Assembly: GCA_903871875.1 (NCBI GenBank)
Contig: CAIQIR010000038.1
Coordinates: 1 to 64,000, forward strand
Direction: 5' to 3'
DNA length: 64,000 nucleotides
Source of the DNA: an uncultured Schlesneria sp.
Lineage (GTDB): Bacteria > Planctomycetota > Planctomycetia > Planctomycetales > Planctomycetaceae
Shown one piece after another: positions 1 through 64,000 of this stretch. The notes under the pieces are model-generated. The model did not search any database. It saw nothing but the letters and a program-made list of their open reading frames with translations, and was not told the origin of the DNA. The stretch's first letter is position 1; each line of letters starts with the position of its first letter. A program made the translations under genes and the position numbers.

Positions 1-1
1 A

Positions 2-142
2 TATCGACAGGCGGCAATTCACCTCATCAAAGAGGGAACCGACGGCATTTATTTGTTTAACTTCTTCACGTCGCGTGAAGGGGGCGAAAAGGCCTACGAA
101 CCGCCATTCGAAGTTCTTCGTGATTTAGTGCGCCCTGATTGA
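2..142 (+). CDS. C-terminal end of a glycoside-hydrolase-like protein (5' truncated by window)
   Basis: An open frame enters from the window edge and stops with TGA at 140-142. It encodes 46 residues containing the segment KEGTDGIYLFNFFTSREGG. A Gly-x-Asp-Gly-Ile-Tyr-Leu-Phe-Asn signature near the C-terminus is familiar from planctomycete proteins related to family-10-like glycosyl hydrolases, where it forms the last strand of a TIM barrel. Family placement is tentative because only the tail is visible; that it is the end of a real gene is more certain, since codon use matches the later genes and no start is present in the fragment. Confidence 0.5.
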   Translation, partial: YRQAAIHLIKEGTDGIYLFNFFTSREGGEKAYEPPFEVLRDLVRPD

Positions 143-173
143 TGTGAGGCGAGACCGTCGAACAGAATTCCCA

Positions 174-512
174 TCAATCCGGGATTTCCCCGCAACAAAT
201 CCTGAAACCCGCAGTGGCGTCGAAGACTTCGCTCAGGCATTGTCCTTTGCGGTACGGCAAGATCCGGGACACGACAATCAGTGACGTGTCGTTGAGGTTC
301 ACCGTATTGGACATCCGCATTGAAAATGCAGTTGCAGGCCCTTGCGGATTTTTCTTGATCTGTGGGTGGCGGAGGATAGAATCGCGGATGGAAGGTGTCG
401 TTTCCGCTCTGAAGTGCTCCTTTTTGACGGAGGGTACGAATGCAAGAGCCGCCATATAGAGTTGCGTGAGAGAGCCTGCCTCCAGTTTCCTGTGACGGCG
501 GGATCCGTTCAT
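174..512 (-). CDS. hypothetical protein, doubtful
   Basis: A 112-residue frame with a weak ribosome-binding site and no family I recognise. Composition is mixed (no membrane segment, no signal peptide) and it lies in a stretch that otherwise shows decayed genes. It could be a lineage-specific small gene or the remnant of a longer one. Its only support is length and the absence of a better frame on the other strand. Confidence 0.2.
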   Translation of the reverse strand: MNGSRRHRKLEAGSLTQLYMAALAFVPSVKKEHFRAETTPSIRDSILRHPQIKKNPQGPATAFSMRMSNTVNLNDTSLIVVSRILPYRKGQCLSEVFDATAGFRICCGEIPD

Positions 513-651
513 CCTGGTGCTTTGACCCGCACGGCGATTTCCGAAGTTCGCTCCCCTTTTGTGGGTTTGAACGAGGCTCCCCTAGAGCAAAGCCTGATCG
601 AGTGCAAAGCGAGTGTGATGGTAAGCCGGTTGCTCTCTCCGTGATTCAACA

Positions 652-687
652 GGCTCTCGTCCTCTTTGTGTGGCGAGAGCCATTTTT
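652..687 (+). terminator. Rho-independent terminator-like hairpin
   Basis: GGCTCTCG at 652-659 pairs with CGAGAGCC at 674-681 (8 bp, 14-nt loop), followed by A and five T at 683-687. It faces rightwards, but no convincing gene lies just upstream on the + strand, so it may belong to a decayed or very small transcript. Confidence 0.55.
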
Positions 688-733
688 GTTATTGGGCGTC
701 CGGAACTTCGATCCCGGCCGCATGACAAATTGA

Positions 734-997
734 CAACGGTTTCAAGAAACGTCTGACTCGGTCGCACGCAAGGTCCGTAATCGCCATATCCCTACCGGTG
801 AACCAGGACGGCATCACGACTTCATCGACGTGAACGAATTTCCGAAACGCTGGCGGCGAAAGAAGATCCCTCTCGAAGTCCATGCGATGGACGCGTCAGT
901 GGAGAAGTTGCGGGAAGTCAAGAAGGGGAGGGCACCAGTGCCACCTGAAACATCGAAAAATTCATCTATTGAACCCGCTCCCAACTCACGTTGGTAA
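734..997 (+). pseudogene. possible remnant of a UvdE-like (UV-damage endonuclease) C-terminus
   Basis: Between stops the frame reads HHDFIDVNEFPKRWRRKK followed by a basic helix and ends at TAA 995-997; no start codon with a ribosome-binding site is present upstream. The pattern of H-x-D-(Y/F)-I-D near F-x-x-R-W resembles the C-terminus of UvdE-type TIM-barrel endonucleases, but the conserved E-A-K segment that should follow is not clear. I treat it as a decayed fragment. It overlaps the 3' end of the MgtC-like gene on the other strand by about 30 bp. Confidence 0.2.
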
Positions 998-1681
998 CAC
1001 TCGGCTCAATGCTGATTCGGGATACGAGGTCGTTCAGGAACTTATCATTCCGCATCGAGCAGTGAATTTCGGCGACGATTGATGTCTGCTCAGGTTTCTC
1101 TTCATCCTGCGTGGAGATTCCCTGGAGCGAGGAATTCGGCTCCGAATTGACGTGTCGCAACAATATCAACCGGATGACGCCCTCGTGTTGATCCTGGCAA
1201 ATCACACGGATTCGATAAAGCATGTCGACATCTTGAGCGACTTTTGCCTGAGCGTCGATGAGGCGAACCAACGGTCGCAGTGCTAAATGGACGAAGAGCA
1301 CCGCAGCCGTCCCAACCGTTGCGGGCAAGAGGAATCCGGCCCCGGCCAATGTCCCCACGGCGGCACTGCACCAAAGGGTCGCCGCCGTGTTCATTCCTCG
1401 GACGTTGAATCCTTCCCTGAGAATTACCCCCCCCCCAAGAACCCGATTCCGCTCACAACTTGTGCGGCAATTCGAGTGGGACTCCCCTCGTGATCAATCA
1501 TGCGGGACAGCGAAACAAAAAGCGCCGCTCCCACACAGACCAATGCGTTAGTTCTCAACCCGGCGGTGTGCTGGCGAAACTGGCGTTCTGATCCAATCAC
1601 CACACCCATCAGCAACGCGGCCCCGATATCCCTCACGAACCACAATCCCTCATACATTGCTTTGGCCCTATCGTTCAACAA
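966..1681 (-). pseudogene. MgtC/SapB family membrane protein, split by frameshift in a G10 tract
   Basis: Two adjacent frames on the minus strand join into one MgtC-family protein of about 236 residues. The N-terminal part (1681 to 1424) has the hydrophobic core with GVVIGSERQFRQHTAGLRTNAL and ends in SGIGFLGGG; the next frame continues with VILREGFNVRGMNTAATLW and an acidic ACT-like C-terminus ending at 966. The MgtC motif GxGFLGxGxI-x(6)-VxG-x-TTAATLW is thus cut exactly at ten consecutive G (1427-1436 as C on the + strand); eleven would restore the frame. Start may be TTG at 1681 or ATG at 1657. MgtC proteins are inner-membrane proteins linked to Mg2+ limitation and ATP synthase control. 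The break may be a sequencing error, a mutation or a phase switch. Confidence 0.75.
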
Positions 1682-1795
1682 CAGTTTTTTTTCTTACGAC
1701 ACTGTGACCGACGAAGATTAATCCGTTGACTCTATCTGACCGTCAACACGACTTCGACGGTTTCGTGAATCGTGAGCCTGGACGACTTGATTCTT

Positions 1796-1933
1796 TTACT
1801 GAGAAGGGACCCAACGGATCGTGATTCTGTCGCCGAACCAGGTGCTCCTGATCCATGTCCCCATAAATGCCAATGCCGCTAGGAGCATGGCTAATCCGAC
1901 TTTCCTTCCCCGTCCGTGGAAGAACTCGCCCAT
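1796..1933 (-). pseudogene. truncated planctomycete small membrane protein (FFHGWRRK family)
   Basis: ATG at 1933 opens a 45-codon frame starting MGEFFHGRGRKVGLAMLLAA and ending at TAA 1796-1798. The N-terminus is clearly homologous to that of the 171-residue protein at 3544 (MAEFFHGWRRKFGLLTLLLT), and the DNA around both starts is nearly the same (gtgaatcatgg-cgagttcttccacgga). The family normally has an N-terminal anchor, a periplasmic-type middle and a C-terminal membrane segment; only the first anchor remains here. It is therefore a remnant or a very short version of the family. Confidence 0.55.
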
Positions 1934-2064
1934 GATTCACGCTCGGTGGTAAGGCCGCCGACTGGCCGAGATCTTCGATGACCTTGTATTGCTGTGCAGC
2001 AGAGACGATTGAAAGCTCGCTCATCGCTACATCCGTGAATCACAGCGACATTGAAGATATCCCG

Positions 2065-2850
2065 TCAATCGTCTTCAGGTTCCAGGCGTGAAGCGACGAA
2101 AAACACTCGCGGCATGGGAAAGACCGTGATGCCGCCTCTGGCGGGATACGCGGTCTTCAGACGACTACCGACGGCACTGAGAAACTCGGTGCGTTCCTCT
2201 TCGTGAAGACGTTCGAGAAGAGGTCGCAGGGCCGTTCCTTTCAGCCAGTCAAGGACCGGATTTTCACCAGTCAGGACGTGCAAGTAACTGGTCTCCCACG
2301 CATTGACTTCGAAGCCCAGATCATGCAAGAGATGAACGTACCACGACAGCGGCTTCACGGAATCTCTGTGTAATCCCACTTTGTGGAGCTTCGTCGCCCA
2401 TCGCGAGTCTGCCGTGACTTCTTCGATCGCCGTCTGCGACGGGGTCTGAAAGCGGTTGGGCATCTGCACCGCCAACGTTCCCGCCGGGCTCAACATCTTC
2501 GACCAACGTGTCAACACGGCCGCATGATCGTGGATCCATTGCAACGCGGCATTGCTCACGATCAGGTCCAGAGGCGCCTCTGAGAACCATGTGGCAATAT
2601 CAGCCTGCGCAAACTCCAGTCGGCCAGGAATCGTCAACCGAAACGCGTGCTCCAGCATTTCCGGGGAATTATCAACGCCAGTCACGCGTGCTTCGGGCCA
2701 CCGCTCGTGCAACATTCGAGTGAGACTTCCGGTTCCGCAACCCAGATCGGCGATCACCTGGGGATCCTGGCAATGCACGTGGGACACAAGATCGACGAAC
2801 GGACGAGAACGTTCATCGGCGAATTTCAAATACTGTGCGGCATTCCACAT
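2065..2850 (-). CDS. tam: trans-aconitate 2-methyltransferase
   Basis: A 261-residue class I SAM-dependent methyltransferase. It begins MWNAAQYLKFADERSRPF, the characteristic Tam N-terminus, and has motif I IADLGCGTGSLTRMLHERWP, followed by the acidic motif VTGVDNSPEML and a post-I motif DLIVSNAALQWI. Tam methylates trans-aconitate, which forms spontaneously from cis-aconitate and inhibits aconitase; it is cytoplasmic. I chose ATG 2850 over an upstream in-frame start at 2916 because AAGGAG sits 9 nt before it and the family starts at this residue. It appears monocistronic. Confidence 0.9.
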   Translation of the reverse strand: MWNAAQYLKFADERSRPFVDLVSHVHCQDPQVIADLGCGTGSLTRMLHERWPEARVTGVDNSPEMLEHAFRLTIPGRLEFAQADIATWFSEAPLDLIVSNAALQWIHDHAAVLTRWSKMLSPAGTLAVQMPNRFQTPSQTAIEEVTADSRWATKLHKVGLHRDSVKPLSWYVHLLHDLGFEVNAWETSYLHVLTGENPVLDWLKGTALRPLLERLHEEERTEFLSAVGSRLKTAYPARGGITVFPMPRVFFVASRLEPEDD

Positions 2851-3074
2851 CGAATCTCGCTCCTTGTCGATCAGCCCGTTGATCTGGTCACAATTGATGG
2901 TCCCTTCCGGAGGCAATTTGCTTGACCATCACCTGGCTCTGTTCTCGGCAATAACATTCTCACGTCATCATGGTACAGCTCAAACAAAAGCAGTCCACAA
3001 ATATTCATCGCTCATCGAACGATGTTCACCAGCGGCGAATCAGTTTTAAAATTCTGCACTCCGGCATCGGTGAT

Positions 3075-3389
3075 CTAGGTCGTTTTCGCGAATAAATGGG
3101 TCAGCTTTTCCAATTCCTGCAGTTCCATCAAACCCGCATTCGTAATCAGAGAAGAGTCTACAAACAGCTGATTGAGGTTCTTGAGCTCCTTCAATTCTTT
3201 CAGCCCTTCGTCCGTCACATTGACTCCGATCACAGGACGTCCCAGCAACGAATCATCGCGCGTGACATTCCCGCCCAGCAATTCAAGCTTCGCGATCGCC
3301 TTGGATTCGGCCGAGTTGTCGTCCGCAACCGTGACGCAGGGCGCCAGACCAACAACAGCAATCATCAGCCAAATGCGAGCATCCATCAT
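3075..3389 (-). CDS. secreted leucine-rich-repeat protein, short
   Basis: 104 residues with a signal peptide (MMDARIWLMIAVVGLAPCVTVADD) followed by about two leucine-rich repeats of the planctomycete type (VTDEGLKELKELKNLNQLFV, then ITNAGLMELQELEKLTHLF). GAGAGG precedes the start. Proteins of this type usually have many more repeats, so this one is probably truncated at its C-terminus; it stops right after the second repeat. Likely exported; no partner is evident. Confidence 0.6.
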   Translation of the reverse strand: MMDARIWLMIAVVGLAPCVTVADDNSAESKAIAKLELLGGNVTRDDSLLGRPVIGVNVTDEGLKELKELKNLNQLFVDSSLITNAGLMELQELEKLTHLFAKTT

Positions 3390-3543
3390 TCATGCCTCTC
3401 AAGCGATTTTGGTGAATCGAGATGGAAAGAGTCGTGATTGACGACAAAAAGACATTCTGACATCGTAAGTACGTGCGAATCAATCAGGCAAGCCGGTTTT
3501 GAATTGACGGGTGCAGGTCCGAGAAAGTGGAACCGAGTGAATC

Positions 3544-4059
3544 ATGGCCGAGTTCTTCCACGGATGGCGACGAAAGTTTGGATTGTTGACACTGTTGTTG
3601 ACCTTGATGCTGTTGGGCGGATGGGTCAGATCCCTTAACCGAATTGAACGGTTCACGTTCCACACGAGTCCGTACAAATACAATTTGATTGGTTCGTTTC
3701 AGGCGAACGTGGCTTGGCAGCAAATTACCCCAGTTGATGAGTTAAACTGGGCGGTCGCATCAAAGGCCTCGGCCCCCGAATTGTTCCACGAATTCGCCGA
3801 ATCCGTCTCCGAGCGGTCCATTGCCGAGCTGTTGAGCGCCGAGGACAAATTCAACTGGAGATTTCGCTGTTGCGGCATTGAGTGGGGTGAACGTCAGCAA
3901 AAGACGTCATTGGGAGCCGTTCAAGTGACCATTTGGAGACTCTCGTATTGGTCACTCATCATTCCACTGACGCTGATCTCGCTGTGGCTTCTTATCTCGA
4001 AGCCCCGAAAATCGACTCAGAACAAACCCGTTAATCACGCTCCCGCAAAGACTGCGTGA
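3544..4059 (+). CDS. planctomycete-specific membrane protein (FFHGWRRK family)
   Basis: 171 residues, starting MAEFFHGWRRKFGLLTLLLT. A short basic-aromatic N-terminus leads into a membrane segment (about residues 11-29), then a 115-residue hydrophilic region with a CC pair (FRCCGIEWGE), and a C-terminal membrane segment LSYWSLIIPLTLISLWLLIS followed by a basic tail. This arrangement recurs in planctomycete genomes, often in several copies, and has no known function. A truncated paralogue lies on the opposite strand at 1796-1933. Confidence 0.7.
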   Translation: MAEFFHGWRRKFGLLTLLLTLMLLGGWVRSLNRIERFTFHTSPYKYNLIGSFQANVAWQQITPVDELNWAVASKASAPELFHEFAESVSERSIAELLSAEDKFNWRFRCCGIEWGERQQKTSLGAVQVTIWRLSYWSLIIPLTLISLWLLISKPRKSTQNKPVNHAPAKTA

Positions 4060-4339
4060 ATCCTGAGCGACTTTCTTTCTGGACCGCGAGATGCAACGCC
4101 ACTCCGCGGGCGCAGGTCTGATCTGAGGTGACTAAAGTCACGACGGATTTTTCCTAGTCGATTTGCCGTTGTTCCGGTGGGAAGACTCGCATTTCTTCTG
4201 TTACAGTTCAACTTTGACTGGAAACGGGGGTGCATTGAAATCGCCCTGGCGCCCCGCAATCGTCTGTTTGTTCCTCCGTTTTTGATCCGTTTGTGCTGAA
4301 GCAATAGAAACCTCCTTCAATTTTCAGAGAGTCTGTTTT

Positions 4340-6076
4340 ATGTCGACGCCCGCGATGCTTCGTAGTGCTCAGTGGTTTGCTGGACGAGAAGAACTGGCGT
4401 TCCAGAATCGGTCGTCCTTACGTTCCATGGGGCTCAATCCGGACGACTTCGCGGGAAAGCCGGTGATTGGCATCGCCAATAGCTGGAGCGATCTGAACAA
4501 CTGCAACGCCAATCTGCGGGACGTGGCCGAGGCCGTAAAGCGAGGCGTCTTGATGGAAGGGGGGTTGCCGCTGGAATTCCCCACCATTTCACTCGGCGAG
4601 GAATTCATGAAGCCGTCAGCGATGCTGTATCGCAATCTGATGTCCATGGATGTCGAAGAAACACTGCGAGCCAATCCGATCGATGGCGTCGTGCTGCTGT
4701 GCAACTGCGATAAGACGACACCTGCTCAATTGATGGCGGCGGCCAGCGCGGATCTGCCCGCCATCCAGATCAATGGCGGCCCGCGCGCCATCGGTCGCTG
4801 GCGAGGAAATTCGATCGGATCGGGAACCGACTTGTGGAAGTACTCGGACGAACGTCGCGCAGGCCGATTGTCGCTGGACGAATGGCATGAAATCGAAGCG
4901 AGTTACGGCTGTGGTGTCGGCGCCTGCAACACCATGGGAACGGCGTCGACGATGACGTCATTGTCCGAAGCCTTGGGCATGATGCTGCCCGGCACCGCCT
5001 CGATCCCCGCAACCGATTCCCGGCGTATGCAAGTCGCCACCGCGACGGGCCGACGCATCGTCCAGTTGGTGCGTGAAGATCTGCGACCGTCTCGCATCCT
5101 GACTCCACAAGCTTTCGACAATGCCATTCGTACGTTGCTGGCTCTGGGTGGATCAACCAATGCCATTGTTCATTTGATCGCGATGGCCGGCCGACGCGGC
5201 ATCCGCCTGCCATTGTCGCGATTCGACGAGTTGGCGCGAACCACGCCGTTCTTGGTCAACATGATGCCATCGGGGCAACATTTGATGGACTCGTTCGATT
5301 CGGCCGGTGGCGTGTCAGCGGTGATGGCGGAAATCCGCGATCTGCTGCATCTGGACACGATGACCGTCAGCGGCAGAACGCTGGGCGAGAATATCGCTCG
5401 CGCACGCAGCTTTGATCGCGATGTCATTGCGGCTCGCGACAAAGCAATCCTCGCGGGTGGGGCGCTGGCTGTCCTGCAGGGCAACCTCGCACCTCAAGGA
5501 GCCATCGTGAAGGTCTCGGCGGCGTCACGATCGTTGATGAAACATGTCGGTCGCGCGATCGTGTTTAAAAACTATGATGACATGCTCGATCGGATCGATT
5601 CACCCGACTTGCCGGTCACGGCGGACAGCGTTCTGGTCCTACAAAATGCGGGGCCAAAGGGGGTTCCCGGCTTCCCCGAATGGGGCTCGATTCCGCTGCC
5701 TCAAAAACTGCTGCAAGCCGGTGTGACGGATATCGTGCGGATCAGCGATTCACGGATGAGTGGCACCGCATTCGGAACGGTCGTGCTGCACGTGGCTCCC
5801 GAGGCCGCGGCCGGTGGTCCGCTGGCACTGGTCCAAGACGGCGATCAAATCGAACTGGATGTTGACGCTCGACGCTTGCAGCTACTGGTCGACGACACCG
5901 AGTTGTCTCGCCGAAAAGCTGCCTGGCGGCCGCCGATCAGCAAGCATCTACGCGGTTATCCAAAGCTGTATATCGACCATGTGCTGCAAGCGGACGAAGG
6001 CTGCGACTTTGACTTCCTACGTCCGGAGTCGGCCGCGGCCCTCGATTTCGTACCGCCACTGGTCGGACGCTCGTGA
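4340..6076 (+). CDS. IlvD/Edd family dehydratase (sugar-acid or dihydroxy-acid dehydratase)
   Basis: 578 residues covering the full IlvD/Edd fold. Conserved cysteines expected to bind an iron-sulfur cluster are visible in NSWSDLNNCNANLR, VVLLCNCDKTTPAQLMAA and YGCGVGACNTMGTASTM, and the C-terminal domain has the NAGPKGVPGFPEWG and SDSRMSGTAFG motifs. The length and the CNTMGTASTM form are closer to L-arabonate/xylonate-type dehydratases than to classical IlvD, so a role in sugar-acid catabolism (2-keto-3-deoxy acid formation) is likely. No aldolase or dehydrogenase of that pathway is adjacent, so the substrate is open. Confidence 0.85.
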   Translation: MSTPAMLRSAQWFAGREELAFQNRSSLRSMGLNPDDFAGKPVIGIANSWSDLNNCNANLRDVAEAVKRGVLMEGGLPLEFPTISLGEEFMKPSAMLYRNLMSMDVEETLRANPIDGVVLLCNCDKTTPAQLMAAASADLPAIQINGGPRAIGRWRGNSIGSGTDLWKYSDERRAGRLSLDEWHEIEASYGCGVGACNTMGTASTMTSLSEALGMMLPGTASIPATDSRRMQVATATGRRIVQLVREDLRPSRILTPQAFDNAIRTLLALGGSTNAIVHLIAMAGRRGIRLPLSRFDELARTTPFLVNMMPSGQHLMDSFDSAGGVSAVMAEIRDLLHLDTMTVSGRTLGENIARARSFDRDVIAARDKAILAGGALAVLQGNLAPQGAIVKVSAASRSLMKHVGRAIVFKNYDDMLDRIDSPDLPVTADSVLVLQNAGPKGVPGFPEWGSIPLPQKLLQAGVTDIVRISDSRMSGTAFGTVVLHVAPEAAAGGPLALVQDGDQIELDVDARRLQLLVDDTELSRRKAAWRPPISKHLRGYPKLYIDHVLQADEGCDFDFLRPESAAALDFVPPLVGRS

Positions 6077-6136
6077 AACGATTCTTCGAGACGTCCGACC
6101 TCACTTGGGTTCAATCGCGCACCTGGAGATCGCACT

Positions 6137-6161
6137 GGCGGACCGAGACGAACGGTCCGCC
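6137..6161. terminator. hairpin between convergent genes
   Basis: GGCGGACCG (6137-6145) and CGGTCCGCC (6153-6161) form a perfect 9-bp stem with a 7-nt loop, placed between two convergent genes. No T tract follows, so it may act as a bidirectional, weak or Rho-assisted terminator. Confidence 0.5.
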
Positions 6162-6171
6162 TGGCGCCTCA

Positions 6172-7329
6172 TCAGGCGACTTTGGCCAGAGTACTGCGTG
6201 AACCCATTTTTCTGATTCGCGCAAACGAGATCCGGATCAGTTTGCGAAAATTGACGTCAAACAATCCCGAGACCTGAGCGAACGCCAGCAGCGATGGCAC
6301 GTTCACTTTCGGATGAACGCACACGTATCGGTTTTCATAACGCGGACGGAATCGACTTTTGAAATGCCGTAGACCGGCCACGTCGAACACGCTGCCGAGC
6401 AATGCTTCGCCCCACGTGATGCCCAGCCGGACCAGCGGACTATCACCCGGCAGCTTTTCCGAGCATCGCAGACCGGGATCCAGACACAGGTTCACCTGCC
6501 GCACGCCCTCTTGCTGCAGTTGCTGTTGGACAAAATGAAACAAGAAGGCCATGGTTCCACGCACGGCATCCTGACGCCGTCGATACAGTTCGGTCGCCCA
6601 GACAGTTCCGCCACGCATCGGTGTGCAAACCACAAAACCTTCAATTCGGCCCAGGCCTTCGTTGCTGCGTGCCAGGAATACGCGGCGAAGGCCGACTTCG
6701 TGTTCGCCGATTCGCCCTTCAAAAAATTGCATTTCCTTGCGCTGCGGCTTGTCCGCCAGACTCTCGTGGCTGACCTCCAGCATTTCATCCAGCGTGCGTT
6801 TCCATTGTTCGGCCGTCAATTCCATATGCGGGACTTCGAACACCTGGACTCCCTGACGACGACAATAACTTGTCTGTCGACGAACCCATTCGAAGGCCTT
6901 GCCTTTCCAGTCACAGCGCCCCAGATCGACCACGGGCTCTTCGCCCCATTTCGTGATCTCGAACCCGTGCGCCCGAAAGTGGGCAAGATCCGGCTCGCCA
7001 ATGTTATGAAAGGCGACGCGATACTTGTGCTCGCGAACAAATTTCAGAAATTCCAAGAGCAAGGCAGGTTTATGTTCTTCCGCAGCGATCAGCCCGCCAC
7101 CCACCAGAACATAGGATCCACGTCGGGTGTAAGAAATCAGTCCCTGCCCGTTGCTCAACCAGAATTCGTCTCGACCAGGTTCCGTGGCCAAATAGGAATC
7201 AAAGTACTCGCCCTGCTCGAACACCAGAGCTTCGCGTCGCCGTGCCAACTGACGATGGAGTTCCGGCCGCGCATTCAGAAAATGAACATGCTTTTCGGAA
7301 TGGAAGTCACGATGTTTCGTCTTTGGCAT
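6172..7329 (-). CDS. DUF2156 (phosphatidylglycerol lysyltransferase C-terminal-like) protein
   Basis: 385 residues with the tandem GNAT-like fold of DUF2156/LPG_synthase_C. Visible family signatures are EYFDSYLATEPGRDEFWLSN, GRIEGFVVCTPMRGG and a WATELYRRRQDAVRGTMAFL segment, then FKSRFRPRYENRYVCVHP near the C-terminus. In MprF this domain transfers an aminoacyl group from tRNA to phosphatidylglycerol, but here the membrane flippase part is absent, so a soluble acyl- or aminoacyl-transferase is more likely. It lies downstream of the ACP-like/HPr-like pair on the same strand, 394 bp away. Confidence 0.75.
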   Translation of the reverse strand: MPKTKHRDFHSEKHVHFLNARPELHRQLARRREALVFEQGEYFDSYLATEPGRDEFWLSNGQGLISYTRRGSYVLVGGGLIAAEEHKPALLLEFLKFVREHKYRVAFHNIGEPDLAHFRAHGFEITKWGEEPVVDLGRCDWKGKAFEWVRRQTSYCRRQGVQVFEVPHMELTAEQWKRTLDEMLEVSHESLADKPQRKEMQFFEGRIGEHEVGLRRVFLARSNEGLGRIEGFVVCTPMRGGTVWATELYRRRQDAVRGTMAFLFHFVQQQLQQEGVRQVNLCLDPGLRCSEKLPGDSPLVRLGITWGEALLGSVFDVAGLRHFKSRFRPRYENRYVCVHPKVNVPSLLAFAQVSGLFDVNFRKLIRISFARIRKMGSRSTLAKVA

Positions 7330-7723
7330 TATTTCGTCTTGCTACCTCCCAGTTGTACACCGACAGCCTCCTGCCTGGACGCGTACAATACATCGACTGA
7401 AGCAAATGAAAACACCAACAGAATTATGGAGATTGAGCTGTAACGATAGTGACCGCTTTTGGCAACCCTTAAATCGTCACACGAGCACTCCGATGAGCAC
7501 TGGAATGCGCAACCCATTTACATCGAAAATATTACGTTGAAATTCGGCACCAGAAACGATAGACGAACAGCTCCCCTGTTCGCGGCCCGAATTTTCCCAA
7601 GTCCGTTTGGCGGAGGGCCTAACAAACCGAGATTTCTCGGGGTTGGCGCAGACTTTATTCCGGACTAGCAGAGAACACCGGAATCTGAAACAGAAAATTG
7701 AGCCGAATCTACGAAAAACGGCA
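7330..7723. other. intergenic region without a gene
   Basis: No credible coding frame. One inverted repeat is visible: ATTCCGG 7657-7663 with CCGGAAT 7678-7684 (14-nt loop), which could end the ACP-like transcript or serve the downstream DUF2156 gene. No T tract. Confidence 0.4.
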
Positions 7724-7963
7724 CTATTTCGGAGATTCTTGTTGCCGTTTTAGCAAGTTAAGCAGGTCACCGATTGTCGCGCATTCCAGCACCTGCCGAG
7801 GTTTCAGCACCACAGAATAGACGTCATCCGCCATGGCAATCAGGCCTAGGAAAGTTAACGAACTCCAACCTGGAATGTCATCGATCACGGACGACAGGCT
7901 GAGTGTCCCGGGAGGGACTTCACACAATTGCTCGACCTGTGTGACAAGGTCCGAGGATTCCAT
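7724..7963 (-). CDS. acyl carrier protein-like protein
   Basis: 79 residues from ATG 7963. The four-helix acyl-carrier pattern is visible: an N-terminal helix (VTQVEQLCEV), a loop, then IPGWSSLTFLGLIAMADD, where Ser35 would carry phosphopantetheine. The usual D-S-L reads S-S-L. A second possible start, ATG 8035, overlaps the end of the HPr-like gene and would add 24 residues and couple the two genes. Neither start has a strong ribosome-binding site. The ACP could serve a dedicated acyl or peptidyl transfer pathway; no synthase lies beside it. Confidence 0.65.
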   Translation of the reverse strand: MESSDLVTQVEQLCEVPPGTLSLSSVIDDIPGWSSLTFLGLIAMADDVYSVVLKPRQVLECATIGDLLNLLKRQQESPK

Positions 7964-8024
7964 GGGACAAATTCCAACTAGCGAAAAAACCGGCAAATCA
8001 GCAGAAACAGCGGAAAGTATTCCA

Positions 8025-8336
8025 TCAACATCCATTTGCCATTAGCGGCGTGATGCGTTGCATCAGTTGGTCGGCATCCTGCCCCACGAGTTCGATCGTC
8101 AAAACCGTTCCTGCAACGGTCGCCAATTGCAGCATCTCTATCATCGAACGCCCATCCACCGAGAATGTACCGTTGGAAATCGTGATTCGGCCCGTAAAAT
8201 TACGGAATTGTTCAATCAATCGCCTACACGTCCGCATCGTCAATCCGCTCTGATCGACGATCTGAAAATCCCGTTTGAAAGTCGCCGCGTGGGATTTGGC
8301 GATCTTTTCACTGCTGGACGTTGGGTCGTTGACCAT
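8025..8336 (-). CDS. HPr-like protein lacking the active-site histidine
   Basis: 103 residues from ATG 8336 (GGAA 10 nt upstream). From residue 24 the sequence follows the HPr fold: FQIVDQSGLTMRTCRRLIEQ aligns with the HPr segment GLHARPA, but the phosphorylated His is Thr33 and the Pro is Thr36; Arg35 is kept. GRSMIEMLQLATVAGT aligns with the regulatory serine site, with Ser64 retained, and IELVGQDADQLMQRI matches the C-terminal G-x-D-A helix. It therefore cannot accept phosphate from enzyme I in the normal way and may be a regulatory HPr (Crh-like) or a scaffold. It overlaps the longer form of the ACP-like gene. Confidence 0.65.
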   Translation of the reverse strand: MVNDPTSSSEKIAKSHAATFKRDFQIVDQSGLTMRTCRRLIEQFRNFTGRITISNGTFSVDGRSMIEMLQLATVAGTVLTIELVGQDADQLMQRITPLMANGC

Positions 8337-9127
8337 TGTTCGCGAATTCCTTTTGCCATCGACAGGCCTCATCTGAACACAGCCGCACTGCGGGACAAAT
8401 CGGCCGATCGGTGGAGCGATTTTCGGTCGCGCGACGCGGGAAATCGTTCGATCCGCAAATGACCGCAACCAGCCGCTCCATCGGGCAGAGGGTAGCCGTG
8501 GAAGGGAAAATCGCAAAGGTTTTGTCGATCTTTTTCACGTCGATTTAAGGATTCACACCTTCGCACTTCGAATTCCGAAACGCTGCAGACCGGCGATTCT
8601 CCGAGCCAAACCAGAAGACCAGCAGAAATGAGGTCCGAAGAAAAATGGCAGGGGGGCGACGAGCGGTCGATTCGACCGAGCCACGCTCCAGATGGCGAAG
8701 GTGTCACACACTTTTGGGGGGTGAGCACGCTGTCGATCCACGCCATTACTCCAACGGTACAGATGTCGGCAGAGAGGACGGAACGGTTTGAGGAGGGCTG
8801 GGCAGTGCTGCGTTGATTCGGGGGCGGCCATTGCGCACTCACCGCCGCCATCTCACAGGGGATGGTTCCGGAAGGTCGCGGCCCGATCGATCTGTCATTC
8901 GCGCCAACCGATCGCGTGCGTCAGACCGGCCTCGGCAAACACCGGCCGCCCCGATCAAGGTCAGCCACAACCAGGAACCAACGACTTCGACTTATGCTTT
9001 TTTTCCCAGATTCTGTGTGAAGTTCATTTCAGACATCCCGTCGCTACTTTAGGATAGACGGGGATCGGAGAACTCCCTTCCGATCGGGCAATTCTGGCAT
9101 CAAACCGACTGTTTCTGAAAGTTGATT
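8337..9127. other. intergenic region without a convincing gene
   Basis: About 790 bp between divergent genes. Frames here lack family signatures and ribosome-binding sites. Near the right end there is a CCCGTC...GACGGG inverted repeat around 9038-9062 overlapping a possible -10 (TAGGAT), which might control the MlrC-like gene. Confidence 0.35.
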
Positions 9128-10612
9128 ATGCCGCGGGTTGGCATCATCGCATTGATTCAAGAATCGAATACGTTTCTACGCGGTTCGACGTCACTGAAAC
9201 ATTTTCAGGACGATCTGCTGCTGTTAGGCGCCGATGTGCGGCGGCAATTCGCCACGGCCCACCACGAGATCAGAGGTTTTTTCGACGGGCTGAGCGAAGC
9301 CGGTCTTGAGGCCGTACCACTCTTCGCCGCCCGAGCGCTGCCCTACGGCGCGATTGAGCCTGCCGCGTTTGAAGCGTTGTGCGGGATGATGCTGCAGGAA
9401 CTGAGGGATGCCGGTCCACTGGACGGACTGCTGGTTGCACCGCACGGGGCGACAGTCGCCGAATCATATCCAGACGCCGACGGAGAATGGTTGTCACGGG
9501 TGCGTCAGTATGTCGGCCCTGACCTGCCAATCATCGGCACGTTGGATCCGCACGGCAACTTATCGCCGCAGATGGTCGAATCGACCAATGCCCTGGTCGC
9601 GTACCGCACCAATCCGCATATCGATCAGGAGCAGCGAGGGTTGGAAGCGGCCGAACTGATGGCCAGAACGCTGGGCGGTCGCATTCGTCCCGTCCAGGCC
9701 GCCTGTTTCCCGCCAATGGCCATGAACATCGAGCGGCAATGTACGACCGAATCGCCCTGCCGAGAATTGGTGGGCTGTTTCAATCAAATGCGAGACCGCG
9801 AAGGGGTTCTCGCCGCGAGCCTGATGCTGGGCTTCCCTTACGCAGACGTCGCGGAGATGGGTTCTTCCGCATTGGTCGTCACCGATGGTCAACCCGAATT
9901 GTCCCAACGCCTGGCGGACGAATTGGGGCGGGAAATGTGGAATCGGCGGCAAGGCCTGGCCGGTCATTTCCTTTCCGTCGACGACGCGGTGCGACAGGCT
10001 GCGAGGCTGGCCGGTCCGGTCTGCATGCTGGATATGGGAGACAACGTAGGTGGTGGTTCACCCGGCGACGGGACCTGGATTGCTCATGAACTGAATCGCA
10101 CCGGGATTGGTCCGGCATTCGTTTGCATTGATGACGCGTTCACGGTGAAAGCCGCGGAAGCGACGGGCGTCGGCAAGGCTGCTCGGTTTTCCATCGGGGG
10201 TCGAACCGACGATTTGCACGGCGCACCGCTCGAAGCAGAATTCGAAGTCCAGCAATTGGCCGATGGCCGCTATACCGAAACCGAAGTGCGCCACGGCGGC
10301 TTCACCGAATTCGATCAGGGCCGTACTGCCGTGTTAACGAATGGCAACGGGCTGACAGTGATGGTCACCTCCAAGCGAACACCGCCGTTCAGTCTGCGAC
10401 AACTGACGGCCTTTGGTCTCGATCCTCGACAATTTCAGATTCTCGTAGCCAAAGGTGTCAATGCCCCGTTGGCGGCTTATAGCGCCGTCTGTCCCAGCAT
10501 TCTTCGCGTCAATACTCGTGGTGTGACGGTCGCCGATATGACTCAGCTGCCCTTTCGTCACCGACGTCGGCCGATGTTCCCTTTTGAGGGTGCGATGACA
10601 TGGTCCGCCTGA
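9128..10612 (+). CDS. M81 family (MlrC-like) metallopeptidase
   Basis: 494 residues from ATG 9128. MlrC-family marks are the N-terminus RVGIIALIQESNTF, the metal-site motifs LVAPHGATVAE and IGTLDPHGNLS, and the C-terminal LDMGDNVGGGSPGDGTWI. MlrC was first known from microcystin degradation, but most members belong to unrelated catabolic pathways, so the substrate is unknown; it is probably a zinc-dependent cytoplasmic hydrolase of small peptides or amides. It stands 145 bp before the secretion operon and may not be part of it. Confidence 0.85.
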   Translation: MPRVGIIALIQESNTFLRGSTSLKHFQDDLLLLGADVRRQFATAHHEIRGFFDGLSEAGLEAVPLFAARALPYGAIEPAAFEALCGMMLQELRDAGPLDGLLVAPHGATVAESYPDADGEWLSRVRQYVGPDLPIIGTLDPHGNLSPQMVESTNALVAYRTNPHIDQEQRGLEAAELMARTLGGRIRPVQAACFPPMAMNIERQCTTESPCRELVGCFNQMRDREGVLAASLMLGFPYADVAEMGSSALVVTDGQPELSQRLADELGREMWNRRQGLAGHFLSVDDAVRQAARLAGPVCMLDMGDNVGGGSPGDGTWIAHELNRTGIGPAFVCIDDAFTVKAAEATGVGKAARFSIGGRTDDLHGAPLEAEFEVQQLADGRYTETEVRHGGFTEFDQGRTAVLTNGNGLTVMVTSKRTPPFSLRQLTAFGLDPRQFQILVAKGVNAPLAAYSAVCPSILRVNTRGVTVADMTQLPFRHRRRPMFPFEGAMTWSA

Positions 10613-10756
10613 AGCCGACTTGGCAAAAACGCGAGATCAACCGCACGCAAGTATTCGATGTCCGAAACCCGGTCCCAGAAAACCCCGCCATCGCCCCGCT
10701 GTCCGCCATCCGGCAGCCGATAGCGCGATCATCCGCATCTCATCCGGGGACAAATC

Positions 10757-11812
10757 ATGTCTGATAGCGACAAACTTCTGCCACACAGTCCCACGGACGC
10801 GATTCCGTTGGCCAATCAGATCGGCCAGGCCATTCGGGCCGGCCTACCGCTGGAGTCCGGACTGCGGGCACTCGCCGAACAAACGCGATCTCGGCACAGT
10901 CGTCTGGCATTGCTGGAACTCAGCCAAAATCTGGAACAAGGCATGCCCCTGGCCGACGCGCTCCGCGCGTCAAAGTCAGGATTGCCGCAATCAATGACGG
11001 CCTTGATCGTCGCGGGAGTGGAATCGGGGCGTTTGGATTCCGTGATGCGGTGCTGCATCGAACAAGTCCAGCGTACCACTTCGCTGCGACAACATATCTG
11101 GCTCGCTCTGTCGTACCCACTGTTCTTGATGTGGTTTTCCACCCTGATTTGCGGTGGAATTCTGTTGTTAATCGTACCTTCCTTCAAACAGATCTTCGAC
11201 GATTTTGGCACCGAGATCCCGACACTGACTCTCGCGCTGGTCACCGTTTCGTCCTTCCTGACGTCCTGGGGATTAGTGCCGTGGATGGTGCTGCTCGGGG
11301 GAGGATTTGTCTCGTGGTTGCTCTTTATTTCGGCGGGCTTGTCGCGTTGGAGTCAAAGATGGACCACATCCATTCCGGTGATGGGGCGTCCCTTTCAGTA
11401 CGCAGCCTTAACGGACTTTTGCGAGATTCTGGCGATCCTGGCGGAATCAGGACTGGCTTTTCCCAAGGCACTGACGTTTGCCGGGGGCGCCAGCGATGAT
11501 CGCTGGCTGAGAAAACAATGTCATTTCATGGCGCATGATATTGAACTGGGGGCAACCCCCTCGAACGCGGCCAGGCTGGCCCATATGCCGAACACGCTCA
11601 GTCAAGTTTTTCGTGATGTCAACTCCGAACGCACCTTTGCCCAAGCACTACGTGGTCTGGCCGACATTTATGCGGCCCAATGCAACATCACGGCCCAATT
11701 TGCCAATACCGGAGTGTCCCACGCCGCAGTGACGTTTGTGATCAGTTTTGCCGGAGTGACTGCGCTCGCGATGATGCTGCCTCTGATCAGGCTGCTCAAT
11801 GACCTTTCCTAA
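10757..11812 (+). CDS. type II secretion system F-like inner-membrane protein (first copy)
   Basis: 351 residues with the T2SSF/GspF architecture: an N-terminal cytoplasmic helical domain (LANQIGQAIRAGLPLESGLRALAEQ), a membrane segment (ALSYPLFLMWFSTLICGGIL), the signature VPSFKQIFDDFGTEIP, a second cytoplasmic domain and a C-terminal membrane segment with AMMLPLIRLLNDL. GspF/PilC forms the inner-membrane platform for pseudopilus assembly. It is followed after 19 bp by a second GspF-like gene, and then by pseudopilins. No ATPase (GspE) or secretin (GspD) is visible in the window. Confidence 0.85.
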   Translation: MSDSDKLLPHSPTDAIPLANQIGQAIRAGLPLESGLRALAEQTRSRHSRLALLELSQNLEQGMPLADALRASKSGLPQSMTALIVAGVESGRLDSVMRCCIEQVQRTTSLRQHIWLALSYPLFLMWFSTLICGGILLLIVPSFKQIFDDFGTEIPTLTLALVTVSSFLTSWGLVPWMVLLGGGFVSWLLFISAGLSRWSQRWTTSIPVMGRPFQYAALTDFCEILAILAESGLAFPKALTFAGGASDDRWLRKQCHFMAHDIELGATPSNAARLAHMPNTLSQVFRDVNSERTFAQALRGLADIYAAQCNITAQFANTGVSHAAVTFVISFAGVTALAMMLPLIRLLNDLS

Positions 11813-11831
11813 TTCCTGAAAAGATTTTTCG

Positions 11832-13130
11832 ATGCTGCTCATTCTGCATACCTGCGGCCCCTTCGCGCTGCTGATTCTTGGCGTGCTGTTGCGGCTGATC
11901 GCCACGACGCGACCAGAAACGTCCTGGAGCGGATCGCAGCGTTCGGCCCTGATCATGGTCAGTTATATGGTCACGGCAATAGCGCTGCTGGGAATGTTTT
12001 TTCTGCTGTTTGTTCAACCTCTGCTGGGCATTATCGGGATGGTCCTGGCCGGGTTGTTGACGGTGACCATCATCGAAACGGAAATCCGCTTCGCCGGCCT
12101 GCGAAATCGCTCCCGACAGGCAGAACTGCTATGGGTACTGGCCGTCGCCGTTCGGTCAGGCCGTCCGTTACCGGACGAAATCGAATCGTACGCGCGGGGC
12201 GTTTGGGGCAAACGACATCGGCTGTTGACCGAGATGGCGGACCGACTGCGTGAGGGCCAGTCATTGACCGAAGTCGTTGTCCCGCAGGGTCTACTTCCCG
12301 CATCCGCGGCCATGCAGATTCACGCGGGCATCGTATCACAGTCGTTTCCGGAAGCACTGATGCAGACCGCCGAGCGCGTCACCGAGGAATTGGCAGACGA
12401 TCAAGAACCTGATTTTCCCGGAGCGGGATTGGCCTACCCGGCCGCCTTGATTGTCGTGATCTCGTTGATCGTGGCATTTTTGATGTACTGGATCATCCCA
12501 AAATTCAAGAAGATTTTTGACGATTTTGGAACCGAATTGCCCGACGCAACGTTGTGGTTGATTCGCTGTGCGGACGTGACCGTCAACTATTGGTACATCC
12601 TCGGACTTCCCGCGTTCTTTTATGTCCCCGTGGCGATCTGCGTGTTCGTGGGGATGGCCGAGTACTACGGCTGGACGGTGTTATTGCAATCAATTCTGGG
12701 CCGCTGGTTCGTCCGGTGGCACACGCCCGATATCTTGCGTGCCTTATCTCAAAGCGTCATTCGAGAACTTCCCATCGATCAAGGATTGCTACCGATCATC
12801 CGATTCGCCGGCCCCTTGAAGCTGCGCCGACAATTAACCGTTGCCGCGGACGCCATCGAGGATGGAGCCGCCAGTTGGCAATCGCTGGAAGCCGTTGGCG
12901 TCTTGAAATCTTCGGAATCGGTCATCCTCGAATCGGCCCAGCGAATCGGCAATTTGCCTTGGGCCATGGAAACCGTGGCCGACAATATTGAGCGACGACG
13001 TGCTTTTCGACTGAAAGTCTTACTCGAATTCCTTCAGCCCATGATGTTAATTCCAGTGGGAATCCTGGTCGGATTGATCGCCTGGGCGTTCTTTCTACCG
13101 CTGATCAAATTACTGACTGACCTGAGTTGA
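11832..13130 (+). CDS. type II secretion system F-like inner-membrane protein (second copy)
   Basis: 432 residues. An extra N-terminal pair of membrane segments (LILGVLLRLIATTRP and MVTAIALLGMFFLLFVQPLL) precedes the GspF-like core: PDEIESYARG..., PAALIVVISLIVAFLMYWII, the signature IPKFKKIFDDFGTELP and the C-terminal GILVGLIAWAFFLPLIKLL. It is more divergent and longer than the first copy. Two GspF-like proteins in tandem suggest a heteromeric platform. It is 19 bp downstream of the first copy, so co-transcribed. Confidence 0.85.
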   Translation: MLLILHTCGPFALLILGVLLRLIATTRPETSWSGSQRSALIMVSYMVTAIALLGMFFLLFVQPLLGIIGMVLAGLLTVTIIETEIRFAGLRNRSRQAELLWVLAVAVRSGRPLPDEIESYARGVWGKRHRLLTEMADRLREGQSLTEVVVPQGLLPASAAMQIHAGIVSQSFPEALMQTAERVTEELADDQEPDFPGAGLAYPAALIVVISLIVAFLMYWIIPKFKKIFDDFGTELPDATLWLIRCADVTVNYWYILGLPAFFYVPVAICVFVGMAEYYGWTVLLQSILGRWFVRWHTPDILRALSQSVIRELPIDQGLLPIIRFAGPLKLRRQLTVAADAIEDGAASWQSLEAVGVLKSSESVILESAQRIGNLPWAMETVADNIERRRAFRLKVLLEFLQPMMLIPVGILVGLIAWAFFLPLIKLLTDLS

Positions 13131-13203
13131 CGTCGAGGTTCCTCGATCTGCCTGAAAACCTGCTGGATTGTCCCGCTGACTGCTGACGAAAGCTCGCATC
13201 CTG

Positions 13204-13662
13204 ATGATGAGACAACACCCAACATCTTGTCGCTCGCCATTTTCAAAAACTCACCGCATCGATCGTCGGCGCGGGTTCACGATTATGGAATTGGTTGGCA
13301 CGTGCCTGCTGCTGGGAATGCTGTTTTCGATGACGGTTCCGCTATTGCTGGTGATCGCCCGAGAACGACGATCGACCGAGCAACGGCAGTTCGCACTACA
13401 ACACGCAGCGAATTTACTGGAGTACGCCACGGCGCGTCAGTGGGCAGAACTTGTTCCGGGAGAACAGAATCTCCCCGAAGCGGACGCCGATCTGCAATCC
13501 ATCCTGCCTGGCTTGGAACGCAGTCTGGTTGTTGATCCCGTCACGGGTGAACTTCCGACGCGCCGGATCGTCGTTTCGGTTCGCTGGCAATCCAGTTCGG
13601 GACCGCTGGTGTCGCCACTGCGACTTTCGACCTGGGTCTACGATACGAAAGTAGGGCAATAG
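13204..13662 (+). CDS. pseudopilin-like protein (GspI-type position)
   Basis: 152 residues. A basic leader ending RRRGFTIMELVGTCLLLGML gives the prepilin peptidase site (G|F) with Glu at +5 and a hydrophobic helix, followed by a globular part (AANLLEYATARQWAEL) typical of minor pseudopilins. It would be cleaved by a prepilin peptidase and inserted in the inner membrane. The stop overlaps the GTG of the next gene (TAGTG), indicating translational coupling. Confidence 0.75.
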   Translation: MMRQHPTSCRSPFSKTHRIDRRRGFTIMELVGTCLLLGMLFSMTVPLLLVIARERRSTEQRQFALQHAANLLEYATARQWAELVPGEQNLPEADADLQSILPGLERSLVVDPVTGELPTRRIVVSVRWQSSSGPLVSPLRLSTWVYDTKVGQ

Positions 13663-14348
13663 TGCGCGGCCTGTCCACATTCCCAACAACCGCCCGCGTG
13701 CGGCCATCCCCACTTCGACGTGGTCAGAACCGATTCCGCTACGATTCCTGCGGGCCGCAGCGCGCCCGTCGATGCGGCTTTACACTGATTGAACTACTAG
13801 TCGTCATCACGATGCTGAGTGTGGTGCTGTCGCTCACGGGAATGACCTTTTATTTACTCATGCGGTCCGAACGATTAGTGACACAGTCATTCGTGACCGA
13901 GCGCACGATCTCGCGACTGGCGGTACTTTTTCGCGACGATGTCCATCAGTCCGAAACGGGAACAGTGATCGAGCCGACGGAGGCTCTGCCCAATGAACTG
14001 GCCCTGGAAACGGCGAGCGGAATACGAGTGCGTTATCGGGTCACCAAGCAGGGTGTGGCGAGGCTGCTACTCGAACAGGACGAAATCGTGTCCCGAGACG
14101 ATTTTCGCCTGCCGGAATGTAACGTGCAAATCGCGGCCGAAGATCAATCGGCCCTAGGGCTACGAATCCTGGAAATCAAACGGCCCACCACGACCGTGAC
14201 CAAAAATTCTCATGCCCCGCGTCCGCTCAGGACACTGGCAATCCAGGCTTATTTAAATCGCCGACAACCGGCACTCGCCCAGACAGTTTCCCCTGAACCC
14301 CTGGCTCCGGCCACGAATCTTCTGCAAGAGGAAGACGTCAAGCAATGA
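13662..14348 (+). CDS. pseudopilin-like protein (GspJ-type position)
   Basis: 228 residues from GTG 13662. After a long basic leader the sequence RRCGFTLIELLVVITMLSVV carries the prepilin cleavage site and the N-terminal helix; the rest (FVTERTISRLAVLFRDDVHQSE) resembles the GspJ globular fold. A later start nearer the cleavage site is possible, since the leader is longer than usual. It overlaps the next gene by 4 bp (ATGA), so the three minor-pseudopilin genes are translated together. Confidence 0.75.
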   Translation: MRGLSTFPTTARVRPSPLRRGQNRFRYDSCGPQRARRCGFTLIELLVVITMLSVVLSLTGMTFYLLMRSERLVTQSFVTERTISRLAVLFRDDVHQSETGTVIEPTEALPNELALETASGIRVRYRVTKQGVARLLLEQDEIVSRDDFRLPECNVQIAAEDQSALGLRILEIKRPTTTVTKNSHAPRPLRTLAIQAYLNRRQPALAQTVSPEPLAPATNLLQEEDVKQ

Positions 14349-14758
14349 AAAGACAACGCCCCCCTACTGCGCCGATGCCCTCCCCTCGGCGGGGATCCGC
14401 GATTGTGTTCGCGCTGGTGGCTCTGTTTGTGGCGTCCTTGATGATCGCATCCCTGTTGCGGACGGCATCAATGTCCCATCGGCAACTGCTACGAGACGAG
14501 TTTCGGACACAAGCCCATTTACTGGCCGATGCCGGCGGCGAACGAGCCCTCGCCCAGCTGCGAAAGCAGCCCGACTTCACGGACGAGGTGTGGACGGTTC
14601 CGGCCGATCAATTGGGCTTCGAGCGAACGGCGGTCGTTCGATTAAAGGTGATCACCGATCCCGTACGGTCTGCGAAACGAATCGTCGCGATCACGGCCGA
14701 ATACCCCGCGGGAAATCCCGATGTCGTCCGAGTCTCGCGCGAGCTGATCGCACCCTGA
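14345..14758 (+). CDS. PilX/GspK-like membrane-anchored protein
   Basis: 137 residues with a hydrophobic N-terminal helix (RRGSAIVFALVALFVASLMI) but no Glu at +5, as in GspK/PilX-type tip pseudopilins, followed by a short helical domain (LADAGGERALAQLRKQPDF). It overlaps its neighbour upstream by 4 bp and ends in TGATG, so an alternative start for the next gene (14758) would overlap it. The most likely role is the pseudopilus tip; it is shorter than usual GspK. Confidence 0.65.
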   Translation: MKRQRPPTAPMPSPRRGSAIVFALVALFVASLMIASLLRTASMSHRQLLRDEFRTQAHLLADAGGERALAQLRKQPDFTDEVWTVPADQLGFERTAVVRLKVITDPVRSAKRIVAITAEYPAGNPDVVRVSRELIAP

Positions 14759-14832
14759 TGAAATCCGATTTGCCCGGATCGATCGATTTTGACATTGCAC
14801 TGGAACCCTCTCATCGTTTGGAAATCTCTCCC

Positions 14833-15783
14833 ATGTCACACTGGATCTCAATGCCGCAAGACCGCAATCGCCGAAATCCGACCGGCTTCACGTTGATCGA
14901 ACTGTTGGTCGTGATCGCGATTATCGCCGTCCTGATCGCGCTCCTACTGCCAGCGGTGCAACAAGCCCGCGAGGCCGCTCGACGCACACAGTGTAAAAAC
15001 AATTTGATGCAAATCGGGTTGGCATTGCAGAATTACATGGGCGCTCACCAGATGTTGCCCCCCGGTACGCAGAACAAGACTGGACCAATCAAATCCCAGG
15101 AAGATGGCGGCTATCACATGGGCTGGATGGCCCAGATCCTTCCCTATATCGAACAGCAGAATGTCTACGATCACATCGATTTTACAAAGTCTGTTTACGA
15201 TCCGATCAACATTCCGGTCCGACAGCAACGGCCGAAAGTTTTTATCTGCCCCACGGATCCCTCTCCCAACATGAGCCTCACGGCGGGGATGACCAGTTAC
15301 TGTGGCATTCACAACGACTTTGAAACACCGATCGACGTGAACCAGAACGGAGTGCTGTTTCTGAATAGTTCGATTCGCTACGACCAAATCCGGGACGGAA
15401 GCTCGAATACCCTGTTCGTCATCGAAAGTCGCCTGAATGACGGCGGCGATCTGGGCTGGATGTCAGGCACCCGATCGTCATTACGGAACGCTGTTATTGC
15501 CGTGGGGAACATCGCGGCCCCCACGGACGGAAGCCCCCCGCCAAAGCCCTCGTTCAGAATGCATTTGTCGACCTCATCATTGAACGGAATGACACCCGCA
15601 CAATTGTCCAACGTGACCACGACCGGTCCCGATTTCGTGGGGGGCGGCAGCAGTTATCACGCTGGCGGCTTGCAGGTCGCAATGGGCGACGGATCGGTGC
15701 GATTTATCAGCCAAACGATCGACGCGGTGACATTGCGCAACCTGGCACATCGCGCAGATGGTGAAATGATGAAGGACTTCTAA
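14833..15783 (+). CDS. DUF1559 domain pseudopilin-like protein (first copy)
   Basis: 316 residues from ATG 14833 (GGAA upstream); ATG 14758 or 14851 are possible alternatives in frame. The N-terminus has GFTLIELLVVIAIIAVLIAL, then LLPAVQQAREAARRTQCKNN and the DUF1559 body, closing with the family's VAMGDGSVRFISQ motif. DUF1559 proteins are massively expanded in planctomycetes and carry a prepilin leader; they are thought to be envelope or matrix proteins handled by the type II-like machinery. Sits inside the secretion operon. Confidence 0.9.
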   Translation: MSHWISMPQDRNRRNPTGFTLIELLVVIAIIAVLIALLLPAVQQAREAARRTQCKNNLMQIGLALQNYMGAHQMLPPGTQNKTGPIKSQEDGGYHMGWMAQILPYIEQQNVYDHIDFTKSVYDPINIPVRQQRPKVFICPTDPSPNMSLTAGMTSYCGIHNDFETPIDVNQNGVLFLNSSIRYDQIRDGSSNTLFVIESRLNDGGDLGWMSGTRSSLRNAVIAVGNIAAPTDGSPPPKPSFRMHLSTSSLNGMTPAQLSNVTTTGPDFVGGGSSYHAGGLQVAMGDGSVRFISQTIDAVTLRNLAHRADGEMMKDF

Positions 15784-15803
15784 CGACATGGAAAAGAGAC
15801 ACC

Positions 15804-16769
15804 ATGAAGGATCTGACAACGAACCCCATCGCAGTTCGCCGCAGCCGAACTGCGGGGTTCACGCTGATCGAGTTGTTAGTCGTGATCGCCGTCATCGTCG
15901 TGCTGATTTCCCTGCTGCTTCCCGCCGTTCAGTGGGCACGCGAGGCGGCCCGGCGGACGCAGTGCAAAAACAACCTCGCGCAAATTGGCGTGGCTCTCAA
16001 CAATTATCTGATGATGCACGGCGTCCTTCCTCCTGGGACACAAAACAATACGGGACCGATCATTTCCAAAGCCGGCGGCGGTTATCACATGGGATGGATC
16101 ACCCAAATCCTGCCCCATCTGGAACAGCAGGCCGTCTACGAGCACATCGATTTCACGAAATCGGTGTATGACGAATGCCACAAGGATGTTCGATCCCAGA
16201 ACCTGCGGGTCCTAGCTTGCCCAACTGTCCCCGGTATGGGAGTTGGAATGACGCAATACAGTGGCGTCCACAACGATGTCGAAGCTCCGATTGACGTGGA
16301 TCAGAATGGAGTGCTGTTCCTTAATAGTTCCGTTGATGAAGATCAGATTGCCGACGGCTGTGCAAATACGATTTTCGTGATGGAAAACGGGTCCAATCCC
16401 GTGTCCTCGCTCGGATGGATGTCGGGCAGCCGCGCCTCATTGTGCAATGCCGTGATCGCGATCCCCCTCGACACGACCAACTCCGAAAATAGCAGTGACC
16501 CCGGCCGATGGGCGGGGCGAGAACAGAAATACGAATTGCACCCCAGTACGATGAACAGCTTCTATACCAATCCTATTCAATTGAGAAAAGAAATCGCCGA
16601 CGTTGGCAGCAATCGTGAATTCGTCGGCGGCCCCACCAGTTATCACCCGGGAATCTTTCAGGTCACCATGGGTGATGGATCCGTGCGTGCAATCAGCACA
16701 CACATTTACGCCAAAACCCTGCGTAATCTGGCCCATCGCGCAGATGGCGCAATGATGAACGACTTTTAG
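15804..16769 (+). CDS. DUF1559 domain pseudopilin-like protein (second copy)
   Basis: 321 residues, paralogue of the preceding gene and 20 bp downstream of it. The leader ends RTAGFTLIELLVVIAVIVVL, followed by LLPAVQWAREAARRTQCKNN, a shared GGGYHMGWITQILPHLEQQ segment and the terminal TMGDGSVRAIS motif. The two copies are clearly a tandem duplication. It appears to be the last gene of the operon. Confidence 0.9.
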   Translation: MKDLTTNPIAVRRSRTAGFTLIELLVVIAVIVVLISLLLPAVQWAREAARRTQCKNNLAQIGVALNNYLMMHGVLPPGTQNNTGPIISKAGGGYHMGWITQILPHLEQQAVYEHIDFTKSVYDECHKDVRSQNLRVLACPTVPGMGVGMTQYSGVHNDVEAPIDVDQNGVLFLNSSVDEDQIADGCANTIFVMENGSNPVSSLGWMSGSRASLCNAVIAIPLDTTNSENSSDPGRWAGREQKYELHPSTMNSFYTNPIQLRKEIADVGSNREFVGGPTSYHPGIFQVTMGDGSVRAISTHIYAKTLRNLAHRADGAMMNDF

Positions 16770-16958
16770 GATCGAATTCGTCATTTCCTCCGCAGGCCGA
16801 TTGCCGCTACGCTGGCCGATTCGGTGACAGTCAAACGGGGTCACAGTGCAGTCAGAACCAGGCCGTCCGGCACGGTGACGAGTAGTTTTTTGCCAGTCAG
16901 GCGTCTAAGCTCATTCAGGCGTTTTTCGCATTCGCGACCTGGACGAGAATAGGCTGAT

Positions 16959-18221
16959 ATGCATTTGGCGATTATCACGGCAGGCGGCGCGGGAATGTTT
17001 TGCGGCTCGTGCATGCACGACAACACGTGGGCTCGCGCTCTGCACCAGGCTGGTATCGAAGTGTCGTTGATCCCGCTGTACACGCCCATCCGCGTCGACG
17101 AGGAAGACCAGACCTCTGCGCCCCTTTTTTTCGGTGGCATCAATACCTACCTGAATGACCACTATCCGTTCTGGCGGCGCATACCGCGATTCCTGACGCG
17201 CTGGCTTGATTCACCTGCGTTGATTCAGTGGGCCGCACGCGGGGCGATCAGCAACAACGCGGCGGAATTGGGTAGCATGACCGCGACAATGTTGCTGGGT
17301 GAGAGCGGTCCGCATCGTCAGGCAGGTCAGGAATTGGCGGAATTCGTCGCGAACCTGAAACCAGATCTGGTCTGTTTCAGCAATTCGCTACTGTGCGGTT
17401 CGCTGCGGGAGCTGCGACAACGATATACGGGGCGCATTTACTGCGTGCTTCAGGGAGATGACGTCTTTTTGGACGGCTTGACCGAACCATTTCGCAGTGT
17501 GGTGATGACCCGGCTGAAGGAGCGCACGGCAGAATTCGATGGCTATCTCGTACACAGTTCCTTTTACCGCGACTACATGTCGCAATATCTGGACCTTCCA
17601 CGGCAGAGCTTTACCAAGCTACCGTTAACGATCGACTGTACGAAACACGATGGGCGGCCCAAACCCGAAACCGGTTACCCTCCGACAGTCGGCTATTTTG
17701 CCCGAATTTGTCCCGAGAAGGGCCTCGATCAGCTGGTACAGAGTGTGCTGCGTTTGAAGCAGGACATTCCCGACGTCCGCTTGCGGGCAGGGGGGTATCT
17801 GGGCTCCCAGAACCAGTCTTACTTTGAAACGGTACAACGTCTGGCCGAACCACTGGGCGACGCTTTCGAATACGTCGGCAGCCCATCGACCCTCCACGAA
17901 AAGGTCGACTTCTTTAAATCGATCGACGTCTTTTGCGTTCCGGCCAAATTTCAAGAACCGAAAGGCCTGTATGTTCTGGAAGCGTGGGCGAACGGGATTC
18001 CCGTCGTGCTGCCTGACCATGCCACGTTCCCTGAATTGATCGAATCCACTGGTGGCGGCTTACTGGCGGAATTCGACAACCCGACTTCGGTGGCAGAAAA
18101 GTTGCGGCAGATTCTGCTCAATTCCAATCTCAGGCGGGCACTGGGAACGGCGGGGTACCAGGGCGTGCGGGATAAGCACGATCTGAATGCGTTGGTGGAA
18201 GCAACGAAGAAACTGCTTTGA
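16959..18221 (+). CDS. glycosyltransferase (GT-B, GT4-like)
   Basis: 420 residues with a two-domain GT-B plan. The N-terminal domain begins HLAIITAGGAGMFCGSCMHD; the C-terminal domain has TVGYFARICPEKGLDQLVQS and the donor-binding segment PKGLYVLEAWANGIPVVLPD with the E-x7-E-like pattern of GT4. A cytoplasmic, probably NDP-sugar-dependent enzyme of envelope or exopolysaccharide synthesis. It stands alone. Confidence 0.85.
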   Translation: MHLAIITAGGAGMFCGSCMHDNTWARALHQAGIEVSLIPLYTPIRVDEEDQTSAPLFFGGINTYLNDHYPFWRRIPRFLTRWLDSPALIQWAARGAISNNAAELGSMTATMLLGESGPHRQAGQELAEFVANLKPDLVCFSNSLLCGSLRELRQRYTGRIYCVLQGDDVFLDGLTEPFRSVVMTRLKERTAEFDGYLVHSSFYRDYMSQYLDLPRQSFTKLPLTIDCTKHDGRPKPETGYPPTVGYFARICPEKGLDQLVQSVLRLKQDIPDVRLRAGGYLGSQNQSYFETVQRLAEPLGDAFEYVGSPSTLHEKVDFFKSIDVFCVPAKFQEPKGLYVLEAWANGIPVVLPDHATFPELIESTGGGLLAEFDNPTSVAEKLRQILLNSNLRRALGTAGYQGVRDKHDLNALVEATKKLL

Positions 18222-18570
18222 TGCGGCAATAGCCTGCCGGTCGGTGGACCTGCTTCACCTCTCTCTATTTACCGCATACTGCTCTCAGATTCTGCTCGAC
18301 GGGTCTTAGGTCCCGCCAGAATGAACTCGGCCAAATCTGCCGATGCAAAACGCCGTTAGAGTTCATCCAGACGGAAAAATCGGAATTCTCGTTACGACCC
18401 GAATCTTCGGTACAGTTTACCAATTCCACTCGCCGATACTTCCGCTAAGCGCAGATTGCTGCGCCCGTTGAGTCATCGTTGCGTCAGGAAGCAGAGAACG
18501 GGCTTCCTGGTGCGGAGACGAGACTCGCATACGTTCCGAGCTCACGGCGTTCATAGTCGGGGAACGACTG
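18222..18570. other. intergenic region with one hairpin
   Basis: No gene seen. CAGGAAGC 18485-18492 pairs with GCTTCCTG 18502-18509 (9-nt loop) about 60 bp before the outer-membrane protein gene and would lie in its 5' untranslated region. GGGGAA precedes the ATG at 18571. Confidence 0.4.
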
Positions 18571-20367
18571 ATGCGGACACGGCACTGGTTGGCAGCACTT
18601 ACGAGTGGATGTATGGCACTGGCAGGCGTTGGTACGGCCACAGCCCAGCCACCGGGAATGCCCACCAACGGCAATCCAGACCAAACGAACTTAGGCATCC
18701 TGCCGGCACCGTACAATACGACGTACGGCCCGATGCAGCCGGGGGCTTACCCTATGAATCAACCTGGCTATCCGCCAGGCGCGAATCAATGGCCTAACGT
18801 TTCTCCGTTTGCTGGTCCGCCGGTCAATTCCACCAGGTACGAAAATGGCTTCTGGTACAATCTGACCAGGCAGGGAAGTCGACAGTACTATCTCACGGGT
18901 GAAGCGTTGTTCAGTCACGCCTCAAGACCCAGTACAGCCACGATCGGTGCAGATGGAGTCAATCCACTCTCGACTCAAACACAATACGGGCTCAACATCG
19001 GAACCGGTACATCGACGACAGTGGGTACAACGACGACGACGACAACGTCGACATCGACAGCCACATCGACAAGCTCTTCGGGAGCCACCCAATTCAATCA
19101 GAATCCCACTGGGACGGGCCCGATCATTTCGGCCAGTTCGAGCGGGTCGACTGGGACCAGTGGCTCAACCGGAACCAGTGGTAGCAGCGGCAGCAGCGGA
19201 ACGGGAACATCGAGCGGTTTGGTAAACATCTTCCCGACACAGAACTCGGGGATTTTGCCGGACCACCTGTTTTCGACCGGGATGCGCTGGACCGGGGGTT
19301 GGTTTAACAACGACGACTCGGGGTTCGTGGCATCGGGGTTCATGACGACGAATACTACGTCGAGTTGGGGACTGTCGGACCCCACTTTGAACCTGAATGT
19401 AGCCGATCGTAACTATAACCCGTTTTCGTTGCACGCCTGGTTTGGCCTGCCGCTCGCCGGAGCGGATACCGACGGCACATCTGTCGGTGGGGTCATTAAT
19501 GACGGGGCCGTCATTCCTTACGATATGGGTGTCAGCGTCAGCTTTTCATCAAGACTGGCCGGTGGTAATACGGACTGGTACTTCTCTCCTGTGTACGAAC
19601 AGGGCCAGGTCAAGATTCGGCCGACCGCCGGTGCCAAATATCTCCGATTGCAAGAAGCCTTCCAATTCGACGGCTTTGACAGCGGGATGGGATATACGGT
19701 CAATGCCGGTAATTCATCGAGCGGCAGCACAGGATCCACGTCAAGTTCGAGTTCGGGTTCCACCTCGGGTTCCGGTACTGGATCCAGTTCGGGCTCAGGT
19801 TATCTGTCGCCAACGACTTTCCAATCGGGCTTTTCTAACCCCAACGTCATCCATTCGCACCTGACCTCTTCGACATTGTCGGATATGGCCGGACCAGAAA
19901 TTGGTTTTCGCATTGACCTGGGTGGCAAAAAATTCCAATTGTGGACCCAGACCAAGGGCGGTGCTCTAGCCGATGTGACACAGCGTAATATCAACGGGTT
20001 CGGCATCGGTAACGCGTTCAACATCACCACGGTGAATGGAGTCGCCAACACCGTTCCCGCGATGCCCAACGATCCTTCGAAAACCGGATTTAACACCAGT
20101 CAGACCACGACCACGATCGTCCCGATGTTCGAACAGCAAGTGAACGTCAAGATTCCGATCTTCAACCTGTTCCCCTACCTCAACAAGATGGAAATCTTCG
20201 AACGAGCCCAGCTGACGGGTGGATACACGTTCCTGTTCCTCGGAGACATCTACCGACCGAACAACACGATCGTCTGGAACCAGTACCCCAACACGCCGCA
20301 GTTCAATGGGGTCAAATCGAACTACTACAACTCGATGTTCAATGTCGGTATCGAATGGACATACTGA
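18571..20367 (+). CDS. BBP7-like planctomycete outer-membrane beta-barrel protein
   Basis: 598 residues with a signal peptide (WLAALTSGCMALAGVGTATA), a Pro/Gly/Asn/Tyr-rich N-terminal segment, a barrel-like body and a C-terminal YNSMFNVGIEWTY ending in aromatic Tyr, the usual outer-membrane insertion signal. Two low-complexity Ser/Thr/Gly tracts interrupt the body (about residues 145-215 and 385-410) where one expects surface loops. The plan matches the BBP7 family of planctomycete barrels. Function unknown; probable structural or porin role. Confidence 0.7.
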   Translation: MRTRHWLAALTSGCMALAGVGTATAQPPGMPTNGNPDQTNLGILPAPYNTTYGPMQPGAYPMNQPGYPPGANQWPNVSPFAGPPVNSTRYENGFWYNLTRQGSRQYYLTGEALFSHASRPSTATIGADGVNPLSTQTQYGLNIGTGTSTTVGTTTTTTTSTSTATSTSSSGATQFNQNPTGTGPIISASSSGSTGTSGSTGTSGSSGSSGTGTSSGLVNIFPTQNSGILPDHLFSTGMRWTGGWFNNDDSGFVASGFMTTNTTSSWGLSDPTLNLNVADRNYNPFSLHAWFGLPLAGADTDGTSVGGVINDGAVIPYDMGVSVSFSSRLAGGNTDWYFSPVYEQGQVKIRPTAGAKYLRLQEAFQFDGFDSGMGYTVNAGNSSSGSTGSTSSSSSGSTSGSGTGSSSGSGYLSPTTFQSGFSNPNVIHSHLTSSTLSDMAGPEIGFRIDLGGKKFQLWTQTKGGALADVTQRNINGFGIGNAFNITTVNGVANTVPAMPNDPSKTGFNTSQTTTTIVPMFEQQVNVKIPIFNLFPYLNKMEIFERAQLTGGYTFLFLGDIYRPNNTIVWNQYPNTPQFNGVKSNYYNSMFNVGIEWTY

Positions 20368-20482
20368 GCGTGGCGGCCACGACATAGGGCTCGAACTCTC
20401 TCTTCCAACGAGACGTGCAAAGCCGTCAGTTGAAGCGGAAGAACGGGCCTGGGGATCCGATCAAGACAGCGGACGCCTAGGA

Positions 20483-22684
20483 TCAATACTCGTTAGCCGC
20501 TTCGCCCGCCTCGTCGAACTGCTGAAACTTCTTTTCCATGACCTGGCGGATACGACGTTCGGCCACTTCCTGTTGCAGCTTGGCCAACGCTTCTTCTACG
20601 GGCATCGCACCGAGATCCCCGTCGATCCGGTCTCGGACCGAGACCGTGCCGTTCTCGACATCTCGGCCCCCGACGACCAGCATATAGGGAATCAATTCGA
20701 CCTGGGCATCACGAACTTTGGCATTGATCTTCGCGCCGCGAAGATCGGTCGTCACTCGAAAACCTGCCGCGCGGAATCGGCTTTCGATCTGTTTCGCATA
20801 GCCTTCAAACTTGTCGCTGATCGACATCACTCGCACCTGTTCAGGCGCCAGCCAGAGCGGGAACGCTCCGGCAAAATGCTCGATTAACATGCCGGTAAAC
20901 CGTTCCATCGAACCAAAGGGGGCGCGATGGATCATGACCGGACGATGAGCCTGATTGTCGGGCCCGACATACTCGAGTTGGAACCGCTCAGGCAGGTTAA
21001 AGTCCAGTTGCACCGTGCCCAATTGCCATTCCCGACCGATGCAGTCTCGGACCATAAAATCAATTTTGGGACCGTAAAATGCCGCTTCGCCTTCGCGTTC
21101 GATGAAAGGCATCTGCATTTCTGTCAGCACGGTTCGCAGTGAATTCTGGGCTTGTTCCCAACTTTCGTCGGAACCAACGTACTTCGACTTGTTCTTCGAA
21201 TCACGACACGACAACTGCATGCGATAGTCGTTCAGGCCAACGCTGGCCAGCACGAATCGCACCAGTTCGAGCGTCGACTTGAATTCTTCCAGCACCTGGT
21301 CGGGCGTCACGAACAGGTGAGCATCGTCCTGGGTTAAACCACGGACCCGCAACATGCCGTTCAGCTCGCCAGATTGCTCGTGACGATAAACCGTGCCGAA
21401 TTCCGCCAGTCGCACAGGAAGGTCTCGATAACTTCGCTGCTGCGCCTTGTAAATCTGAATGTGATGCGGGCAATTCATCGGTTTGAGCAGATAACGTTCC
21501 TGCTGCTTTTCCCAATGACGCAGAAACTCTTTACGAGCCGGGGCTGGTCCCGTCGCCGGAAAGCCGGACAAGTCCATTCCCATCAGCTTGGCCGATTCGG
21601 CCAGTTTCTTTTCATCGTCGGTCGAAAATGGTGTTCCGTCGGTGATATGACTGTCCAACCGACGAACCCAATAGTCGACCAGAGCACCCGCATCATGACC
21701 AAAAATGGGTGCGAACTGTGATTCGCGGTAGTAAGGGAAATGGCCGCTGGTTTCATACAAATCGACCCGGCCGATATGCGGTGAATAAACTGGCTGATAA
21801 CCCAGTGCGATCAATTCTCGCTTGATGAATTCTTCCAGCGTCGCACGGATTGTCGCCCCCTTGGGCATCCACAAACACAGGCCTTGTCCCACTTCCTGAC
21901 TGATGGCGAACAGATTCAATTGCTTGCCCAAGACGCGGTGATCGCGACGCTTGGCTTCATTCACTTGATCCAGATAGGCATCCAGATCCTTTTGAGAAAA
22001 CCAGGCGGTTCCATACAACCGCTGCAGCTGTTTGCCGCTGGCATCCCCTTTCCAATAGGCCCCGGCGACGGAGAGCAGCTTAAACGCTTTAACGCGTTTC
22101 GCGTCAGGAATGTGCGGTCCGCGGCACAGATCAACGAATTCGCCCTGTCGGTAAAAGCTGACGGTCGGATGACTGGCCAGCCCGGTATTGATGTGTTCGA
22201 CTTTCAGCGATTGAGCCAATCCTTCGACCAGCTTCAGTGCCTCGGTACGGTCGCAAACAAACCGTTCAAACGGTTCTCCCTGATCAATGATCTTCTGCAT
22301 TTCCGCTTCGATCCGCGGGAAATCATCCTCGCTGATCGTGTGCGAGCAGGAAATATCGTAGTAAAAACCCTGGCCCGTGGTTGGTCCAAACGCCAATTCG
22401 ACGCCGGGCCACAATCGCATGACGGCCCGTGCCATGATATGGGCACATGAATGTCGCAAGATGGCGAGCGACGTCGCATCTTTTTCGGTCAACAGCTGGA
22501 TTGGTACCGGACGTTGATCGGTGGCTTCGGCCAGCGGCCGCATCACGTCCGTCACCTGACCCGCAACGACGACACCCAGGGCGGCCGATGCCAGCCGCGG
22601 ACTGATCGCGGCCGCAACATCGAGTGCTGTCGCGTGATCGGGATGGTCTACAACAGAACCGTCAGGCAATTGAACTTGAAGCAT
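20483..22684 (-). CDS. thrS: threonine-tRNA ligase
   Basis: 733 residues from ATG 22684: TGS domain (1-60), editing domain with HSCAH (78-82) and CRGPHIP, class II catalytic core with [20 protein letters not shown] and [12 protein letters not shown], zinc ligands in KPMNCPHH and DDAHLF, and the C-terminal anticodon-binding domain ([17 protein letters not shown]). It charges tRNA-Thr in the cytoplasm. Between [14 protein letters not shown] and [11 protein letters not shown] there is an extra block of about 70 residues compared with the family. An in-frame ATG at 22744 is less likely because the TGS domain begins at residue 1 of the chosen start. Confidence 0.95.
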
Positions 22685-23078
22685 GGCAGGGGCAATCCTA
22701 TACAAAGGGATTGGACCGAATTTTTTCGGAAAAAACCGCCTCAACTTCGAGACGATGGCAGAGCCCGGCGGTTATACGGACCGTTCTTGATGCCGTCAAC
22801 CAGCCCGCAATCTCCTGTTAGCTTCGCGCGTCCCATTTCCCCCACCAGTTTGCAGGGATTGGCCGCGACATCACATCGCCGCGTGGGCGCGACCACTTGC
22901 GAGTCGGGCCGGCGTGTGCCATCCTGCCCGTGGTCGATAATCGGCCGGCTTCGTCGTTCGATCCCCGTTGCGAAGATCGACAATTCGTCGATCGATCACG
23001 CAATTGAGACAATCACGCATCGGTCCGAGTTCGTTTTGGGTTTCCGTTTTTATTGTGTTTTCCAGCCAACGATCGCTC
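22685..23078. other. divergent intergenic region
   Basis: Separates thrS (left) from the fused haem/sirohaem gene (right). No T-box-like leader or recognised riboswitch is evident and no frame in it is convincing. Confidence 0.35.
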
Positions 23079-24614
23079 ATGTCTGAATTCTCGCAATCGA
23101 ATCCCCGCCCCGGTTACGTCTATCTGGTGGGCGCCGGCCCCGGCGATCCCGGCCTGTTGACACTGCGCGGAGCCGAATGTCTGGCCCGAGCCGACCTGGT
23201 TCTTTACGACGGGCTGGTCAATCCGCTGCTGTTGCGACACAGCCACGCCCATGCCGAACGCACTTGCCGAGTCGATAGTCCGACCGGGCGAGCCATTCCT
23301 CAAGAGGAAATCAACCAGCGTTTGATCGAAGCAGCCCGGTCGGGCAAAACGATCGTCCGATTAAAGGGGGGCGACCCCTTCATTTTCGGACGAGGTTCCG
23401 AAGAAGCCGCGGCCCTCGCCGCCGCCGGTATTCCGTTCGAAGTGGTTCCCGGCATTACGGCGGCAACGGCCGCGGCAGTTTATACAGGAATCTCGCTAAC
23501 CCACCGCGAACATGCGTCGGCCGTCGCCTTCATCACCGGACATGAAGACCCAAGCAAATCGACGACGCTGGACTACAAATCACTGGCGTCATTCCCCGGC
23601 ACGCTGGTTTTTTATATGGGCCTTCATCGACTGAACTCCATCGTGCAGTCGTTGATCGACGCTGGTAAACCGGCGAACACGCCTGCCTGTGTTGTCAGTC
23701 GAGCCACACAGCCTCTCCAACGAACGGTGACCGGAACGCTGGAAGATATTTCCACGCTCGCTTCCACGGCCGGCCTGCATGCGCCGTCACTGGTCATCAT
23801 CGGCGACTGCGTACGGCTACGCGAACAGGCTCGCTGGTTTGAAAGTCGACCGCTGTTCGGACAAGTCATCGGAATCACTCGCCCCGAAGAGCAGGCCGAT
23901 GACGCCGCAATTCGCGCGGTGGAACTGGGCGCTCTGCCCGTCATGCTGGCGACGATCGAAATTTCGCCTCCCGAATCGTGGGACTCCGTGGATGCGATGT
24001 TGCCCCGGTTGAACGAATTCGACTGGATCGTTTTCTCAAGTGCCAACGGCGTGCGAGGCCTGCTCAATCGGCTATGGGAGACCGGCCTTGATACCCGGAC
24101 TTTCGGTCAGGCCCGGTTGGCGGCGATCGGCCCAAGTACCGCCGCAGCATTGGAGAAATATGCATTGCGAGCCGATCTGATTCCGACAGAATTCCGGGCG
24201 GAAGCGCTGGCCGCGGTCCTGCGGCCACATGTTTCCGGTCAACGCGTGCTGTGGGCGCGAGCCAGTCGTGGTCGAGACGTGCTGCCGACCGAGTTGGTCG
24301 ACGCAGGTGCCACCGTCGAGCAACTGGTCGTCTATCAGAATCGCGACGTCGATCAATTCCCTTCGGCAGCCGTACAACAACTCGAACGTGGAGAACTCGA
24401 CTGGATCGCGTTATCCAGTCCATCGATCGCCCGAAATTTGGCACGACTGCTTTCGGACCAAGCCAGGTCTCACCTTGGCACCCGCACAAAACTGGCCAGT
24501 ATCAGCCCCGTCACCACCGCGGCGGCCCAGGAAGCGGGATTGACCATCACGGCCGAAGCGACCGAGTACACGTGGGAAGGGCTGTTTCAGGCGATGATCA
24601 ACCACGGCAAGTAA
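23079..24614 (+). CDS. cobA-hemD: fused uroporphyrinogen-III C-methyltransferase / uroporphyrinogen-III synthase
   Basis: 511 residues from ATG 23079. Residues about 10-245 are SUMT: YVYLVGAGPGDPGLLTLRGA, the SAM-binding GDPFIFGRGSEEAAALAAAG, and THREHASAVAFITGHED. Residues about 255-511 match HemD with its bilobal GQVIGITRPEEQADDA start and DWIVFSSANGVRGLLNRLWE. The fusion would close hydroxymethylbilane to uroporphyrinogen III and then methylate it to precorrin-2, at the branch to sirohaem and cobalamin. Such fusions are known in several phyla. The stop is followed by a strong palindromic terminator. Confidence 0.92.
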   Translation: MSEFSQSNPRPGYVYLVGAGPGDPGLLTLRGAECLARADLVLYDGLVNPLLLRHSHAHAERTCRVDSPTGRAIPQEEINQRLIEAARSGKTIVRLKGGDPFIFGRGSEEAAALAAAGIPFEVVPGITAATAAAVYTGISLTHREHASAVAFITGHEDPSKSTTLDYKSLASFPGTLVFYMGLHRLNSIVQSLIDAGKPANTPACVVSRATQPLQRTVTGTLEDISTLASTAGLHAPSLVIIGDCVRLREQARWFESRPLFGQVIGITRPEEQADDAAIRAVELGALPVMLATIEISPPESWDSVDAMLPRLNEFDWIVFSSANGVRGLLNRLWETGLDTRTFGQARLAAIGPSTAAALEKYALRADLIPTEFRAEALAAVLRPHVSGQRVLWARASRGRDVLPTELVDAGATVEQLVVYQNRDVDQFPSAAVQQLERGELDWIALSSPSIARNLARLLSDQARSHLGTRTKLASISPVTTAAAQEAGLTITAEATEYTWEGLFQAMINHGK

Positions 24615-24691
24615 CCGCGACGCTCACCGCGTCTTGGCCGAAACAACCGACGGCATACCGCACAACAGAAGTTGTGTCTTCTGACAAAACA

Positions 24692-24721
24692 CCGAGGGCC
24701 AGCGAATTCGCTGGCCCTCGG
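24692..24721. terminator. 30-nt perfect palindrome between convergent genes
   Basis: CCGAGGGCCAGCGAA (24692-24706) is directly followed by its exact reverse complement (24707-24721), giving a stem of up to 13 bp with a tight loop. It sits between the convergent cobA-hemD and metY genes and probably terminates both. Confidence 0.7.
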
Positions 24722-24754
24722 ACTTCAATCTTCAATCGACAGAATCTGTCGAAC

Positions 24755-26394
<1,640 letters not shown>

Positions 26395-27885
26395 ATGAAA
26401 TTGACACTGAAACTGGTCTTTGCCGTCATCGCTCTGATCGTCGTGATCCTGGGTACCGACGCCTATTTTTCCGTTCAACGGGAATCGGACTTTCTCCGGA
26501 AAGAGTTAGAGCGAAAGGCGTATCGTATCGGCAACGCCATGAAAGAACTGGTCGCGGACGCCTGGCGACATCAGGGTCCCGAAATCGCCTTATCCTTAAT
26601 CCAGGCGGCGAATGAGCGGGAACGCCTGACGATCATCCGCTGGGTCTGGCTCGATGAGACCCGCGAGGACCGATTCAGCCCCAAAGTCCCGTCCGACCGG
26701 CTGAAAAAGGTCCCTCATGGCGAGCCGTTCGCCATGCTTTACCGCAGTCCCGAAGGCAACTCATTGCTGCTGACCTACGTCAATGTCAATGTCGGCAAAC
26801 GTCCCGGCGCACTCGAACTGTCCGAACCCTTAACCGTCGTCAATGACTTCGTGCGCACCTCGATTTATCACAAGATCATCCTGGTCGCGACAGTCGTGGC
26901 CGGCATCCTGGGAGTCATGCTGATCCTGGGAATCTGGTTGGTGGGCTGGCCGCTCACGCGATTGACCGACAAGGCCCGTCGAGTCGGAGCCGGGGATCTC
27001 TCGGGACCGATTGAATTGAAAAGCCGTGACGAGCTTTCCGAACTGGCGGTCACACTCAATCAGATGTGCGATCGGCTGGCGGTGTCACAACAACAGGCTC
27101 AGCAGGAGGCTGAAGCCCGCATCGCGACCATCGAACAATTGCGACACGCCGACCGCTTGCGAACGGTCGGACAACTGGCCTCGGGCGTCGCGCATGAACT
27201 GGGAACTCCGCTTAATGTCGTCACCGGCCGCGCGTCCCTCATCACGTCGGGTCGACTTCCCCCCGAGGCGATTGTCGAAAGTGCGGGGATTATCAAATCC
27301 CAAGCCGAACGGATGGCGGGCATCATTCGTAAACTCCTCGATTTTTCCCGGACAGGCACCTCGCACCGTGTCCTGGTCGACTTGCCGATGATCGTTCGCG
27401 AGACCGTTCAAATCCTGGAATCACTCAGTCGCAAACACGGGGTCGCGTTGATCGTCGTCGACACGCCGACGGACGATGAGAAACCGATGTCGGCCTGCGT
27501 GGACGCCGGTCAGATCCAGCAAGTGCTGACCAATCTGATCGTCAATGCGATCCAGGCGACACCGTCGGGCGGACGAGTGACCATCGGCGTATCGCGGGAG
27601 CAGATACAACCGCCCGCCGACAAGGGAACCACCATGGGCGAATACTTCTGCCTGTCGGTTGAAGATACAGGCCAAGGTATCGCCGAAGATGTGCGAGATC
27701 GACTATTCGAACCCTTTGTCACGACCAAAGAAGTGGGTCAGGGAACAGGGCTGGGACTTTCCATCGCGTATGGTATCGTGCGAGATCACAGCGGCTGGAT
27801 CGACGTCCAATCGGAGATTGGTCGCGGAAGCCGCTTTCGAGTCTACCTTCCAGAAGGGAACCAGGCGTGCCAGGGCGAGTCTTAA
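26395..27885 (+). CDS. membrane sensor histidine kinase
   Basis: 496 residues: membrane segment 1 (about 4-23), a periplasmic sensor region of about 135 residues, membrane segment 2 (about 160-182), HAMP linker, coiled coil, HisKA with H-box ASGVAHELGTPLNVV, then HATPase with N-box QVLTNLIVNAIQATPSGG, DTGQGIAEDV and GQGTGLGLSIAYGIV. The H-box followed by a small-residue G-T-P is of the NtrB/ZraS-like class, which fits the sigma-54 regulator encoded immediately downstream with a 19-bp overlap. The signal sensed is unknown. Confidence 0.92.
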   Translation: MKLTLKLVFAVIALIVVILGTDAYFSVQRESDFLRKELERKAYRIGNAMKELVADAWRHQGPEIALSLIQAANERERLTIIRWVWLDETREDRFSPKVPSDRLKKVPHGEPFAMLYRSPEGNSLLLTYVNVNVGKRPGALELSEPLTVVNDFVRTSIYHKIILVATVVAGILGVMLILGIWLVGWPLTRLTDKARRVGAGDLSGPIELKSRDELSELAVTLNQMCDRLAVSQQQAQQEAEARIATIEQLRHADRLRTVGQLASGVAHELGTPLNVVTGRASLITSGRLPPEAIVESAGIIKSQAERMAGIIRKLLDFSRTGTSHRVLVDLPMIVRETVQILESLSRKHGVALIVVDTPTDDEKPMSACVDAGQIQQVLTNLIVNAIQATPSGGRVTIGVSREQIQPPADKGTTMGEYFCLSVEDTGQGIAEDVRDRLFEPFVTTKEVGQGTGLGLSIAYGIVRDHSGWIDVQSEIGRGSRFRVYLPEGNQACQGES

Positions 27886-29258
27886 TCGTTGACGATGACC
27901 AAAGCATGTGCGAGTTGATCGAAGCCGATCTTTCCTCGCGCGGCATTCAATCGGAATGGCGCACGTCGGCGGAAGAGGCAATCCGCTTGATCCAGGACGG
28001 GCACTTCGATGTCATCCTGACCGATTTGCAGATGCCGGGACTGAATGGCCTGGCGCTCTGCGAACGGATCGTCGCCAACCGCCCCGATATCCCCGTCGTC
28101 GTGATGACCGCCTTCGGCAGCCTGGAAACCGCCGTCGCCGCGATCCGGGCAGGTGCGTACGACTTCGTCAGCAAGCCCGTTGAGATGGATGTGCTGGCGC
28201 TTACACTGCAACGCGCGATTCAGCATCGTTCACTCTCTGAACAAGTTCGAGTCCTCAGCGAACGAGTGCAGCAATCCAGCCGCTATTCGAAATTGCTCGG
28301 CGAAAGTCCTGTGATGCGACGGCTGTTCGACGAGCTTCGCCGAGTTGCCGATACCGACGCCTCGGTTCTCATCACGGGAGAAAGCGGCACTGGCAAGGAA
28401 TTGGTCGCCCACGCCCTGCACGAGCAAAGCCGTCGCCGGGACCAGCCGTTCGTCGCGATCAACTGCGCGGCGCTGCCCGAACCGTTGCTCGAGAGTGAAC
28501 TGTTCGGCCACAAACGTGGTGCCTTCACTGACGCTGTCGCCGACAAGCGAGGTCTGTTCTTGCAGGCGAACGGCGGCACCTTGTTTCTGGACGAACTGGG
28601 CGAGTTCCCGCTCACGCTGCAGCCCAAACTGCTGCGAGCGTTGGAAAGCCGGGCCGTTAGACCCGTGGGCAGCGAACAAGAAATCCCGTTCGACGTACGA
28701 TTAATCGCCGCCACCAATCGCGATCTGGACACCGCCGTCGAAGAAAAACGGTTCCGCGAAGATCTCTATTTTCGCGTGAACGTGATTCAGATCAAGCTGC
28801 CACCACTGCGATCTCGCGGCACGGACATCCTGCTGTTGGCGCAGCACTATCTGGAGCAATTTGCCGCCTCAAACAGCAAGCAGATCGTCGGCCTGTCGGA
28901 CGCCACCGCTCAGAAGCTGTTGGATTACGAATGGCCCGGAAACGTGCGAGAATTGCGTAACGCGATCGAACGCGCCGTCGCGTTGACGCGATTCGATCGC
29001 ATCGCCGTCGATGATCTGCCCGACAAGATCCGCAACTATCGGGGCACCCATCTCGAATTGGGGGGCGACAATCCGTCAGACCTGCTGTCGATGGAAGAGG
29101 TCGAACGTCGGTACATCCAGCATGTGTTGAAGGTGACCCGTGGCAATCGCACCCAAACGGCCCAGATCCTGGGTTTCGATCGAAAAACCCTCTACCGCAA
29201 ACTGAAGCAACTGGGCGAAGACAGCAACGAGAACGATCCTTCTTCTCGTACTTCGTAG
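27867..29258 (+). CDS. NtrC-family sigma-54-dependent response regulator
   Basis: 463 residues from GTG 27867. Receiver domain 1-115 with acidic DD at 10-11, phospho-Asp53 (VILTDLQMPG) and Lys in FVSKPVE; AAA+ domain with Walker A GESGTGKELVAHALHEQSRR, Walker B GGTLFLDELGEFP, and R-finger region; C-terminal Fis-type helix-turn-helix (GNRTQTAQILGFDRKTLYRK). The sigma-54 contact loop, usually GAFTGA, reads GAFTDA. It is translationally linked to the kinase upstream (19-bp overlap), so the two form one phosphorelay activating unknown sigma-54 promoters. Confidence 0.92.
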   Translation: MPGRVLIVDDDQSMCELIEADLSSRGIQSEWRTSAEEAIRLIQDGHFDVILTDLQMPGLNGLALCERIVANRPDIPVVVMTAFGSLETAVAAIRAGAYDFVSKPVEMDVLALTLQRAIQHRSLSEQVRVLSERVQQSSRYSKLLGESPVMRRLFDELRRVADTDASVLITGESGTGKELVAHALHEQSRRRDQPFVAINCAALPEPLLESELFGHKRGAFTDAVADKRGLFLQANGGTLFLDELGEFPLTLQPKLLRALESRAVRPVGSEQEIPFDVRLIAATNRDLDTAVEEKRFREDLYFRVNVIQIKLPPLRSRGTDILLLAQHYLEQFAASNSKQIVGLSDATAQKLLDYEWPGNVRELRNAIERAVALTRFDRIAVDDLPDKIRNYRGTHLELGGDNPSDLLSMEEVERRYIQHVLKVTRGNRTQTAQILGFDRKTLYRKLKQLGEDSNENDPSSRTS

Positions 29259-29323
29259 TACGGAGGCATGTTGCGGGGGCATTCCAGTTCGCCCGAATCA
29301 GGCCCAATGGTTGCTCCGGCGGC

Positions 29324-30592
29324 CTATTTCCCCGCCGCAATACAAAACAGATGGTTTTCGCCGCGCAGGAAGATTTCGTTCTCGACCAGGGCTGGGGTGG
29401 CATCGACCGTTTCATCGACCGAATTCGTCGCCACGATGTTCAGTTTGTCGGCGTCTTTGATCACCACGGTCGTACCGCTTCTGGCCGTTAGATAGACATG
29501 GCCACCGCCTGCCACGGGTGATGCATAAATACTTTCGAGTCCCGGAATGCGGCTGCCCATGTAATGGGGCTTACCGGTGGTGGCATCGACACAGGATAAC
29601 TGGCCTGATTTCCCTTTGTGGAAATAGATCCGCCCCGACGATAACAGGGGCGAGGCGATATCGGGCGTATCGCGATCGATCGCCCAAACGACATTTTCCG
29701 TTCCTTGGATGTCTCCGTGACCTGTCAAACGAAAAGCGCCCATGAACGAGCCTTTATGACCGCTGCCAACAAAAACCACACCCTTTTCTGCCACGGGCGA
29801 AGCAATCGGGCGTTCCGTCTGTCCACCGCAGCGCCATAATTCTTTACCGCTTTCCAAATCGTAGCTGCGAGCTGATTTCTGCCCGTTCATCACCACTTGC
29901 TTCTGACCCGCATTTTCGACGACCAGTGGCGTGGCCCAGCAGGTCGGTTCGTCGCGAGGAGTTTTCCAAAGTGTCTTGCCGGTTACCTTGTCGAGCGCAT
30001 AAATCGCCGATCGTCCCTGATGATCCCAGGGAACAATAATCTTGTTGTCAGCCAATGTCGGAGAACTGCCTTCACCAAAGCTGTTCCGCGTTTCCATCTT
30101 GCCGAAATCGTCATGTTTCCAACGGAATTCACCGGTCATCGTGTAACAGTACAGGCCACGCGATCCGAAATGCGCATAGACATGCTCGCCATCGGTGCAG
30201 GGCGAGGCCGAAGCGAATCCGTTGGTCGAGTGCGTCGATTCATGGGGTTTAGCGACGATGGCGGTCTGTTGCCACAACGATTCACCATCAGACCGATTGA
30301 AGCACAGAAGTTTGAATTCCAACGTAGGAAGACCGCCCGAACTCTTTCCGGCAACGGGAACAGCCGTCGTCACAAAGACCTGATTTCCCCAGATCACCGG
30401 CGACGAGGAACCTCGGCCGGGGATGTCCTTTTTCCATTTGACGTTCTTGGTACTGCTCCATTCGGTCGGCGGATTGGCATCGGTGGCAGAACCGTTGCCG
30501 GTGGGACCTCGCCAGTGCGCCCAGTTGTCCGCGTGAGCAATGGAACAGACAGAGGCAGCCAGAACAATCAAAGACGCAGCCGTTTTCAGCAT
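29324..30592 (-). CDS. secreted PQQ-like beta-propeller protein
   Basis: 422 residues with a signal peptide (AASLIVLAASVCSIAHA) followed by DNWAHWRGPTGNGSATDANP, the usual start of planctomycete PQQ-like/YVTN propeller proteins, and repeated blades such as AIYALDKVTGKTLWKTP and KSARSYDLESGKELWRCGG. Propellers of this type rarely bind PQQ and act as scaffolds or outer-membrane assembly (BamB-like) proteins. Probably monocistronic; the 3' end faces the response regulator gene. Confidence 0.85.
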   Translation of the reverse strand: MLKTAASLIVLAASVCSIAHADNWAHWRGPTGNGSATDANPPTEWSSTKNVKWKKDIPGRGSSSPVIWGNQVFVTTAVPVAGKSSGGLPTLEFKLLCFNRSDGESLWQQTAIVAKPHESTHSTNGFASASPCTDGEHVYAHFGSRGLYCYTMTGEFRWKHDDFGKMETRNSFGEGSSPTLADNKIIVPWDHQGRSAIYALDKVTGKTLWKTPRDEPTCWATPLVVENAGQKQVVMNGQKSARSYDLESGKELWRCGGQTERPIASPVAEKGVVFVGSGHKGSFMGAFRLTGHGDIQGTENVVWAIDRDTPDIASPLLSSGRIYFHKGKSGQLSCVDATTGKPHYMGSRIPGLESIYASPVAGGGHVYLTARSGTTVVIKDADKLNIVATNSVDETVDATPALVENEIFLRGENHLFCIAAGK

Positions 30593-30782
30593 GACATTTC
30601 CTGCACGAGAGAGAACAGGGATTCAACTTCGTTCGCGGAACCACTTCGCGAATTCATCGGCGAGCGGCTTTCGTCGGCACCACGGCGATTCTAGCGGGGA
30701 AGCAGGGCGGTGGGCAGTTGCCAGACGTTCACATCGAACGAATCCCAGAACCTGACACTGCCCGGTTCAACTAACCTGAAAT

Positions 30783-30803
30783 GGGCAAAATTCAAATTTG
30801 CCC
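30783..30803. terminator. short hairpin in the 30593-30945 intergenic region
   Basis: GGGCAAA 30783-30789 pairs with TTTGCCC 30797-30803. The 350-bp gap it lies in, between the divergent PQQ-propeller gene and the His-rich gene, holds no other recognisable gene. Confidence 0.3.
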
Positions 30804-30902
30804 TCAAAGCCGCTATCTTGGTGGCAGACAGTCGGCAACACAAACACGATCAGCAGCCCCCCGCATCGGCGGACCGCTGTGAAAATTAAGGTAGAAGAAA
30901 CG

Positions 30903-30922
30903 CCCGGCAAGCATTTGCCGGG
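30903..30922 (+). promoter_or_regulatory. 5'-UTR hairpin just upstream of the His-rich gene
   Basis: CCCGGCAA 30903-30910 and TTGCCGGG 30915-30922 form a perfect 8-bp stem with a GCAT loop. AGAGGAG follows 8 nt later and the ATG at 30946, so the stem would stand directly before the ribosome-binding site in the mRNA. Confidence 0.4.
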
Positions 30923-30945
30923 TGACTGAAAGAGGAGTTTTGAAC

Positions 30946-31464
30946 ATGCACCATCATCACCATCCGCATGACCACGATCACGATGACGAAGGACGATGCC
31001 TTCCTGGCCCGAGGATCGGTGCGCTGGCCGAATACGACAATCACGGGGTCCGATTCCAATTTCCGTCCGACTGGACATTGACGGAACAATCGAACGAAGA
31101 AGAAACCACGATTTCGCTGCAGAGTGACGGAACCTCGTTTTGGACATTGATGCTGTTCAAATCGCGACCTGACCCGGAAGAGATTCTGGACACCGTCGTC
31201 ACGGCCTTCGTGCAGGATTACGAGGATGTTGACGTCATCTCGGCCATCGACAACCTGGGCGGCTTGCCTTCCCTGGGGCGTGATCTGGATTTTGTCTGCT
31301 ATGACCTGGTGAATTCGGCAACGGTGCGGGCGTTTCAAACCAGTGACACGACCGTCATGGTGCTCTACCAAGGAACCGATCACGAATTAGCGACCACTGG
31401 CGATCAGTTGAAGGCGATCACCGCGAGCTTGCAGTGCCAAGACGAAGATCTCGACGAGGAATGA
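30946..31464 (+). CDS. His-rich N-terminal hypothetical protein
   Basis: 172 residues from ATG 30946, with AGGAG about 10 nt upstream. The first 16 residues (MHHHHHPHDHDHDDEG) contain eight His and five acidic residues, a likely metal-binding or metal-buffering tail. The remainder (RFQFPSDWTLTEQSNEEETT onward) is a compact acidic domain without signal peptide, similar in outline to PsbP/DcrB-like folds. No transporter or metalloenzyme lies beside it, so the metal role is an inference from composition. Confidence 0.75.
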   Translation: MHHHHHPHDHDHDDEGRCLPGPRIGALAEYDNHGVRFQFPSDWTLTEQSNEEETTISLQSDGTSFWTLMLFKSRPDPEEILDTVVTAFVQDYEDVDVISAIDNLGGLPSLGRDLDFVCYDLVNSATVRAFQTSDTTVMVLYQGTDHELATTGDQLKAITASLQCQDEDLDEE

Positions 31465-31571
31465 AATCCGTTCACACATCGTCGGTGAATCGCCGGCAAC
31501 CGACCAACAATCGTACGTTGCGACAATCCGTCCCCGAATTCAAGAATTGAGTCGAGAGTACCCAATCCCTT

Positions 31572-31601
31572 TTGACGTATCAGCGCTCAGACATCTATAA
31601 T
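31572..31601 (+). promoter_or_regulatory. sigma-70-type promoter for the TPR/mog genes
   Basis: TTGACG (31572-31577), 18-bp spacer, then a perfect TATAAT (31596-31601). It lies about 95 bp upstream of the TPR gene start. Confidence 0.7.
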
Positions 31602-31696
31602 GGTGGTTCTTGCGAACAGAAAGTCTCTCTGTCGAAACCTTCCGAACTCGATCGAATCTTCCATTCCAGAGTCGCGATGATACGAGGTGCGTCAAG

Positions 31697-32650
31697 ATGA
31701 GCGATGCCGATATTGATGCACTTTGTAAGCTGGCAGACAACTGCCTGCAGTTGGGACAAGCGAAGCAGGCGAAGGAACTTTTCGATAAAGCGATCACGGC
31801 CAACATCGACTGTGCCGAAGCCCACGAAGGGTTAGCCTCGATCGCGGCGATGAATTCTGACTATGCCACGGCGATTGCACATTATGTGAAGCTGACACTG
31901 CTCAAGCCGATGGAGGCTCGGTATTTCACCAATCTGGGTGCAATCTATAACCGGACAGGGGAGTACCAGAAAGCGGTCGATGTCCTGCGCAAGGCGATTC
32001 AACGCGACAAACGCAGTTCAGAAGCCTATTACAATCTGGGCATTTCTCAACGGAAACTGAAACGCTGGCAGATGGCGATTTCGGCTTATCGTGAAGCGGC
32101 TCGTCTGAACCCGAAATTGGCCGAGGCGTATCAGAATCTGGGTAACGTCTACCTCGAGACGGCAAATTTGCCGATGGCCATCATCAACTTCAAGAAGGCC
32201 CTGGAAATCCGGCCCGATTTGGAGAAAGCTCGCGTCGCCCTGGAAAAAGCCGAATCGGCAACCAATACGGCCAAAGAAGCCGTTAATCCGTTCGGTCGCC
32301 TGGTCAACTCCCAATCTCATCAGTCCAGTTCCAATGCGACCATGCTGCGGGAATTGACCGATGCCGAACGATACGACGACCGGCATCAAGTGAAACATAT
32401 CGCCGATGAAATTGAGCGACTTTCCAAGGGGTGCCTGGAATTCCTCAAATTGAAGCTCGAACCCGCGATCATCGAATTGCAGCGCACGATGGCAGAAGGC
32501 AACAATGCGCAGATTGCCCTGGTCGACGTCGCGGATCAATATCATGTCGCCGCGAACCAATGGGCCGAACTTCGCAAGGCCGTCCGACGGAAAGTGCTGG
32601 AGCTTCGCGCCCACGAAGAAATCGTCAATTCACCGGAAGTGATCCTCTGA
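31697..32650 (+). CDS. TPR repeat protein
   Basis: 317 residues from ATG 31697 (GAGG upstream). About five tetratricopeptide repeats occupy residues 5-190, for example AEAYQNLGNVYLETANLPMA and EARYFTNLGAIYNRTGEYQK, with the standard W/L/G/Y/A/F/A/P pattern, and a C-terminal helical domain without repeats. No signal peptide; a cytoplasmic scaffold. It is followed one base later by the mog-like gene, so they form an operon driven by the promoter at 31572. Confidence 0.85.
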   Translation: MSDADIDALCKLADNCLQLGQAKQAKELFDKAITANIDCAEAHEGLASIAAMNSDYATAIAHYVKLTLLKPMEARYFTNLGAIYNRTGEYQKAVDVLRKAIQRDKRSSEAYYNLGISQRKLKRWQMAISAYREAARLNPKLAEAYQNLGNVYLETANLPMAIINFKKALEIRPDLEKARVALEKAESATNTAKEAVNPFGRLVNSQSHQSSSNATMLRELTDAERYDDRHQVKHIADEIERLSKGCLEFLKLKLEPAIIELQRTMAEGNNAQIALVDVADQYHVAANQWAELRKAVRRKVLELRAHEEIVNSPEVIL

Positions 32651-32651
32651 A

Positions 32652-33179
32652 ATGGCGACTCGCATTGGAATCGTCACCGTCTCGGACCGGGCCAGTCGTG
32701 GTGAATACGAAGACCGGGGCGGCCCGGCCATTCACGACTATCTCGCCAGCATCCTGACTTGCCCATACGAGACGGTCGCACGCGTGATCCCCGACGAACG
32801 TCCGTTGATCGAACAAGCGCTGCGCGATCTGTGCGACGCCGAAGGCTGCTGTCTCGTAATTACCACTGGCGGTACTGGCCCGGCGCTCCGCGACGTGACT
32901 CCCGAAGCAACCGAAGCCGTCTGTCAAAAAATGATGCCGGGATTCGGTGAACTGATGCGGAAGGTGTCGCTGGAAAAAGTGCCGACCGCCATCCTGTCGC
33001 GCCAAACCGCCGGAATTTGTGGGCAGGCCCTGATCATCAACTTGCCTGGGCAACCCCGGGCCATCCAAGAATGCCTGGACGCCGTGTTTCCCGCGGTCCC
33101 ATATTGCATCGACCTGCTAGAAGGTCCGTACCTCACCACGGACGAAACGAAGCTCAAAGCATTCCGACCCAAGAAATAG
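32652..33179 (+). CDS. mog: molybdopterin adenylyltransferase-like protein (MogA/MoaB family)
   Basis: 175 residues with the MoCF-biosynthesis fold: RIGIVTVSDRASRGEYEDRGGP, the nucleotide-binding loop VITTGGTGPALRDVTPEAT, and IINLPGQPRAIQECL. This protein family adenylates molybdopterin before metal insertion, or (MoaB) is a paralogue of uncertain role. It starts one base after the TPR gene. No other moa genes lie nearby. Confidence 0.88.
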   Translation: MATRIGIVTVSDRASRGEYEDRGGPAIHDYLASILTCPYETVARVIPDERPLIEQALRDLCDAEGCCLVITTGGTGPALRDVTPEATEAVCQKMMPGFGELMRKVSLEKVPTAILSRQTAGICGQALIINLPGQPRAIQECLDAVFPAVPYCIDLLEGPYLTTDETKLKAFRPKK

Positions 33180-33222
33180 TGCCCAGAGAAGACGTGGCCC
33201 CGCCACAGAATGTGACCACTCC

Positions 33223-33486
33223 ATGCGAATTCCGATCATCGTTCCGGACGTCGGATCCGGCGAAGAACCGCTGCAATTGTGCGGTTGGCTGGTCGACGAA
33301 GGCGACATGGTCCTCGCCGGCGATCTGGTCGCGGAACTGCTGATTCCCGGCATCACGGTCGAAATCATGTCCGAAGCCTCCGGTCGCCTCGACGCGATCA
33401 TGAAGCCGATTGATGCTGCGGTGCACGTCGGAGACGTTCTGGCCTGGATCGAAGACGCCCCGGCCACACCTGACGAACCCGCCTGA
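33223..33486 (+). CDS. lipoyl/biotinyl-domain-like protein without the modifiable lysine
   Basis: 87 residues, a stand-alone barrel-sandwich hybrid domain: IIVPDVGSGEEPLQLCGWLV, then GDLVAELLIPGITVEIMSEA and HVGDVLAWIEDA. At the hairpin where E2 lipoyl domains have D-K-A, this protein has P42-G43-I44, so it cannot be lipoylated at that position. It is 43 bp downstream of mog. It could be a structural or metabolite-binding variant used with an unknown partner. Confidence 0.7.
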   Translation: MRIPIIVPDVGSGEEPLQLCGWLVDEGDMVLAGDLVAELLIPGITVEIMSEASGRLDAIMKPIDAAVHVGDVLAWIEDAPATPDEPA

Positions 33487-33788
33487 TCGGTCGCCAACAT
33501 CTTCTCGCCTCTGGATCCCGGTTCAGAATAACCGAAACACGTGACTAGCCAGCGATCCTGCAGTGAACGTCCGTTCCGTTCAGGTGACACGTCCCGGAAC
33601 AGACGGCGATCGTCCAAAATTCGAAAAGAGCGAGCCTCCATCGACTTCCGCCTTCCGGAAGCCTCAAATCTGTTTCGTTGCGACGAAAAATCCGATAAAC
33701 TATTGCTGATGGGAATGGGCGGGCGGCAGCTCCCTGGGAATGGTATTATGGTGGATTGGGCTGTCCCGGTTCCTGGTGGATATTGTTG

Positions 33789-36026
33789 ATGATTCGACGA
33801 CGAACGAGACTTCACGAAATGAGATGGATTGCGGCGATCATGTTCGTCGTGGGATGCTCGCTTGGCATTGCAGAGCCAAAGTTGTTCGCTCAGGACGCTG
33901 GAGCTTCGCGGACCGTCACGTTCGAATCCGATGTTCAGCCGCTGCTGACTCGTTTGGGTTGTAATGCGGGAGCTTGTCACGGCAAATCACGTGGCCAGAA
34001 CGGCTTTGCCTTGTCGTTATTAGGTTTCGATTCGGACTTTGATTACTCGGCCTTGGTCCGGGAAGGTCGCGGACGCCGTGTTTTTGCCGCGGCTCCAGAA
34101 GACAGTCTGCTGCTGAAGAAAGCCGCGGGTCAGGTTCCTCATGGTGGCGGCAAGCGGTTCGACGTCGGCAGCCCTCCCTACGAGGAGATGCGCGAGTGGG
34201 TTCGCGGCGGTGCGCTACGCACGCCGGATGATGCACCGAAGCTGGTCCGTGTCACGGCCGAACCGGCCAGTTTCAGCTTGGCTCCCCAGGAACGATTTCC
34301 ACTGCGGGTGATCGCCGAATATTCCGACGGACATCGCCGCGACGTCACCGAAGGTTCCGCCTTCCAATCGAACGATCGGACGATTGCGTCGATTGCTGCG
34401 GCGGGCGACGGCATGGTGCAAGCGGGACCGATTCCGGGTGAGGCGGCGATCATGGCCCGGTACATGAATCATATCGCCGTTTGTGCGGTCACCATTCCGT
34501 TACCCGGTATCGTAGATGACGCGGCCTACGAACGTTTGCCTCGCGTCAATCCGATCGACGATCTGGTTTGGAAGAAACTGAAGCAACTGGGAATGTTGCC
34601 TTCGCCGGCCGCGAACGACGCCACATTTCACCGTCGCGCCTACTTGCGAGCCATCGGACGATTGCCGCATCCCGAAGAAACGCGAGCCTTTCTGGCCGAC
34701 ACCGATCCCCACAAGCGACAAAGCTTGATTGACGGCTTACTGGAACGTCCCGAATACGCCGACTTTTGGGCCAATAAATGGGCCGATTTGCTGCGTCCCA
34801 ATCCCTACCGGGCGGGAATCAAATCCGTTTGGAATCTGCATTCCTGGCTGCGGGAAGCCTTCCGAAAAAACATGCCCTACGATCAATTCGTCGAGCAATT
34901 ATTGACCGCTCAGGGAAGCACTTGGCGTAACGGCGCCACGGTGATCTTCCGCGACCGTCCCGAATCGATCGAGATCGGCGCGTCGGTCAGCCAGCTGTTT
35001 CTGGGTGTCCGGCTGGAATGTGCCAAGTGCCATCATCATCCGTTCGAGGTCTGGAGCCAGGACGATTTCTACGGCTTCGCGTCGTTCTTCTCTCGTATCG
35101 GGCACAAAGGCGAAGGTCTGTCGCCACCGATTTCCGGCGGGGAAGAGATGATTTTCACGACCGCCAGCGGACAACTGAATCACGGCCGCACGGGGTTGCC
35201 GGTGGCCCCCAAAACGCTATCAGGTTCGTCGCTGACGATCGGACCGGACGAAGACCCGCGACAGGTGCTGGTCTCGTGGATGCTCGAGTCGTCGAATCCT
35301 TATTTCCCGCGCGTGATGGCCAACCGAGTCTGGGCCGAACTCATGGGGCACGGTCTGGTCGATCCGGTGGACGACATCCGAGCCACCAACCCCGCCACAA
35401 ACGAAGCCCTGTTGGACTATCTGTCGGCCGAATTCCGTCAGCAGGGTTATGACATCAAAAAACTGATCCGTACGATCATGACCTCAACCGTTTTCGGATT
35501 GGGTTCGACTCCGGTCGAACGAAATGTGTCGGACGTCAAGAACTTTTCTCGCTATTACCGGCAACGGATGCGAGCCGAAGTGCTGCTCGACGCGGTCAAT
35601 GACGTCCTGGGCACCGAAGAAGAGTTCGCGGCGATGCCGCCCGGATCGCGAGCGATGCAGCTGTGGACACACCGCTCGTCATCCCTGTTTCTCGACACGT
35701 TCGGTCGCCCCGATCTGAATCAGGATCCGCCATGCGAACGGTCCAGTGAATCCACAACGCCGCAGGTGCTGCATCTGATGAATTCCCCCGCACTCAATAA
35801 GAAACTGGTTCTCGATACGGCGCGACCGGCCCAACTCGCCGCCAGCGATCGGTCCAACGAATCGCTGGTCGACGAAGCTTATTTGCTGATTTACAGCCGC
35901 TTGCCCCAGGCCGAAGAACGGCAGGCGGCGCTGGAGTTTCTTCCCGAGCCGGCGATGCGACGACGGGCGGTCGAAGATCTGTTTTGGGCCTTGTTGAATA
36001 CACCCGAGTTTTCATTTGTCGATTGA
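33789..36026 (+). CDS. planctomycete cytochrome c / DUF1549 / DUF1553 protein
   Basis: 745 residues from ATG 33789, with a signal peptide. Order: PSCyt haem motif C58-N-A-G-A-C63-H64 (an unusual C-x4-C-H), a bacterial Ig-like segment (FSLAPQERFPLRVIAEYSDG), DUF1549 with VEQLLTAQG and a second haem site CAKCHHHPFE near residue 412, and DUF1553 at the C-terminus (WVRGGALR, MNSPALNKK). It is an exported, haem-binding protein with unknown function, always paired in planctomycetes with a DUF1501 gene as found immediately downstream. Confidence 0.88.
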   Translation: MIRRRTRLHEMRWIAAIMFVVGCSLGIAEPKLFAQDAGASRTVTFESDVQPLLTRLGCNAGACHGKSRGQNGFALSLLGFDSDFDYSALVREGRGRRVFAAAPEDSLLLKKAAGQVPHGGGKRFDVGSPPYEEMREWVRGGALRTPDDAPKLVRVTAEPASFSLAPQERFPLRVIAEYSDGHRRDVTEGSAFQSNDRTIASIAAAGDGMVQAGPIPGEAAIMARYMNHIAVCAVTIPLPGIVDDAAYERLPRVNPIDDLVWKKLKQLGMLPSPAANDATFHRRAYLRAIGRLPHPEETRAFLADTDPHKRQSLIDGLLERPEYADFWANKWADLLRPNPYRAGIKSVWNLHSWLREAFRKNMPYDQFVEQLLTAQGSTWRNGATVIFRDRPESIEIGASVSQLFLGVRLECAKCHHHPFEVWSQDDFYGFASFFSRIGHKGEGLSPPISGGEEMIFTTASGQLNHGRTGLPVAPKTLSGSSLTIGPDEDPRQVLVSWMLESSNPYFPRVMANRVWAELMGHGLVDPVDDIRATNPATNEALLDYLSAEFRQQGYDIKKLIRTIMTSTVFGLGSTPVERNVSDVKNFSRYYRQRMRAEVLLDAVNDVLGTEEEFAAMPPGSRAMQLWTHRSSSLFLDTFGRPDLNQDPPCERSSESTTPQVLHLMNSPALNKKLVLDTARPAQLAASDRSNESLVDEAYLLIYSRLPQAEERQAALEFLPEPAMRRRAVEDLFWALLNTPEFSFVD

Positions 36027-36081
36027 GGGAAGACGAAATCTTCCGCAGACCGTTATCCGTTTTCAGTGGAATCCTGTTCTC

Positions 36082-37413
36082 ATGACTGTCTACCGAAATT
36101 GCGAAGGAATCGGGCGCCGTGACTGCCTCAAGCTGGGGTTGGGAACGTTGCTCGGCGGCGGGTTCGTCAACGCGCTGCGCGCTCGCAGCGCGGCGGCGGA
36201 AACAGCGACGCGTCCCACCAGTTGCATTCTGGTCTGGCTCGATGGCGGCCCTAGCCATTTTGAAACGTTCGATCCCAAGCCAGAGGCGCCAGCCGAGATC
36301 CGCGGCGAATGCCAGACCATCGCCACCAAGACCCCCGGAGTTTACTTCTCCGAGAACATGACGCGACTGGCGGCGATCAGTGACAAACTGACGATCGTCC
36401 GTTCGGTCCGTCACGACCAGAACAATCATGGGGCGGGCAACCACTACATGACCACTGGCGCACCGACGCGCATCCCTGTCAGCTGCGGCGCCTTCGTCAG
36501 CTTCCACCCCAGCATGGGTTCGGTCGTCTCGTTTGAACGTGGTGCTCGCGACGGGTTGCCACCCTATTTCTCGATCCCCGAAATGACTCGATCGGGCGGT
36601 CCCAATTTTCTGGGGGCACGGCATGCTCCCTTCGTCGTCAGTGACGATCCGAATCAAGAATCGTTCATGGTCCGCGACGTGACGATTCCCAAGGACTTGG
36701 ATGACGGCCGCACCGTCGACCGTCGGAAAATTCGCGCTCGGCTGGATCAGTTCGCCAGGTTTCACGATCGAGCCGCCGGCGACCCCGTGGCCAGTGCCGA
36801 CGAAAACTATCAGCAAGCGGTGTCGCTGATGACCTCGCCCGCCGCCCAGCGAGCATTCGAAATGCATCGCGAACCGGGACCGGTACGTGACGCTTATGGT
36901 CGTACGACGTTTGGACAGCAGGCCTTGTTGGCTCGACGACTGGTCGAAGCCGGTGTGCCGTTCGTCACGCTGCACAGTGGCGGCTGGGACCATCACTCCA
37001 ATATCTTCAAAGCGTTCCAAACCAAAGGTCAAAGTTTCGATGCCGTCGTCGCGAGACTGATCGAAGATCTTGATCAGCGAGGTCTGCTCGATACGACGTT
37101 GGTGCTCGTCATGGGCGAGTTCGGACGGACACCGCAGATTTCAACCTTGCCGGGCCAGACGACGCCGGGACGCGATCACTGGTCGAGCGCAATCTCGGTC
37201 CTGATGGCCGGCTGTGGCACGCCGCGCGGACAAGTCGTGGGCGCCACCGATCGGCAGGGTTATTCGGCGATCGAAAAGGTTTACGCTCCGGAAAATCTCG
37301 TGTCGAGCGTCTATCTCAAGCTGGGGATCAGTCCCGACAAAATCCTCTATACCGGTGCCGGTCGCCCCACGCATCTGGTCAGCGATTCACGGCCGATCGC
37401 CGAAGTCATGTAA
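36082..37413 (+). CDS. DUF1501 protein (sulfatase-fold)
   Basis: 443 residues from ATG 36082. A twin-arginine-like leader (GIGRRDCLKLGLGTLLGGGF) directs export by the Tat route. The body has the DUF1501 pattern, with PTSCILVWLDGGPSHFETFD, HDQNNHGAGNHYMTTG and MGEFGRTPQIS, that relates it to the alkaline phosphatase/sulfatase superfamily. It works, presumably in the periplasm, as the standing partner of the cytochrome protein upstream. Confidence 0.9.
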   Translation: MTVYRNCEGIGRRDCLKLGLGTLLGGGFVNALRARSAAAETATRPTSCILVWLDGGPSHFETFDPKPEAPAEIRGECQTIATKTPGVYFSENMTRLAAISDKLTIVRSVRHDQNNHGAGNHYMTTGAPTRIPVSCGAFVSFHPSMGSVVSFERGARDGLPPYFSIPEMTRSGGPNFLGARHAPFVVSDDPNQESFMVRDVTIPKDLDDGRTVDRRKIRARLDQFARFHDRAAGDPVASADENYQQAVSLMTSPAAQRAFEMHREPGPVRDAYGRTTFGQQALLARRLVEAGVPFVTLHSGGWDHHSNIFKAFQTKGQSFDAVVARLIEDLDQRGLLDTTLVLVMGEFGRTPQISTLPGQTTPGRDHWSSAISVLMAGCGTPRGQVVGATDRQGYSAIEKVYAPENLVSSVYLKLGISPDKILYTGAGRPTHLVSDSRPIAEVM

Positions 37414-37430
37414 CGATGTTCTCTGCCGGT

Positions 37431-37453
37431 ACGGGCGAATGACCGTCGCCCGT
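37431..37453 (+). terminator. hairpin after the DUF1501 gene
   Basis: ACGGGCGA 37431-37438 pairs with TCGCCCGT 37446-37453 (7-nt loop). No T tract, so it may attenuate rather than fully stop transcription into the next gene. Confidence 0.35.
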
Positions 37454-37559
37454 TCCCACAAACCCGCCAAAACGTTTCCCGCCAACCGTGCTGATGATCG
37501 GCGACAAGTTCCGCCGCAAAAAAAGTCGCTCTTCATTTGTCGTGGATCCCGCAGTCATC

Positions 37560-39323
37560 ATGACCATCGATCTCTTCCGTCAACCGCACCGCCACGATTC
37601 CCGCCGTTCTGGCGAACGATTGAGAATTCGTTCCCTTTGTCACCGATTGGTCCTGGGCGTTGGGTTCTGGTTAGCAGCCGGCAGTATCGGTTGGTCCGCC
37701 CCGCCCACGTTGACCAATCTGTTTCCCGCCGGCGGCCAACGCGGCTCAAAAGTCGTGGTGACCTGTACGGGAACGTGGACCTGGCCGCCGAAGATCTCGT
37801 CGCCCGGAATCGACGCCGTGCCAACCGCCGATGCCGGCAAGCTGGAAGTCTCGATTCCTGCCGATCTCGCGGCCGATCGCGTCTGGATTCGATTTTATGA
37901 CGCCGAGGGTGCGTCGGTGCTACAGCCGTTTCTGATCGGAGGCTGGCACGAGATCGAAGAAGTCGAGCCCAACGAAAAACCGCAGCAGGCCCAAGTCGTC
38001 GCAGAGGCTGCGGTCACAGTGAACGGGGCTTTGAAAGAAGCGGACGTTGATTGCTTCTCAGTCACTTTGGCCGCGGGCCAGACGCTGGTTGCCGCACTCG
38101 ACGCCAACACCCGACTCGGTTCGCCCATGGATTCGATCCTGCAGGTGGTTTCTCCCGACGGCATCATTCTCGCCGAAAACCATGATGACCTGAATCTCGA
38201 TCCCCGTCTCGCATTCACAGCGGCCAAGGCCGGAACCTATATCGTTCGCCTGTTCGCTTTTCCCTCAACACCGAATACTACGATTCGTTTCCACGGCGGG
38301 GCAGGGCACATTTACCGGCTGACGCTGACCACCGGTCCGTATGCGACCCACGCGATTCCGCTCTCGGCATCGCTGGCTCAACCCGACAGTGTCGGCGTCG
38401 CCGGTTGGAATATCCCACCCGAGACACGACTGAACATCGTCCCGTTCGGCGGCTCGCGGCTGGCCGATCTTCAGGAATTGGAACCACTCGAAGAACTACG
38501 TCGTTCCCCCGAAACCCGTCTGGGGTACGCTCTCTCTGCCGACGGAACCATCTCAACCCGAATCCGCCAGACACCGCTCACAGTCGTGTTAAAATCAGAA
38601 ACTGCTGATTCCGCGACGCCGATGACCGTCCCGGTCTCCTCGTCCGTCACCGGACGTTTGAAGGCCCGACGGCAACAGGACGAGTACCTCATCCCACTGA
38701 TGAAGGGCCAGCAGGTTGTCATCTCGGTCGAGGCGCGCAGCCTGGATGTCCCGCTGGATCCCGTGATGAAATTGGCAGACCCCACGGGAACGGTCGTCGC
38801 TGACGTCGATGACATCGGTTCGCTACGTGATGCCTTGATCGTGCACACGGCCGCCCACGACGGGGACTATCGACTGACCGTCAGCGATCGATTTCGTCAG
38901 GGAGGCGATCGCTGCTGGTATCTGCTGACCGTCAGACTCGATCAACCCGACTTTGATCTGAGCGCCAACGCCGATGCGATCGTGACCACCTCCGACAAAC
39001 CGGCGGAATTGACAGTGAAAGTTCAACGACGCGGAACCGCCGCGAATCCAGTCGGACCGCTGACGATTCAAGCCGTCAGCCTGCCGGATGCAGTCACCTG
39101 CGCCGCCGTCGTCTCGGAAACAACTGGTCCGACCGCCACCGAAGTGAAACTGACATTCACATCGACCGGCGCCCCGTTCTCCGGCCCGGTGCGCATCACC
39201 GGAAAGGCGAGTTCTCCCGCGGAAATCGAACGAGCCGTACGAACGCCCGCTCATTTAGGTGTCACCTTCGAAACAATCTGGTTGACCGTCGTCGGAAAAC
39301 TCGCAGCAGAACCACCCAAATGA
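37560..39323 (+). CDS. secreted protein with bacterial pre-peptidase C-terminal (PPC) domains
   Basis: 587 residues from ATG 37560. A long N-terminal basic stretch precedes a signal segment (LVLGVGFWLAAGSIGWSAPP), then an IPT-like start (PTLTNLFPAGGQRGSKVVVT) and two PPC-like beta-sandwich domains, the first with DVDCFSVTLAAGQTLVAALD and the second with QDEYLIPLMKGQQVVISVEA. Such proteins accompany the DUF1549/DUF1501 pair in planctomycetes and are likely exported. The true start is uncertain; an ATG at 37488 is also in frame. Confidence 0.8.
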   Translation: MTIDLFRQPHRHDSRRSGERLRIRSLCHRLVLGVGFWLAAGSIGWSAPPTLTNLFPAGGQRGSKVVVTCTGTWTWPPKISSPGIDAVPTADAGKLEVSIPADLAADRVWIRFYDAEGASVLQPFLIGGWHEIEEVEPNEKPQQAQVVAEAAVTVNGALKEADVDCFSVTLAAGQTLVAALDANTRLGSPMDSILQVVSPDGIILAENHDDLNLDPRLAFTAAKAGTYIVRLFAFPSTPNTTIRFHGGAGHIYRLTLTTGPYATHAIPLSASLAQPDSVGVAGWNIPPETRLNIVPFGGSRLADLQELEPLEELRRSPETRLGYALSADGTISTRIRQTPLTVVLKSETADSATPMTVPVSSSVTGRLKARRQQDEYLIPLMKGQQVVISVEARSLDVPLDPVMKLADPTGTVVADVDDIGSLRDALIVHTAAHDGDYRLTVSDRFRQGGDRCWYLLTVRLDQPDFDLSANADAIVTTSDKPAELTVKVQRRGTAANPVGPLTIQAVSLPDAVTCAAVVSETTGPTATEVKLTFTSTGAPFSGPVRITGKASSPAEIERAVRTPAHLGVTFETIWLTVVGKLAAEPPK

Positions 39324-39374
39324 GTCCGCTGATGACCTGGACGAGACACCGACGGGAACCCCACTCGGTCCGGG

Positions 39375-40760
39375 TTAATCCTCGGCCCGGCCATCGTCAC
39401 TCATCTTGACGATTTTCGGATCGAACCGTGCCACCGTTTCGACCAGATCCTGCTGTTCGCGCATGATGTCGAGAATGTTTTTGTAGGCGTACGGCACTTC
39501 GTCCGCACCCGCCGACAACACGCGGATCCCTTTTACTTCCAGATCCCGTTGAACGGCTCGCCAGCTGTATTTTTCCCGTGCCGCTGTACGACTCATGCGG
39601 CGTCCGGCCCCGTGCGATGCCGACTTGAAGCTGGCCACGTTGCCCTTACCTCGAACGACGAATGCGGGATCGGCCATCGAACCGGGAATCACCCCCAGTT
39701 CGCCGACCTCCGCCGGAGTCGCCCCTTTGCGATGGACGATCAGTTCTCGACCATCGTGGATTTCTTTCCAGGCGAAGTTATGGTGGTTCTCGACACCGGC
39801 AATGATCCTTGCCCCGGCGATCTGCGACACCAGCCGATGAATCACATCGTGGTTCGCCGCAGCATACTCGCCCATCAAATTCATTGCCGCCCAATACTCC
39901 TGACCGGCCTCATCGTCCATATCAAGCCATGCCAGACGACCAAGATCTTCGTATCTCTTCGGCAGACGATCACGCGCGATATTGCTGTAAGTATCGCACA
40001 CGGCCGCACCCGTACCACGGCTTCCGCTATGGCTGAGCAGTGACACGTATTCGCCCGCATCCAGACCGAGTCCTTCGTCCCGCTGGGACAGCGACAGGAC
40101 TCCAAATTCGACGAAATGGTTGCCGGATCCCGACGTTCCCAACTGTCGCCAGGCTTTGTCACGATACTCGCGCGTGACCGGCGTGACGGTCCAGTCAGTA
40201 TCCATCACGTCATGTTGCTGCGGCCGTTCATGGACCGAGCCCACGCCGAACCGGGTTCCCTTATCGAGAGCATTTTTGAAGCGGTGGAAATTCTCTGAGA
40301 GCTGCGCCGTGGGCAGATCGAGCACCGACAACTTCATGCGGCAGGCAATATCGACCCCCACGGCGTAGGGCACAATTGCGTTTTCCAACGCCAGCACGCC
40401 GCCAATCGGCAGACCATAGCCCACATGCGCATCGGGCATCAGCGCCGCCCCGACCGCCATCGGCAGTCCACATGCCTGCTTCATCTGGGCTCGACAGGCA
40501 TCGTCGATCTCTGCTCCCCAGACTTGATAATCAATCGGGTCCGGACGAGAAAAATTTGCCGACTCAATCAGATCCCGAGCCAGTTGGCCAAAGTCGGGAT
40601 GGGCGGCATAGTCCGACGGCGCCTTCAAAACATTTCCGATCAACTGCTTGATCTCGCGTCCGCGCAACCGCCCGTGCTTCGCGGCTTCTTGAATTCCCGC
40701 AATGGCCGCGTTCAGGCATTCATTGGGAACACCCAGTTTTCGGAGTTGTGTCGTATTCAT
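39375..40760 (-). CDS. rtcB: RNA-splicing ligase RtcB
   Basis: 461 residues. The Mn2+/GMP site is visible as MPDAHVGYGLPIGGVLA, AVGVDIACRMKLSVL, GTSGSGNHFVEFG, SHSGSRGTGAAV, and the guanylated His in SASHGAGRRMSRTAA. RtcB ligates 2',3'-cyclic-phosphate and 5'-OH RNA ends, in repair or tRNA splicing. No RtcA or RtcR is adjacent. The gene faces the HlyD-like adaptor with a 484-bp divergent gap. Confidence 0.93.
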   Translation of the reverse strand: MNTTQLRKLGVPNECLNAAIAGIQEAAKHGRLRGREIKQLIGNVLKAPSDYAAHPDFGQLARDLIESANFSRPDPIDYQVWGAEIDDACRAQMKQACGLPMAVGAALMPDAHVGYGLPIGGVLALENAIVPYAVGVDIACRMKLSVLDLPTAQLSENFHRFKNALDKGTRFGVGSVHERPQQHDVMDTDWTVTPVTREYRDKAWRQLGTSGSGNHFVEFGVLSLSQRDEGLGLDAGEYVSLLSHSGSRGTGAAVCDTYSNIARDRLPKRYEDLGRLAWLDMDDEAGQEYWAAMNLMGEYAAANHDVIHRLVSQIAGARIIAGVENHHNFAWKEIHDGRELIVHRKGATPAEVGELGVIPGSMADPAFVVRGKGNVASFKSASHGAGRRMSRTAAREKYSWRAVQRDLEVKGIRVLSAGADEVPYAYKNILDIMREQQDLVETVARFDPKIVKMSDDGRAED

Positions 40761-41244
40761 ATCCTGTCTTCCCTATCCCGATCGTCATCAGGTCCTTCTG
40801 AATCGCGAACAACGGATTCGCTGCGCAATGACACAGCGAAAGACCGTCAGGTTACTGTCATTTCACAAAAATGTCGCCCAAGCCCACATCCTTGCTGGGC
40901 TTGAGATCCGCGACGTCGGCTTTTGTGAGAACGCCAAGTTCACCAGAGACCTGTTTTCAGATCTGCCCCATTAGCTCGAATGGCGTCTGAGCACACTAGC
41001 CTGAATGCAATCCAAGTTTTGTGTCATACGCATTTGCCGGGCAGGCCTGCCACTGTTACATTTTAAGGCGTGGCGTCTTTACTTTAAATCTTCGGCTCGA
41101 CGAACGAATACCGTTGTCGGGCTGATCAAGTCCGTCTCCAGCGGATCCGCAACATCGCCGCCGCAATTCTTCTCTTGGACAATCCTTCCCAATCCAAAGT
41201 CTCTGAAGAACGACCGGAATCTCTCCGCTTAAAGGAACCTCAAT
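40761..41244. other. divergent intergenic region between rtcB and an HlyD-like gene
   Basis: No gene can be supported. A hairpin CAAGCCCA 40879-40886 / TGGGCTTG 40896-40903 (9-nt loop) is visible. The long gap probably holds the two divergent promoters; I see no clear sigma-54 or sigma-70 pair. Confidence 0.4.
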
Positions 41245-42720
41245 ATGAAGCGACCCGTTTTCTGGCTATCCATCGCCTGCTGCGTCGTATTCGGAACATT
41301 TTGGGCGCTGCGGACCGCGGCCTATTCAGAAGAGCCTCCCAGAACAGCTTCGTCCGAAACCGCCAAGCCTGCCACGGTGAAGGTCGAGGCAGGCCCGATC
41401 GTGGTCGAGACCACGCTGAAGGGCACGATCGAAGCCGAGAACGTCACGGAACTCTTCCTGGATCTCAAATCATGGACTGAACCGTTGATCGTGAAGTCAG
41501 CGGCCGCGCATGGTTCGCGCGTCAAAAAGGGAGACATCGTCCTGGAGCTGGACACCGTCAAGATCGACCAGACCTTGCATGAAGTTCGCGTGGAACGTGA
41601 GCTGGCGGACATCTCGCTACGACTGGCCAAAGAGGAATTCTCCATCCTCGACCAGTCCCTGCCGATGAATCTGGCGGAAGCCGACCGAGAAAAGCAGGTC
41701 GCCGAAGAAAATCTGAAGCGGTATGCCGAAGTCGAACGCGATCATGAAAAGAAGTCCGGCGAATTCATGATGAAATCGGCCGCGAATTGGCTGGAGTATG
41801 CCCGCGAAGAGCTCAAACAGCTGAAAAAGATGTATCGCGACAAGGATCTGACGGAAGAGACCGAAGAAATCATCTTGAAACGACAACAAAACGAGATCGA
41901 ACAGTTCGAATTCATGATCGAATCGATGCGGCTGCATCTGGAACGGGACGAAGCGCTGGAACAACCACGACGCGGCCAGGCGATGAAAGATGCCGTCCAG
42001 AAGCAAACACTGGCTTGGCAGAAAGCTCAATCATCGTTGCCCCTGGAACTTCATCAGAAAAAACTCGCCCTGCAAAAACAAGAAATCGAGCGAGCGAAGA
42101 CCGAGGAACGCCTCGAGCACCTCAAAGTCGATCGCGCCGCGATGATCGTCCACGCGCCGAGTGACGGAATTGTCTACCACGGGCAATCCGATCGAGGCCA
42201 CTGGAATTCCGCAACCGTGTCGACCCAACTGCGACACAATGGAACAATCCAACTAAAAGAAATCGTCATGACAATCGTTTCCGCGCGACCCGTCTTCCTG
42301 CGCGCGGATGTCGAAGAAAAAGATTTGCATGCCCTTAAAGAGGGACTTGAGGGGCATGCCGTGCCGGTCGGTTTTCCTTCACTGAAGCTGGTTGCTCACT
42401 TGAAACATCTGTCACTGGTTCCCCGCACAGCTGGTAGCTTCGAATCGCAAATCGCCGTCGACATTCCTGACACGGTCGAGACGATTTTCCCAGGCATGGC
42501 GGCCAATGTGAAATTCATCACCTACCGTCAAGACAACGCATTGCAAGTCGCCTCGTCCGCCATTTTCCACGACGAGGGCAGCGATGTCCACTACGTCTTC
42601 GTGGCGGGCGAAGGCAAACCTGTGAAGACCAGCGTCGAGGTTGGCAAAGCCTCGGGTGAGAAAACGGAAATCTTGAAGGGCCTTCAGGCGGGCACCGAAA
42701 TCCTCGCCGCCAAGCCCTGA
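41245..42720 (+). CDS. HlyD/RND-type periplasmic adaptor protein
   Basis: 491 residues with a signal/anchor (FWLSIACCVVFGTFWALRTA), a barrel-sandwich half-motif (VKSAAAHGSRVKKGDIVLEL), a long coiled coil (about residues 105-300, rich in E/K/Q), and the second half-motif (IVHAPSDGIVYHGQSD) then a beta-barrel and a C-terminal ending with GLQAGTEILAAK. Membrane fusion proteins of this type link an inner-membrane pump to the outer membrane; no pump or outer-membrane channel gene lies beside it. Confidence 0.82.
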   Translation: MKRPVFWLSIACCVVFGTFWALRTAAYSEEPPRTASSETAKPATVKVEAGPIVVETTLKGTIEAENVTELFLDLKSWTEPLIVKSAAAHGSRVKKGDIVLELDTVKIDQTLHEVRVERELADISLRLAKEEFSILDQSLPMNLAEADREKQVAEENLKRYAEVERDHEKKSGEFMMKSAANWLEYAREELKQLKKMYRDKDLTEETEEIILKRQQNEIEQFEFMIESMRLHLERDEALEQPRRGQAMKDAVQKQTLAWQKAQSSLPLELHQKKLALQKQEIERAKTEERLEHLKVDRAAMIVHAPSDGIVYHGQSDRGHWNSATVSTQLRHNGTIQLKEIVMTIVSARPVFLRADVEEKDLHALKEGLEGHAVPVGFPSLKLVAHLKHLSLVPRTAGSFESQIAVDIPDTVETIFPGMAANVKFITYRQDNALQVASSAIFHDEGSDVHYVFVAGEGKPVKTSVEVGKASGEKTEILKGLQAGTEILAAKP

Positions 42721-42768
42721 TAATTCGTCGCGTGTCGAACTTCGCTTCTCGAATTCAAGGCCACGACG

Positions 42769-44016
42769 ATGCGTTTCATCTTCACCTCGTTCGCGCTGAC
42801 TTGTCTCCTGTCGACGGCCGTCGCACAGACAGCTACGCCGACTCAGTCGACCGAGCCCACTTCGGCCGAAACCCCCAACAACGTGCCGGCCGAACCAGAC
42901 GCCCCGCGGGGATTGCCCAAGCGACACCCCGATCCGCCCCAGCCGGTGACGCCGGACGAGCTGAATACTTCCATTGATCGCGGCATCGATTTCCTGCTGC
43001 GGGTCCAGAATCGAGACGGTTCCTGGGGATCAGCCGAGCGTACCAAAGAACTGAATATTATCGCGGGAATTGGTTCCCATCATGCCTTTCGGACAGCCGT
43101 CACCGCGATGTGCGTGTCGGCCCTGATTGAAGTGGCCGATGCGTCACGTCCGGCCGTCCACGACGCCATCGAAAAGGGCGAGGTGTTCCTCTTTGAACAA
43201 CTTCCGGAAGTGCGGCGTGACCAACCCATGCTGATCTATAACGTTTGGACGCACGCTTACGGCATCAAGGCTCTGGTCGATATGCACGGCCGCCTTCCCG
43301 ATGATGCGGCACGCCGCGCAAAAATCGTTGAGCTAATTCACGAACAATTCGAAAAGCTACGCAAATATGAATCGGCCGAAGGCGGTTGGGGTTACTACGA
43401 CTTCAGCGCCGGTACGCAACGCCCGGCGTCCTCGTCGACCAGTTTCGTCAACGCGGCCGTGCTGATCGCCTTCGATGAAGCAAAACAAATTGGCGTCGAA
43501 CCGCCTCAAAAACTCGTCGACCGCGCCCTCAAGATGATTCAGTTTCAGAGGAAGCCCGACAACACCTATATTTACGGAACTTACCTCCGCAACCACCCGT
43601 TGATGCCCATCAACTTACCAGGGGGCAGCCTGGGCCGCTCGCAAGCCTGCAATCTGGCACTCCGAGTCTGGGGAGACACGTCGATCCGGGACGACGTCTG
43701 CCGCGAATGGCTGGATCGCTTGATCCTGCGCAACGGTTGGCTGGATATGGGCCGTAAACGGCCGATTCCGCACGAATCGCATTTTCAGGTTGCCGGTTAT
43801 TTTTACTACTTTGGACATTACTACGCGGCATTAACTGTCCCCTTGCTGCCCGCCGTCGATCGTCCGTTCTATCAGGACCATCTCGCCCGAATTCTGCTCG
43901 GACATCAGGAAATCGACGGGTCCTGGTGGGACTATCCGCTCTACAACTACCACCAACAATACGGGACCGCGTTTTCACTGATGTCGCTTCACCGATGCCG
44001 CAAGTCGATCAATTGA
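42769..44016 (+). CDS. exported protein with squalene-cyclase/prenyltransferase-like alpha-barrel fold
   Basis: 415 residues with a signal peptide (FTSFALTCLLSTAVAQ). The body shows repeated QW-like motifs (DFLLRVQNRDGSWG, ESAEGGWGYYDFSAG, GHQEIDGSWWDYPLY) in alpha-alpha-barrel spacing. The catalytic DXDD/DCTAE motifs of true cyclases are absent, so an enzymatic cyclase role is unlikely; such exported barrels in planctomycetes have no known function. It is 48 bp after the HlyD-like gene, so probably co-transcribed. Confidence 0.75.
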   Translation: MRFIFTSFALTCLLSTAVAQTATPTQSTEPTSAETPNNVPAEPDAPRGLPKRHPDPPQPVTPDELNTSIDRGIDFLLRVQNRDGSWGSAERTKELNIIAGIGSHHAFRTAVTAMCVSALIEVADASRPAVHDAIEKGEVFLFEQLPEVRRDQPMLIYNVWTHAYGIKALVDMHGRLPDDAARRAKIVELIHEQFEKLRKYESAEGGWGYYDFSAGTQRPASSSTSFVNAAVLIAFDEAKQIGVEPPQKLVDRALKMIQFQRKPDNTYIYGTYLRNHPLMPINLPGGSLGRSQACNLALRVWGDTSIRDDVCREWLDRLILRNGWLDMGRKRPIPHESHFQVAGYFYYFGHYYAALTVPLLPAVDRPFYQDHLARILLGHQEIDGSWWDYPLYNYHQQYGTAFSLMSLHRCRKSIN

Positions 44017-44153
44017 GGAACGCGCAATCAAGACCGGTTCGAATTTAAGGATCGACGGGACTGTCCTGCTGCTGCGGGCGGCCGGCGATGGGAAAGCAAC
44101 GTTCCCTCGTCCCGTACGTACGGCCGAATAGGATTGTCTGTTGCCTTACGGAA

Positions 44154-44210
44154 ATCCTCCCGTATCATGGGAGGATCGATTTGATTGGAGATATTGGATA
44201 ATTCTTATCC
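44154..44210 (+). promoter_or_regulatory. two inverted repeats in the leader of the small membrane protein gene
   Basis: ATCCTCCC 44154-44161 / GGGAGGAT 44169-44176 (7-nt loop), then GGATAA 44196-44201 / TTATCC 44205-44210 around a TTC centre. TTGATT at 44181-44186 stands in -35-like distance from the second repeat, which could be an operator over a -10 element. Confidence 0.35.
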
Positions 44211-44234
44211 GTGGCTGAACGGAGCTGCATAGCG

Positions 44235-44453
44235 ATGTTAACCGTACGACGCTGCCTGTTTTGTTTGACGCTGTGCGCCGCGTCGATGGTGGCTCATGTC
44301 GAGTCGGCTGTCGCGCAGCCATCGAATGCCGGGCAAGATCAGCCAAACAATTCACAGCCCCGAGGCCGCAGCTTTTATACGGAGGGTGCCGTCGTCGCGA
44401 TCCTGATCGGCGGGGCCGTGTTTGCCGTCTGTCGCTCCAGTCGACGGATCTGA
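44235..44453 (+). CDS. small signal-peptide membrane protein
   Basis: 72 residues from ATG 44235 (ACGGAG about 11 nt upstream; a GTG at 44211 is also in frame). A signal segment (CLFCLTLCAASMVAHVESAVA) is followed by a hydrophilic Gln/Pro linker and a membrane helix EGAVVAILIGGAVFAVC before a basic SSRR tail. No family recognised. It is 12 bp before the ketoacyl synthase gene. Confidence 0.6.
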   Translation: MLTVRRCLFCLTLCAASMVAHVESAVAQPSNAGQDQPNNSQPRGRSFYTEGAVVAILIGGAVFAVCRSSRRI

Positions 44454-44465
44454 ACCAGCCCAGTG

Positions 44466-45737
44466 ATGCACGCACGTGACGCTTGTCGAGTTGTGGTGAC
44501 GGGGATCGGACTGTGTACGCCACTGGGCTCCGACCGCGAATCTTCGTGGCGCAATCTGGTCGTCGGACGTAGCGGTGTTCGTTGGTTGGCGCCACCCCAC
44601 TGGACGGAATCATCGCCCATCGCCGGTGCCCCGGTCTGCCTGCCCACTGAACGCCCCTTTCGACATCGCGAACCACTGGTGGAACTCGCCCTGACCACCG
44701 CCACCGAGGCACTCACCGATGCCCGCTGGACCGCTGGTGAGCTTGCACGACACACCGTCGGTGTCGTCTACGGGACGAGTAAGGGCGGGCTGCACACTTT
44801 TTCGCGACTGTTCGAACAGTTTCGCGCTCGTGAAGGTCAGACCGCCGGAGCAGACCCGAAAGATTCCGACCCGACAGATTGGTTGGACGTTTTTCCCGAT
44901 CGCGCCGCCACGTCGATCGGCCAATTGATCGGCGGATACGGCCCGATCCTGTGTCCCGTCGCCGCCTGTGCCACGGGACTGGCCGCCTGCCTGCGCGGAG
45001 CACAACTGATCCAAAGCGGTGATTGCGATATCGTGCTCGCCGGCAGCACGGACGTCTCACTGCAACCCGCCTTGCTCGGTTCCTTCCGGCGACTGGGGGT
45101 GATGTCGCGTGAAGCCGCCGATCCGACACTCGCCTGTCGCCCCTATGATCGCCAACGCTCCGGCTTTGTGATCGGGGAAGGGGCCGCCTGCCTGGTGATG
45201 GAACGGTTTGAATCAGCCGTCGCCCGCGGCGCCACCTGCTATGCCGAATGGCTCGGCGGTTTGATGCTGTCCGATACATACGGACTGACGCAGCTCGACC
45301 CCGAGGGAACCACCCTCAAACGGTTGCTGCAAGACCTCAGATCCCGCAGTGGACGCCGGCCCGACTATATCAATCTGCACGGCACGGGCACGTCCAGTAA
45401 CGATCTGGTCGAATGTCAGGCGGTGCGAGAAGTCTTCGGCATCGAGGCCGACCAGTTCGACTGCTCGAGTCTGAAGGGCGGGATGGGCCATTTGCTGGGC
45501 GCGGCCGGCAGCGTCGAATTGGCCGCCACGGCACTCGCCATTCGCGACCAAGTCGTGCCCCCCACTGTCAATCTGGCTGACGTTGATCCGGGGTGCGATC
45601 TGCATCTGACCCCTCGCACGGCCAAATCGCGACGTATCGATTCGGCTTGGAAAATCTCGATGGGATTTGGCGGACATGTCGCCGGCGCCTGCCTCGGAAA
45701 ACTGGAACACGGCAGTCAACGAACAAGCAATCGGTAA
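44466..45737 (+). CDS. beta-ketoacyl-ACP synthase (KAS II/FabF-like)
   Basis: 423 residues from ATG 44466. The Cys-His-His triad is present: Cys168 in [14 protein letters not shown], His305 in [14 protein letters not shown] and His342 in [14 protein letters not shown], with Lys337. It condenses acyl-ACP with malonyl-ACP in fatty acid synthesis or in a polyketide-like pathway. It is divergent from housekeeping FabF and sits alone next to the flagellar export genes, with no ACP or reductase adjacent. Confidence 0.85.
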
Positions 45738-45842
45738 CTCCGGTCAGCCCGGTTGCCAAATCTGATCTTGTCCGAAACCCCATTCGCGGGTATTCCAATC
45801 GAAATTCTGTCCGGCAAAATTTGCCGGACCATTCAGGGATGA

Positions 45843-47339
45843 ATGGATTTCGACGCTGTGAATCGATGTGGGGACCAATCGCCGCTGCGCAAGCCGCCTC
45901 GCTGGCTGACGCCGGTGTGCGCCTGTTTGCTAGTTTGGACCACGACGATTTCGGCCCAGGATGACACTCGTTCCCGTTCCCGCCCACGCGAAATCTCCGG
46001 TTCCCTGCCGCTCCCTTCGCGAACGGGTCAGGCCGATGCGGAACCGGCCAAAAGCAAATCGATCTCATCTTCCAGCAGTCTGCTCAGCACCACGATCTCG
46101 CTCGGCCTGATCGTCGGAACGCTGCTGCTAGTCGGACGCTGGATGAAACGCAGCGGCTTCCGCGGCGCACCGTCGCTGCCACTCGAAGCGTTCGAAGTCT
46201 TGGGACGTCGTATCCTCGAACCGAAGATGTCCGTACATCTGGTGAAGTGCGGTTCACGCGTGCTGCTGCTGGGTGTCGGAGAAGGGGGCATTCGCACGCT
46301 GTCCGAAATTGACGATCCGGCGGAAGTCGAACAATTAACCGCCGCCTGTCAGTCGTCACCGAAGCTGGAAAAACCAATCACCGATTCCGATCGAAACGCG
46401 GCGGCCGGTCCTCCCACAGGTTCGTCCACCGTCGCACAACGCGCCTTCATGGCCTTGATCGCGATCGGTCTTGGCCTGAGTTCCGTCTCCACGCTGCAGG
46501 CTCAAAATACTCGCCCTGGATCGGGCGGCAACCGAGTTCGCGAACAAGCCGACAATGTTCCCGGATCACGATCCCGCAACGTGACACCCGCGGCGGCGGA
46601 ACAACCCACACCGACCACGTTCGATCCCCAGCTGTTGATGTCCCCGCAACAACTGGGAGTATCGCTCAAGATGCTGGCGCTGATGACCGTCTTCAGCCTG
46701 GCTCCGTCGATCCTGATGATGACGACCTGTTTTGTCCGGTTCACCGTCGTCCTGGGCCTGTTGCGCCAGGCGCTGGGAACCCAGCAAGGACCGCCCAATC
46801 AGGTCCTGACCGCCATCTGTCTCTTTCTAACCTTTCTCGTGATGTCGCCGGTCTGGCAACGCTGTTATCACGAGGGAATCCGCCCCTATACCAATCCCGC
46901 CGCCGGAGAACAATCGATCGATGAAGCCACGGCTTTGGTTAGAACGATTGCCCCGGTACGTACCTTCATGAGTCAACAAATCGACAAAGCGGGCAATGCC
47001 GACGCGGTCTGGATGCTGCTCGATTTTCAGCAATCCGCCGAAGAATCGACGGTCTCGGACAGCGGATCGCAACCACAAAGCTATGACGACGTACCGTTCA
47101 CCGTGCTGGCACCCGCCTATTTACTGAGCGAACTGAAGGTCGGGTTTCTGATCGGCTTTCAATTGTTTCTGCCGTTCCTGGTGATCGACCTGATCGTCGC
47201 CATGCTGTTGACCAGCCTGGGTCTGACAATGTTGCCTCCATCCATGGTGTCGTTGCCATTCAAACTGCTGTTGTTCGTCTTGATCGACGGCTGGTTCCTG
47301 ACCATCGGCATGCTGCTGGAAAGTGTCAAATTAGTCTGA
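45843..47339 (+). CDS. fliP: FliO-FliP fusion, flagellar type III export
   Basis: 498 residues. The first half is FliO-like: an N-terminal hydrophobic helix, a Ser-rich linker, a membrane segment (LLSTTISLGLIVGTLLLVGR) and the small domain LPLEAFEVLGRRILEPKMSV. A second hydrophobic segment with a cleavage-like end (MALIAIGLGLSSVSTLQAQN, about residues 203-222) looks like the FliP signal peptide kept inside the chain, and the second half is FliP (LALMTVFSLAPSILMMTTCF, IGFQLFLPFLVIDLIVAMLL). FliO stabilises FliP during assembly of the export gate. FliQ and FliR follow. Confidence 0.88.
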   Translation: MDFDAVNRCGDQSPLRKPPRWLTPVCACLLVWTTTISAQDDTRSRSRPREISGSLPLPSRTGQADAEPAKSKSISSSSSLLSTTISLGLIVGTLLLVGRWMKRSGFRGAPSLPLEAFEVLGRRILEPKMSVHLVKCGSRVLLLGVGEGGIRTLSEIDDPAEVEQLTAACQSSPKLEKPITDSDRNAAAGPPTGSSTVAQRAFMALIAIGLGLSSVSTLQAQNTRPGSGGNRVREQADNVPGSRSRNVTPAAAEQPTPTTFDPQLLMSPQQLGVSLKMLALMTVFSLAPSILMMTTCFVRFTVVLGLLRQALGTQQGPPNQVLTAICLFLTFLVMSPVWQRCYHEGIRPYTNPAAGEQSIDEATALVRTIAPVRTFMSQQIDKAGNADAVWMLLDFQQSAEESTVSDSGSQPQSYDDVPFTVLAPAYLLSELKVGFLIGFQLFLPFLVIDLIVAMLLTSLGLTMLPPSMVSLPFKLLLFVLIDGWFLTIGMLLESVKLV

Positions 47340-47451
47340 CATCCCCTTGAGCAAACCGCGCCGAGTGTCACACCACCAACCGTTTAGACCCCTGAATCCA
47401 AACCCAACCACTTCCCCTCCTGAATTACTTTTTTGATCGAGCCCTGACGTG

Positions 47452-47718
47452 ATGACCGCCGATCTCGCTGCAGAATTTTGCCAGACCGCCGTCCTGCTGG
47501 CGTTGACCATCGGCGGCCCGGTGTTACTCGCCGCGCTGGCCACCAGCCTGATCCTCGGTCTGCTGCAGACGATCACTCAACTGCACGACCAAACGCTGAC
47601 ATTCGTCCCCAAGCTGATTGTCATGTCGCTGGTCATCCTGTTCCTGCTGCCCTGGGGTCTCAGTCGCCTCACCGAATACGCCACCGATCTGATCCGGGGC
47701 ATTCCCGGCTCGATCTAA
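47452..47718 (+). CDS. fliQ: flagellar export protein FliQ
   Basis: 88 residues from ATG 47452 (a GTG three bases earlier is also possible). Two membrane hairpins with the family pattern: FCQTAVLLALTIGGPVLLAA, LILGLLQTITQLHDQTLTFV and PKLIVMSLVILFLLPWGLSR. FliQ is part of the FliPQR export-gate core. It lies 112 bp downstream of the fused fliOP gene and 12-54 bp before fliR. Confidence 0.92.
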   Translation: MTADLAAEFCQTAVLLALTIGGPVLLAALATSLILGLLQTITQLHDQTLTFVPKLIVMSLVILFLLPWGLSRLTEYATDLIRGIPGSI

Positions 47719-47772
47719 CGGTCGCTCGCCGTGATCTCGTCTCGTTCCGCTGAAATCGAGCGTTACCCCACC

Positions 47773-48648
47773 ATGGACGAACTGCTGCAACAACTGACCA
47801 CCGACCCTTGGGGCCGTCTGGCGCTGCAGTATCTGGCGACGGGCGGAATGGGCAACGTTTTCACCTTCCTGCTGGTATCGGCCCGGTTAGCCGGGGTGTT
47901 CGTCGTCGCCCCGCTGTTCATCACGAGTGGCATCCCACTGGCCGCGCGGATAGCCCTGGTCGTCATGCTGTCACTCATTATCGCACCAACACTCTCCGCA
48001 GCGGTCGCCGATCACAGCCACATCACCGTTGCCGCCTACGAGACCGCGTCATCGCACATCCTCTCCACAACCCTCAGTGATTTTGCCTGCGTCCTGGGCA
48101 GCGAAGTCGGGTTAGGAGCGATCTTCGGAATTGGCCTGCTGGCGATCTTCAGCGGCCTGAAACTCGGAGCCGAATGGCTCGATCGACACACCGGCCTGGG
48201 AATGGGCACCGTTTTTAACCCCGACTGGTCCGCCGGCCAATCCGCCTGCGGGTCACTGGTCCAACTCTTCGGCATCGCAGCCGTACTTTTGCTCGAACCG
48301 ATCGGCGGCCAATGGCTGCTGTTGCAATCGCTGATTCAATCCTTTCAAGCCATCCCCGTGGGATCGGCCATCTGGTCGACGTCAGCCGTGGAACTGATGA
48401 GCGGCATCGTCCAGCAATCACTGATTCTGGGCTTACGCATCGCCATGCCCCTGGTCGCCACCATGACACTGGTCGATGTCGCGCTGGCCTTCGCCAGTCG
48501 CGGCGGCCCCCAACCGCTGAGTTCAGCCTATCTGGCAATCCGATTGGGCGTCGGCCTGATCGTCCTGGCCCTGACCATGACGACGATCCCCGAGGTGATG
48601 TCGACCACGCTGATCTCCATCCTGCGACTGGCCAGCGGGAATCTCTGA
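47773..48648 (+). CDS. fliR: flagellar export protein FliR
   Basis: 291 residues from ATG 47773; a GTG start at 47731 would add 14. Six hydrophobic segments with FliR marks such as FTFLLVSARLAGVFVVAPLF, EVGLGAIFGIGLLAIFSGLK and GLRIAMPLVATMTLVDVALA. It closes the FliPQR complex of the flagellar secretion gate in the inner membrane. The next gene is the tRNA-Ser. Confidence 0.9.
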   Translation: MDELLQQLTTDPWGRLALQYLATGGMGNVFTFLLVSARLAGVFVVAPLFITSGIPLAARIALVVMLSLIIAPTLSAAVADHSHITVAAYETASSHILSTTLSDFACVLGSEVGLGAIFGIGLLAIFSGLKLGAEWLDRHTGLGMGTVFNPDWSAGQSACGSLVQLFGIAAVLLLEPIGGQWLLLQSLIQSFQAIPVGSAIWSTSAVELMSGIVQQSLILGLRIAMPLVATMTLVDVALAFASRGGPQPLSSAYLAIRLGVGLIVLALTMTTIPEVMSTTLISILRLASGNL

Positions 48649-48773
48649 AATCCAGGCAAATCAGGCCCATTCAGCCTCACCCATTCCCACGGCCGCGTTG
48701 CAACAAAGGTCATCGCGTCACACTTTGCGACCACCACCGGGAAACCCGACTACAAATCGACAATTTTGTCGAC

Positions 48774-48802
48774 TTGTTGCCGAAATGAGGCTCGGCTAAA
48801 CT
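48774..48802 (+). promoter_or_regulatory. promoter of the tRNA-Ser gene
   Basis: TTGTTG (48774-48779), 17-bp spacer, TAAACT (48797-48802), 21 nt before the mature 5' end. An inverted repeat TCGACAA/TTGTCGA (48757-48772) lies directly upstream. Confidence 0.5.
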
Positions 48803-48823
48803 CGCCGCGTCCACAAAACACTC

Positions 48824-48910
48824 GGAGAGGTGGCAGAGTGGCCGATTGCACCGGTCTTGAAAACCGGCATGTCCGTGAGGGCATCGTGAGTTCAAATCTC
48901 ACCCTCTCCG
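48824..48910 (+). tRNA. tRNA-Ser (anticodon TGA)
   Basis: Acceptor GGAGAGG 48824-48830 pairs with CCTCTCC 48903-48909, discriminator G 48910; the anticodon loop CTTGAAA gives anticodon TGA; a long variable arm (class II) precedes the T arm GTGAG-TTCAAAT-CTCAC. CCA is not encoded. The 3' end is the integration site of the element that follows. Confidence 0.95.
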
Positions 48911-50727
48911 CTTTCTTTCAAAACAAGCCCTTCTGCCAATAGGTCGAAGGGCTTTCTCATTGTTGGTACAAGACTTACGCCTTCGAGCGTCCAGTTCAAA
49001 CAGATGATTTCGAGGATTCTGCGTTTCGCAGCGTAGTCAGCCTCAAGCCATTTGGTGCGAAGGTTTTGAGAAAGTTCAAACGCTTTGATCGCTGTGTCGA
49101 TGATTTCATGTCGAGTGCGATCAGCCATGTCTATTTCAAGCTTTAACCCTGCTTCCTGGTCTCGAAGCTCTCGTGATTTTTGAGCGTAGGTGTCTGCTTC
49201 AATCTCCTCAAGCATACGAAGGTTCAAGAGCCGATCCTGTTGCTGGCGAACATGGATCAATTCGCTTTGAAGCTCCATCGCCCGTTTGGCTGACAATCGT
49301 TGATCCCAGTTCGCAGCAGTCCTCAACTCTTCCCTAAACGTCTGCCGGAATTCATCGTCACCAACTCGCAGCTTGTCGAACAATGACAGTATCTGACTGT
49401 CAATTTCACGTTCGGTCAGTCGATGACGGGGATGGTCGCCTTTGCTGTAATTTGCACATCGGTAGTAGACGTATTGGCGGTCGCCAGTTTTGGTTTTCTT
49501 CGTTTTCAATTCACCCGTGATTGGCGAACCGCAATGCCCACACGTGATCAATTCGCTGGCATAAACCATTTCATGTGACCTGTAGATTTTCCGACCAAGC
49601 AGATTTTGGACACGATCCCAAGTGGCACGATCAACCAGTGGCTGATGTGTCCCTGGCAACCAATCTCCCTTGTGCTTGATCTCACCGATGTAGGAACGGT
49701 TGGTCAGAAGCCTGTGGAGCTTGCTGCGGGTAAGTTTTGGCATCGAAGGGAGGAAGGTCATGCCTTCGGTGAAAAGGGTTTCTCGAAGAGTGTCGATTGT
49801 GTGGTTGTGATAGGCGTAAAGTTCAAATGCCCGTCGAACGACCGCAGCGTTTTCAGGATGAATCTGAATGAGGGAGCGGCCATTGATGCGGATATTGAGA
49901 TATCCATGTGGCGGGTTATTGGGAAACAATCCATTTTGAATCCGGCGGGCAAGACCTTCCCTAACATCCAGTGACTGCTGTTCTGTGTAAAAGCTTGCCA
50001 TGCTCGCCAGCATCCGCCGCTGCATTCGACCCGCAGGGGAATTCTCGGTTGGCTGAGAAACGGAAATGAACTGGATGCCGCACTCTGATTCCAGCCGTTC
50101 GAGTTCCACGTAATCGAAGAGATTTCGTGCGGCTCTGTCGACTTTGTAAAAGAGCAGTCCGTCCAGTCGATTGGAATTCTTCTTGGCGAATGCCAGCAGT
50201 TCTTTGAAAGTTTTTCGTTCGTCATGCTTCGATGCCGTTTCGGCAATGCGGAACAGCCGAATAATTTCGCCGTTGTTGCGTTCGGCGTAGAGACGAAGAG
50301 CATCGACCTGAACATCGAGCGAGAATCCTTCCCGCTCTTGTTCTCTACTGCTCACACGAGCCAGGGCAGCGAATCGTTTTTGAGTTTTCACCGCAATCCC
50401 TTGTCGCCAAATGTTCTTCACGCAATCCTTCTCAACTGCTTCCAGCATCACCAAGTCTGTCATGTTCCTGGCGGCTCGATCGATTTTGTAGAACAGCATC
50501 CCGTCGTAGTCAGCCGCATTCCGTTTGGCGAAATTGATTGCCTCTTTGAAGATCTTCCGCTGCTCCGTTTTGGTTGCGGTCTCAGCGATCCTGAAAACCT
50601 TTTCCACAACGCCATTGTTCCGCTTGGCGTAGTGTTCAAATGCTTCCTCCTGGACATCGAGGCTGAAACCTTCTCGCTCTTGCTCACGGCTGCTGACTCG
50701 TGCAAACCCGATAAACCGCTTCTTCAT
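48892..50727 (-). CDS. large serine recombinase with duplicated catalytic N-terminus
   Basis: 611 residues. Two resolvase catalytic modules in tandem: residues 1-116 with Ser12 in ARVSSREQEREGFSLDVQ and KIDRAARN, and residues 117-260 with Ser126 in the same motif, KVDRAARN and the E-helix region SPAGRMQRRMLASMASFYTE, which the first copy lacks. Then the Recombinase domain (NPPHGYLNIRINGR, LLTNRSYIGEIKHKGDW), a zinc-ribbon-like segment (ITCGHCGSPITGE, YYRCAN; a fourth Cys is not seen) and a coiled coil. The last residues SGEGEI and the stop are encoded by the antisense strand of the tRNA. Starts 4 bp inside the upstream small ORF (ATGA). Confidence 0.93.
   Translation of the reverse strand: MKKRFIGFARVSSREQEREGFSLDVQEEAFEHYAKRNNGVVEKVFRIAETATKTEQRKIFKEAINFAKRNAADYDGMLFYKIDRAARNMTDLVMLEAVEKDCVKNIWRQGIAVKTQKRFAALARVSSREQEREGFSLDVQVDALRLYAERNNGEIIRLFRIAETASKHDERKTFKELLAFAKKNSNRLDGLLFYKVDRAARNLFDYVELERLESECGIQFISVSQPTENSPAGRMQRRMLASMASFYTEQQSLDVREGLARRIQNGLFPNNPPHGYLNIRINGRSLIQIHPENAAVVRRAFELYAYHNHTIDTLRETLFTEGMTFLPSMPKLTRSKLHRLLTNRSYIGEIKHKGDWLPGTHQPLVDRATWDRVQNLLGRKIYRSHEMVYASELITCGHCGSPITGELKTKKTKTGDRQYVYYRCANYSKGDHPRHRLTEREIDSQILSLFDKLRVGDDEFRQTFREELRTAANWDQRLSAKRAMELQSELIHVRQQQDRLLNLRMLEEIEADTYAQKSRELRDQEAGLKLEIDMADRTRHEIIDTAIKAFELSQNLRTKWLEADYAAKRRILEIICLNWTLEGVSLVPTMRKPFDLLAEGLVLKESGEGEI
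48904..48961. repeat. left copy (attL side) of a 58-nt imperfect direct repeat
   Basis: Matches 53497-53554 at 53 of 58 positions. It begins with the core CTCTCCGCT and includes the inverted repeat AAGCCCTTC / GAAGGGCTT (48925-48953), which may also terminate the tRNA transcript. On the minus strand it encodes the recombinase segment RKPFDLLAEGLVLKES. Confidence 0.85.
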
Positions 50728-50927
50728 GGACGATTGCTCCGCAAGACTCCAGCAGCGTCAAGCAGCCGACTGAGGGACACAATCAGGTTGATCGAATCAT
50801 CGTCGGAATTCTGGCGACAGGATGTTTGAAGCACCTGTTTTGCCTGATCGATCAGTGCGGGCTTAATCCATTTGGGACAATCCGCTTGTTCGCCAGTTCC
50901 ATGACATTCCTGACTTGATCCGCCCAT
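50724..50927 (-). CDS. small ORF coupled to the recombinase
   Basis: 67 residues ending ...AAGVLRSNRP, with its stop overlapping the recombinase start (ATGA, 4 bp). The segment LIDQAKQVLQTSC and INLIVSLSRLLDAAG predict two helices. No family recognised. The arrangement suggests a small accessory protein or a coupling leader peptide. The N-terminal third may instead belong to a frame-disrupted longer gene, since an overlapping frame (50852-51058) also looks protein-like. Confidence 0.45.
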   Translation of the reverse strand: MGGSSQECHGTGEQADCPKWIKPALIDQAKQVLQTSCRQNSDDDSINLIVSLSRLLDAAGVLRSNRP

Positions 50928-51058
50928 TTGACCAGAACTTTACGCTGCAATTCGGTGGGGCAACCGCACATTGCGTTGCCATCTACTTCCGATTGCGGGA
51001 AAGTTCGGGTAACGGCGTTACCGAACCGGTAGCGGGTATTCTTTGAACGGACTCGGCT
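50852..51058 (-). pseudogene. frame remnant upstream of the small ORF
   Basis: 69 codons between stops with no credible start. It includes NTRYRFGNAVTRTF, a pattern like the R-Y-x-x-G-N-A-V of the last motif of DNA cytosine-5 methyltransferases, then CGCPTELQRKVLVKWADQ. Shifting frame near 50870 would join it to the small ORF. Probably decayed; the methyltransferase link is only a motif resemblance. Confidence 0.25.
51003..51026. promoter_or_regulatory. dyad-symmetric site between divergent element genes
   Basis: GGTAACG 51008-51014 and CGTTACC 51016-51022 around one G, extended by GTTC and GAAC outside with a single unpaired base. It lies between the recombinase side (leftward) and the lectin-like gene (rightward) and could be an operator or a control site. 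Confidence 0.35.
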
Positions 51059-51079
51059 TCACGAAAAACCGTGTGTAGA

Positions 51080-52249
51080 ATGTGGAAGTTGAATCCCATT
51101 GCCCCCAGTACGCCACTTCACGCCGAAGTCAAAAACATCGAGGGGACAATCAAATCCGTCGACACAGCGAAACGAACGATCACCGTGGAAACGGATGGTA
51201 AATCGAAGTCGCTCGACCTGAGCAGCAAAGTGAAAATCACGAAGGACGGGGAGGAAGAGTCGCTTGATTCATTGAAATCGGGTCAGCAGGTGACGATTTC
51301 GTACCATGACGACTTGGAGGTTGTCTTAAAAATTGACGTGACCACAGCGAGTGATGGCATTCCGACTCCTGCACAAGCCGAAGGAAAAAGTCCACCGAAA
51401 GATGCGGCTACTTTCAAAGGTCATTCGTACAAGTTCTTCTCTGATGTCATGTCGTGGCATCGTGCGAAAAAGCGATGCGAAGAGATGGGCGGGCACCTCG
51501 CCACAATTTCCAATGCCGATGAAGAACGATTCGTTGTAAATCTGGCCACAAAAGGCATCTCTGTGCCGACACCAATGGACGGCATCTGGATGGGAGCCAC
51601 GGACGAAGAGAAAGAAGGCGAATGGAAATGGATTGATGGCACCAAGTCCAAGTATTCGAACTGGGAAAAAGGCCAGCCAAACAATAAGCAGGAAAACGAG
51701 CATTATTTGCTCTATTGGCTTAAAGGCAAAAGTTGGGTAGATCAGCCAGACAAATCGGTGCAGCACCCTGCCTATTTCGTTTGCGAGTGGGATGCTCCGA
51801 ATTCCATCGTTGTCGGCAAGGTTTCTGAAAAGAACTTGGAAGCTGACGCCGAAGTACTGAAGATGCTTCAAGGTGAATGGAAATGTATTGCTGGTGAACA
51901 TAATGGAAAGCCGCAAGAAAAAAGTGTAGTAAAACACGAGAACAGACGCTTCACCATTGAAGGGAATACACTCACCATGACACGGACAGGGATGGGTGGC
52001 AGATTTGGAACCTACAGCGGCAAGTTCTCAATAGATGCCTCAAATGGTCATCTCGACTGGGTGGGAAAAGTGAAGATTGGGGATGCTGAACCCACATTCA
52101 TGGAATGGATTGGAATCTATGAATTGGATGGCGATACGCTGAAAGTGGTGTACATCGACGGGAAGGCAAAGAGACCTGCATTTAAGTTTGCTCCGGTGCC
52201 TAAAGGATTAAACCACATCTTCTACACCATGAAGCGTGACAATGAATAA
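51080..52249 (+). CDS. C-type lectin-like / TIGR03067 domain protein
   Basis: 389 residues from ATG 51080. Three parts: an N-terminal small beta domain (IEGTIKSVDTAKRTITVETD), a C-type lectin-like domain (about 105-240: GHSYKFFSDVMSWHRAKKRC, GGHLATISNADEERFV, WMGATDEEKEGEWKWIDG) and a TIGR03067 domain (about 262-389: LKMLQGEWKCIAGEHNGKPQ). No signal peptide precedes it, so the 5' end may be truncated at the element side. Carbohydrate binding is possible but the Ca2+ ligands are not certain. Cargo of the integrated element. Confidence 0.8.
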   Translation: MWKLNPIAPSTPLHAEVKNIEGTIKSVDTAKRTITVETDGKSKSLDLSSKVKITKDGEEESLDSLKSGQQVTISYHDDLEVVLKIDVTTASDGIPTPAQAEGKSPPKDAATFKGHSYKFFSDVMSWHRAKKRCEEMGGHLATISNADEERFVVNLATKGISVPTPMDGIWMGATDEEKEGEWKWIDGTKSKYSNWEKGQPNNKQENEHYLLYWLKGKSWVDQPDKSVQHPAYFVCEWDAPNSIVVGKVSEKNLEADAEVLKMLQGEWKCIAGEHNGKPQEKSVVKHENRRFTIEGNTLTMTRTGMGGRFGTYSGKFSIDASNGHLDWVGKVKIGDAEPTFMEWIGIYELDGDTLKVVYIDGKAKRPAFKFAPVPKGLNHIFYTMKRDNE

Positions 52250-52525
52250 TCTATGGAAGGGCCGTTGATGCAAACGTAGCAACGATGATCGTCGTCATTA
52301 AGGGAAGTAGTTTCTTGCTCATCGGAATTCCATTTGTCGAACGAAGTGATACCTGTGTTCTTGCGAAGCGAAACATCAGAGGTCGTGTTGCTACTTGGCT
52401 GCTGCTTGCGTCGAATGAGTGATTCCTCCGTGCCAGATTCCGTCCGTGTTGCTTCCTGGGTCTTCACTTTTTCCTTTTCGCCATCACCATCCAATGCTGA
52501 TTCTGTTTTGGCTTCTATCGGCGTT

Positions 52526-53278
52526 TCAGACAAGTTCAGAATGTGGAGACGAAGGCCATGCTTGACGTACTTCCCCATCCAGAAGTCCGTCATGAACGAT
52601 CCGCCCACCTTCGTATCTCTGCTTAAAGAAGTGAGCGATCCCGGAGTCACGGCACTGCTGGTCGATGTCTCGCACCCAGGCGAGATCCATCTCACGACGC
52701 TTTCCAACACCGGCTCGTTCGCATCCCGTGATGATCCAATTGATGCTTCCGTCCAAATACGGACGGAAATCAATCGGCCCAAGCAAAGGTTCTGCGGAAA
52801 CCCACCGCAACGCTGCGGGGATTGACTTCAAGGTGTCCAAACGGTGCAGTGACGAGGCGATCCCACACGTGACACCGAGCCAAACATGGGGGTAGCCGTC
52901 GCCCCAATCAGCAGGCAGTCGATCTTTGATGAGTTCGATGAGTTCGGGCCGTTTTGTCAGCACGAGCCAATCGAGATTCGGACACTGCCGAATGACCTCC
53001 CAAGCCTCGGAACGCCACTCATCCGCTCCAGGATGGAAAAAGTCTGACATCGAACAGGTGAAGACCCGAAAGCGTCTGCCCTGTTCTTTGGCCTGCCGCT
53101 CCCATTTGAACGGTTTGGACCAGTCAACGGTCCTGATTGGGCCACCGAACGGAACCCGGCCCGCACGCCGCATGATTCCGTCGATGTAGCAGTGCTGGCA
53201 TTCCGCCGAGACTTTGTTACAACCCCACCAGTAATTCATGGTGTGGTGAGTCCATCCAATTTTCGAATTCTCAGCCAT
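52526..53278 (-). CDS. phage Gp37/Gp68-like (DUF5131) protein
   Basis: 250 residues from ATG 53278. The family mark is WGCNKVSAECQHCYIDGIMR, a Cys-rich motif reminiscent of radical-SAM cluster binding, followed by RVFTCSMSDFFHPGADEW, WLVLTKRPELI and RWVSAEPLLGPI. Found in phages and integrative elements; biochemical role is unknown. It is the last complete gene before the right end of the element. Its 5' upstream region has no clear promoter. Confidence 0.85.
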   Translation of the reverse strand: MAENSKIGWTHHTMNYWWGCNKVSAECQHCYIDGIMRRAGRVPFGGPIRTVDWSKPFKWERQAKEQGRRFRVFTCSMSDFFHPGADEWRSEAWEVIRQCPNLDWLVLTKRPELIELIKDRLPADWGDGYPHVWLGVTCGIASSLHRLDTLKSIPAALRWVSAEPLLGPIDFRPYLDGSINWIITGCERAGVGKRREMDLAWVRDIDQQCRDSGIAHFFKQRYEGGRIVHDGLLDGEVRQAWPSSPHSELV

Positions 53279-53346
53279 GACGGCTCTCCGCAAAAAAAGT
53301 AGTGTTTTCGACCTCTACCTCCTCTTGCGGGAATTCCTTGGTAATA

Positions 53347-53377
53347 CCGGTACTGGGCGAGTATCGGCAGTTTTTTT
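53347..53377 (+). terminator. Rho-independent terminator near the right end of the element
   Basis: CCGGTACT 53347-53354 pairs with AGTATCGG 53360-53367 (one G-U, 5-nt loop), then CAG and seven T (53371-53377). The orientation (+) does not match a gene that I can identify directly upstream. Confidence 0.45.
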
Positions 53378-53415
53378 CTGACGAGATGTGTCAAAAGCAA
53401 CTGAGTTGCATTGAT

Positions 53416-53598
53416 TTACGCCGCTTGTAGAATCTTGACGAGGTGTGGTTCCCAACCAGCCACACCTGCGATAAAAAGTTCAACTGGGGTTCTGTACTCT
53501 CCGCTGTCCTTCAAAACAAGCCCTTCGACCAATAGGTCCAAGGGCTTTCTCATTACGCAACGAGATTTACGCTGTCACCACTTAGCGAGAGAGCCGGC
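53416..53598 (-). pseudogene. recombinase C-terminal fragment at the right junction
   Basis: Read on the minus strand: weak homology to the recombinase (SVNLVA against GVSLVP), a one-base deletion, then MRKPLDLLVEGLVLKDSGE and a further 26-residue tail that starts YRTPVELFIAGVAGW and ends LVKILQAA before TAA 53416-53418. The part right of 53505 is a decayed relic outside the element; the tail left of 53497 lies inside it and continues the frame of the intact recombinase across the CTCTCCGCT core. The tail resembles C-termini of planctomycete serine recombinases. Confidence 0.7.
53497..53554. repeat. right copy (attR side) of the 58-nt imperfect direct repeat
   Basis: Starts with the same CTCTCCGCT core. 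Its hairpin has changed on both arms (AAGCCCTT-x-GACC / GGTC-x-AAGGGCTT) and still pairs. On the minus strand it encodes RKPLDLLVEGLVLKDS. Confidence 0.85.
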
Positions 53599-53602
53599 TT
53601 GA

Positions 53603-54787
53603 TTACTCTTGTGAGGCGCGTTGCTCCGCCTTCATTTCTGCCAGGATCTTGTCAGTCAGTGTTGCCATGACTTCGAAGACGCCGTGGTAACCTTTGTCGC
53701 GAATGATCCCTTTGTGATCGATCACGTAGAACGTCGGCATCGAATCGATCGCCCAGCGCGAAGTGATCGGGCCTTGATAGCCTTTCCCGTCCGAGATCAG
53801 CTTCCACGTCACCTCGTTCGACTGGGTCAGTTCCCGTAGTTTTCCCACATCGTCTCCCACGTTGATTCCGATCAGTTCGAACGGTTGATTTTTGTATTGT
53901 TCAACCAATCCCCGCAGATTCGGATACAAGGCAACACAAATGCCGCACATCCGATGGCTTCCGAAATCCAGCACCACAACCTTGCCTCGAGAGTCATTCA
54001 GATTGAACGCCGTTCCAGCGATATCTGTTGCTTCAATATTCGGAGCCAACTGGCCAATCTGCAGATTGCGGAGTTCAAACAGTTGCTGCTTGGCAATCTC
54101 CGCGGCGCTTTCCGGAAATGAATTCTTCAGTTTGACGTCACCGTATTCGGCGATTACAGATTCCAAGATCGCATCCACTTCTGCCGAAAGCTTGTCGATT
54201 CCATTTTCCGTCCAACGGTTCAGGTTCTGAAAGTCGGTGTCATTTGACCAACCTCGGTGACCGATCGAGACCAACACCTGACTTCGATCGTAGGTCTCTT
54301 TCGTCATCTTCAAATACAGCCCCAACGTGAGCCTGATCGCCGCCTGAATGTCTCGTTCGTGCTCATGTTTGTCGACCGCTCTCAGCAGCTCTTCGTACGG
54401 GGCAAACGGTCCTCCATAGCGGGAATTCTGCGAGGCATACTCCGCCACCTGAGGGCCATCGGCATGTTTCTCCGCCAGGATTTTCATCGCCTTTTCACCG
54501 TCACTCCAGAACATGTCTTCCGCCGCAATCCAGAGAAGAGCATCAATGGCGGCCGGGTCATCGGGGTGGGCCTCCGCGATTTGGAAAAACTGAGGCATAT
54601 AATCCTGCCTGTTCGGCTGCTTCTTGAAAACCGCGTCCCGCTCCTCATCGGTTTTGGCTTTCCTGTAAGCGTCATGGTATACGACTTTGGCCGAGTCGAA
54701 TTCCTTCTTTAGCGATTCGAATTGGCTCCGAGCTGACTGCTGCTCCGCCCCCAGCGCCGCCACCAGCAAAGCAATCCATAAGCTCAT
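53603..54787 (-). CDS. thioredoxin-fold (Redoxin/TlpA-like) exported protein
   Basis: 394 residues with a signal peptide (MSLWIALLVAALGAEQQ). An N-terminal helical region of about 230 residues precedes a thioredoxin-like domain: PNIEATDIAGTAFNLNDSRG, GKVVVLDFGSHRMCGICVAL with the C-x2-C motif Cys-Gly-Ile-Cys, and WAIDSMPTFYVIDHKGIIRD containing the cis-Pro. Likely a periplasmic thiol-disulfide or peroxiredoxin-type protein. First chromosomal gene right of the element. Confidence 0.85.
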   Translation of the reverse strand: MSLWIALLVAALGAEQQSARSQFESLKKEFDSAKVVYHDAYRKAKTDEERDAVFKKQPNRQDYMPQFFQIAEAHPDDPAAIDALLWIAAEDMFWSDGEKAMKILAEKHADGPQVAEYASQNSRYGGPFAPYEELLRAVDKHEHERDIQAAIRLTLGLYLKMTKETYDRSQVLVSIGHRGWSNDTDFQNLNRWTENGIDKLSAEVDAILESVIAEYGDVKLKNSFPESAAEIAKQQLFELRNLQIGQLAPNIEATDIAGTAFNLNDSRGKVVVLDFGSHRMCGICVALYPNLRGLVEQYKNQPFELIGINVGDDVGKLRELTQSNEVTWKLISDGKGYQGPITSRWAIDSMPTFYVIDHKGIIRDKGYHGVFEVMATLTDKILAEMKAEQRASQE

Positions 54788-55026
54788 ACCAGATTCCTTC
54801 CCTTAATCGATCACTGACCTATGACGTGAAACCATTTGTACGACATTGTCTATATTGAGCCGCTACGTCTTAAACATCAATCCCACTCATTGGGGTTGAG
54901 GCTTTAGCATCTCGTTATTTATCCGATTCGCGCAGTACGAACACGACCACCAAACACCGTAATTCAAGCTCTAAAAGGTCATCCGCCATCTGCCGAGAAA
55001 AGAAGGGCGAGCGAACGGCTGAGATC

Positions 55027-56316
55027 TCAGACATCATCAGGTTTTGACGTTGGTTCATTCGCCGCTTGCAACTCTCGCAGCGAACCCAGTCTTCGTAGCT
55101 GCGGCCATTTTCCGGCCACGCTCAGGACGACCAGGATTGTTCCGATGCCGCCACCGACCACCGAGAGGACCGGGCCGAATAGTTTCGCAGTGATGCCCGA
55201 TTCCAGGCCGCCCAGTTCGTTACTCGCCCCGATGAAGACTTGATTGACGGCCGAGACGCGACCGCGCATGGAATCGGGTGTCAGTGATTGGACCAGCGTT
55301 TGGCGAATCACCACGCTGATGTTGTCGCTGGCGCCGATCAGTACCAGCATGACTAGACTCAGCCACAAGTTCTGCGACAAGCCGAATACGATTGTCGCCG
55401 CACCAAACGTGGCGACGGACCACAGCAGCGTTCGTCCTGCATTCGTCATGGGTGACCGATGGGCCTGCACGACGGCCATCGCAAAAGCCCCCAGTGCTGG
55501 TGCGGATCGCATGCACCCGTAGCCGATCGGTCCGACCCCCAGTCGTTCCGAGAAGACCGGCATCAGGTAGGTCGCCCCACCCAACAGTACGGCCAACAGA
55601 TCCAGTGTCATCGCCGCGAGGAGCAGTGGCGAACCGAACACGAACCGCAGCCCGGCCAATAACGCGCGTGCGTCTGGCTCGTGAGTTGTCGGTTCAGGCG
55701 GCGCGTCGTGCGGTAAGAACAACGTGATGGCGAAGCAACCCAATAAACACACGGCCGACATCAAATAGGACCACGTGACGCCGAACGCGATCAACACTCC
55801 CGAAACCGCCGGCCCGACCCACGCCGCTGTTTCGAACAGGCTGCTCATCCAGGCGAAGGCGTTCGGATAAACGGATCGCGGGATCAGGTTAGGCAAGATC
55901 GCCGCGCGTGCCGGACGCCCAAACGTCAGGGCAACCGCATTGGCCCCTAACAATGAGAGCGTCATCGCCAGCGACACATGCTGCGGGTAGACCGCATGCA
56001 GCACCGCCAATGCCCCGGGAGCAATCGCTAATGGCACCTGCGTGATCAGTAACACTATTTTACGACTGTACCGATCGGCGACATGTCCGGCCGGAAGGGC
56101 CAACAGGATGACGGGGATGGCATTGATCAATCCGATCAGCCCGATGGCAAACGGATCTTTGGTCTGTTGATAGACGTCCCACTGGGCGGTCGCGGACAAG
56201 ACCTGGCTGCCGACGACGGCCAATACGTAGCTCGCGGCATACAGGCGGAACGCCGAGTACCGAAACGCCTCATAGGGATCATGCATTTCCGTGGAATCCA
56301 AATTCCTCTGTGACAT
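55027..56316 (-). CDS. MFS transporter
   Basis: 429 residues from ATG 56316 (an ATG 10 codons later, 56286, also fits). About 12 membrane segments, with the MFS loop AGHVADRYSRKIVLLITQVP between segments 2 and 3 and GASDNISVVIRQTLVQSLTP in the second half, as in the EntS/drug-exporter group. Substrate unknown. The C-terminal tail after RRLGSLREL is hydrophilic. No regulator lies next to it. Confidence 0.85.
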   Translation of the reverse strand: MSQRNLDSTEMHDPYEAFRYSAFRLYAASYVLAVVGSQVLSATAQWDVYQQTKDPFAIGLIGLINAIPVILLALPAGHVADRYSRKIVLLITQVPLAIAPGALAVLHAVYPQHVSLAMTLSLLGANAVALTFGRPARAAILPNLIPRSVYPNAFAWMSSLFETAAWVGPAVSGVLIAFGVTWSYLMSAVCLLGCFAITLFLPHDAPPEPTTHEPDARALLAGLRFVFGSPLLLAAMTLDLLAVLLGGATYLMPVFSERLGVGPIGYGCMRSAPALGAFAMAVVQAHRSPMTNAGRTLLWSVATFGAATIVFGLSQNLWLSLVMLVLIGASDNISVVIRQTLVQSLTPDSMRGRVSAVNQVFIGASNELGGLESGITAKLFGPVLSVVGGGIGTILVVLSVAGKWPQLRRLGSLRELQAANEPTSKPDDV

Positions 56317-56765
56317 CAAGACGGCGATACGATAACTGCTGCCGTTGAGATCAGCGACCAACGAAATCGTCACCGACGGAATACGGTTTTGCTGCGGTCA
56401 CTCCAAGGCGCTATTCTGACACCTGGTCACAACAAATAGTTCACCAGCTGCGGGACGTGACCGTTTGAACGTCTCACTTCGCCACAACGCGAGCGGTCGT
56501 CCCTCGCTTGAACAAATCGAGAGCGGTTCAGACACGAACCGTAAACACCAGCAGAATCCGCCGGTTGGCTGTTGTGGGTCATTCCTTCCGCAGCCGGGCT
56601 TCAGATGGCCGAAGCAGTTCCTTTGACGTCGAATTCGAATTTTCCCGATATCTAGCTGATGAGGACAATGCCGTAGTTTCTGCCCAGGCTTTGGCTGTCG
56701 TTTCGAAAAAACATGGCGTACCACGTTCCGGCGTCCATGTCAGACAAACGGAAATTTTGAAAAAC
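56317..56765. other. intergenic / leader region
   Basis: An open frame from 56508 runs into the following gene but has no signal or family resemblance in this part, so I treat it as leader. No hairpin or promoter stands out. Confidence 0.35.
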
Positions 56766-58208
56766 ATGGCGTCGATCCGAAATCGAGTGGCGTGTCTCGT
56801 TCTTTGTACTCTTTGGCTGGTGGCGTTCGGCTACCGTTCAATCATCACCGGCGAATTGACGAGACAGACTTCCTTTGTCTTAAGGGCCGTCGCCGACCTG
56901 AGCGTCGAAGGCGGTCTAAGAGTCCACCGTTTTCATCTCGATCGCGGACGATCGTCGGGACATCCGGACGTGATTCTCAACTCGCGCCGGGCAACCAGCA
57001 CCAGCGGAACGTCGTCGACATTCAAAGATCGTTCGGCTGTCTCAACCAATCTCGGGCACATCAACCTGAACCGATTCGCCTGTCTCTTTGCCGTCTTGAT
57101 CTTTCTGACGTTCGGTTCGCCGCTCCGGGCGCAAACGCTTCCACAACCGATGACCTCTGGCGGCGAGGCAATCGTTGACGAGACGATCTTTCCGCCGTTG
57201 ACATCATTGGAGTCCGTCTTTGATGGGTTACAGTCGGCGAGAGAAAGCTGCTTTGCGGACAAGCCGGGCGCGAACGCGCACGAACGTTCGATGTGGGGGA
57301 CCATTACATCTCACGTATATGATCCCCATGACTACCCTCACATCACTTCGCTCGACAACGATGATCCGTCCAGTTTCTGGTACACGTTTCGACCGAATAT
57401 TTTTAATATCCAGGTTCCTGATGAATGGGACTATTTCAACCTGATCAATACCGACCGTTCCGATTTCACCGACACACCGGTCTCGGTGGGAAAAGGGGTG
57501 ACGTATCTGGAAACGGGCGTGACTTACAGCCGAACTCTGACCAGCGACACGCATACCGAGCTGCGTACGCTCCCCGAAACTTTGCTGCGATACGGCATCA
57601 CCGATGAATTTGAACTCCGATTGAAGTCGCTGGGCTATTCGATGATCGATCAGAAGGATCTGCAGTCCGGTCAAAGCGGCTCGACCTTTGGCGTCAACGA
57701 CCTGGACGCCGGATTCAAAATGGAGCTATTGCAGCAAAAGAATTGGGTTCCGCTGACGACATTTGTGGGCGGAGTGTTGTTGCCGTCCGGTACGAATTGC
57801 ATCTCGGGAAATTCCGTGCAGCCCCACTTCAACATCGTGAATGGCTGGGGAATCCGTCGGTACATTTTCCTCAAGCATCAGTTCGGCTTGGACTATCTCA
57901 CGCAACCCAACTTTTCTGTGGCGGCACCCGGCACCTCGACCGGACCGTATGGATTAGTGGGAAATCGCCCGACGGTCGATTCGTTCCATTCGTCGGTGTC
58001 CTGCCTTTACCAGGCGTTCAAGCATCTGGGCGGATTTGTTGAGTGGTATGCACAATACGGACACAACCAGGCCACCACCAACTTCCTCGACACTGGCCTG
58101 TTCCTTTATCTGACCCCGAACGTGCAACTCGACTGTGTGATCGGATCGAGTGTCGGATCGCCCGACAGCACCTTGTTCACCAAAGCCGGTTTCTCCACCC
58201 GCTGGTAG
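56766..58208 (+). CDS. outer-membrane beta-barrel protein (phenol-MetA-like / transporter family)
   Basis: 480 residues from ATG 56766; the start is uncertain, because a better signal peptide (FACLFAVLIFLTFGSPLRAQ) lies about 100 residues further in. The rest is beta-rich with YLETGVTYSRTLTSDTHTEL, VNDLDAGFKMELLQQKNWVP and LDYLTQPNFSVAAPG, ending FTKAGFSTRW with a terminal aromatic residue. It matches the planctomycete outer-membrane barrel proteins annotated as DUF3187 or MetA-pathway-like. Confidence 0.6.
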   Translation: MASIRNRVACLVLCTLWLVAFGYRSIITGELTRQTSFVLRAVADLSVEGGLRVHRFHLDRGRSSGHPDVILNSRRATSTSGTSSTFKDRSAVSTNLGHINLNRFACLFAVLIFLTFGSPLRAQTLPQPMTSGGEAIVDETIFPPLTSLESVFDGLQSARESCFADKPGANAHERSMWGTITSHVYDPHDYPHITSLDNDDPSSFWYTFRPNIFNIQVPDEWDYFNLINTDRSDFTDTPVSVGKGVTYLETGVTYSRTLTSDTHTELRTLPETLLRYGITDEFELRLKSLGYSMIDQKDLQSGQSGSTFGVNDLDAGFKMELLQQKNWVPLTTFVGGVLLPSGTNCISGNSVQPHFNIVNGWGIRRYIFLKHQFGLDYLTQPNFSVAAPGTSTGPYGLVGNRPTVDSFHSSVSCLYQAFKHLGGFVEWYAQYGHNQATTNFLDTGLFLYLTPNVQLDCVIGSSVGSPDSTLFTKAGFSTRW

Positions 58209-58622
58209 CGAGTTGCGAGTGAGCCGTTTTGACGCCACAGGCCACATAAGCCTTCAACAGCAGCAGGCAATAAAAAAGGGCTAACAGCCGATTGCCCCCG
58301 CTTGCCTTGAACGATCCTCGCATTCGCGCATTCGTGCGATAATGATTGACGATCCAGAAGACGGCCGGGAGAGTCGTCGCAGAACAACTGCTACGACCGA
58401 ATCGAGGTTACGAGATTCAATTCAAGGACGGGGCCGCGATTCCGGGCACAAACCGATTCCACTCGTCTACAGGTTACAGCATCAAGCCCTTGATGGTTCC
58501 GTCATTGGTCTCAAGAGATATTGATTGGTAGACTCACAGACCTTCATCTCTATTGACTGACACATCGATTCGCCGCCACGAAAACACTTCCGGCCCGGCG
58601 CCGGGGAAGGGAGGGCAACGAC
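58209..58622. other. intergenic region
   Basis: Two overlapping frames of about 60 codons (58342-58531) exist but neither is recognisable or has a ribosome-binding site. GGGAGGG at 58608-58614 belongs to the next gene. Confidence 0.3.
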
Positions 58623-59234
58623 ATGTGGCATTGGTTGCGACAACTGTTTTCGTCAGGACCCGCTGCTACTCGTTCGGCGGAGCGTGGACCTGCCGCATCC
58701 CCTCTGCCACTTGATGAGTCGCGCCGTCCGTTGTTGCTCAATCAACTATACGTACAACCCGACGACGGCGAGGACTTCGACAAGGAGGCCTGCGAACGCC
58801 TGATCGCGACCATCTCCACTGCAGGGTCTCACTCGGTGGATGACGCCAACGTCTTCGTGACGCTGGAGGACTTTTTTGTTGGTAATCGCTGTAAGCATTC
58901 CATCGCGGCCAACGTCGTGACGCCAGCCCCTTACGACACGGCTCAATCGTGGTTTGAACTGCTCAAGCAGATACGCGCGACCAGCGGAATTCACGGTGTC
59001 ACTATCGAAATCATCATGATCGAACCGTACGCAGACGGCCGCGTCGGCATGTGGCCGTACGCCGATACCATTTGGATCCATAGCTCACTCGATCAGGCAG
59101 CGGTCGCAGCGCTGGTGGCTCCTCTTGAACCCGACGAAGTCTGTGACGCTTCGGATGATGAGTTTGATCGCGGACCGCAACCACCTTTTCCGGCAACAGT
59201 TCAGGCCAGACCGTACCGGATTTGGTGGGACTAA
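58623..59234 (+). CDS. hypothetical cytoplasmic protein
   Basis: 203 residues with a strong ribosome-binding site (GGGAGGG) ahead of ATG 58623. It starts MWHWLRQLFSSGPAATRSAE, then has a compact alpha/beta domain (LLLNQLYVQPDDGEDFDKEA, EDFFVGNRCKHSIAANVVTP, IEIIMIEPYADGRVGMWPYA). No membrane segment. I do not recognise a family. Confidence 0.65.
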   Translation: MWHWLRQLFSSGPAATRSAERGPAASPLPLDESRRPLLLNQLYVQPDDGEDFDKEACERLIATISTAGSHSVDDANVFVTLEDFFVGNRCKHSIAANVVTPAPYDTAQSWFELLKQIRATSGIHGVTIEIIMIEPYADGRVGMWPYADTIWIHSSLDQAAVAALVAPLEPDEVCDASDDEFDRGPQPPFPATVQARPYRIWWD

Positions 59235-59312
59235 CCATTCCGGTCAGCCTGTTCCAAAATCAAATCCCTGCTACCATCCCTGCAACAAATGGATCTCTTG
59301 GAGCGAGCGAAC

Positions 59313-59711
59313 ATGAACCGACCTGCTGAACCCACCTCGGTTCATGAACCTGACTCGATGCAGTTGGCCCTCGAGCGGACGTTTCTGGCGCATGAACGGT
59401 CGATGATGGCCTGGATTCGAACGTCGACGTCGCTGATTACTTTCGGATTCGCCTACTTCAAGTTTTTCATGTTCTTGCACCAGCAAGGACAAACGGGACA
59501 CGTTCATCGATTCCTCTCGCCCCGGGGCTTCGGACTGATGATGATCGGCATTGGGCTGCTCGCGCTCGCCATGGCCACGGTGCAGTATTGGCAACACCTC
59601 AAGCTCTTGCGAAAGCAATATCCCTTGGCCCGCTGGTCCATCTCATTGTTCATCGCCGCGCTGATCTCGTTCGTGGGACTCTGTGCCTTCATCGAGGCGA
59701 TTATTCCGTAA
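59313..59711 (+). CDS. DUF202 (YidH-like) membrane protein
   Basis: 132 residues from ATG 59313 (GGAG about 10 nt upstream; ATG 59289 adds 8 codons). DUF202 signature ALERTFLAHERSMMAWIRTS followed by three membrane segments (LITFGFAYFKFFMFL, FGLMMIGIGLLALAMATVQY, WSISLFIAALISFVGLCAFI). YidH-family proteins are small inner-membrane proteins of unknown role. Confidence 0.85.
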   Translation: MNRPAEPTSVHEPDSMQLALERTFLAHERSMMAWIRTSTSLITFGFAYFKFFMFLHQQGQTGHVHRFLSPRGFGLMMIGIGLLALAMATVQYWQHLKLLRKQYPLARWSISLFIAALISFVGLCAFIEAIIP

Positions 59712-60082
59712 CCGGCCAATCGCTCACCAAAGCCCCCAACGACCAGACCACTCCTTCCGCCACCGGCGTCATGGCCTCCTTTCACGGGATCACCTGCGGG
59801 GCCAGCGACAGTCGAGCCGCCCCTCGTCAGTCGGACCAACAGTTCGCTTAGCAAATGACGATGCTGAGCTGTTAGCCAGTGATCGAATCCACTTTCCACG
59901 AGCGGAAGACCGCGTGCCTTGTTTCGCAGGAAATCATCGTCGTCCTCGAGACCACCGAAGTCGTCGCTCGTTGGATCTGGAGGGAATATCCGTTCGCAGG
60001 AAGGACGTGCGAACGGCATCATGAAATGAAGGCTGTTCGATCGCATTGGCCTTCGATGTCCAGATCCGATTTCCCGATTCGT
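59712..60082. other. intergenic region
   Basis: No frame that I can support lies here; the apparent long frames on both strands look random. Confidence 0.3.
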
Positions 60083-60547
60083 TCACGGCATTTGCTCATC
60101 TGTCTCCAACGACGCTCTCGACAAACTATTCCACAGGCAGGTCGTGCACCAGACGGCCATTGCCGCGTGCAGCACCACCGCCAGCCACAACACGCCGCCC
60201 AACAGACCATAGCCAAAACGGGCGTAGGCGATGATGCATGCGGCAGCGACATTGTAAAACCACATCGCTGCGACGATTCCGCGCGCCGCACGACTTTGCG
60301 TGTCACCATACGCCAGCAGACAGGCGACACCCAGCGTCAGCAATCCGGCCCCACCGATCCGCGTCACGGTCAAAGCGGCGGCAGACCCCAGCGGCACACC
60401 AATCAGTAGCTCTGCCGAGAAAGAGGGGCAACACAGCAGCGCAACACCGGCCCCCATTTCAATCGCCGCCGACGCGGCCTGCAACGATTTCATGGATGGG
60501 AGCTGATTTCCGCGGGGGGAATCGTGTTGGTCTTCTGGTTTTCTCAT
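60083..60547 (-). CDS. small multi-pass membrane protein
   Basis: 154 residues from ATG 60547, or 136 from ATG 60493 (MKSLQAASAAIEMGAGVALL). Four predicted membrane helices, including GVALLCCPSFSAELLIGVPL, TRIGGAGLLTLGVACLLAYG and GLLGGVLWLAVVLHAAMAVW. It resembles small planctomycete membrane proteins of unknown function. Confidence 0.6.
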   Translation of the reverse strand: MRKPEDQHDSPRGNQLPSMKSLQAASAAIEMGAGVALLCCPSFSAELLIGVPLGSAAALTVTRIGGAGLLTLGVACLLAYGDTQSRAARGIVAAMWFYNVAAACIIAYARFGYGLLGGVLWLAVVLHAAMAVWCTTCLWNSLSRASLETDEQMP

Positions 60548-60817
60548 CGGGACACCAACGATTGAATGTTCATGCCGAGCGGATCGTCCACCATTGTTCA
60601 GCCGCTCATTCCGGAACAGTTTCACTTCCAATCCGGGCGGAGTCGTTCGGTTGAGTTGAACAACGCCAGCACAACGAACCGAGGAGTGGCGGCCAGTCTG
60701 ACGCTGCCGCCACGCACAACTCCACGCCGTCGTCTTGCGATTCGCCAACGAGGCCAGCCCTGACAGCCAACCTCGTTGGCGACCATGTTCCGGTTCGCCT
60801 GTCCGTCGTCGATGGCA

Positions 60818-61231
60818 CTAGCGTTTGAGCTTGATCAACATCACGCCTTTGGTTGACTTGAATTCGATCGGACGTCCTTTATGAGCATAGCAAAGCTCCA
60901 GCTCTTCGCCCTTCAATTCATAGATCCCCTCGCACACACGATCCTTGGCATCCACCAGATTGATTTCCTTGGTCTTCTTATCACCCTCGGTGGTGAAGGT
61001 CCCTTCTTCGTGGTACAGCTTGGATTCGAACTTGAACCGGTTCCCATCGAACACAAGCTTCTCGCCTTTCTTCAGGTCGCACTTTCCCTCGGGTCCGTCA
61101 TATTCGGCCCCGACGACAATCCACGTGCCGTGCAGTTTTTCTGCCGCATTTTTATTGTTCTGGGCTTGGACGGAAGTTGTGAAGGAAATCACAACGACAA
61201 TGGTCACAATGCTGACGATGGAGCGAAACAT
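60818..61231 (-). CDS. secreted TIGR03067 domain protein
   Basis: 137 residues from ATG 61231 (GAGG upstream). Signal peptide (IVSIVTIVVVISFTTSVQAQ), then the TIGR03067 pattern LHGTWIVVGAEYDGPEGKCD, EKLVFDGNRFKFESKLYHEE and the C-terminal KSTKGVMLIKLKR. The domain is widespread in planctomycetes, unknown function, and also forms the C-terminal part of the lectin-like cargo gene. Confidence 0.8.
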   Translation of the reverse strand: MFRSIVSIVTIVVVISFTTSVQAQNNKNAAEKLHGTWIVVGAEYDGPEGKCDLKKGEKLVFDGNRFKFESKLYHEEGTFTTEGDKKTKEINLVDAKDRVCEGIYELKGEELELCYAHKGRPIEFKSTKGVMLIKLKR

Positions 61232-61398
61232 AGACACCTCAAAGTAGGAAAGCGGCGTGGTGCGAACGTTCTCTGCTGAGAACTTTGCCCGTGATTTAAC
61301 AACGATCGCGGCGTGTCAGACCAATCTGATGCGGCTCATGCAGAGGAGAGGTCTCACACGGACTTCAATCTTCAACCTTCATTTTTGCGAGCATGGCG

Positions 61399-63060
61399 TT
61401 ACTGTTGCGGAACAGCGGCCACGTTCGGATTACTCAGTCGCACGAGCAACCATTGTTCAGTCCGTTCGGGCCCATAGTGAACGAGGGCCGGCGATTCGTC
61501 CTTCGTCAGGTTATACAGACCCGTTTCAACAACTCGGCCGGAGTCATCGCCAATCGTAAACGCCACGCGCTGCGTTTGGTTGTCGACCGAGCCTTGAATG
61601 CGCTGAGTCGTGTCAGCTTCGTTATCCGTCAGGTTACCACGCACGATGCCCGCCTTATTGACGGCAATTTGCAATGTGGCTTTCGAACTGGACTGATCGG
61701 ACGTCGTGACCGCGAAGACTCCCAGCGGCAGCCAGTCGCCATCGTTCGGAGCATCCGCTGCTGCACCGGTACTCGCCAGAGAGGAAACCTGGTCGTAGTA
61801 CTGCGACGAGGTTCCTGCATTCTCACCATTCACATAAACGCTATCGTCCTGATAGGTGACATTGTTGCCATAGTCGTAATAGGTCGGGTAAGCCCCCTGA
61901 AAACCACACCATCCTCGAGCCGTATTCCAGTTAGCCACATTCCAGGCAGTGGCCGCTCCCCAGCCCGCAGCGGCCCAGGCGTTCGAGTGATTGTTGTACC
62001 AACCGCTTCCATAGACACCGTAATTATTGAAACCACCACGGACAGCCGTCGCAGCCCCGTATCGAACCGAAGGTGTGCTGTATCCAAAACCCGCTCCATA
62101 GCCGACGGCATTGTTCCTGTTCGCATAGGCAGCACCTGCAGCGGCCCCTTGAGCACCCGAATACTGCGGCGAATTACGATTTGCATAGGCTGCCCCCGCA
62201 GCAGCTCCCTGGGCTCCCGAATACTCGGGCGAGTTACGGTTCGCGACAGCAGCCCCGGCGGCAGCTCCCTGAGCCCCCGAATACTGAGGTGAGTTACGGT
62301 TCGAGACAGCAGCCCCCGCAGCAGCTCCCTGAGCGCCCGAATACTGAGGTGAGTTACGGTTCGAGACAGCAGCCCCCGCAGCGGCTCCTTGAGCGCCCGA
62401 ATACTGAGGTGAGTTACGATTCGAGGCAGCAGCCCCGGCAGCGGCTCCCTGAGCGCCCGAATACTGAGGTGAGTTACGGTTCGAGGCAGCAGCCCCCGCA
62501 GCAGCTCCCTGAGCGCCCGAATACTGAGGTGAGTTACGGTTCGAGGCAGCAGCCCCCGCAGCGGCTCCCTGAGCGCCCGAATGCTCGGGTGAGTTGCGGT
62601 TGGAAGTGGCCGCTCCAGCCGCTGCTCCTTCAGCCCCCGAGTGTTGCGATGAATTATTGTGCGCGGCGGCTGATCCGGCAGCGGCGCCGCCAGCCCCCGA
62701 CATGTTGTTTTTATTGGATGATCCGCCGTGATACATCCCTTCGTCAGAGGGCAGTCCCTGCGAGTGATTGGGTTGGCCGTGATTCTGAGAGGAAGACATT
62801 CCTCCCTCTTCACGATGAGCGCCACCCGACTCGCCACCGCGACTGGATCCACCCGCTCCTCCGCCACCACGTTCGGCTCCGCCGCGTTCGCCACCGCCGC
62901 CGCGTTCGCCACCGCCGCCGCGTTCAGCGCCACTGAAGCCGCCGCCGCCACTACGACCGCCACCACCGCCGCCAGCCGTCCCTCGAGACCAGCAGGGACC
63001 GTGCGGAACAACGACAAAAATGGCCAGCATCAAACTCATGCAGAAACGTGGACTGGACAT
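61399..63060 (-). CDS. secreted Gly-rich protein with ten 20-residue repeats
   Basis: 553 residues from ATG 63060 (GGGGAAA upstream). Signal peptide (FCMSLMLAIFVVVPHGPCWS), a Gly/Arg/Glu-rich segment (about 25-85), a hydrophilic link, then ten tandem repeats of 20 residues (unit close to SGAQGAAAGAAASNRNSPQY) and a C-terminal domain with many Tyr/Asn/Trp and a final acidic beta part (SSSKATLQIAVNKAGIVRGN) ending VAAVPQQ. Probably an envelope or matrix component. Confidence 0.75.
   Translation of the reverse strand: MSSPRFCMSLMLAIFVVVPHGPCWSRGTAGGGGGGRSGGGGFSGAERGGGGERGGGGERGGAERGGGGAGGSSRGGESGGAHREEGGMSSSQNHGQPNHSQGLPSDEGMYHGGSSNKNNMSGAGGAAAGSAAAHNNSSQHSGAEGAAAGAATSNRNSPEHSGAQGAAAGAAASNRNSPQYSGAQGAAAGAAASNRNSPQYSGAQGAAAGAAASNRNSPQYSGAQGAAAGAAVSNRNSPQYSGAQGAAAGAAVSNRNSPQYSGAQGAAAGAAVANRNSPEYSGAQGAAAGAAYANRNSPQYSGAQGAAAGAAYANRNNAVGYGAGFGYSTPSVRYGAATAVRGGFNNYGVYGSGWYNNHSNAWAAAGWGAATAWNVANWNTARGWCGFQGAYPTYYDYGNNVTYQDDSVYVNGENAGTSSQYYDQVSSLASTGAAADAPNDGDWLPLGVFAVTTSDQSSSKATLQIAVNKAGIVRGNLTDNEADTTQRIQGSVDNQTQRVAFTIGDDSGRVVETGLYNLTKDESPALVHYGPERTEQWLLVRLSNPNVAAVPQQ
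62101..62700 (-). repeat. tandem repeat, ten units of 60 bp, inside the Gly-rich gene
   Basis: Ten 60-bp units in perfect register encode SGAQGAAAGAA-like 20-residue repeats. Copies 3-7 are nearly identical; the outer copies are more divergent, as expected from unequal exchange. Confidence 0.9.
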
Positions 63061-63114
63061 GGCAATTTCCCCAACGAAGAAAGTGTACGAAGGACGAAAG
63101 GGTGTCATGGAAAA

Positions 63115-64000
63115 CTAGCGAGACGCTTTGGTCCGTTTGACAACAACTTCGTCCGTGTCGGGCATCGAAACGCCACCGGCAGTCCGTGAAACGGATTGCC
63201 AGCTGTAGGCGTTATCATCAATTCGAGTCAGTAAATTCATCGCCGTGGTACCGGTTCCATTGCCGGTTGCTCCCGAGACCTCGGCGGACCAGCCTTTCTC
63301 TTGGCGTGACCAGATCCCGATCGCAAAGCCGCCATCAGAGCTGAAGTTCCAGGACTGGACATGTCCCCCTTGCGGATTGAAGCCAATGATCTGAATACCC
63401 GACGACGTCGTTTCATCAGGATGTTTCACCGTATAAGTCCGCTCAATAAAACTCTTATCTAACACCCAGCGGCAAACCGATTCCGTATGCGAACCGTAAT
63501 CCTCGGTGGTCCAAGTCCCAACCAACCACTCCAGATCCTCCATGTCACGCTGCGACGGCGACGCCTCAATCAACGAATCCCGCACGGTGGACATCAGCCA
63601 TTTCCCACCCACTTTGACATGCACGGCAACATATTTGGTCATCCCCCCAGCCCGTCCCGATTCCAACATCGCCCGGCCGTCTTCAATGGCGGCCCCCGGA
63701 CTCAGCAATCGCAGGGAATCGATCACGATCTGAATCCGTGCCCCTTTTTTCGTCGTGAACAGGGCCGCATATTCCTTCTCGATCGCTTCACGGCCCGATA
63801 ACACGCGGCCGGTTTCGTCGGTGTAATCGCCATCTTCCGTCCACAATCCGGCGACCGCATGCGCATCGCCATCATTGAACGCTTTGACGAATTCCTGTGA
63901 CGACTTACGGATCGCGGCGAGTTCGTCGGCGTCCGATCCCTTGGTGGCCGGCTTGGCTGTCGGTGGGGACTTCGTCTTCTGGCCCTCGGGCGCGGTTTGA
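63115..64000 (-). CDS. SnoaL-like/SgcJ family protein (5' end beyond window)
   Basis: At least 295 residues, open to the window edge. The visible N-terminal part has a SnoaL-like domain: ELAAIRKSSQEFVKAFNDGD, LWTEDGDYTDETGRVLSGRE and GGMTKYVAVHVKVGGKWLMS, then a second beta domain (LEWLVGTWTTEDYGSHTESV). Similar two-domain proteins in planctomycetes are annotated as SgcJ/EcaC-type. The lack of a start is due to the window. Confidence 0.75.
   Translation of the reverse strand, partial: QTAPEGQKTKSPPTAKPATKGSDADELAAIRKSSQEFVKAFNDGDAHAVAGLWTEDGDYTDETGRVLSGREAIEKEYAALFTTKKGARIQIVIDSLRLLSPGAAIEDGRAMLESGRAGGMTKYVAVHVKVGGKWLMSTVRDSLIEASPSQRDMEDLEWLVGTWTTEDYGSHTESVCRWVLDKSFIERTYTVKHPDETTSSGIQIIGFNPQGGHVQSWNFSSDGGFAIGIWSRQEKGWSAEVSGATGNGTGTTAMNLLTRIDDNAYSWQSVSRTAGGVSMPDTDEVVVKRTKASR

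Follow-up and report, generated by a model that had tools for sequence, protein, structure and literature searches.

The analysed window, a stretch of 64,000 nt from an uncultured Schlesneria sp. contig, contains a minus-strand ORF at 48892–50727 encoding a large serine recombinase with Pfam domains PF00239, PF07508 and PF13408 (Resolvase catalytic, Recombinase and zinc ribbon). The C-terminus of the product reads ...KESGEGEI and the stop codon falls within the antisense strand of a tRNA-Ser, as described in the initial annotation and confirmed here by ARAGORN (Table 1). The 611-aa ORF is a fusion in which approximately the first 101 residues are a relic derived from the N-terminus of a different recombinase, and the functional gene is likely to begin at the GTG at 50391. 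The core sequence at the tRNA junction, AGCGGAGAG, was found again 4.6 kb away, where it is read in frame with a 26-residue tail, YRTPVELFIAGVAGWEPHLVKILQAA, terminating at 53416–53418, likewise in agreement with the original description. The duplication had been given as a 9-nt core; this core is indeed present twice, but the repeat is longer, comprising 58 nt at 91 % identity (48904–48961 vs 53497–53554). A recombinase 3'-end remnant (MRKPLDLLVEGLVLKD) to the right of the second core had gone without mention. By inference, it was displaced by the present element, and another tRNA-Ser of this genome carries a similar recombinase 3'-end remnant. The best same-genus matches (L005–L011) end no more than 4 nt from the tRNA 3' end. 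A chance 9-nt repeat was considered and rejected. The window tail lies beyond chance expectation, because a profile built from 50 tails outside the window matched it with an E value of 1.2e-10, the runner-up among 1,999 six-frame window segments scoring 0.12.

Table 1. Coordinates of genes and sequence features at the tRNA-Ser locus of the window
Feature	Position	Strand	Remarks
tRNA-Ser(TGA)	48824..48911	+	ARAGORN; 3' end is the putative integration target (attB half with T-loop motif)
Large serine recombinase (Resolvase, Recombinase, zinc ribbon), putative integrated form ending SGEGEI inside the tRNA	48892..50391	-	
Core AGCGGAGAG, left copy, junction to tRNA	48904..48912	-	23-nt spacing
Hairpin AAGCCCTTC...GAAGGGCTT within the recombinase 3' coding end, adjoining the tRNA 3' end	48925..48954	.	
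N-terminal relic from a different recombinase, continuous in frame with the ORF	50425..50727	-	Sequence match
Cargo gene, C-type lectin domain protein	51071..52249	+	Pfam PF00059
Cargo gene, DUF5131 protein	52526..53293	-	Pfam PF07505
Detached recombinase tail YRTPVELFIAGVAGWEPHLVKILQAA and stop; right half of inferred attP	53416..53496	-	
Core, right copy	53497..53505	-	28-nt spacing to end of TTGAAC
Older recombinase 3'-end remnant (MRKPLDLLVEGLVLKD) including its own hairpin	53506..53553	-	

A C-terminal KPF motif was retained in 76 of 80 homologues, and examination of the sequence following it identified a tRNA-type junction in 70, a tail-type junction in three and neither in three. Spacing was 23 nt in tRNA-type junctions and 28 nt in tail-type junctions. 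The clipped C-termini varied in length and sequence among homologues, with the stop falling six codons past the start of the core in 48/70 tRNA-type endings. A tRNA was called at 51 of these endings. The initial annotation had named an SGEGEI-like ending without a tRNA as evidence against its proposal, and 19/70 endings did lack a called tRNA, yet by our own reading one of these carried a near-complete tRNA, ten a partial tRNA and eight little beyond a T-arm-like motif at tRNA spacing. Genes reading through into a tail comprised L059, L084, L221 and the N-terminally truncated L091. The predicted homologue away from a tRNA with a YRTPVELF-type ending was found in one gene, L059 (SRGDKTAIELFMAGIRGWEAALRRLL...), the sole full-length gene with the tail type of the window, whilst the other three carried a second tail type (FEP) in the same place. 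A complete element was also identified at a different tRNA in L100 (tail site at 2902, recombinase at 8361–9884, tRNA-Pro at 9830–9905), which comes from a metagenome assembly and was the sole locus besides the window to be mapped as complete. Comparison of these junctions supports two earlier proposals, namely that the recombinase gene contains attP and that integration exchanges the tail for an ending encoded by the tRNA antisense strand.

The span from the core to the TYGAAC motif was 28 nt in tail sites vs 23 nt in tRNAs. We scanned 113 loci, 30 of which were tRNA loci of relatives or the window, together with the window itself. For the Pro-type core, spacings of 21–31 nt yielded 64 matches at 23 nt, six at 28 nt (four tails and two background matches) and zero to four at each other spacing. 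For the Ser-type core, spacings of 19–31 nt yielded 32 matches at 23 nt, one at 28 nt, which was the window, and zero to two at each other spacing. A passage in PMC3783163 describes, for the A118 integrase, a 5-bp offset in zinc-domain position between attP and attB of serine integrases; the difference between 28 and 23 nt equals this offset, a correspondence that concerns one half-site and sequence only. The same 5 bp shift the reading frame from the T-loop TGA stop to the tail.

On these grounds, we consider it highly probable that the window region represents a 4.6-kb element, and that it belongs to a family of large serine recombinases with attP inside the 3' coding end of their own gene. 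In the mechanism that we propose, the recombinase gene of a putative free circle would consist of the body, the core and a 26-residue tail of the TPVELF...WE type. Recombination with a tRNA 3' end would join the body to the tRNA antisense strand and strand the tail at the far end, so that the protein would stop soon past the core in most cases. The switch would operate through spacing: the TTGAAC motif, also present in the tRNA T-loop, lies 5 bp further from the core in attP than in attB. This offset would distinguish attP, as it does in other serine integrases, and would at once move the reading frame into the tail. The tail would be lost and regained in every cycle and could serve as an intrinsic record of whether the element is inserted or free. 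It is our guess, held at somewhat less than even confidence, that the tailed form integrates whilst the clipped form is silent or biased towards excision.

The right end of the window element, taken alone, is also compatible with a truncated second recombinase, whereby 53416–53553 would be a mere 3' remnant of a tail-ending gene left after a deletion, in which case the gene would contain no attP and the tail would not be exchanged. The sequence right of the second core is recombinase-like, L059 demonstrates that an intact recombinase with such a tail exists, and the search for an unoccupied counterpart of the window's site found none: 14 same-genus genomes contained no clear orthologue of the gene right of the element, and in 30 tRNA loci reaching up to approximately 1.5 kb each way the flanking gene occurred only at the window's own locus. 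Nor did L100 and L173, compared by their flanks, form a clean pair of empty and occupied sites. These two flanks have a small unit in common, encoding a 23S rRNA intervening-sequence protein. However, the KPF motif or a remnant of it lay left of the core in only 6/61 ELF-like sites (judged by eye, a few of the sites being background), the others displaying different sequence there, as in L100, and the core with its 28-nt spacing was constant, as opposed to 23 nt for the tRNA-type ending. We regard such a remnant as very improbable. A weightier alternative, plausible though clearly short of an even chance, is that a swap does occur, with the tail peptide as a by-product: the DNA would be conserved solely because it forms the right arm of attP, and the two versions of the protein would function alike. 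The initial TPVELF stretch of the tail is conserved at the DNA level too, clipped ends differ in length and sequence, and units lacking a recombinase retain the tail, all of which is consistent with this. In contrast, past the TPVELF motif, differences were commonest at third codon positions: across 20 disjoint tail pairs, codons 12–26 from the core start displayed 63, 44 and 97 differences at the three positions (97/204 at the third), and the excess of third over second positions had a P value of 5e-6. Apart from a few exceptions, the tail frame was also maintained in Pro- and Ser-type sites alike. A purely non-coding tail, acting as an att arm and nothing more, was considered and rejected on the codon-position signal, which is not decisive for function. 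ELF-type tail sites numbered 48, present in 28 of 50 genomes or records, with 22 having none by exact pattern; all tail-pattern matches in the 50 numbered 84 vs 20 with the reversed pattern, and Ser-type sites were seen by eye in six of seven Ser-type genomes. Tails were broken or short at three ELF sites, with stops after 4 (L173), 16 (L132) and 20 codons (L223), and a second open frame was also frequent at ELF sites.

The C-terminal codons of the recombinase form a conserved hairpin that, judged by codon choice, is under selection. Neither this hairpin nor the units with a tail but no recombinase had been noticed in the initial annotation. Pairing averaged 8.33 of 9 pairs in 78 genes vs 5.41 expected (sd 0.12, maximum 5.79, 300 draws using the codon usage of each gene), and the hairpin Gly codon was GGG in 74/78 genes vs 337/2,013 for Gly codons of the gene bodies. 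Once placed just behind the tRNA, this hairpin probably replaces the displaced tRNA terminator. By our own reading, most homologues had no clear T-run behind the hairpin, which counts against a terminator role. The same observation, together with a position approximately 12–45 nt from the core, near that expected of an attP arm, and poor folding in about half of the far-end flanks, would fit a hairpin that serves recombination as a DNA structure of attP, or recombinase expression, and not tRNA termination; we place this a little below an even chance. Against it, the far-end flanks, which in our model neighboured the tRNA before insertion, folded more strongly than random segments of the same loci (median −18.0 vs −13.6 kcal/mol, P value 5e-4; 56 sites, about six of them recombinase 3' ends, base composition uncontrolled), and several were terminator-like with T-runs. 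The att geometry, the reading frame, the coding signal of the tail and selection on the hairpin were demonstrated through sequence comparison.

Terminal repeats marking a circular contig were found neither in 18 whole-contig loci nor in the L059 contig. The full attP-form pattern (hairpin, core and 28-nt spacing) had no match in viral contigs and occurred in only 4 of 392 phylum genomes, where the tail was always of the second (FEP) type. No ELF or FEP tail was seen in hairpin-bearing viral contigs, two of which end close to the hairpin. Close phage or plasmid homologues were not present among the best 20 of 236 phage and best 20 of 79 plasmid records, all displaying less than 60 % identity and query coverage staying below 80 % in every case. 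Genes with an intact tail may belong to the interior of tandem arrays and not to circles.

The window recombinase has the Resolvase, Recombinase and zinc ribbon domains in common with large serine integrases of the A118, phiC31 and Bxb1 type. Unlike in these, attP here would lie within the integrase coding sequence, integration would alter the C-terminus and the targets would be tRNA 3' ends. We know of no serine integrase with attP in its own coding sequence and a C-terminus altered by integration. A literature search did not find the same layout for any serine or bacterial recombinase, the sole published precedent found being the archaeal tyrosine 'suicidal' integrases, and the present case would, on this search, be the first for either. 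In these integrases (SSV, pTN3, pT26-2), att lies inside the integrase gene and integration breaks the gene, a behaviour that a review describes as exclusively archaeal (PMC8371274). Junction comparison indicates the same placement of att here, but in a bacterial and unrelated enzyme with only serine recombinase domains found, in which approximately the last 26 residues alone would be exchanged and the catalytic and DNA-binding body left whole. Known serine integrases need a separate directionality protein for excision, as stated in PMC3783163; here integration itself would rewrite the enzyme C-terminus beyond the zinc-ribbon region, and would therefore constitute a genetically encoded and testable state switch. 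In this family, a single stretch of DNA encodes protein, acts as attachment site and probably also terminates the tRNA, and the two naturally occurring versions of the enzyme might find use in genome engineering.

Many tail-bearing units lacked a full recombinase, and tandem arrays of recombinase-less gene units with a common boundary site were found in L161, L162, L166, L172 and L174, although distant recombinases were possibly missed. L161 carried two 1,392-bp units, 92 % alike, with an FGE-sulfatase gene. Tandem elements at one site, some without a recombinase, are also known from the staphylococcal cassette chromosome (SCC), which uses serine recombinases (ccr) and inserts at the 3' end of rlmH, a protein gene, leaving the recombinase gene unaltered; the targets here are tRNA genes instead. 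Integrons similarly line up small gene units that lack a recombinase, all pointing the same way and bounded by a common site, but rely on the IntI tyrosine integrase and attC cassettes, as opposed to a serine recombinase with a tRNA anchor. A speculative and on balance doubtful extension is that the family forms a tRNA-anchored serine-recombinase counterpart of the integron, in which small units starting with the missing tail insert between the tRNA and the resident recombinase gene. An inserted unit would hand the tail back to the resident enzyme, so that each newcomer would re-arm it and excision would disarm it, and the state of the recombinase would be written by its own DNA product. The family suggests that planctomycetes harbour small mobile gene units arrayed at tRNA anchors. 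Cultured planctomycetes in which both homologues and tail sites occur include Planctomycetales bacterium 10988, Zavarzinella formosa and Blastopirellula marina. Members were found here mainly in planctomycete assemblies.

The minus-strand recombinase of the window carries Resolvase, Recombinase and zinc-ribbon domains, a set that makes it, as predicted from its domains, a large serine integrase. Its C-terminus, KESGEGEI, lies within the antisense of tRNA-Ser(TGA), confirming the stop placed there by the initial annotation. The core, AGCGGAGAG, has a second copy at 53497-53505 with the in-frame continuation YRTPVELFIAGVAGWEPHLVKILQAA, as the initial annotation states, but the repeat is really 58 nt at 91 % identity rather than 9 nt, because what stands right of the second core is left over from the 3′ end of a different recombinase (MRKPLDLLVEGLVLKD). 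A similar remnant, MNKPFDLLVEGLVLKHSGEGGI, adjoins a second tRNA-Ser in the window's genome, and in the best-matching same-genus tRNA-Ser genes (L005-L011; L-numbers denote loci fetched from other genomes) the match to the window extends at most 4 nt beyond the 3′ end of the tRNA. In two of the loci L005-L011, inspected by eye, other hairpins stood behind tRNA-Ser. Together these observations indicate that the window tRNA-Ser has probably served as an insertion site on two or more occasions, with the older remnant pushed outward by the present element. A search for an unoccupied site orthologous to the window's found none. Separately, the working gene is preceded at 50425-50727 by an in-frame fusion to a relic N-terminus from a different recombinase. 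In the same-genus locus L006 (1501-2790), where no recombinase of this family was noticed in the stretch inspected, this tRNA-Ser has received a further insertion: a unit of ~1.2 kb, carrying two genes that by eye resemble a toxin-antitoxin pair, separates it from a partial repeat of its 3′ part.

We analysed the best 80 of 89 homologues, which by record title (by eye) comprised 66 planctomycetes, eight labelled 'bacterium' only and six from other phyla. Four of the 80 did not display the C-terminal KPF motif, partly through contig ends. Classed by the span from the first base of the core to the last of TYGAAC, the junctions of the 76 KPF-bearing homologues were tRNA-type (23 nt) in 70, tail (28 nt) in three and neither in three. 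Of the 70 tRNA-type junctions, 51 had a called tRNA, either Pro (several anticodons) or Ser; tRNA-Met was seen once, in fetched region L218. The stop fell six codons past core start in 48/70, as TGA where the T-loop antisense reads ATTTGA, nine read 12 codons further, and the rest varied. SGEGEI-like endings away from any tRNA had been named as contrary evidence: 19 of the 70 had no called tRNA, yet, on comparison with the other 51, 11 of these retain a near-complete (one) or partial (ten) tRNA, several of the partial ones breaking near one common point in the anticodon loop, and the eight with little beyond a T-arm-like motif may be non-tRNA sites. Downstream of the recombinase in L050, L053, L060-L063, L076 and L086, ends were joined to partial tRNA 3′ halves broken at about the same anticodon-loop point, which look like leftovers of an island of a different kind.

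A scan of 113 loci plus the window (spacings 21-31 for the Pro core, 19-31 for the Ser core) gave clear peaks at 23 only; real tails occurred at 28 only (L059, L084, L091, the far end of L100 and the window), along with two background matches. In the published A118-type model (PMC3783163), attP has its zinc-domain motif 5 bp more distant from the centre than attB does. Here, the core-to-motif distance differs by exactly 5 nt between attP-like sites and tRNAs. The insertion that marks attP, not being a whole number of codons, shifts the reading frame as well: tRNA-joined genes end at the T-loop stop, and tail-joined genes have the codons GTT GAA C (or ATT GAA C) here and run on into the tail. 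The proposed attP inside the recombinase's own gene, with exchange of tails, accords with the 23- versus 28-nt junctions; by this geometry, the free form would be the tailed form. As the tail is positioned behind the zinc-ribbon region, we would guess at a role in recombination direction. Archaeal tyrosine 'suicidal' integrases, called exclusive to archaea in a review (PMC8371274), likewise have an att site inside their own gene, whereas the family described here is of serine type and bacterial. A literature search, with subscription papers mostly outside it, found no serine or bacterial case of this layout.

Across 50 genomes/records (48 genomes and two viral records, from 80 homologue and seven viral loci), the 28-nt pattern gave 84 matches and its reverse 20; an R---T-(V/I/F)EL tail is encoded at 48 of the 84, spread over 28 genomes. 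A Ser-type site was present in 6/7 genomes with Ser-type homologues (by eye). The pooled loci, many of which had been chosen because they match this pattern, contained 98 distinct 28-nt sites. By DNA, 61 of these are of the window's ELF type, including a few background matches. At most sites frame 0 was open for 25-37 codons, with three clear ELF sites having a short frame (L173, 4 codons; L132, 16; L223, 20), and frame 1 was likewise often open, so an open frame by itself proves little. Differences by codon position are more telling: when tails were compared in 20 disjoint nearest pairs, codons 12-26 counted from core start differed at 63/44/97 first/second/third positions (third over second, p 5e-6). 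A profile of 50 tails excluding the window's own recovered the window tail at 1.2e-10. With an alignment of 37 tails, five more tail-like sequences (E below 0.05) were detected elsewhere in the window's genome, in which the search for full-length recombinases of this family found just one.

The whole attP-form pattern (hairpin, core and 28-nt spacing) matched 4/392 genomes of the phylum, all with the second tail type, FEP, and had no match in viral contigs. Seven distinct second-type sites were identified, one reading VEP: L084 and L221 with full-length genes, L091 without part of the N-terminus, L125, L126 and L220 with a short 3′ piece only, and L156. The expected homologues ending in the window-type tail are represented among full-length genes by L059 only, whose setting is uncertain given its contig-end position and Alphaproteobacteria assembly label. 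The rarity of tail-keeping genes implies that most elements are seen in integrated form only.

The KPF..EGL codons fold as a hairpin, AAGCCCTTC...GAAGGGCTT. Across 78 genes (76 homologues, the window and L221), 8.33 of 9 pairs formed versus 5.41 expected from codons drawn from each gene's own usage (sd 0.12, maximum 5.79, 300 draws). The Gly codon was GGG in 74/78, two genes had both arms altered together (CCG/CGG, Gly to Arg), and TTT paired with AAA in all five TTT genes, AAA also occurring in ten TTC genes. After integration it lies directly behind the tRNA. The flanks at the far end, the expected place of the former tRNA trailer, showed stronger folding than random segments did (56 sites including about six recombinase 3′ ends, p 5e-4, base composition not controlled); some were terminator-like and about half folded poorly. 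The hairpin is therefore a likely replacement terminator, although this falls short of proof because most homologues have no clear T-run there.

Tail sites also bound units without a recombinase. Using tblastn (E 1e-8, eight queries), no full-length recombinase was detected in 12 intervals of 0.5-10 kb between neighbouring same-strand sites in nine fetched regions; short 3′ pieces were present in L163, L164 and L180. The L174 gene pair is one that we take to be a likely anti-phage module. Sequence related to the L166 unit adjoins tail sites in L100, L173 and L222, followed by GGAGA-rich sequence, and some units abut the tRNA directly (L173, L223).

Features of the window, its genome (G000; C-numbers are contigs) and fetched loci
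Feature	Location	Content or boundary
Element, 4.6 kb	Window, tRNA-Ser(TGA) 3′ end to 53505	
tRNA-Ser(TGA)	Window, 48824-48911	
Tail-like sequences	G000:C109:2126 and 2954, C11:117502, C47:49969, C114:24614	
Two tandem 1,392-bp units, 92 % alike	L161, 9171-11985	FGE-sulfatase-type gene and end hairpin in each; bounded by tail site
547-bp unit (~0.55 kb)	L166, 4467-5014	23S rRNA intervening-sequence protein, PF05635
Unit with HerA-like and SIR2-like gene pair	L174, 294-3115	Between two tail sites

In L218, an acyltransferase is flanked by the tail site on one side and, on the other, by a recombinase 3′ end of 73 codons at tRNA-Met. A tail is joined to a short recombinase 3′ end in L163, L211 and the window, an arrangement that suggests, on the boldest reading, that newcomers may insert between the tRNA and the resident gene and would thereby supply the resident with a new tail.
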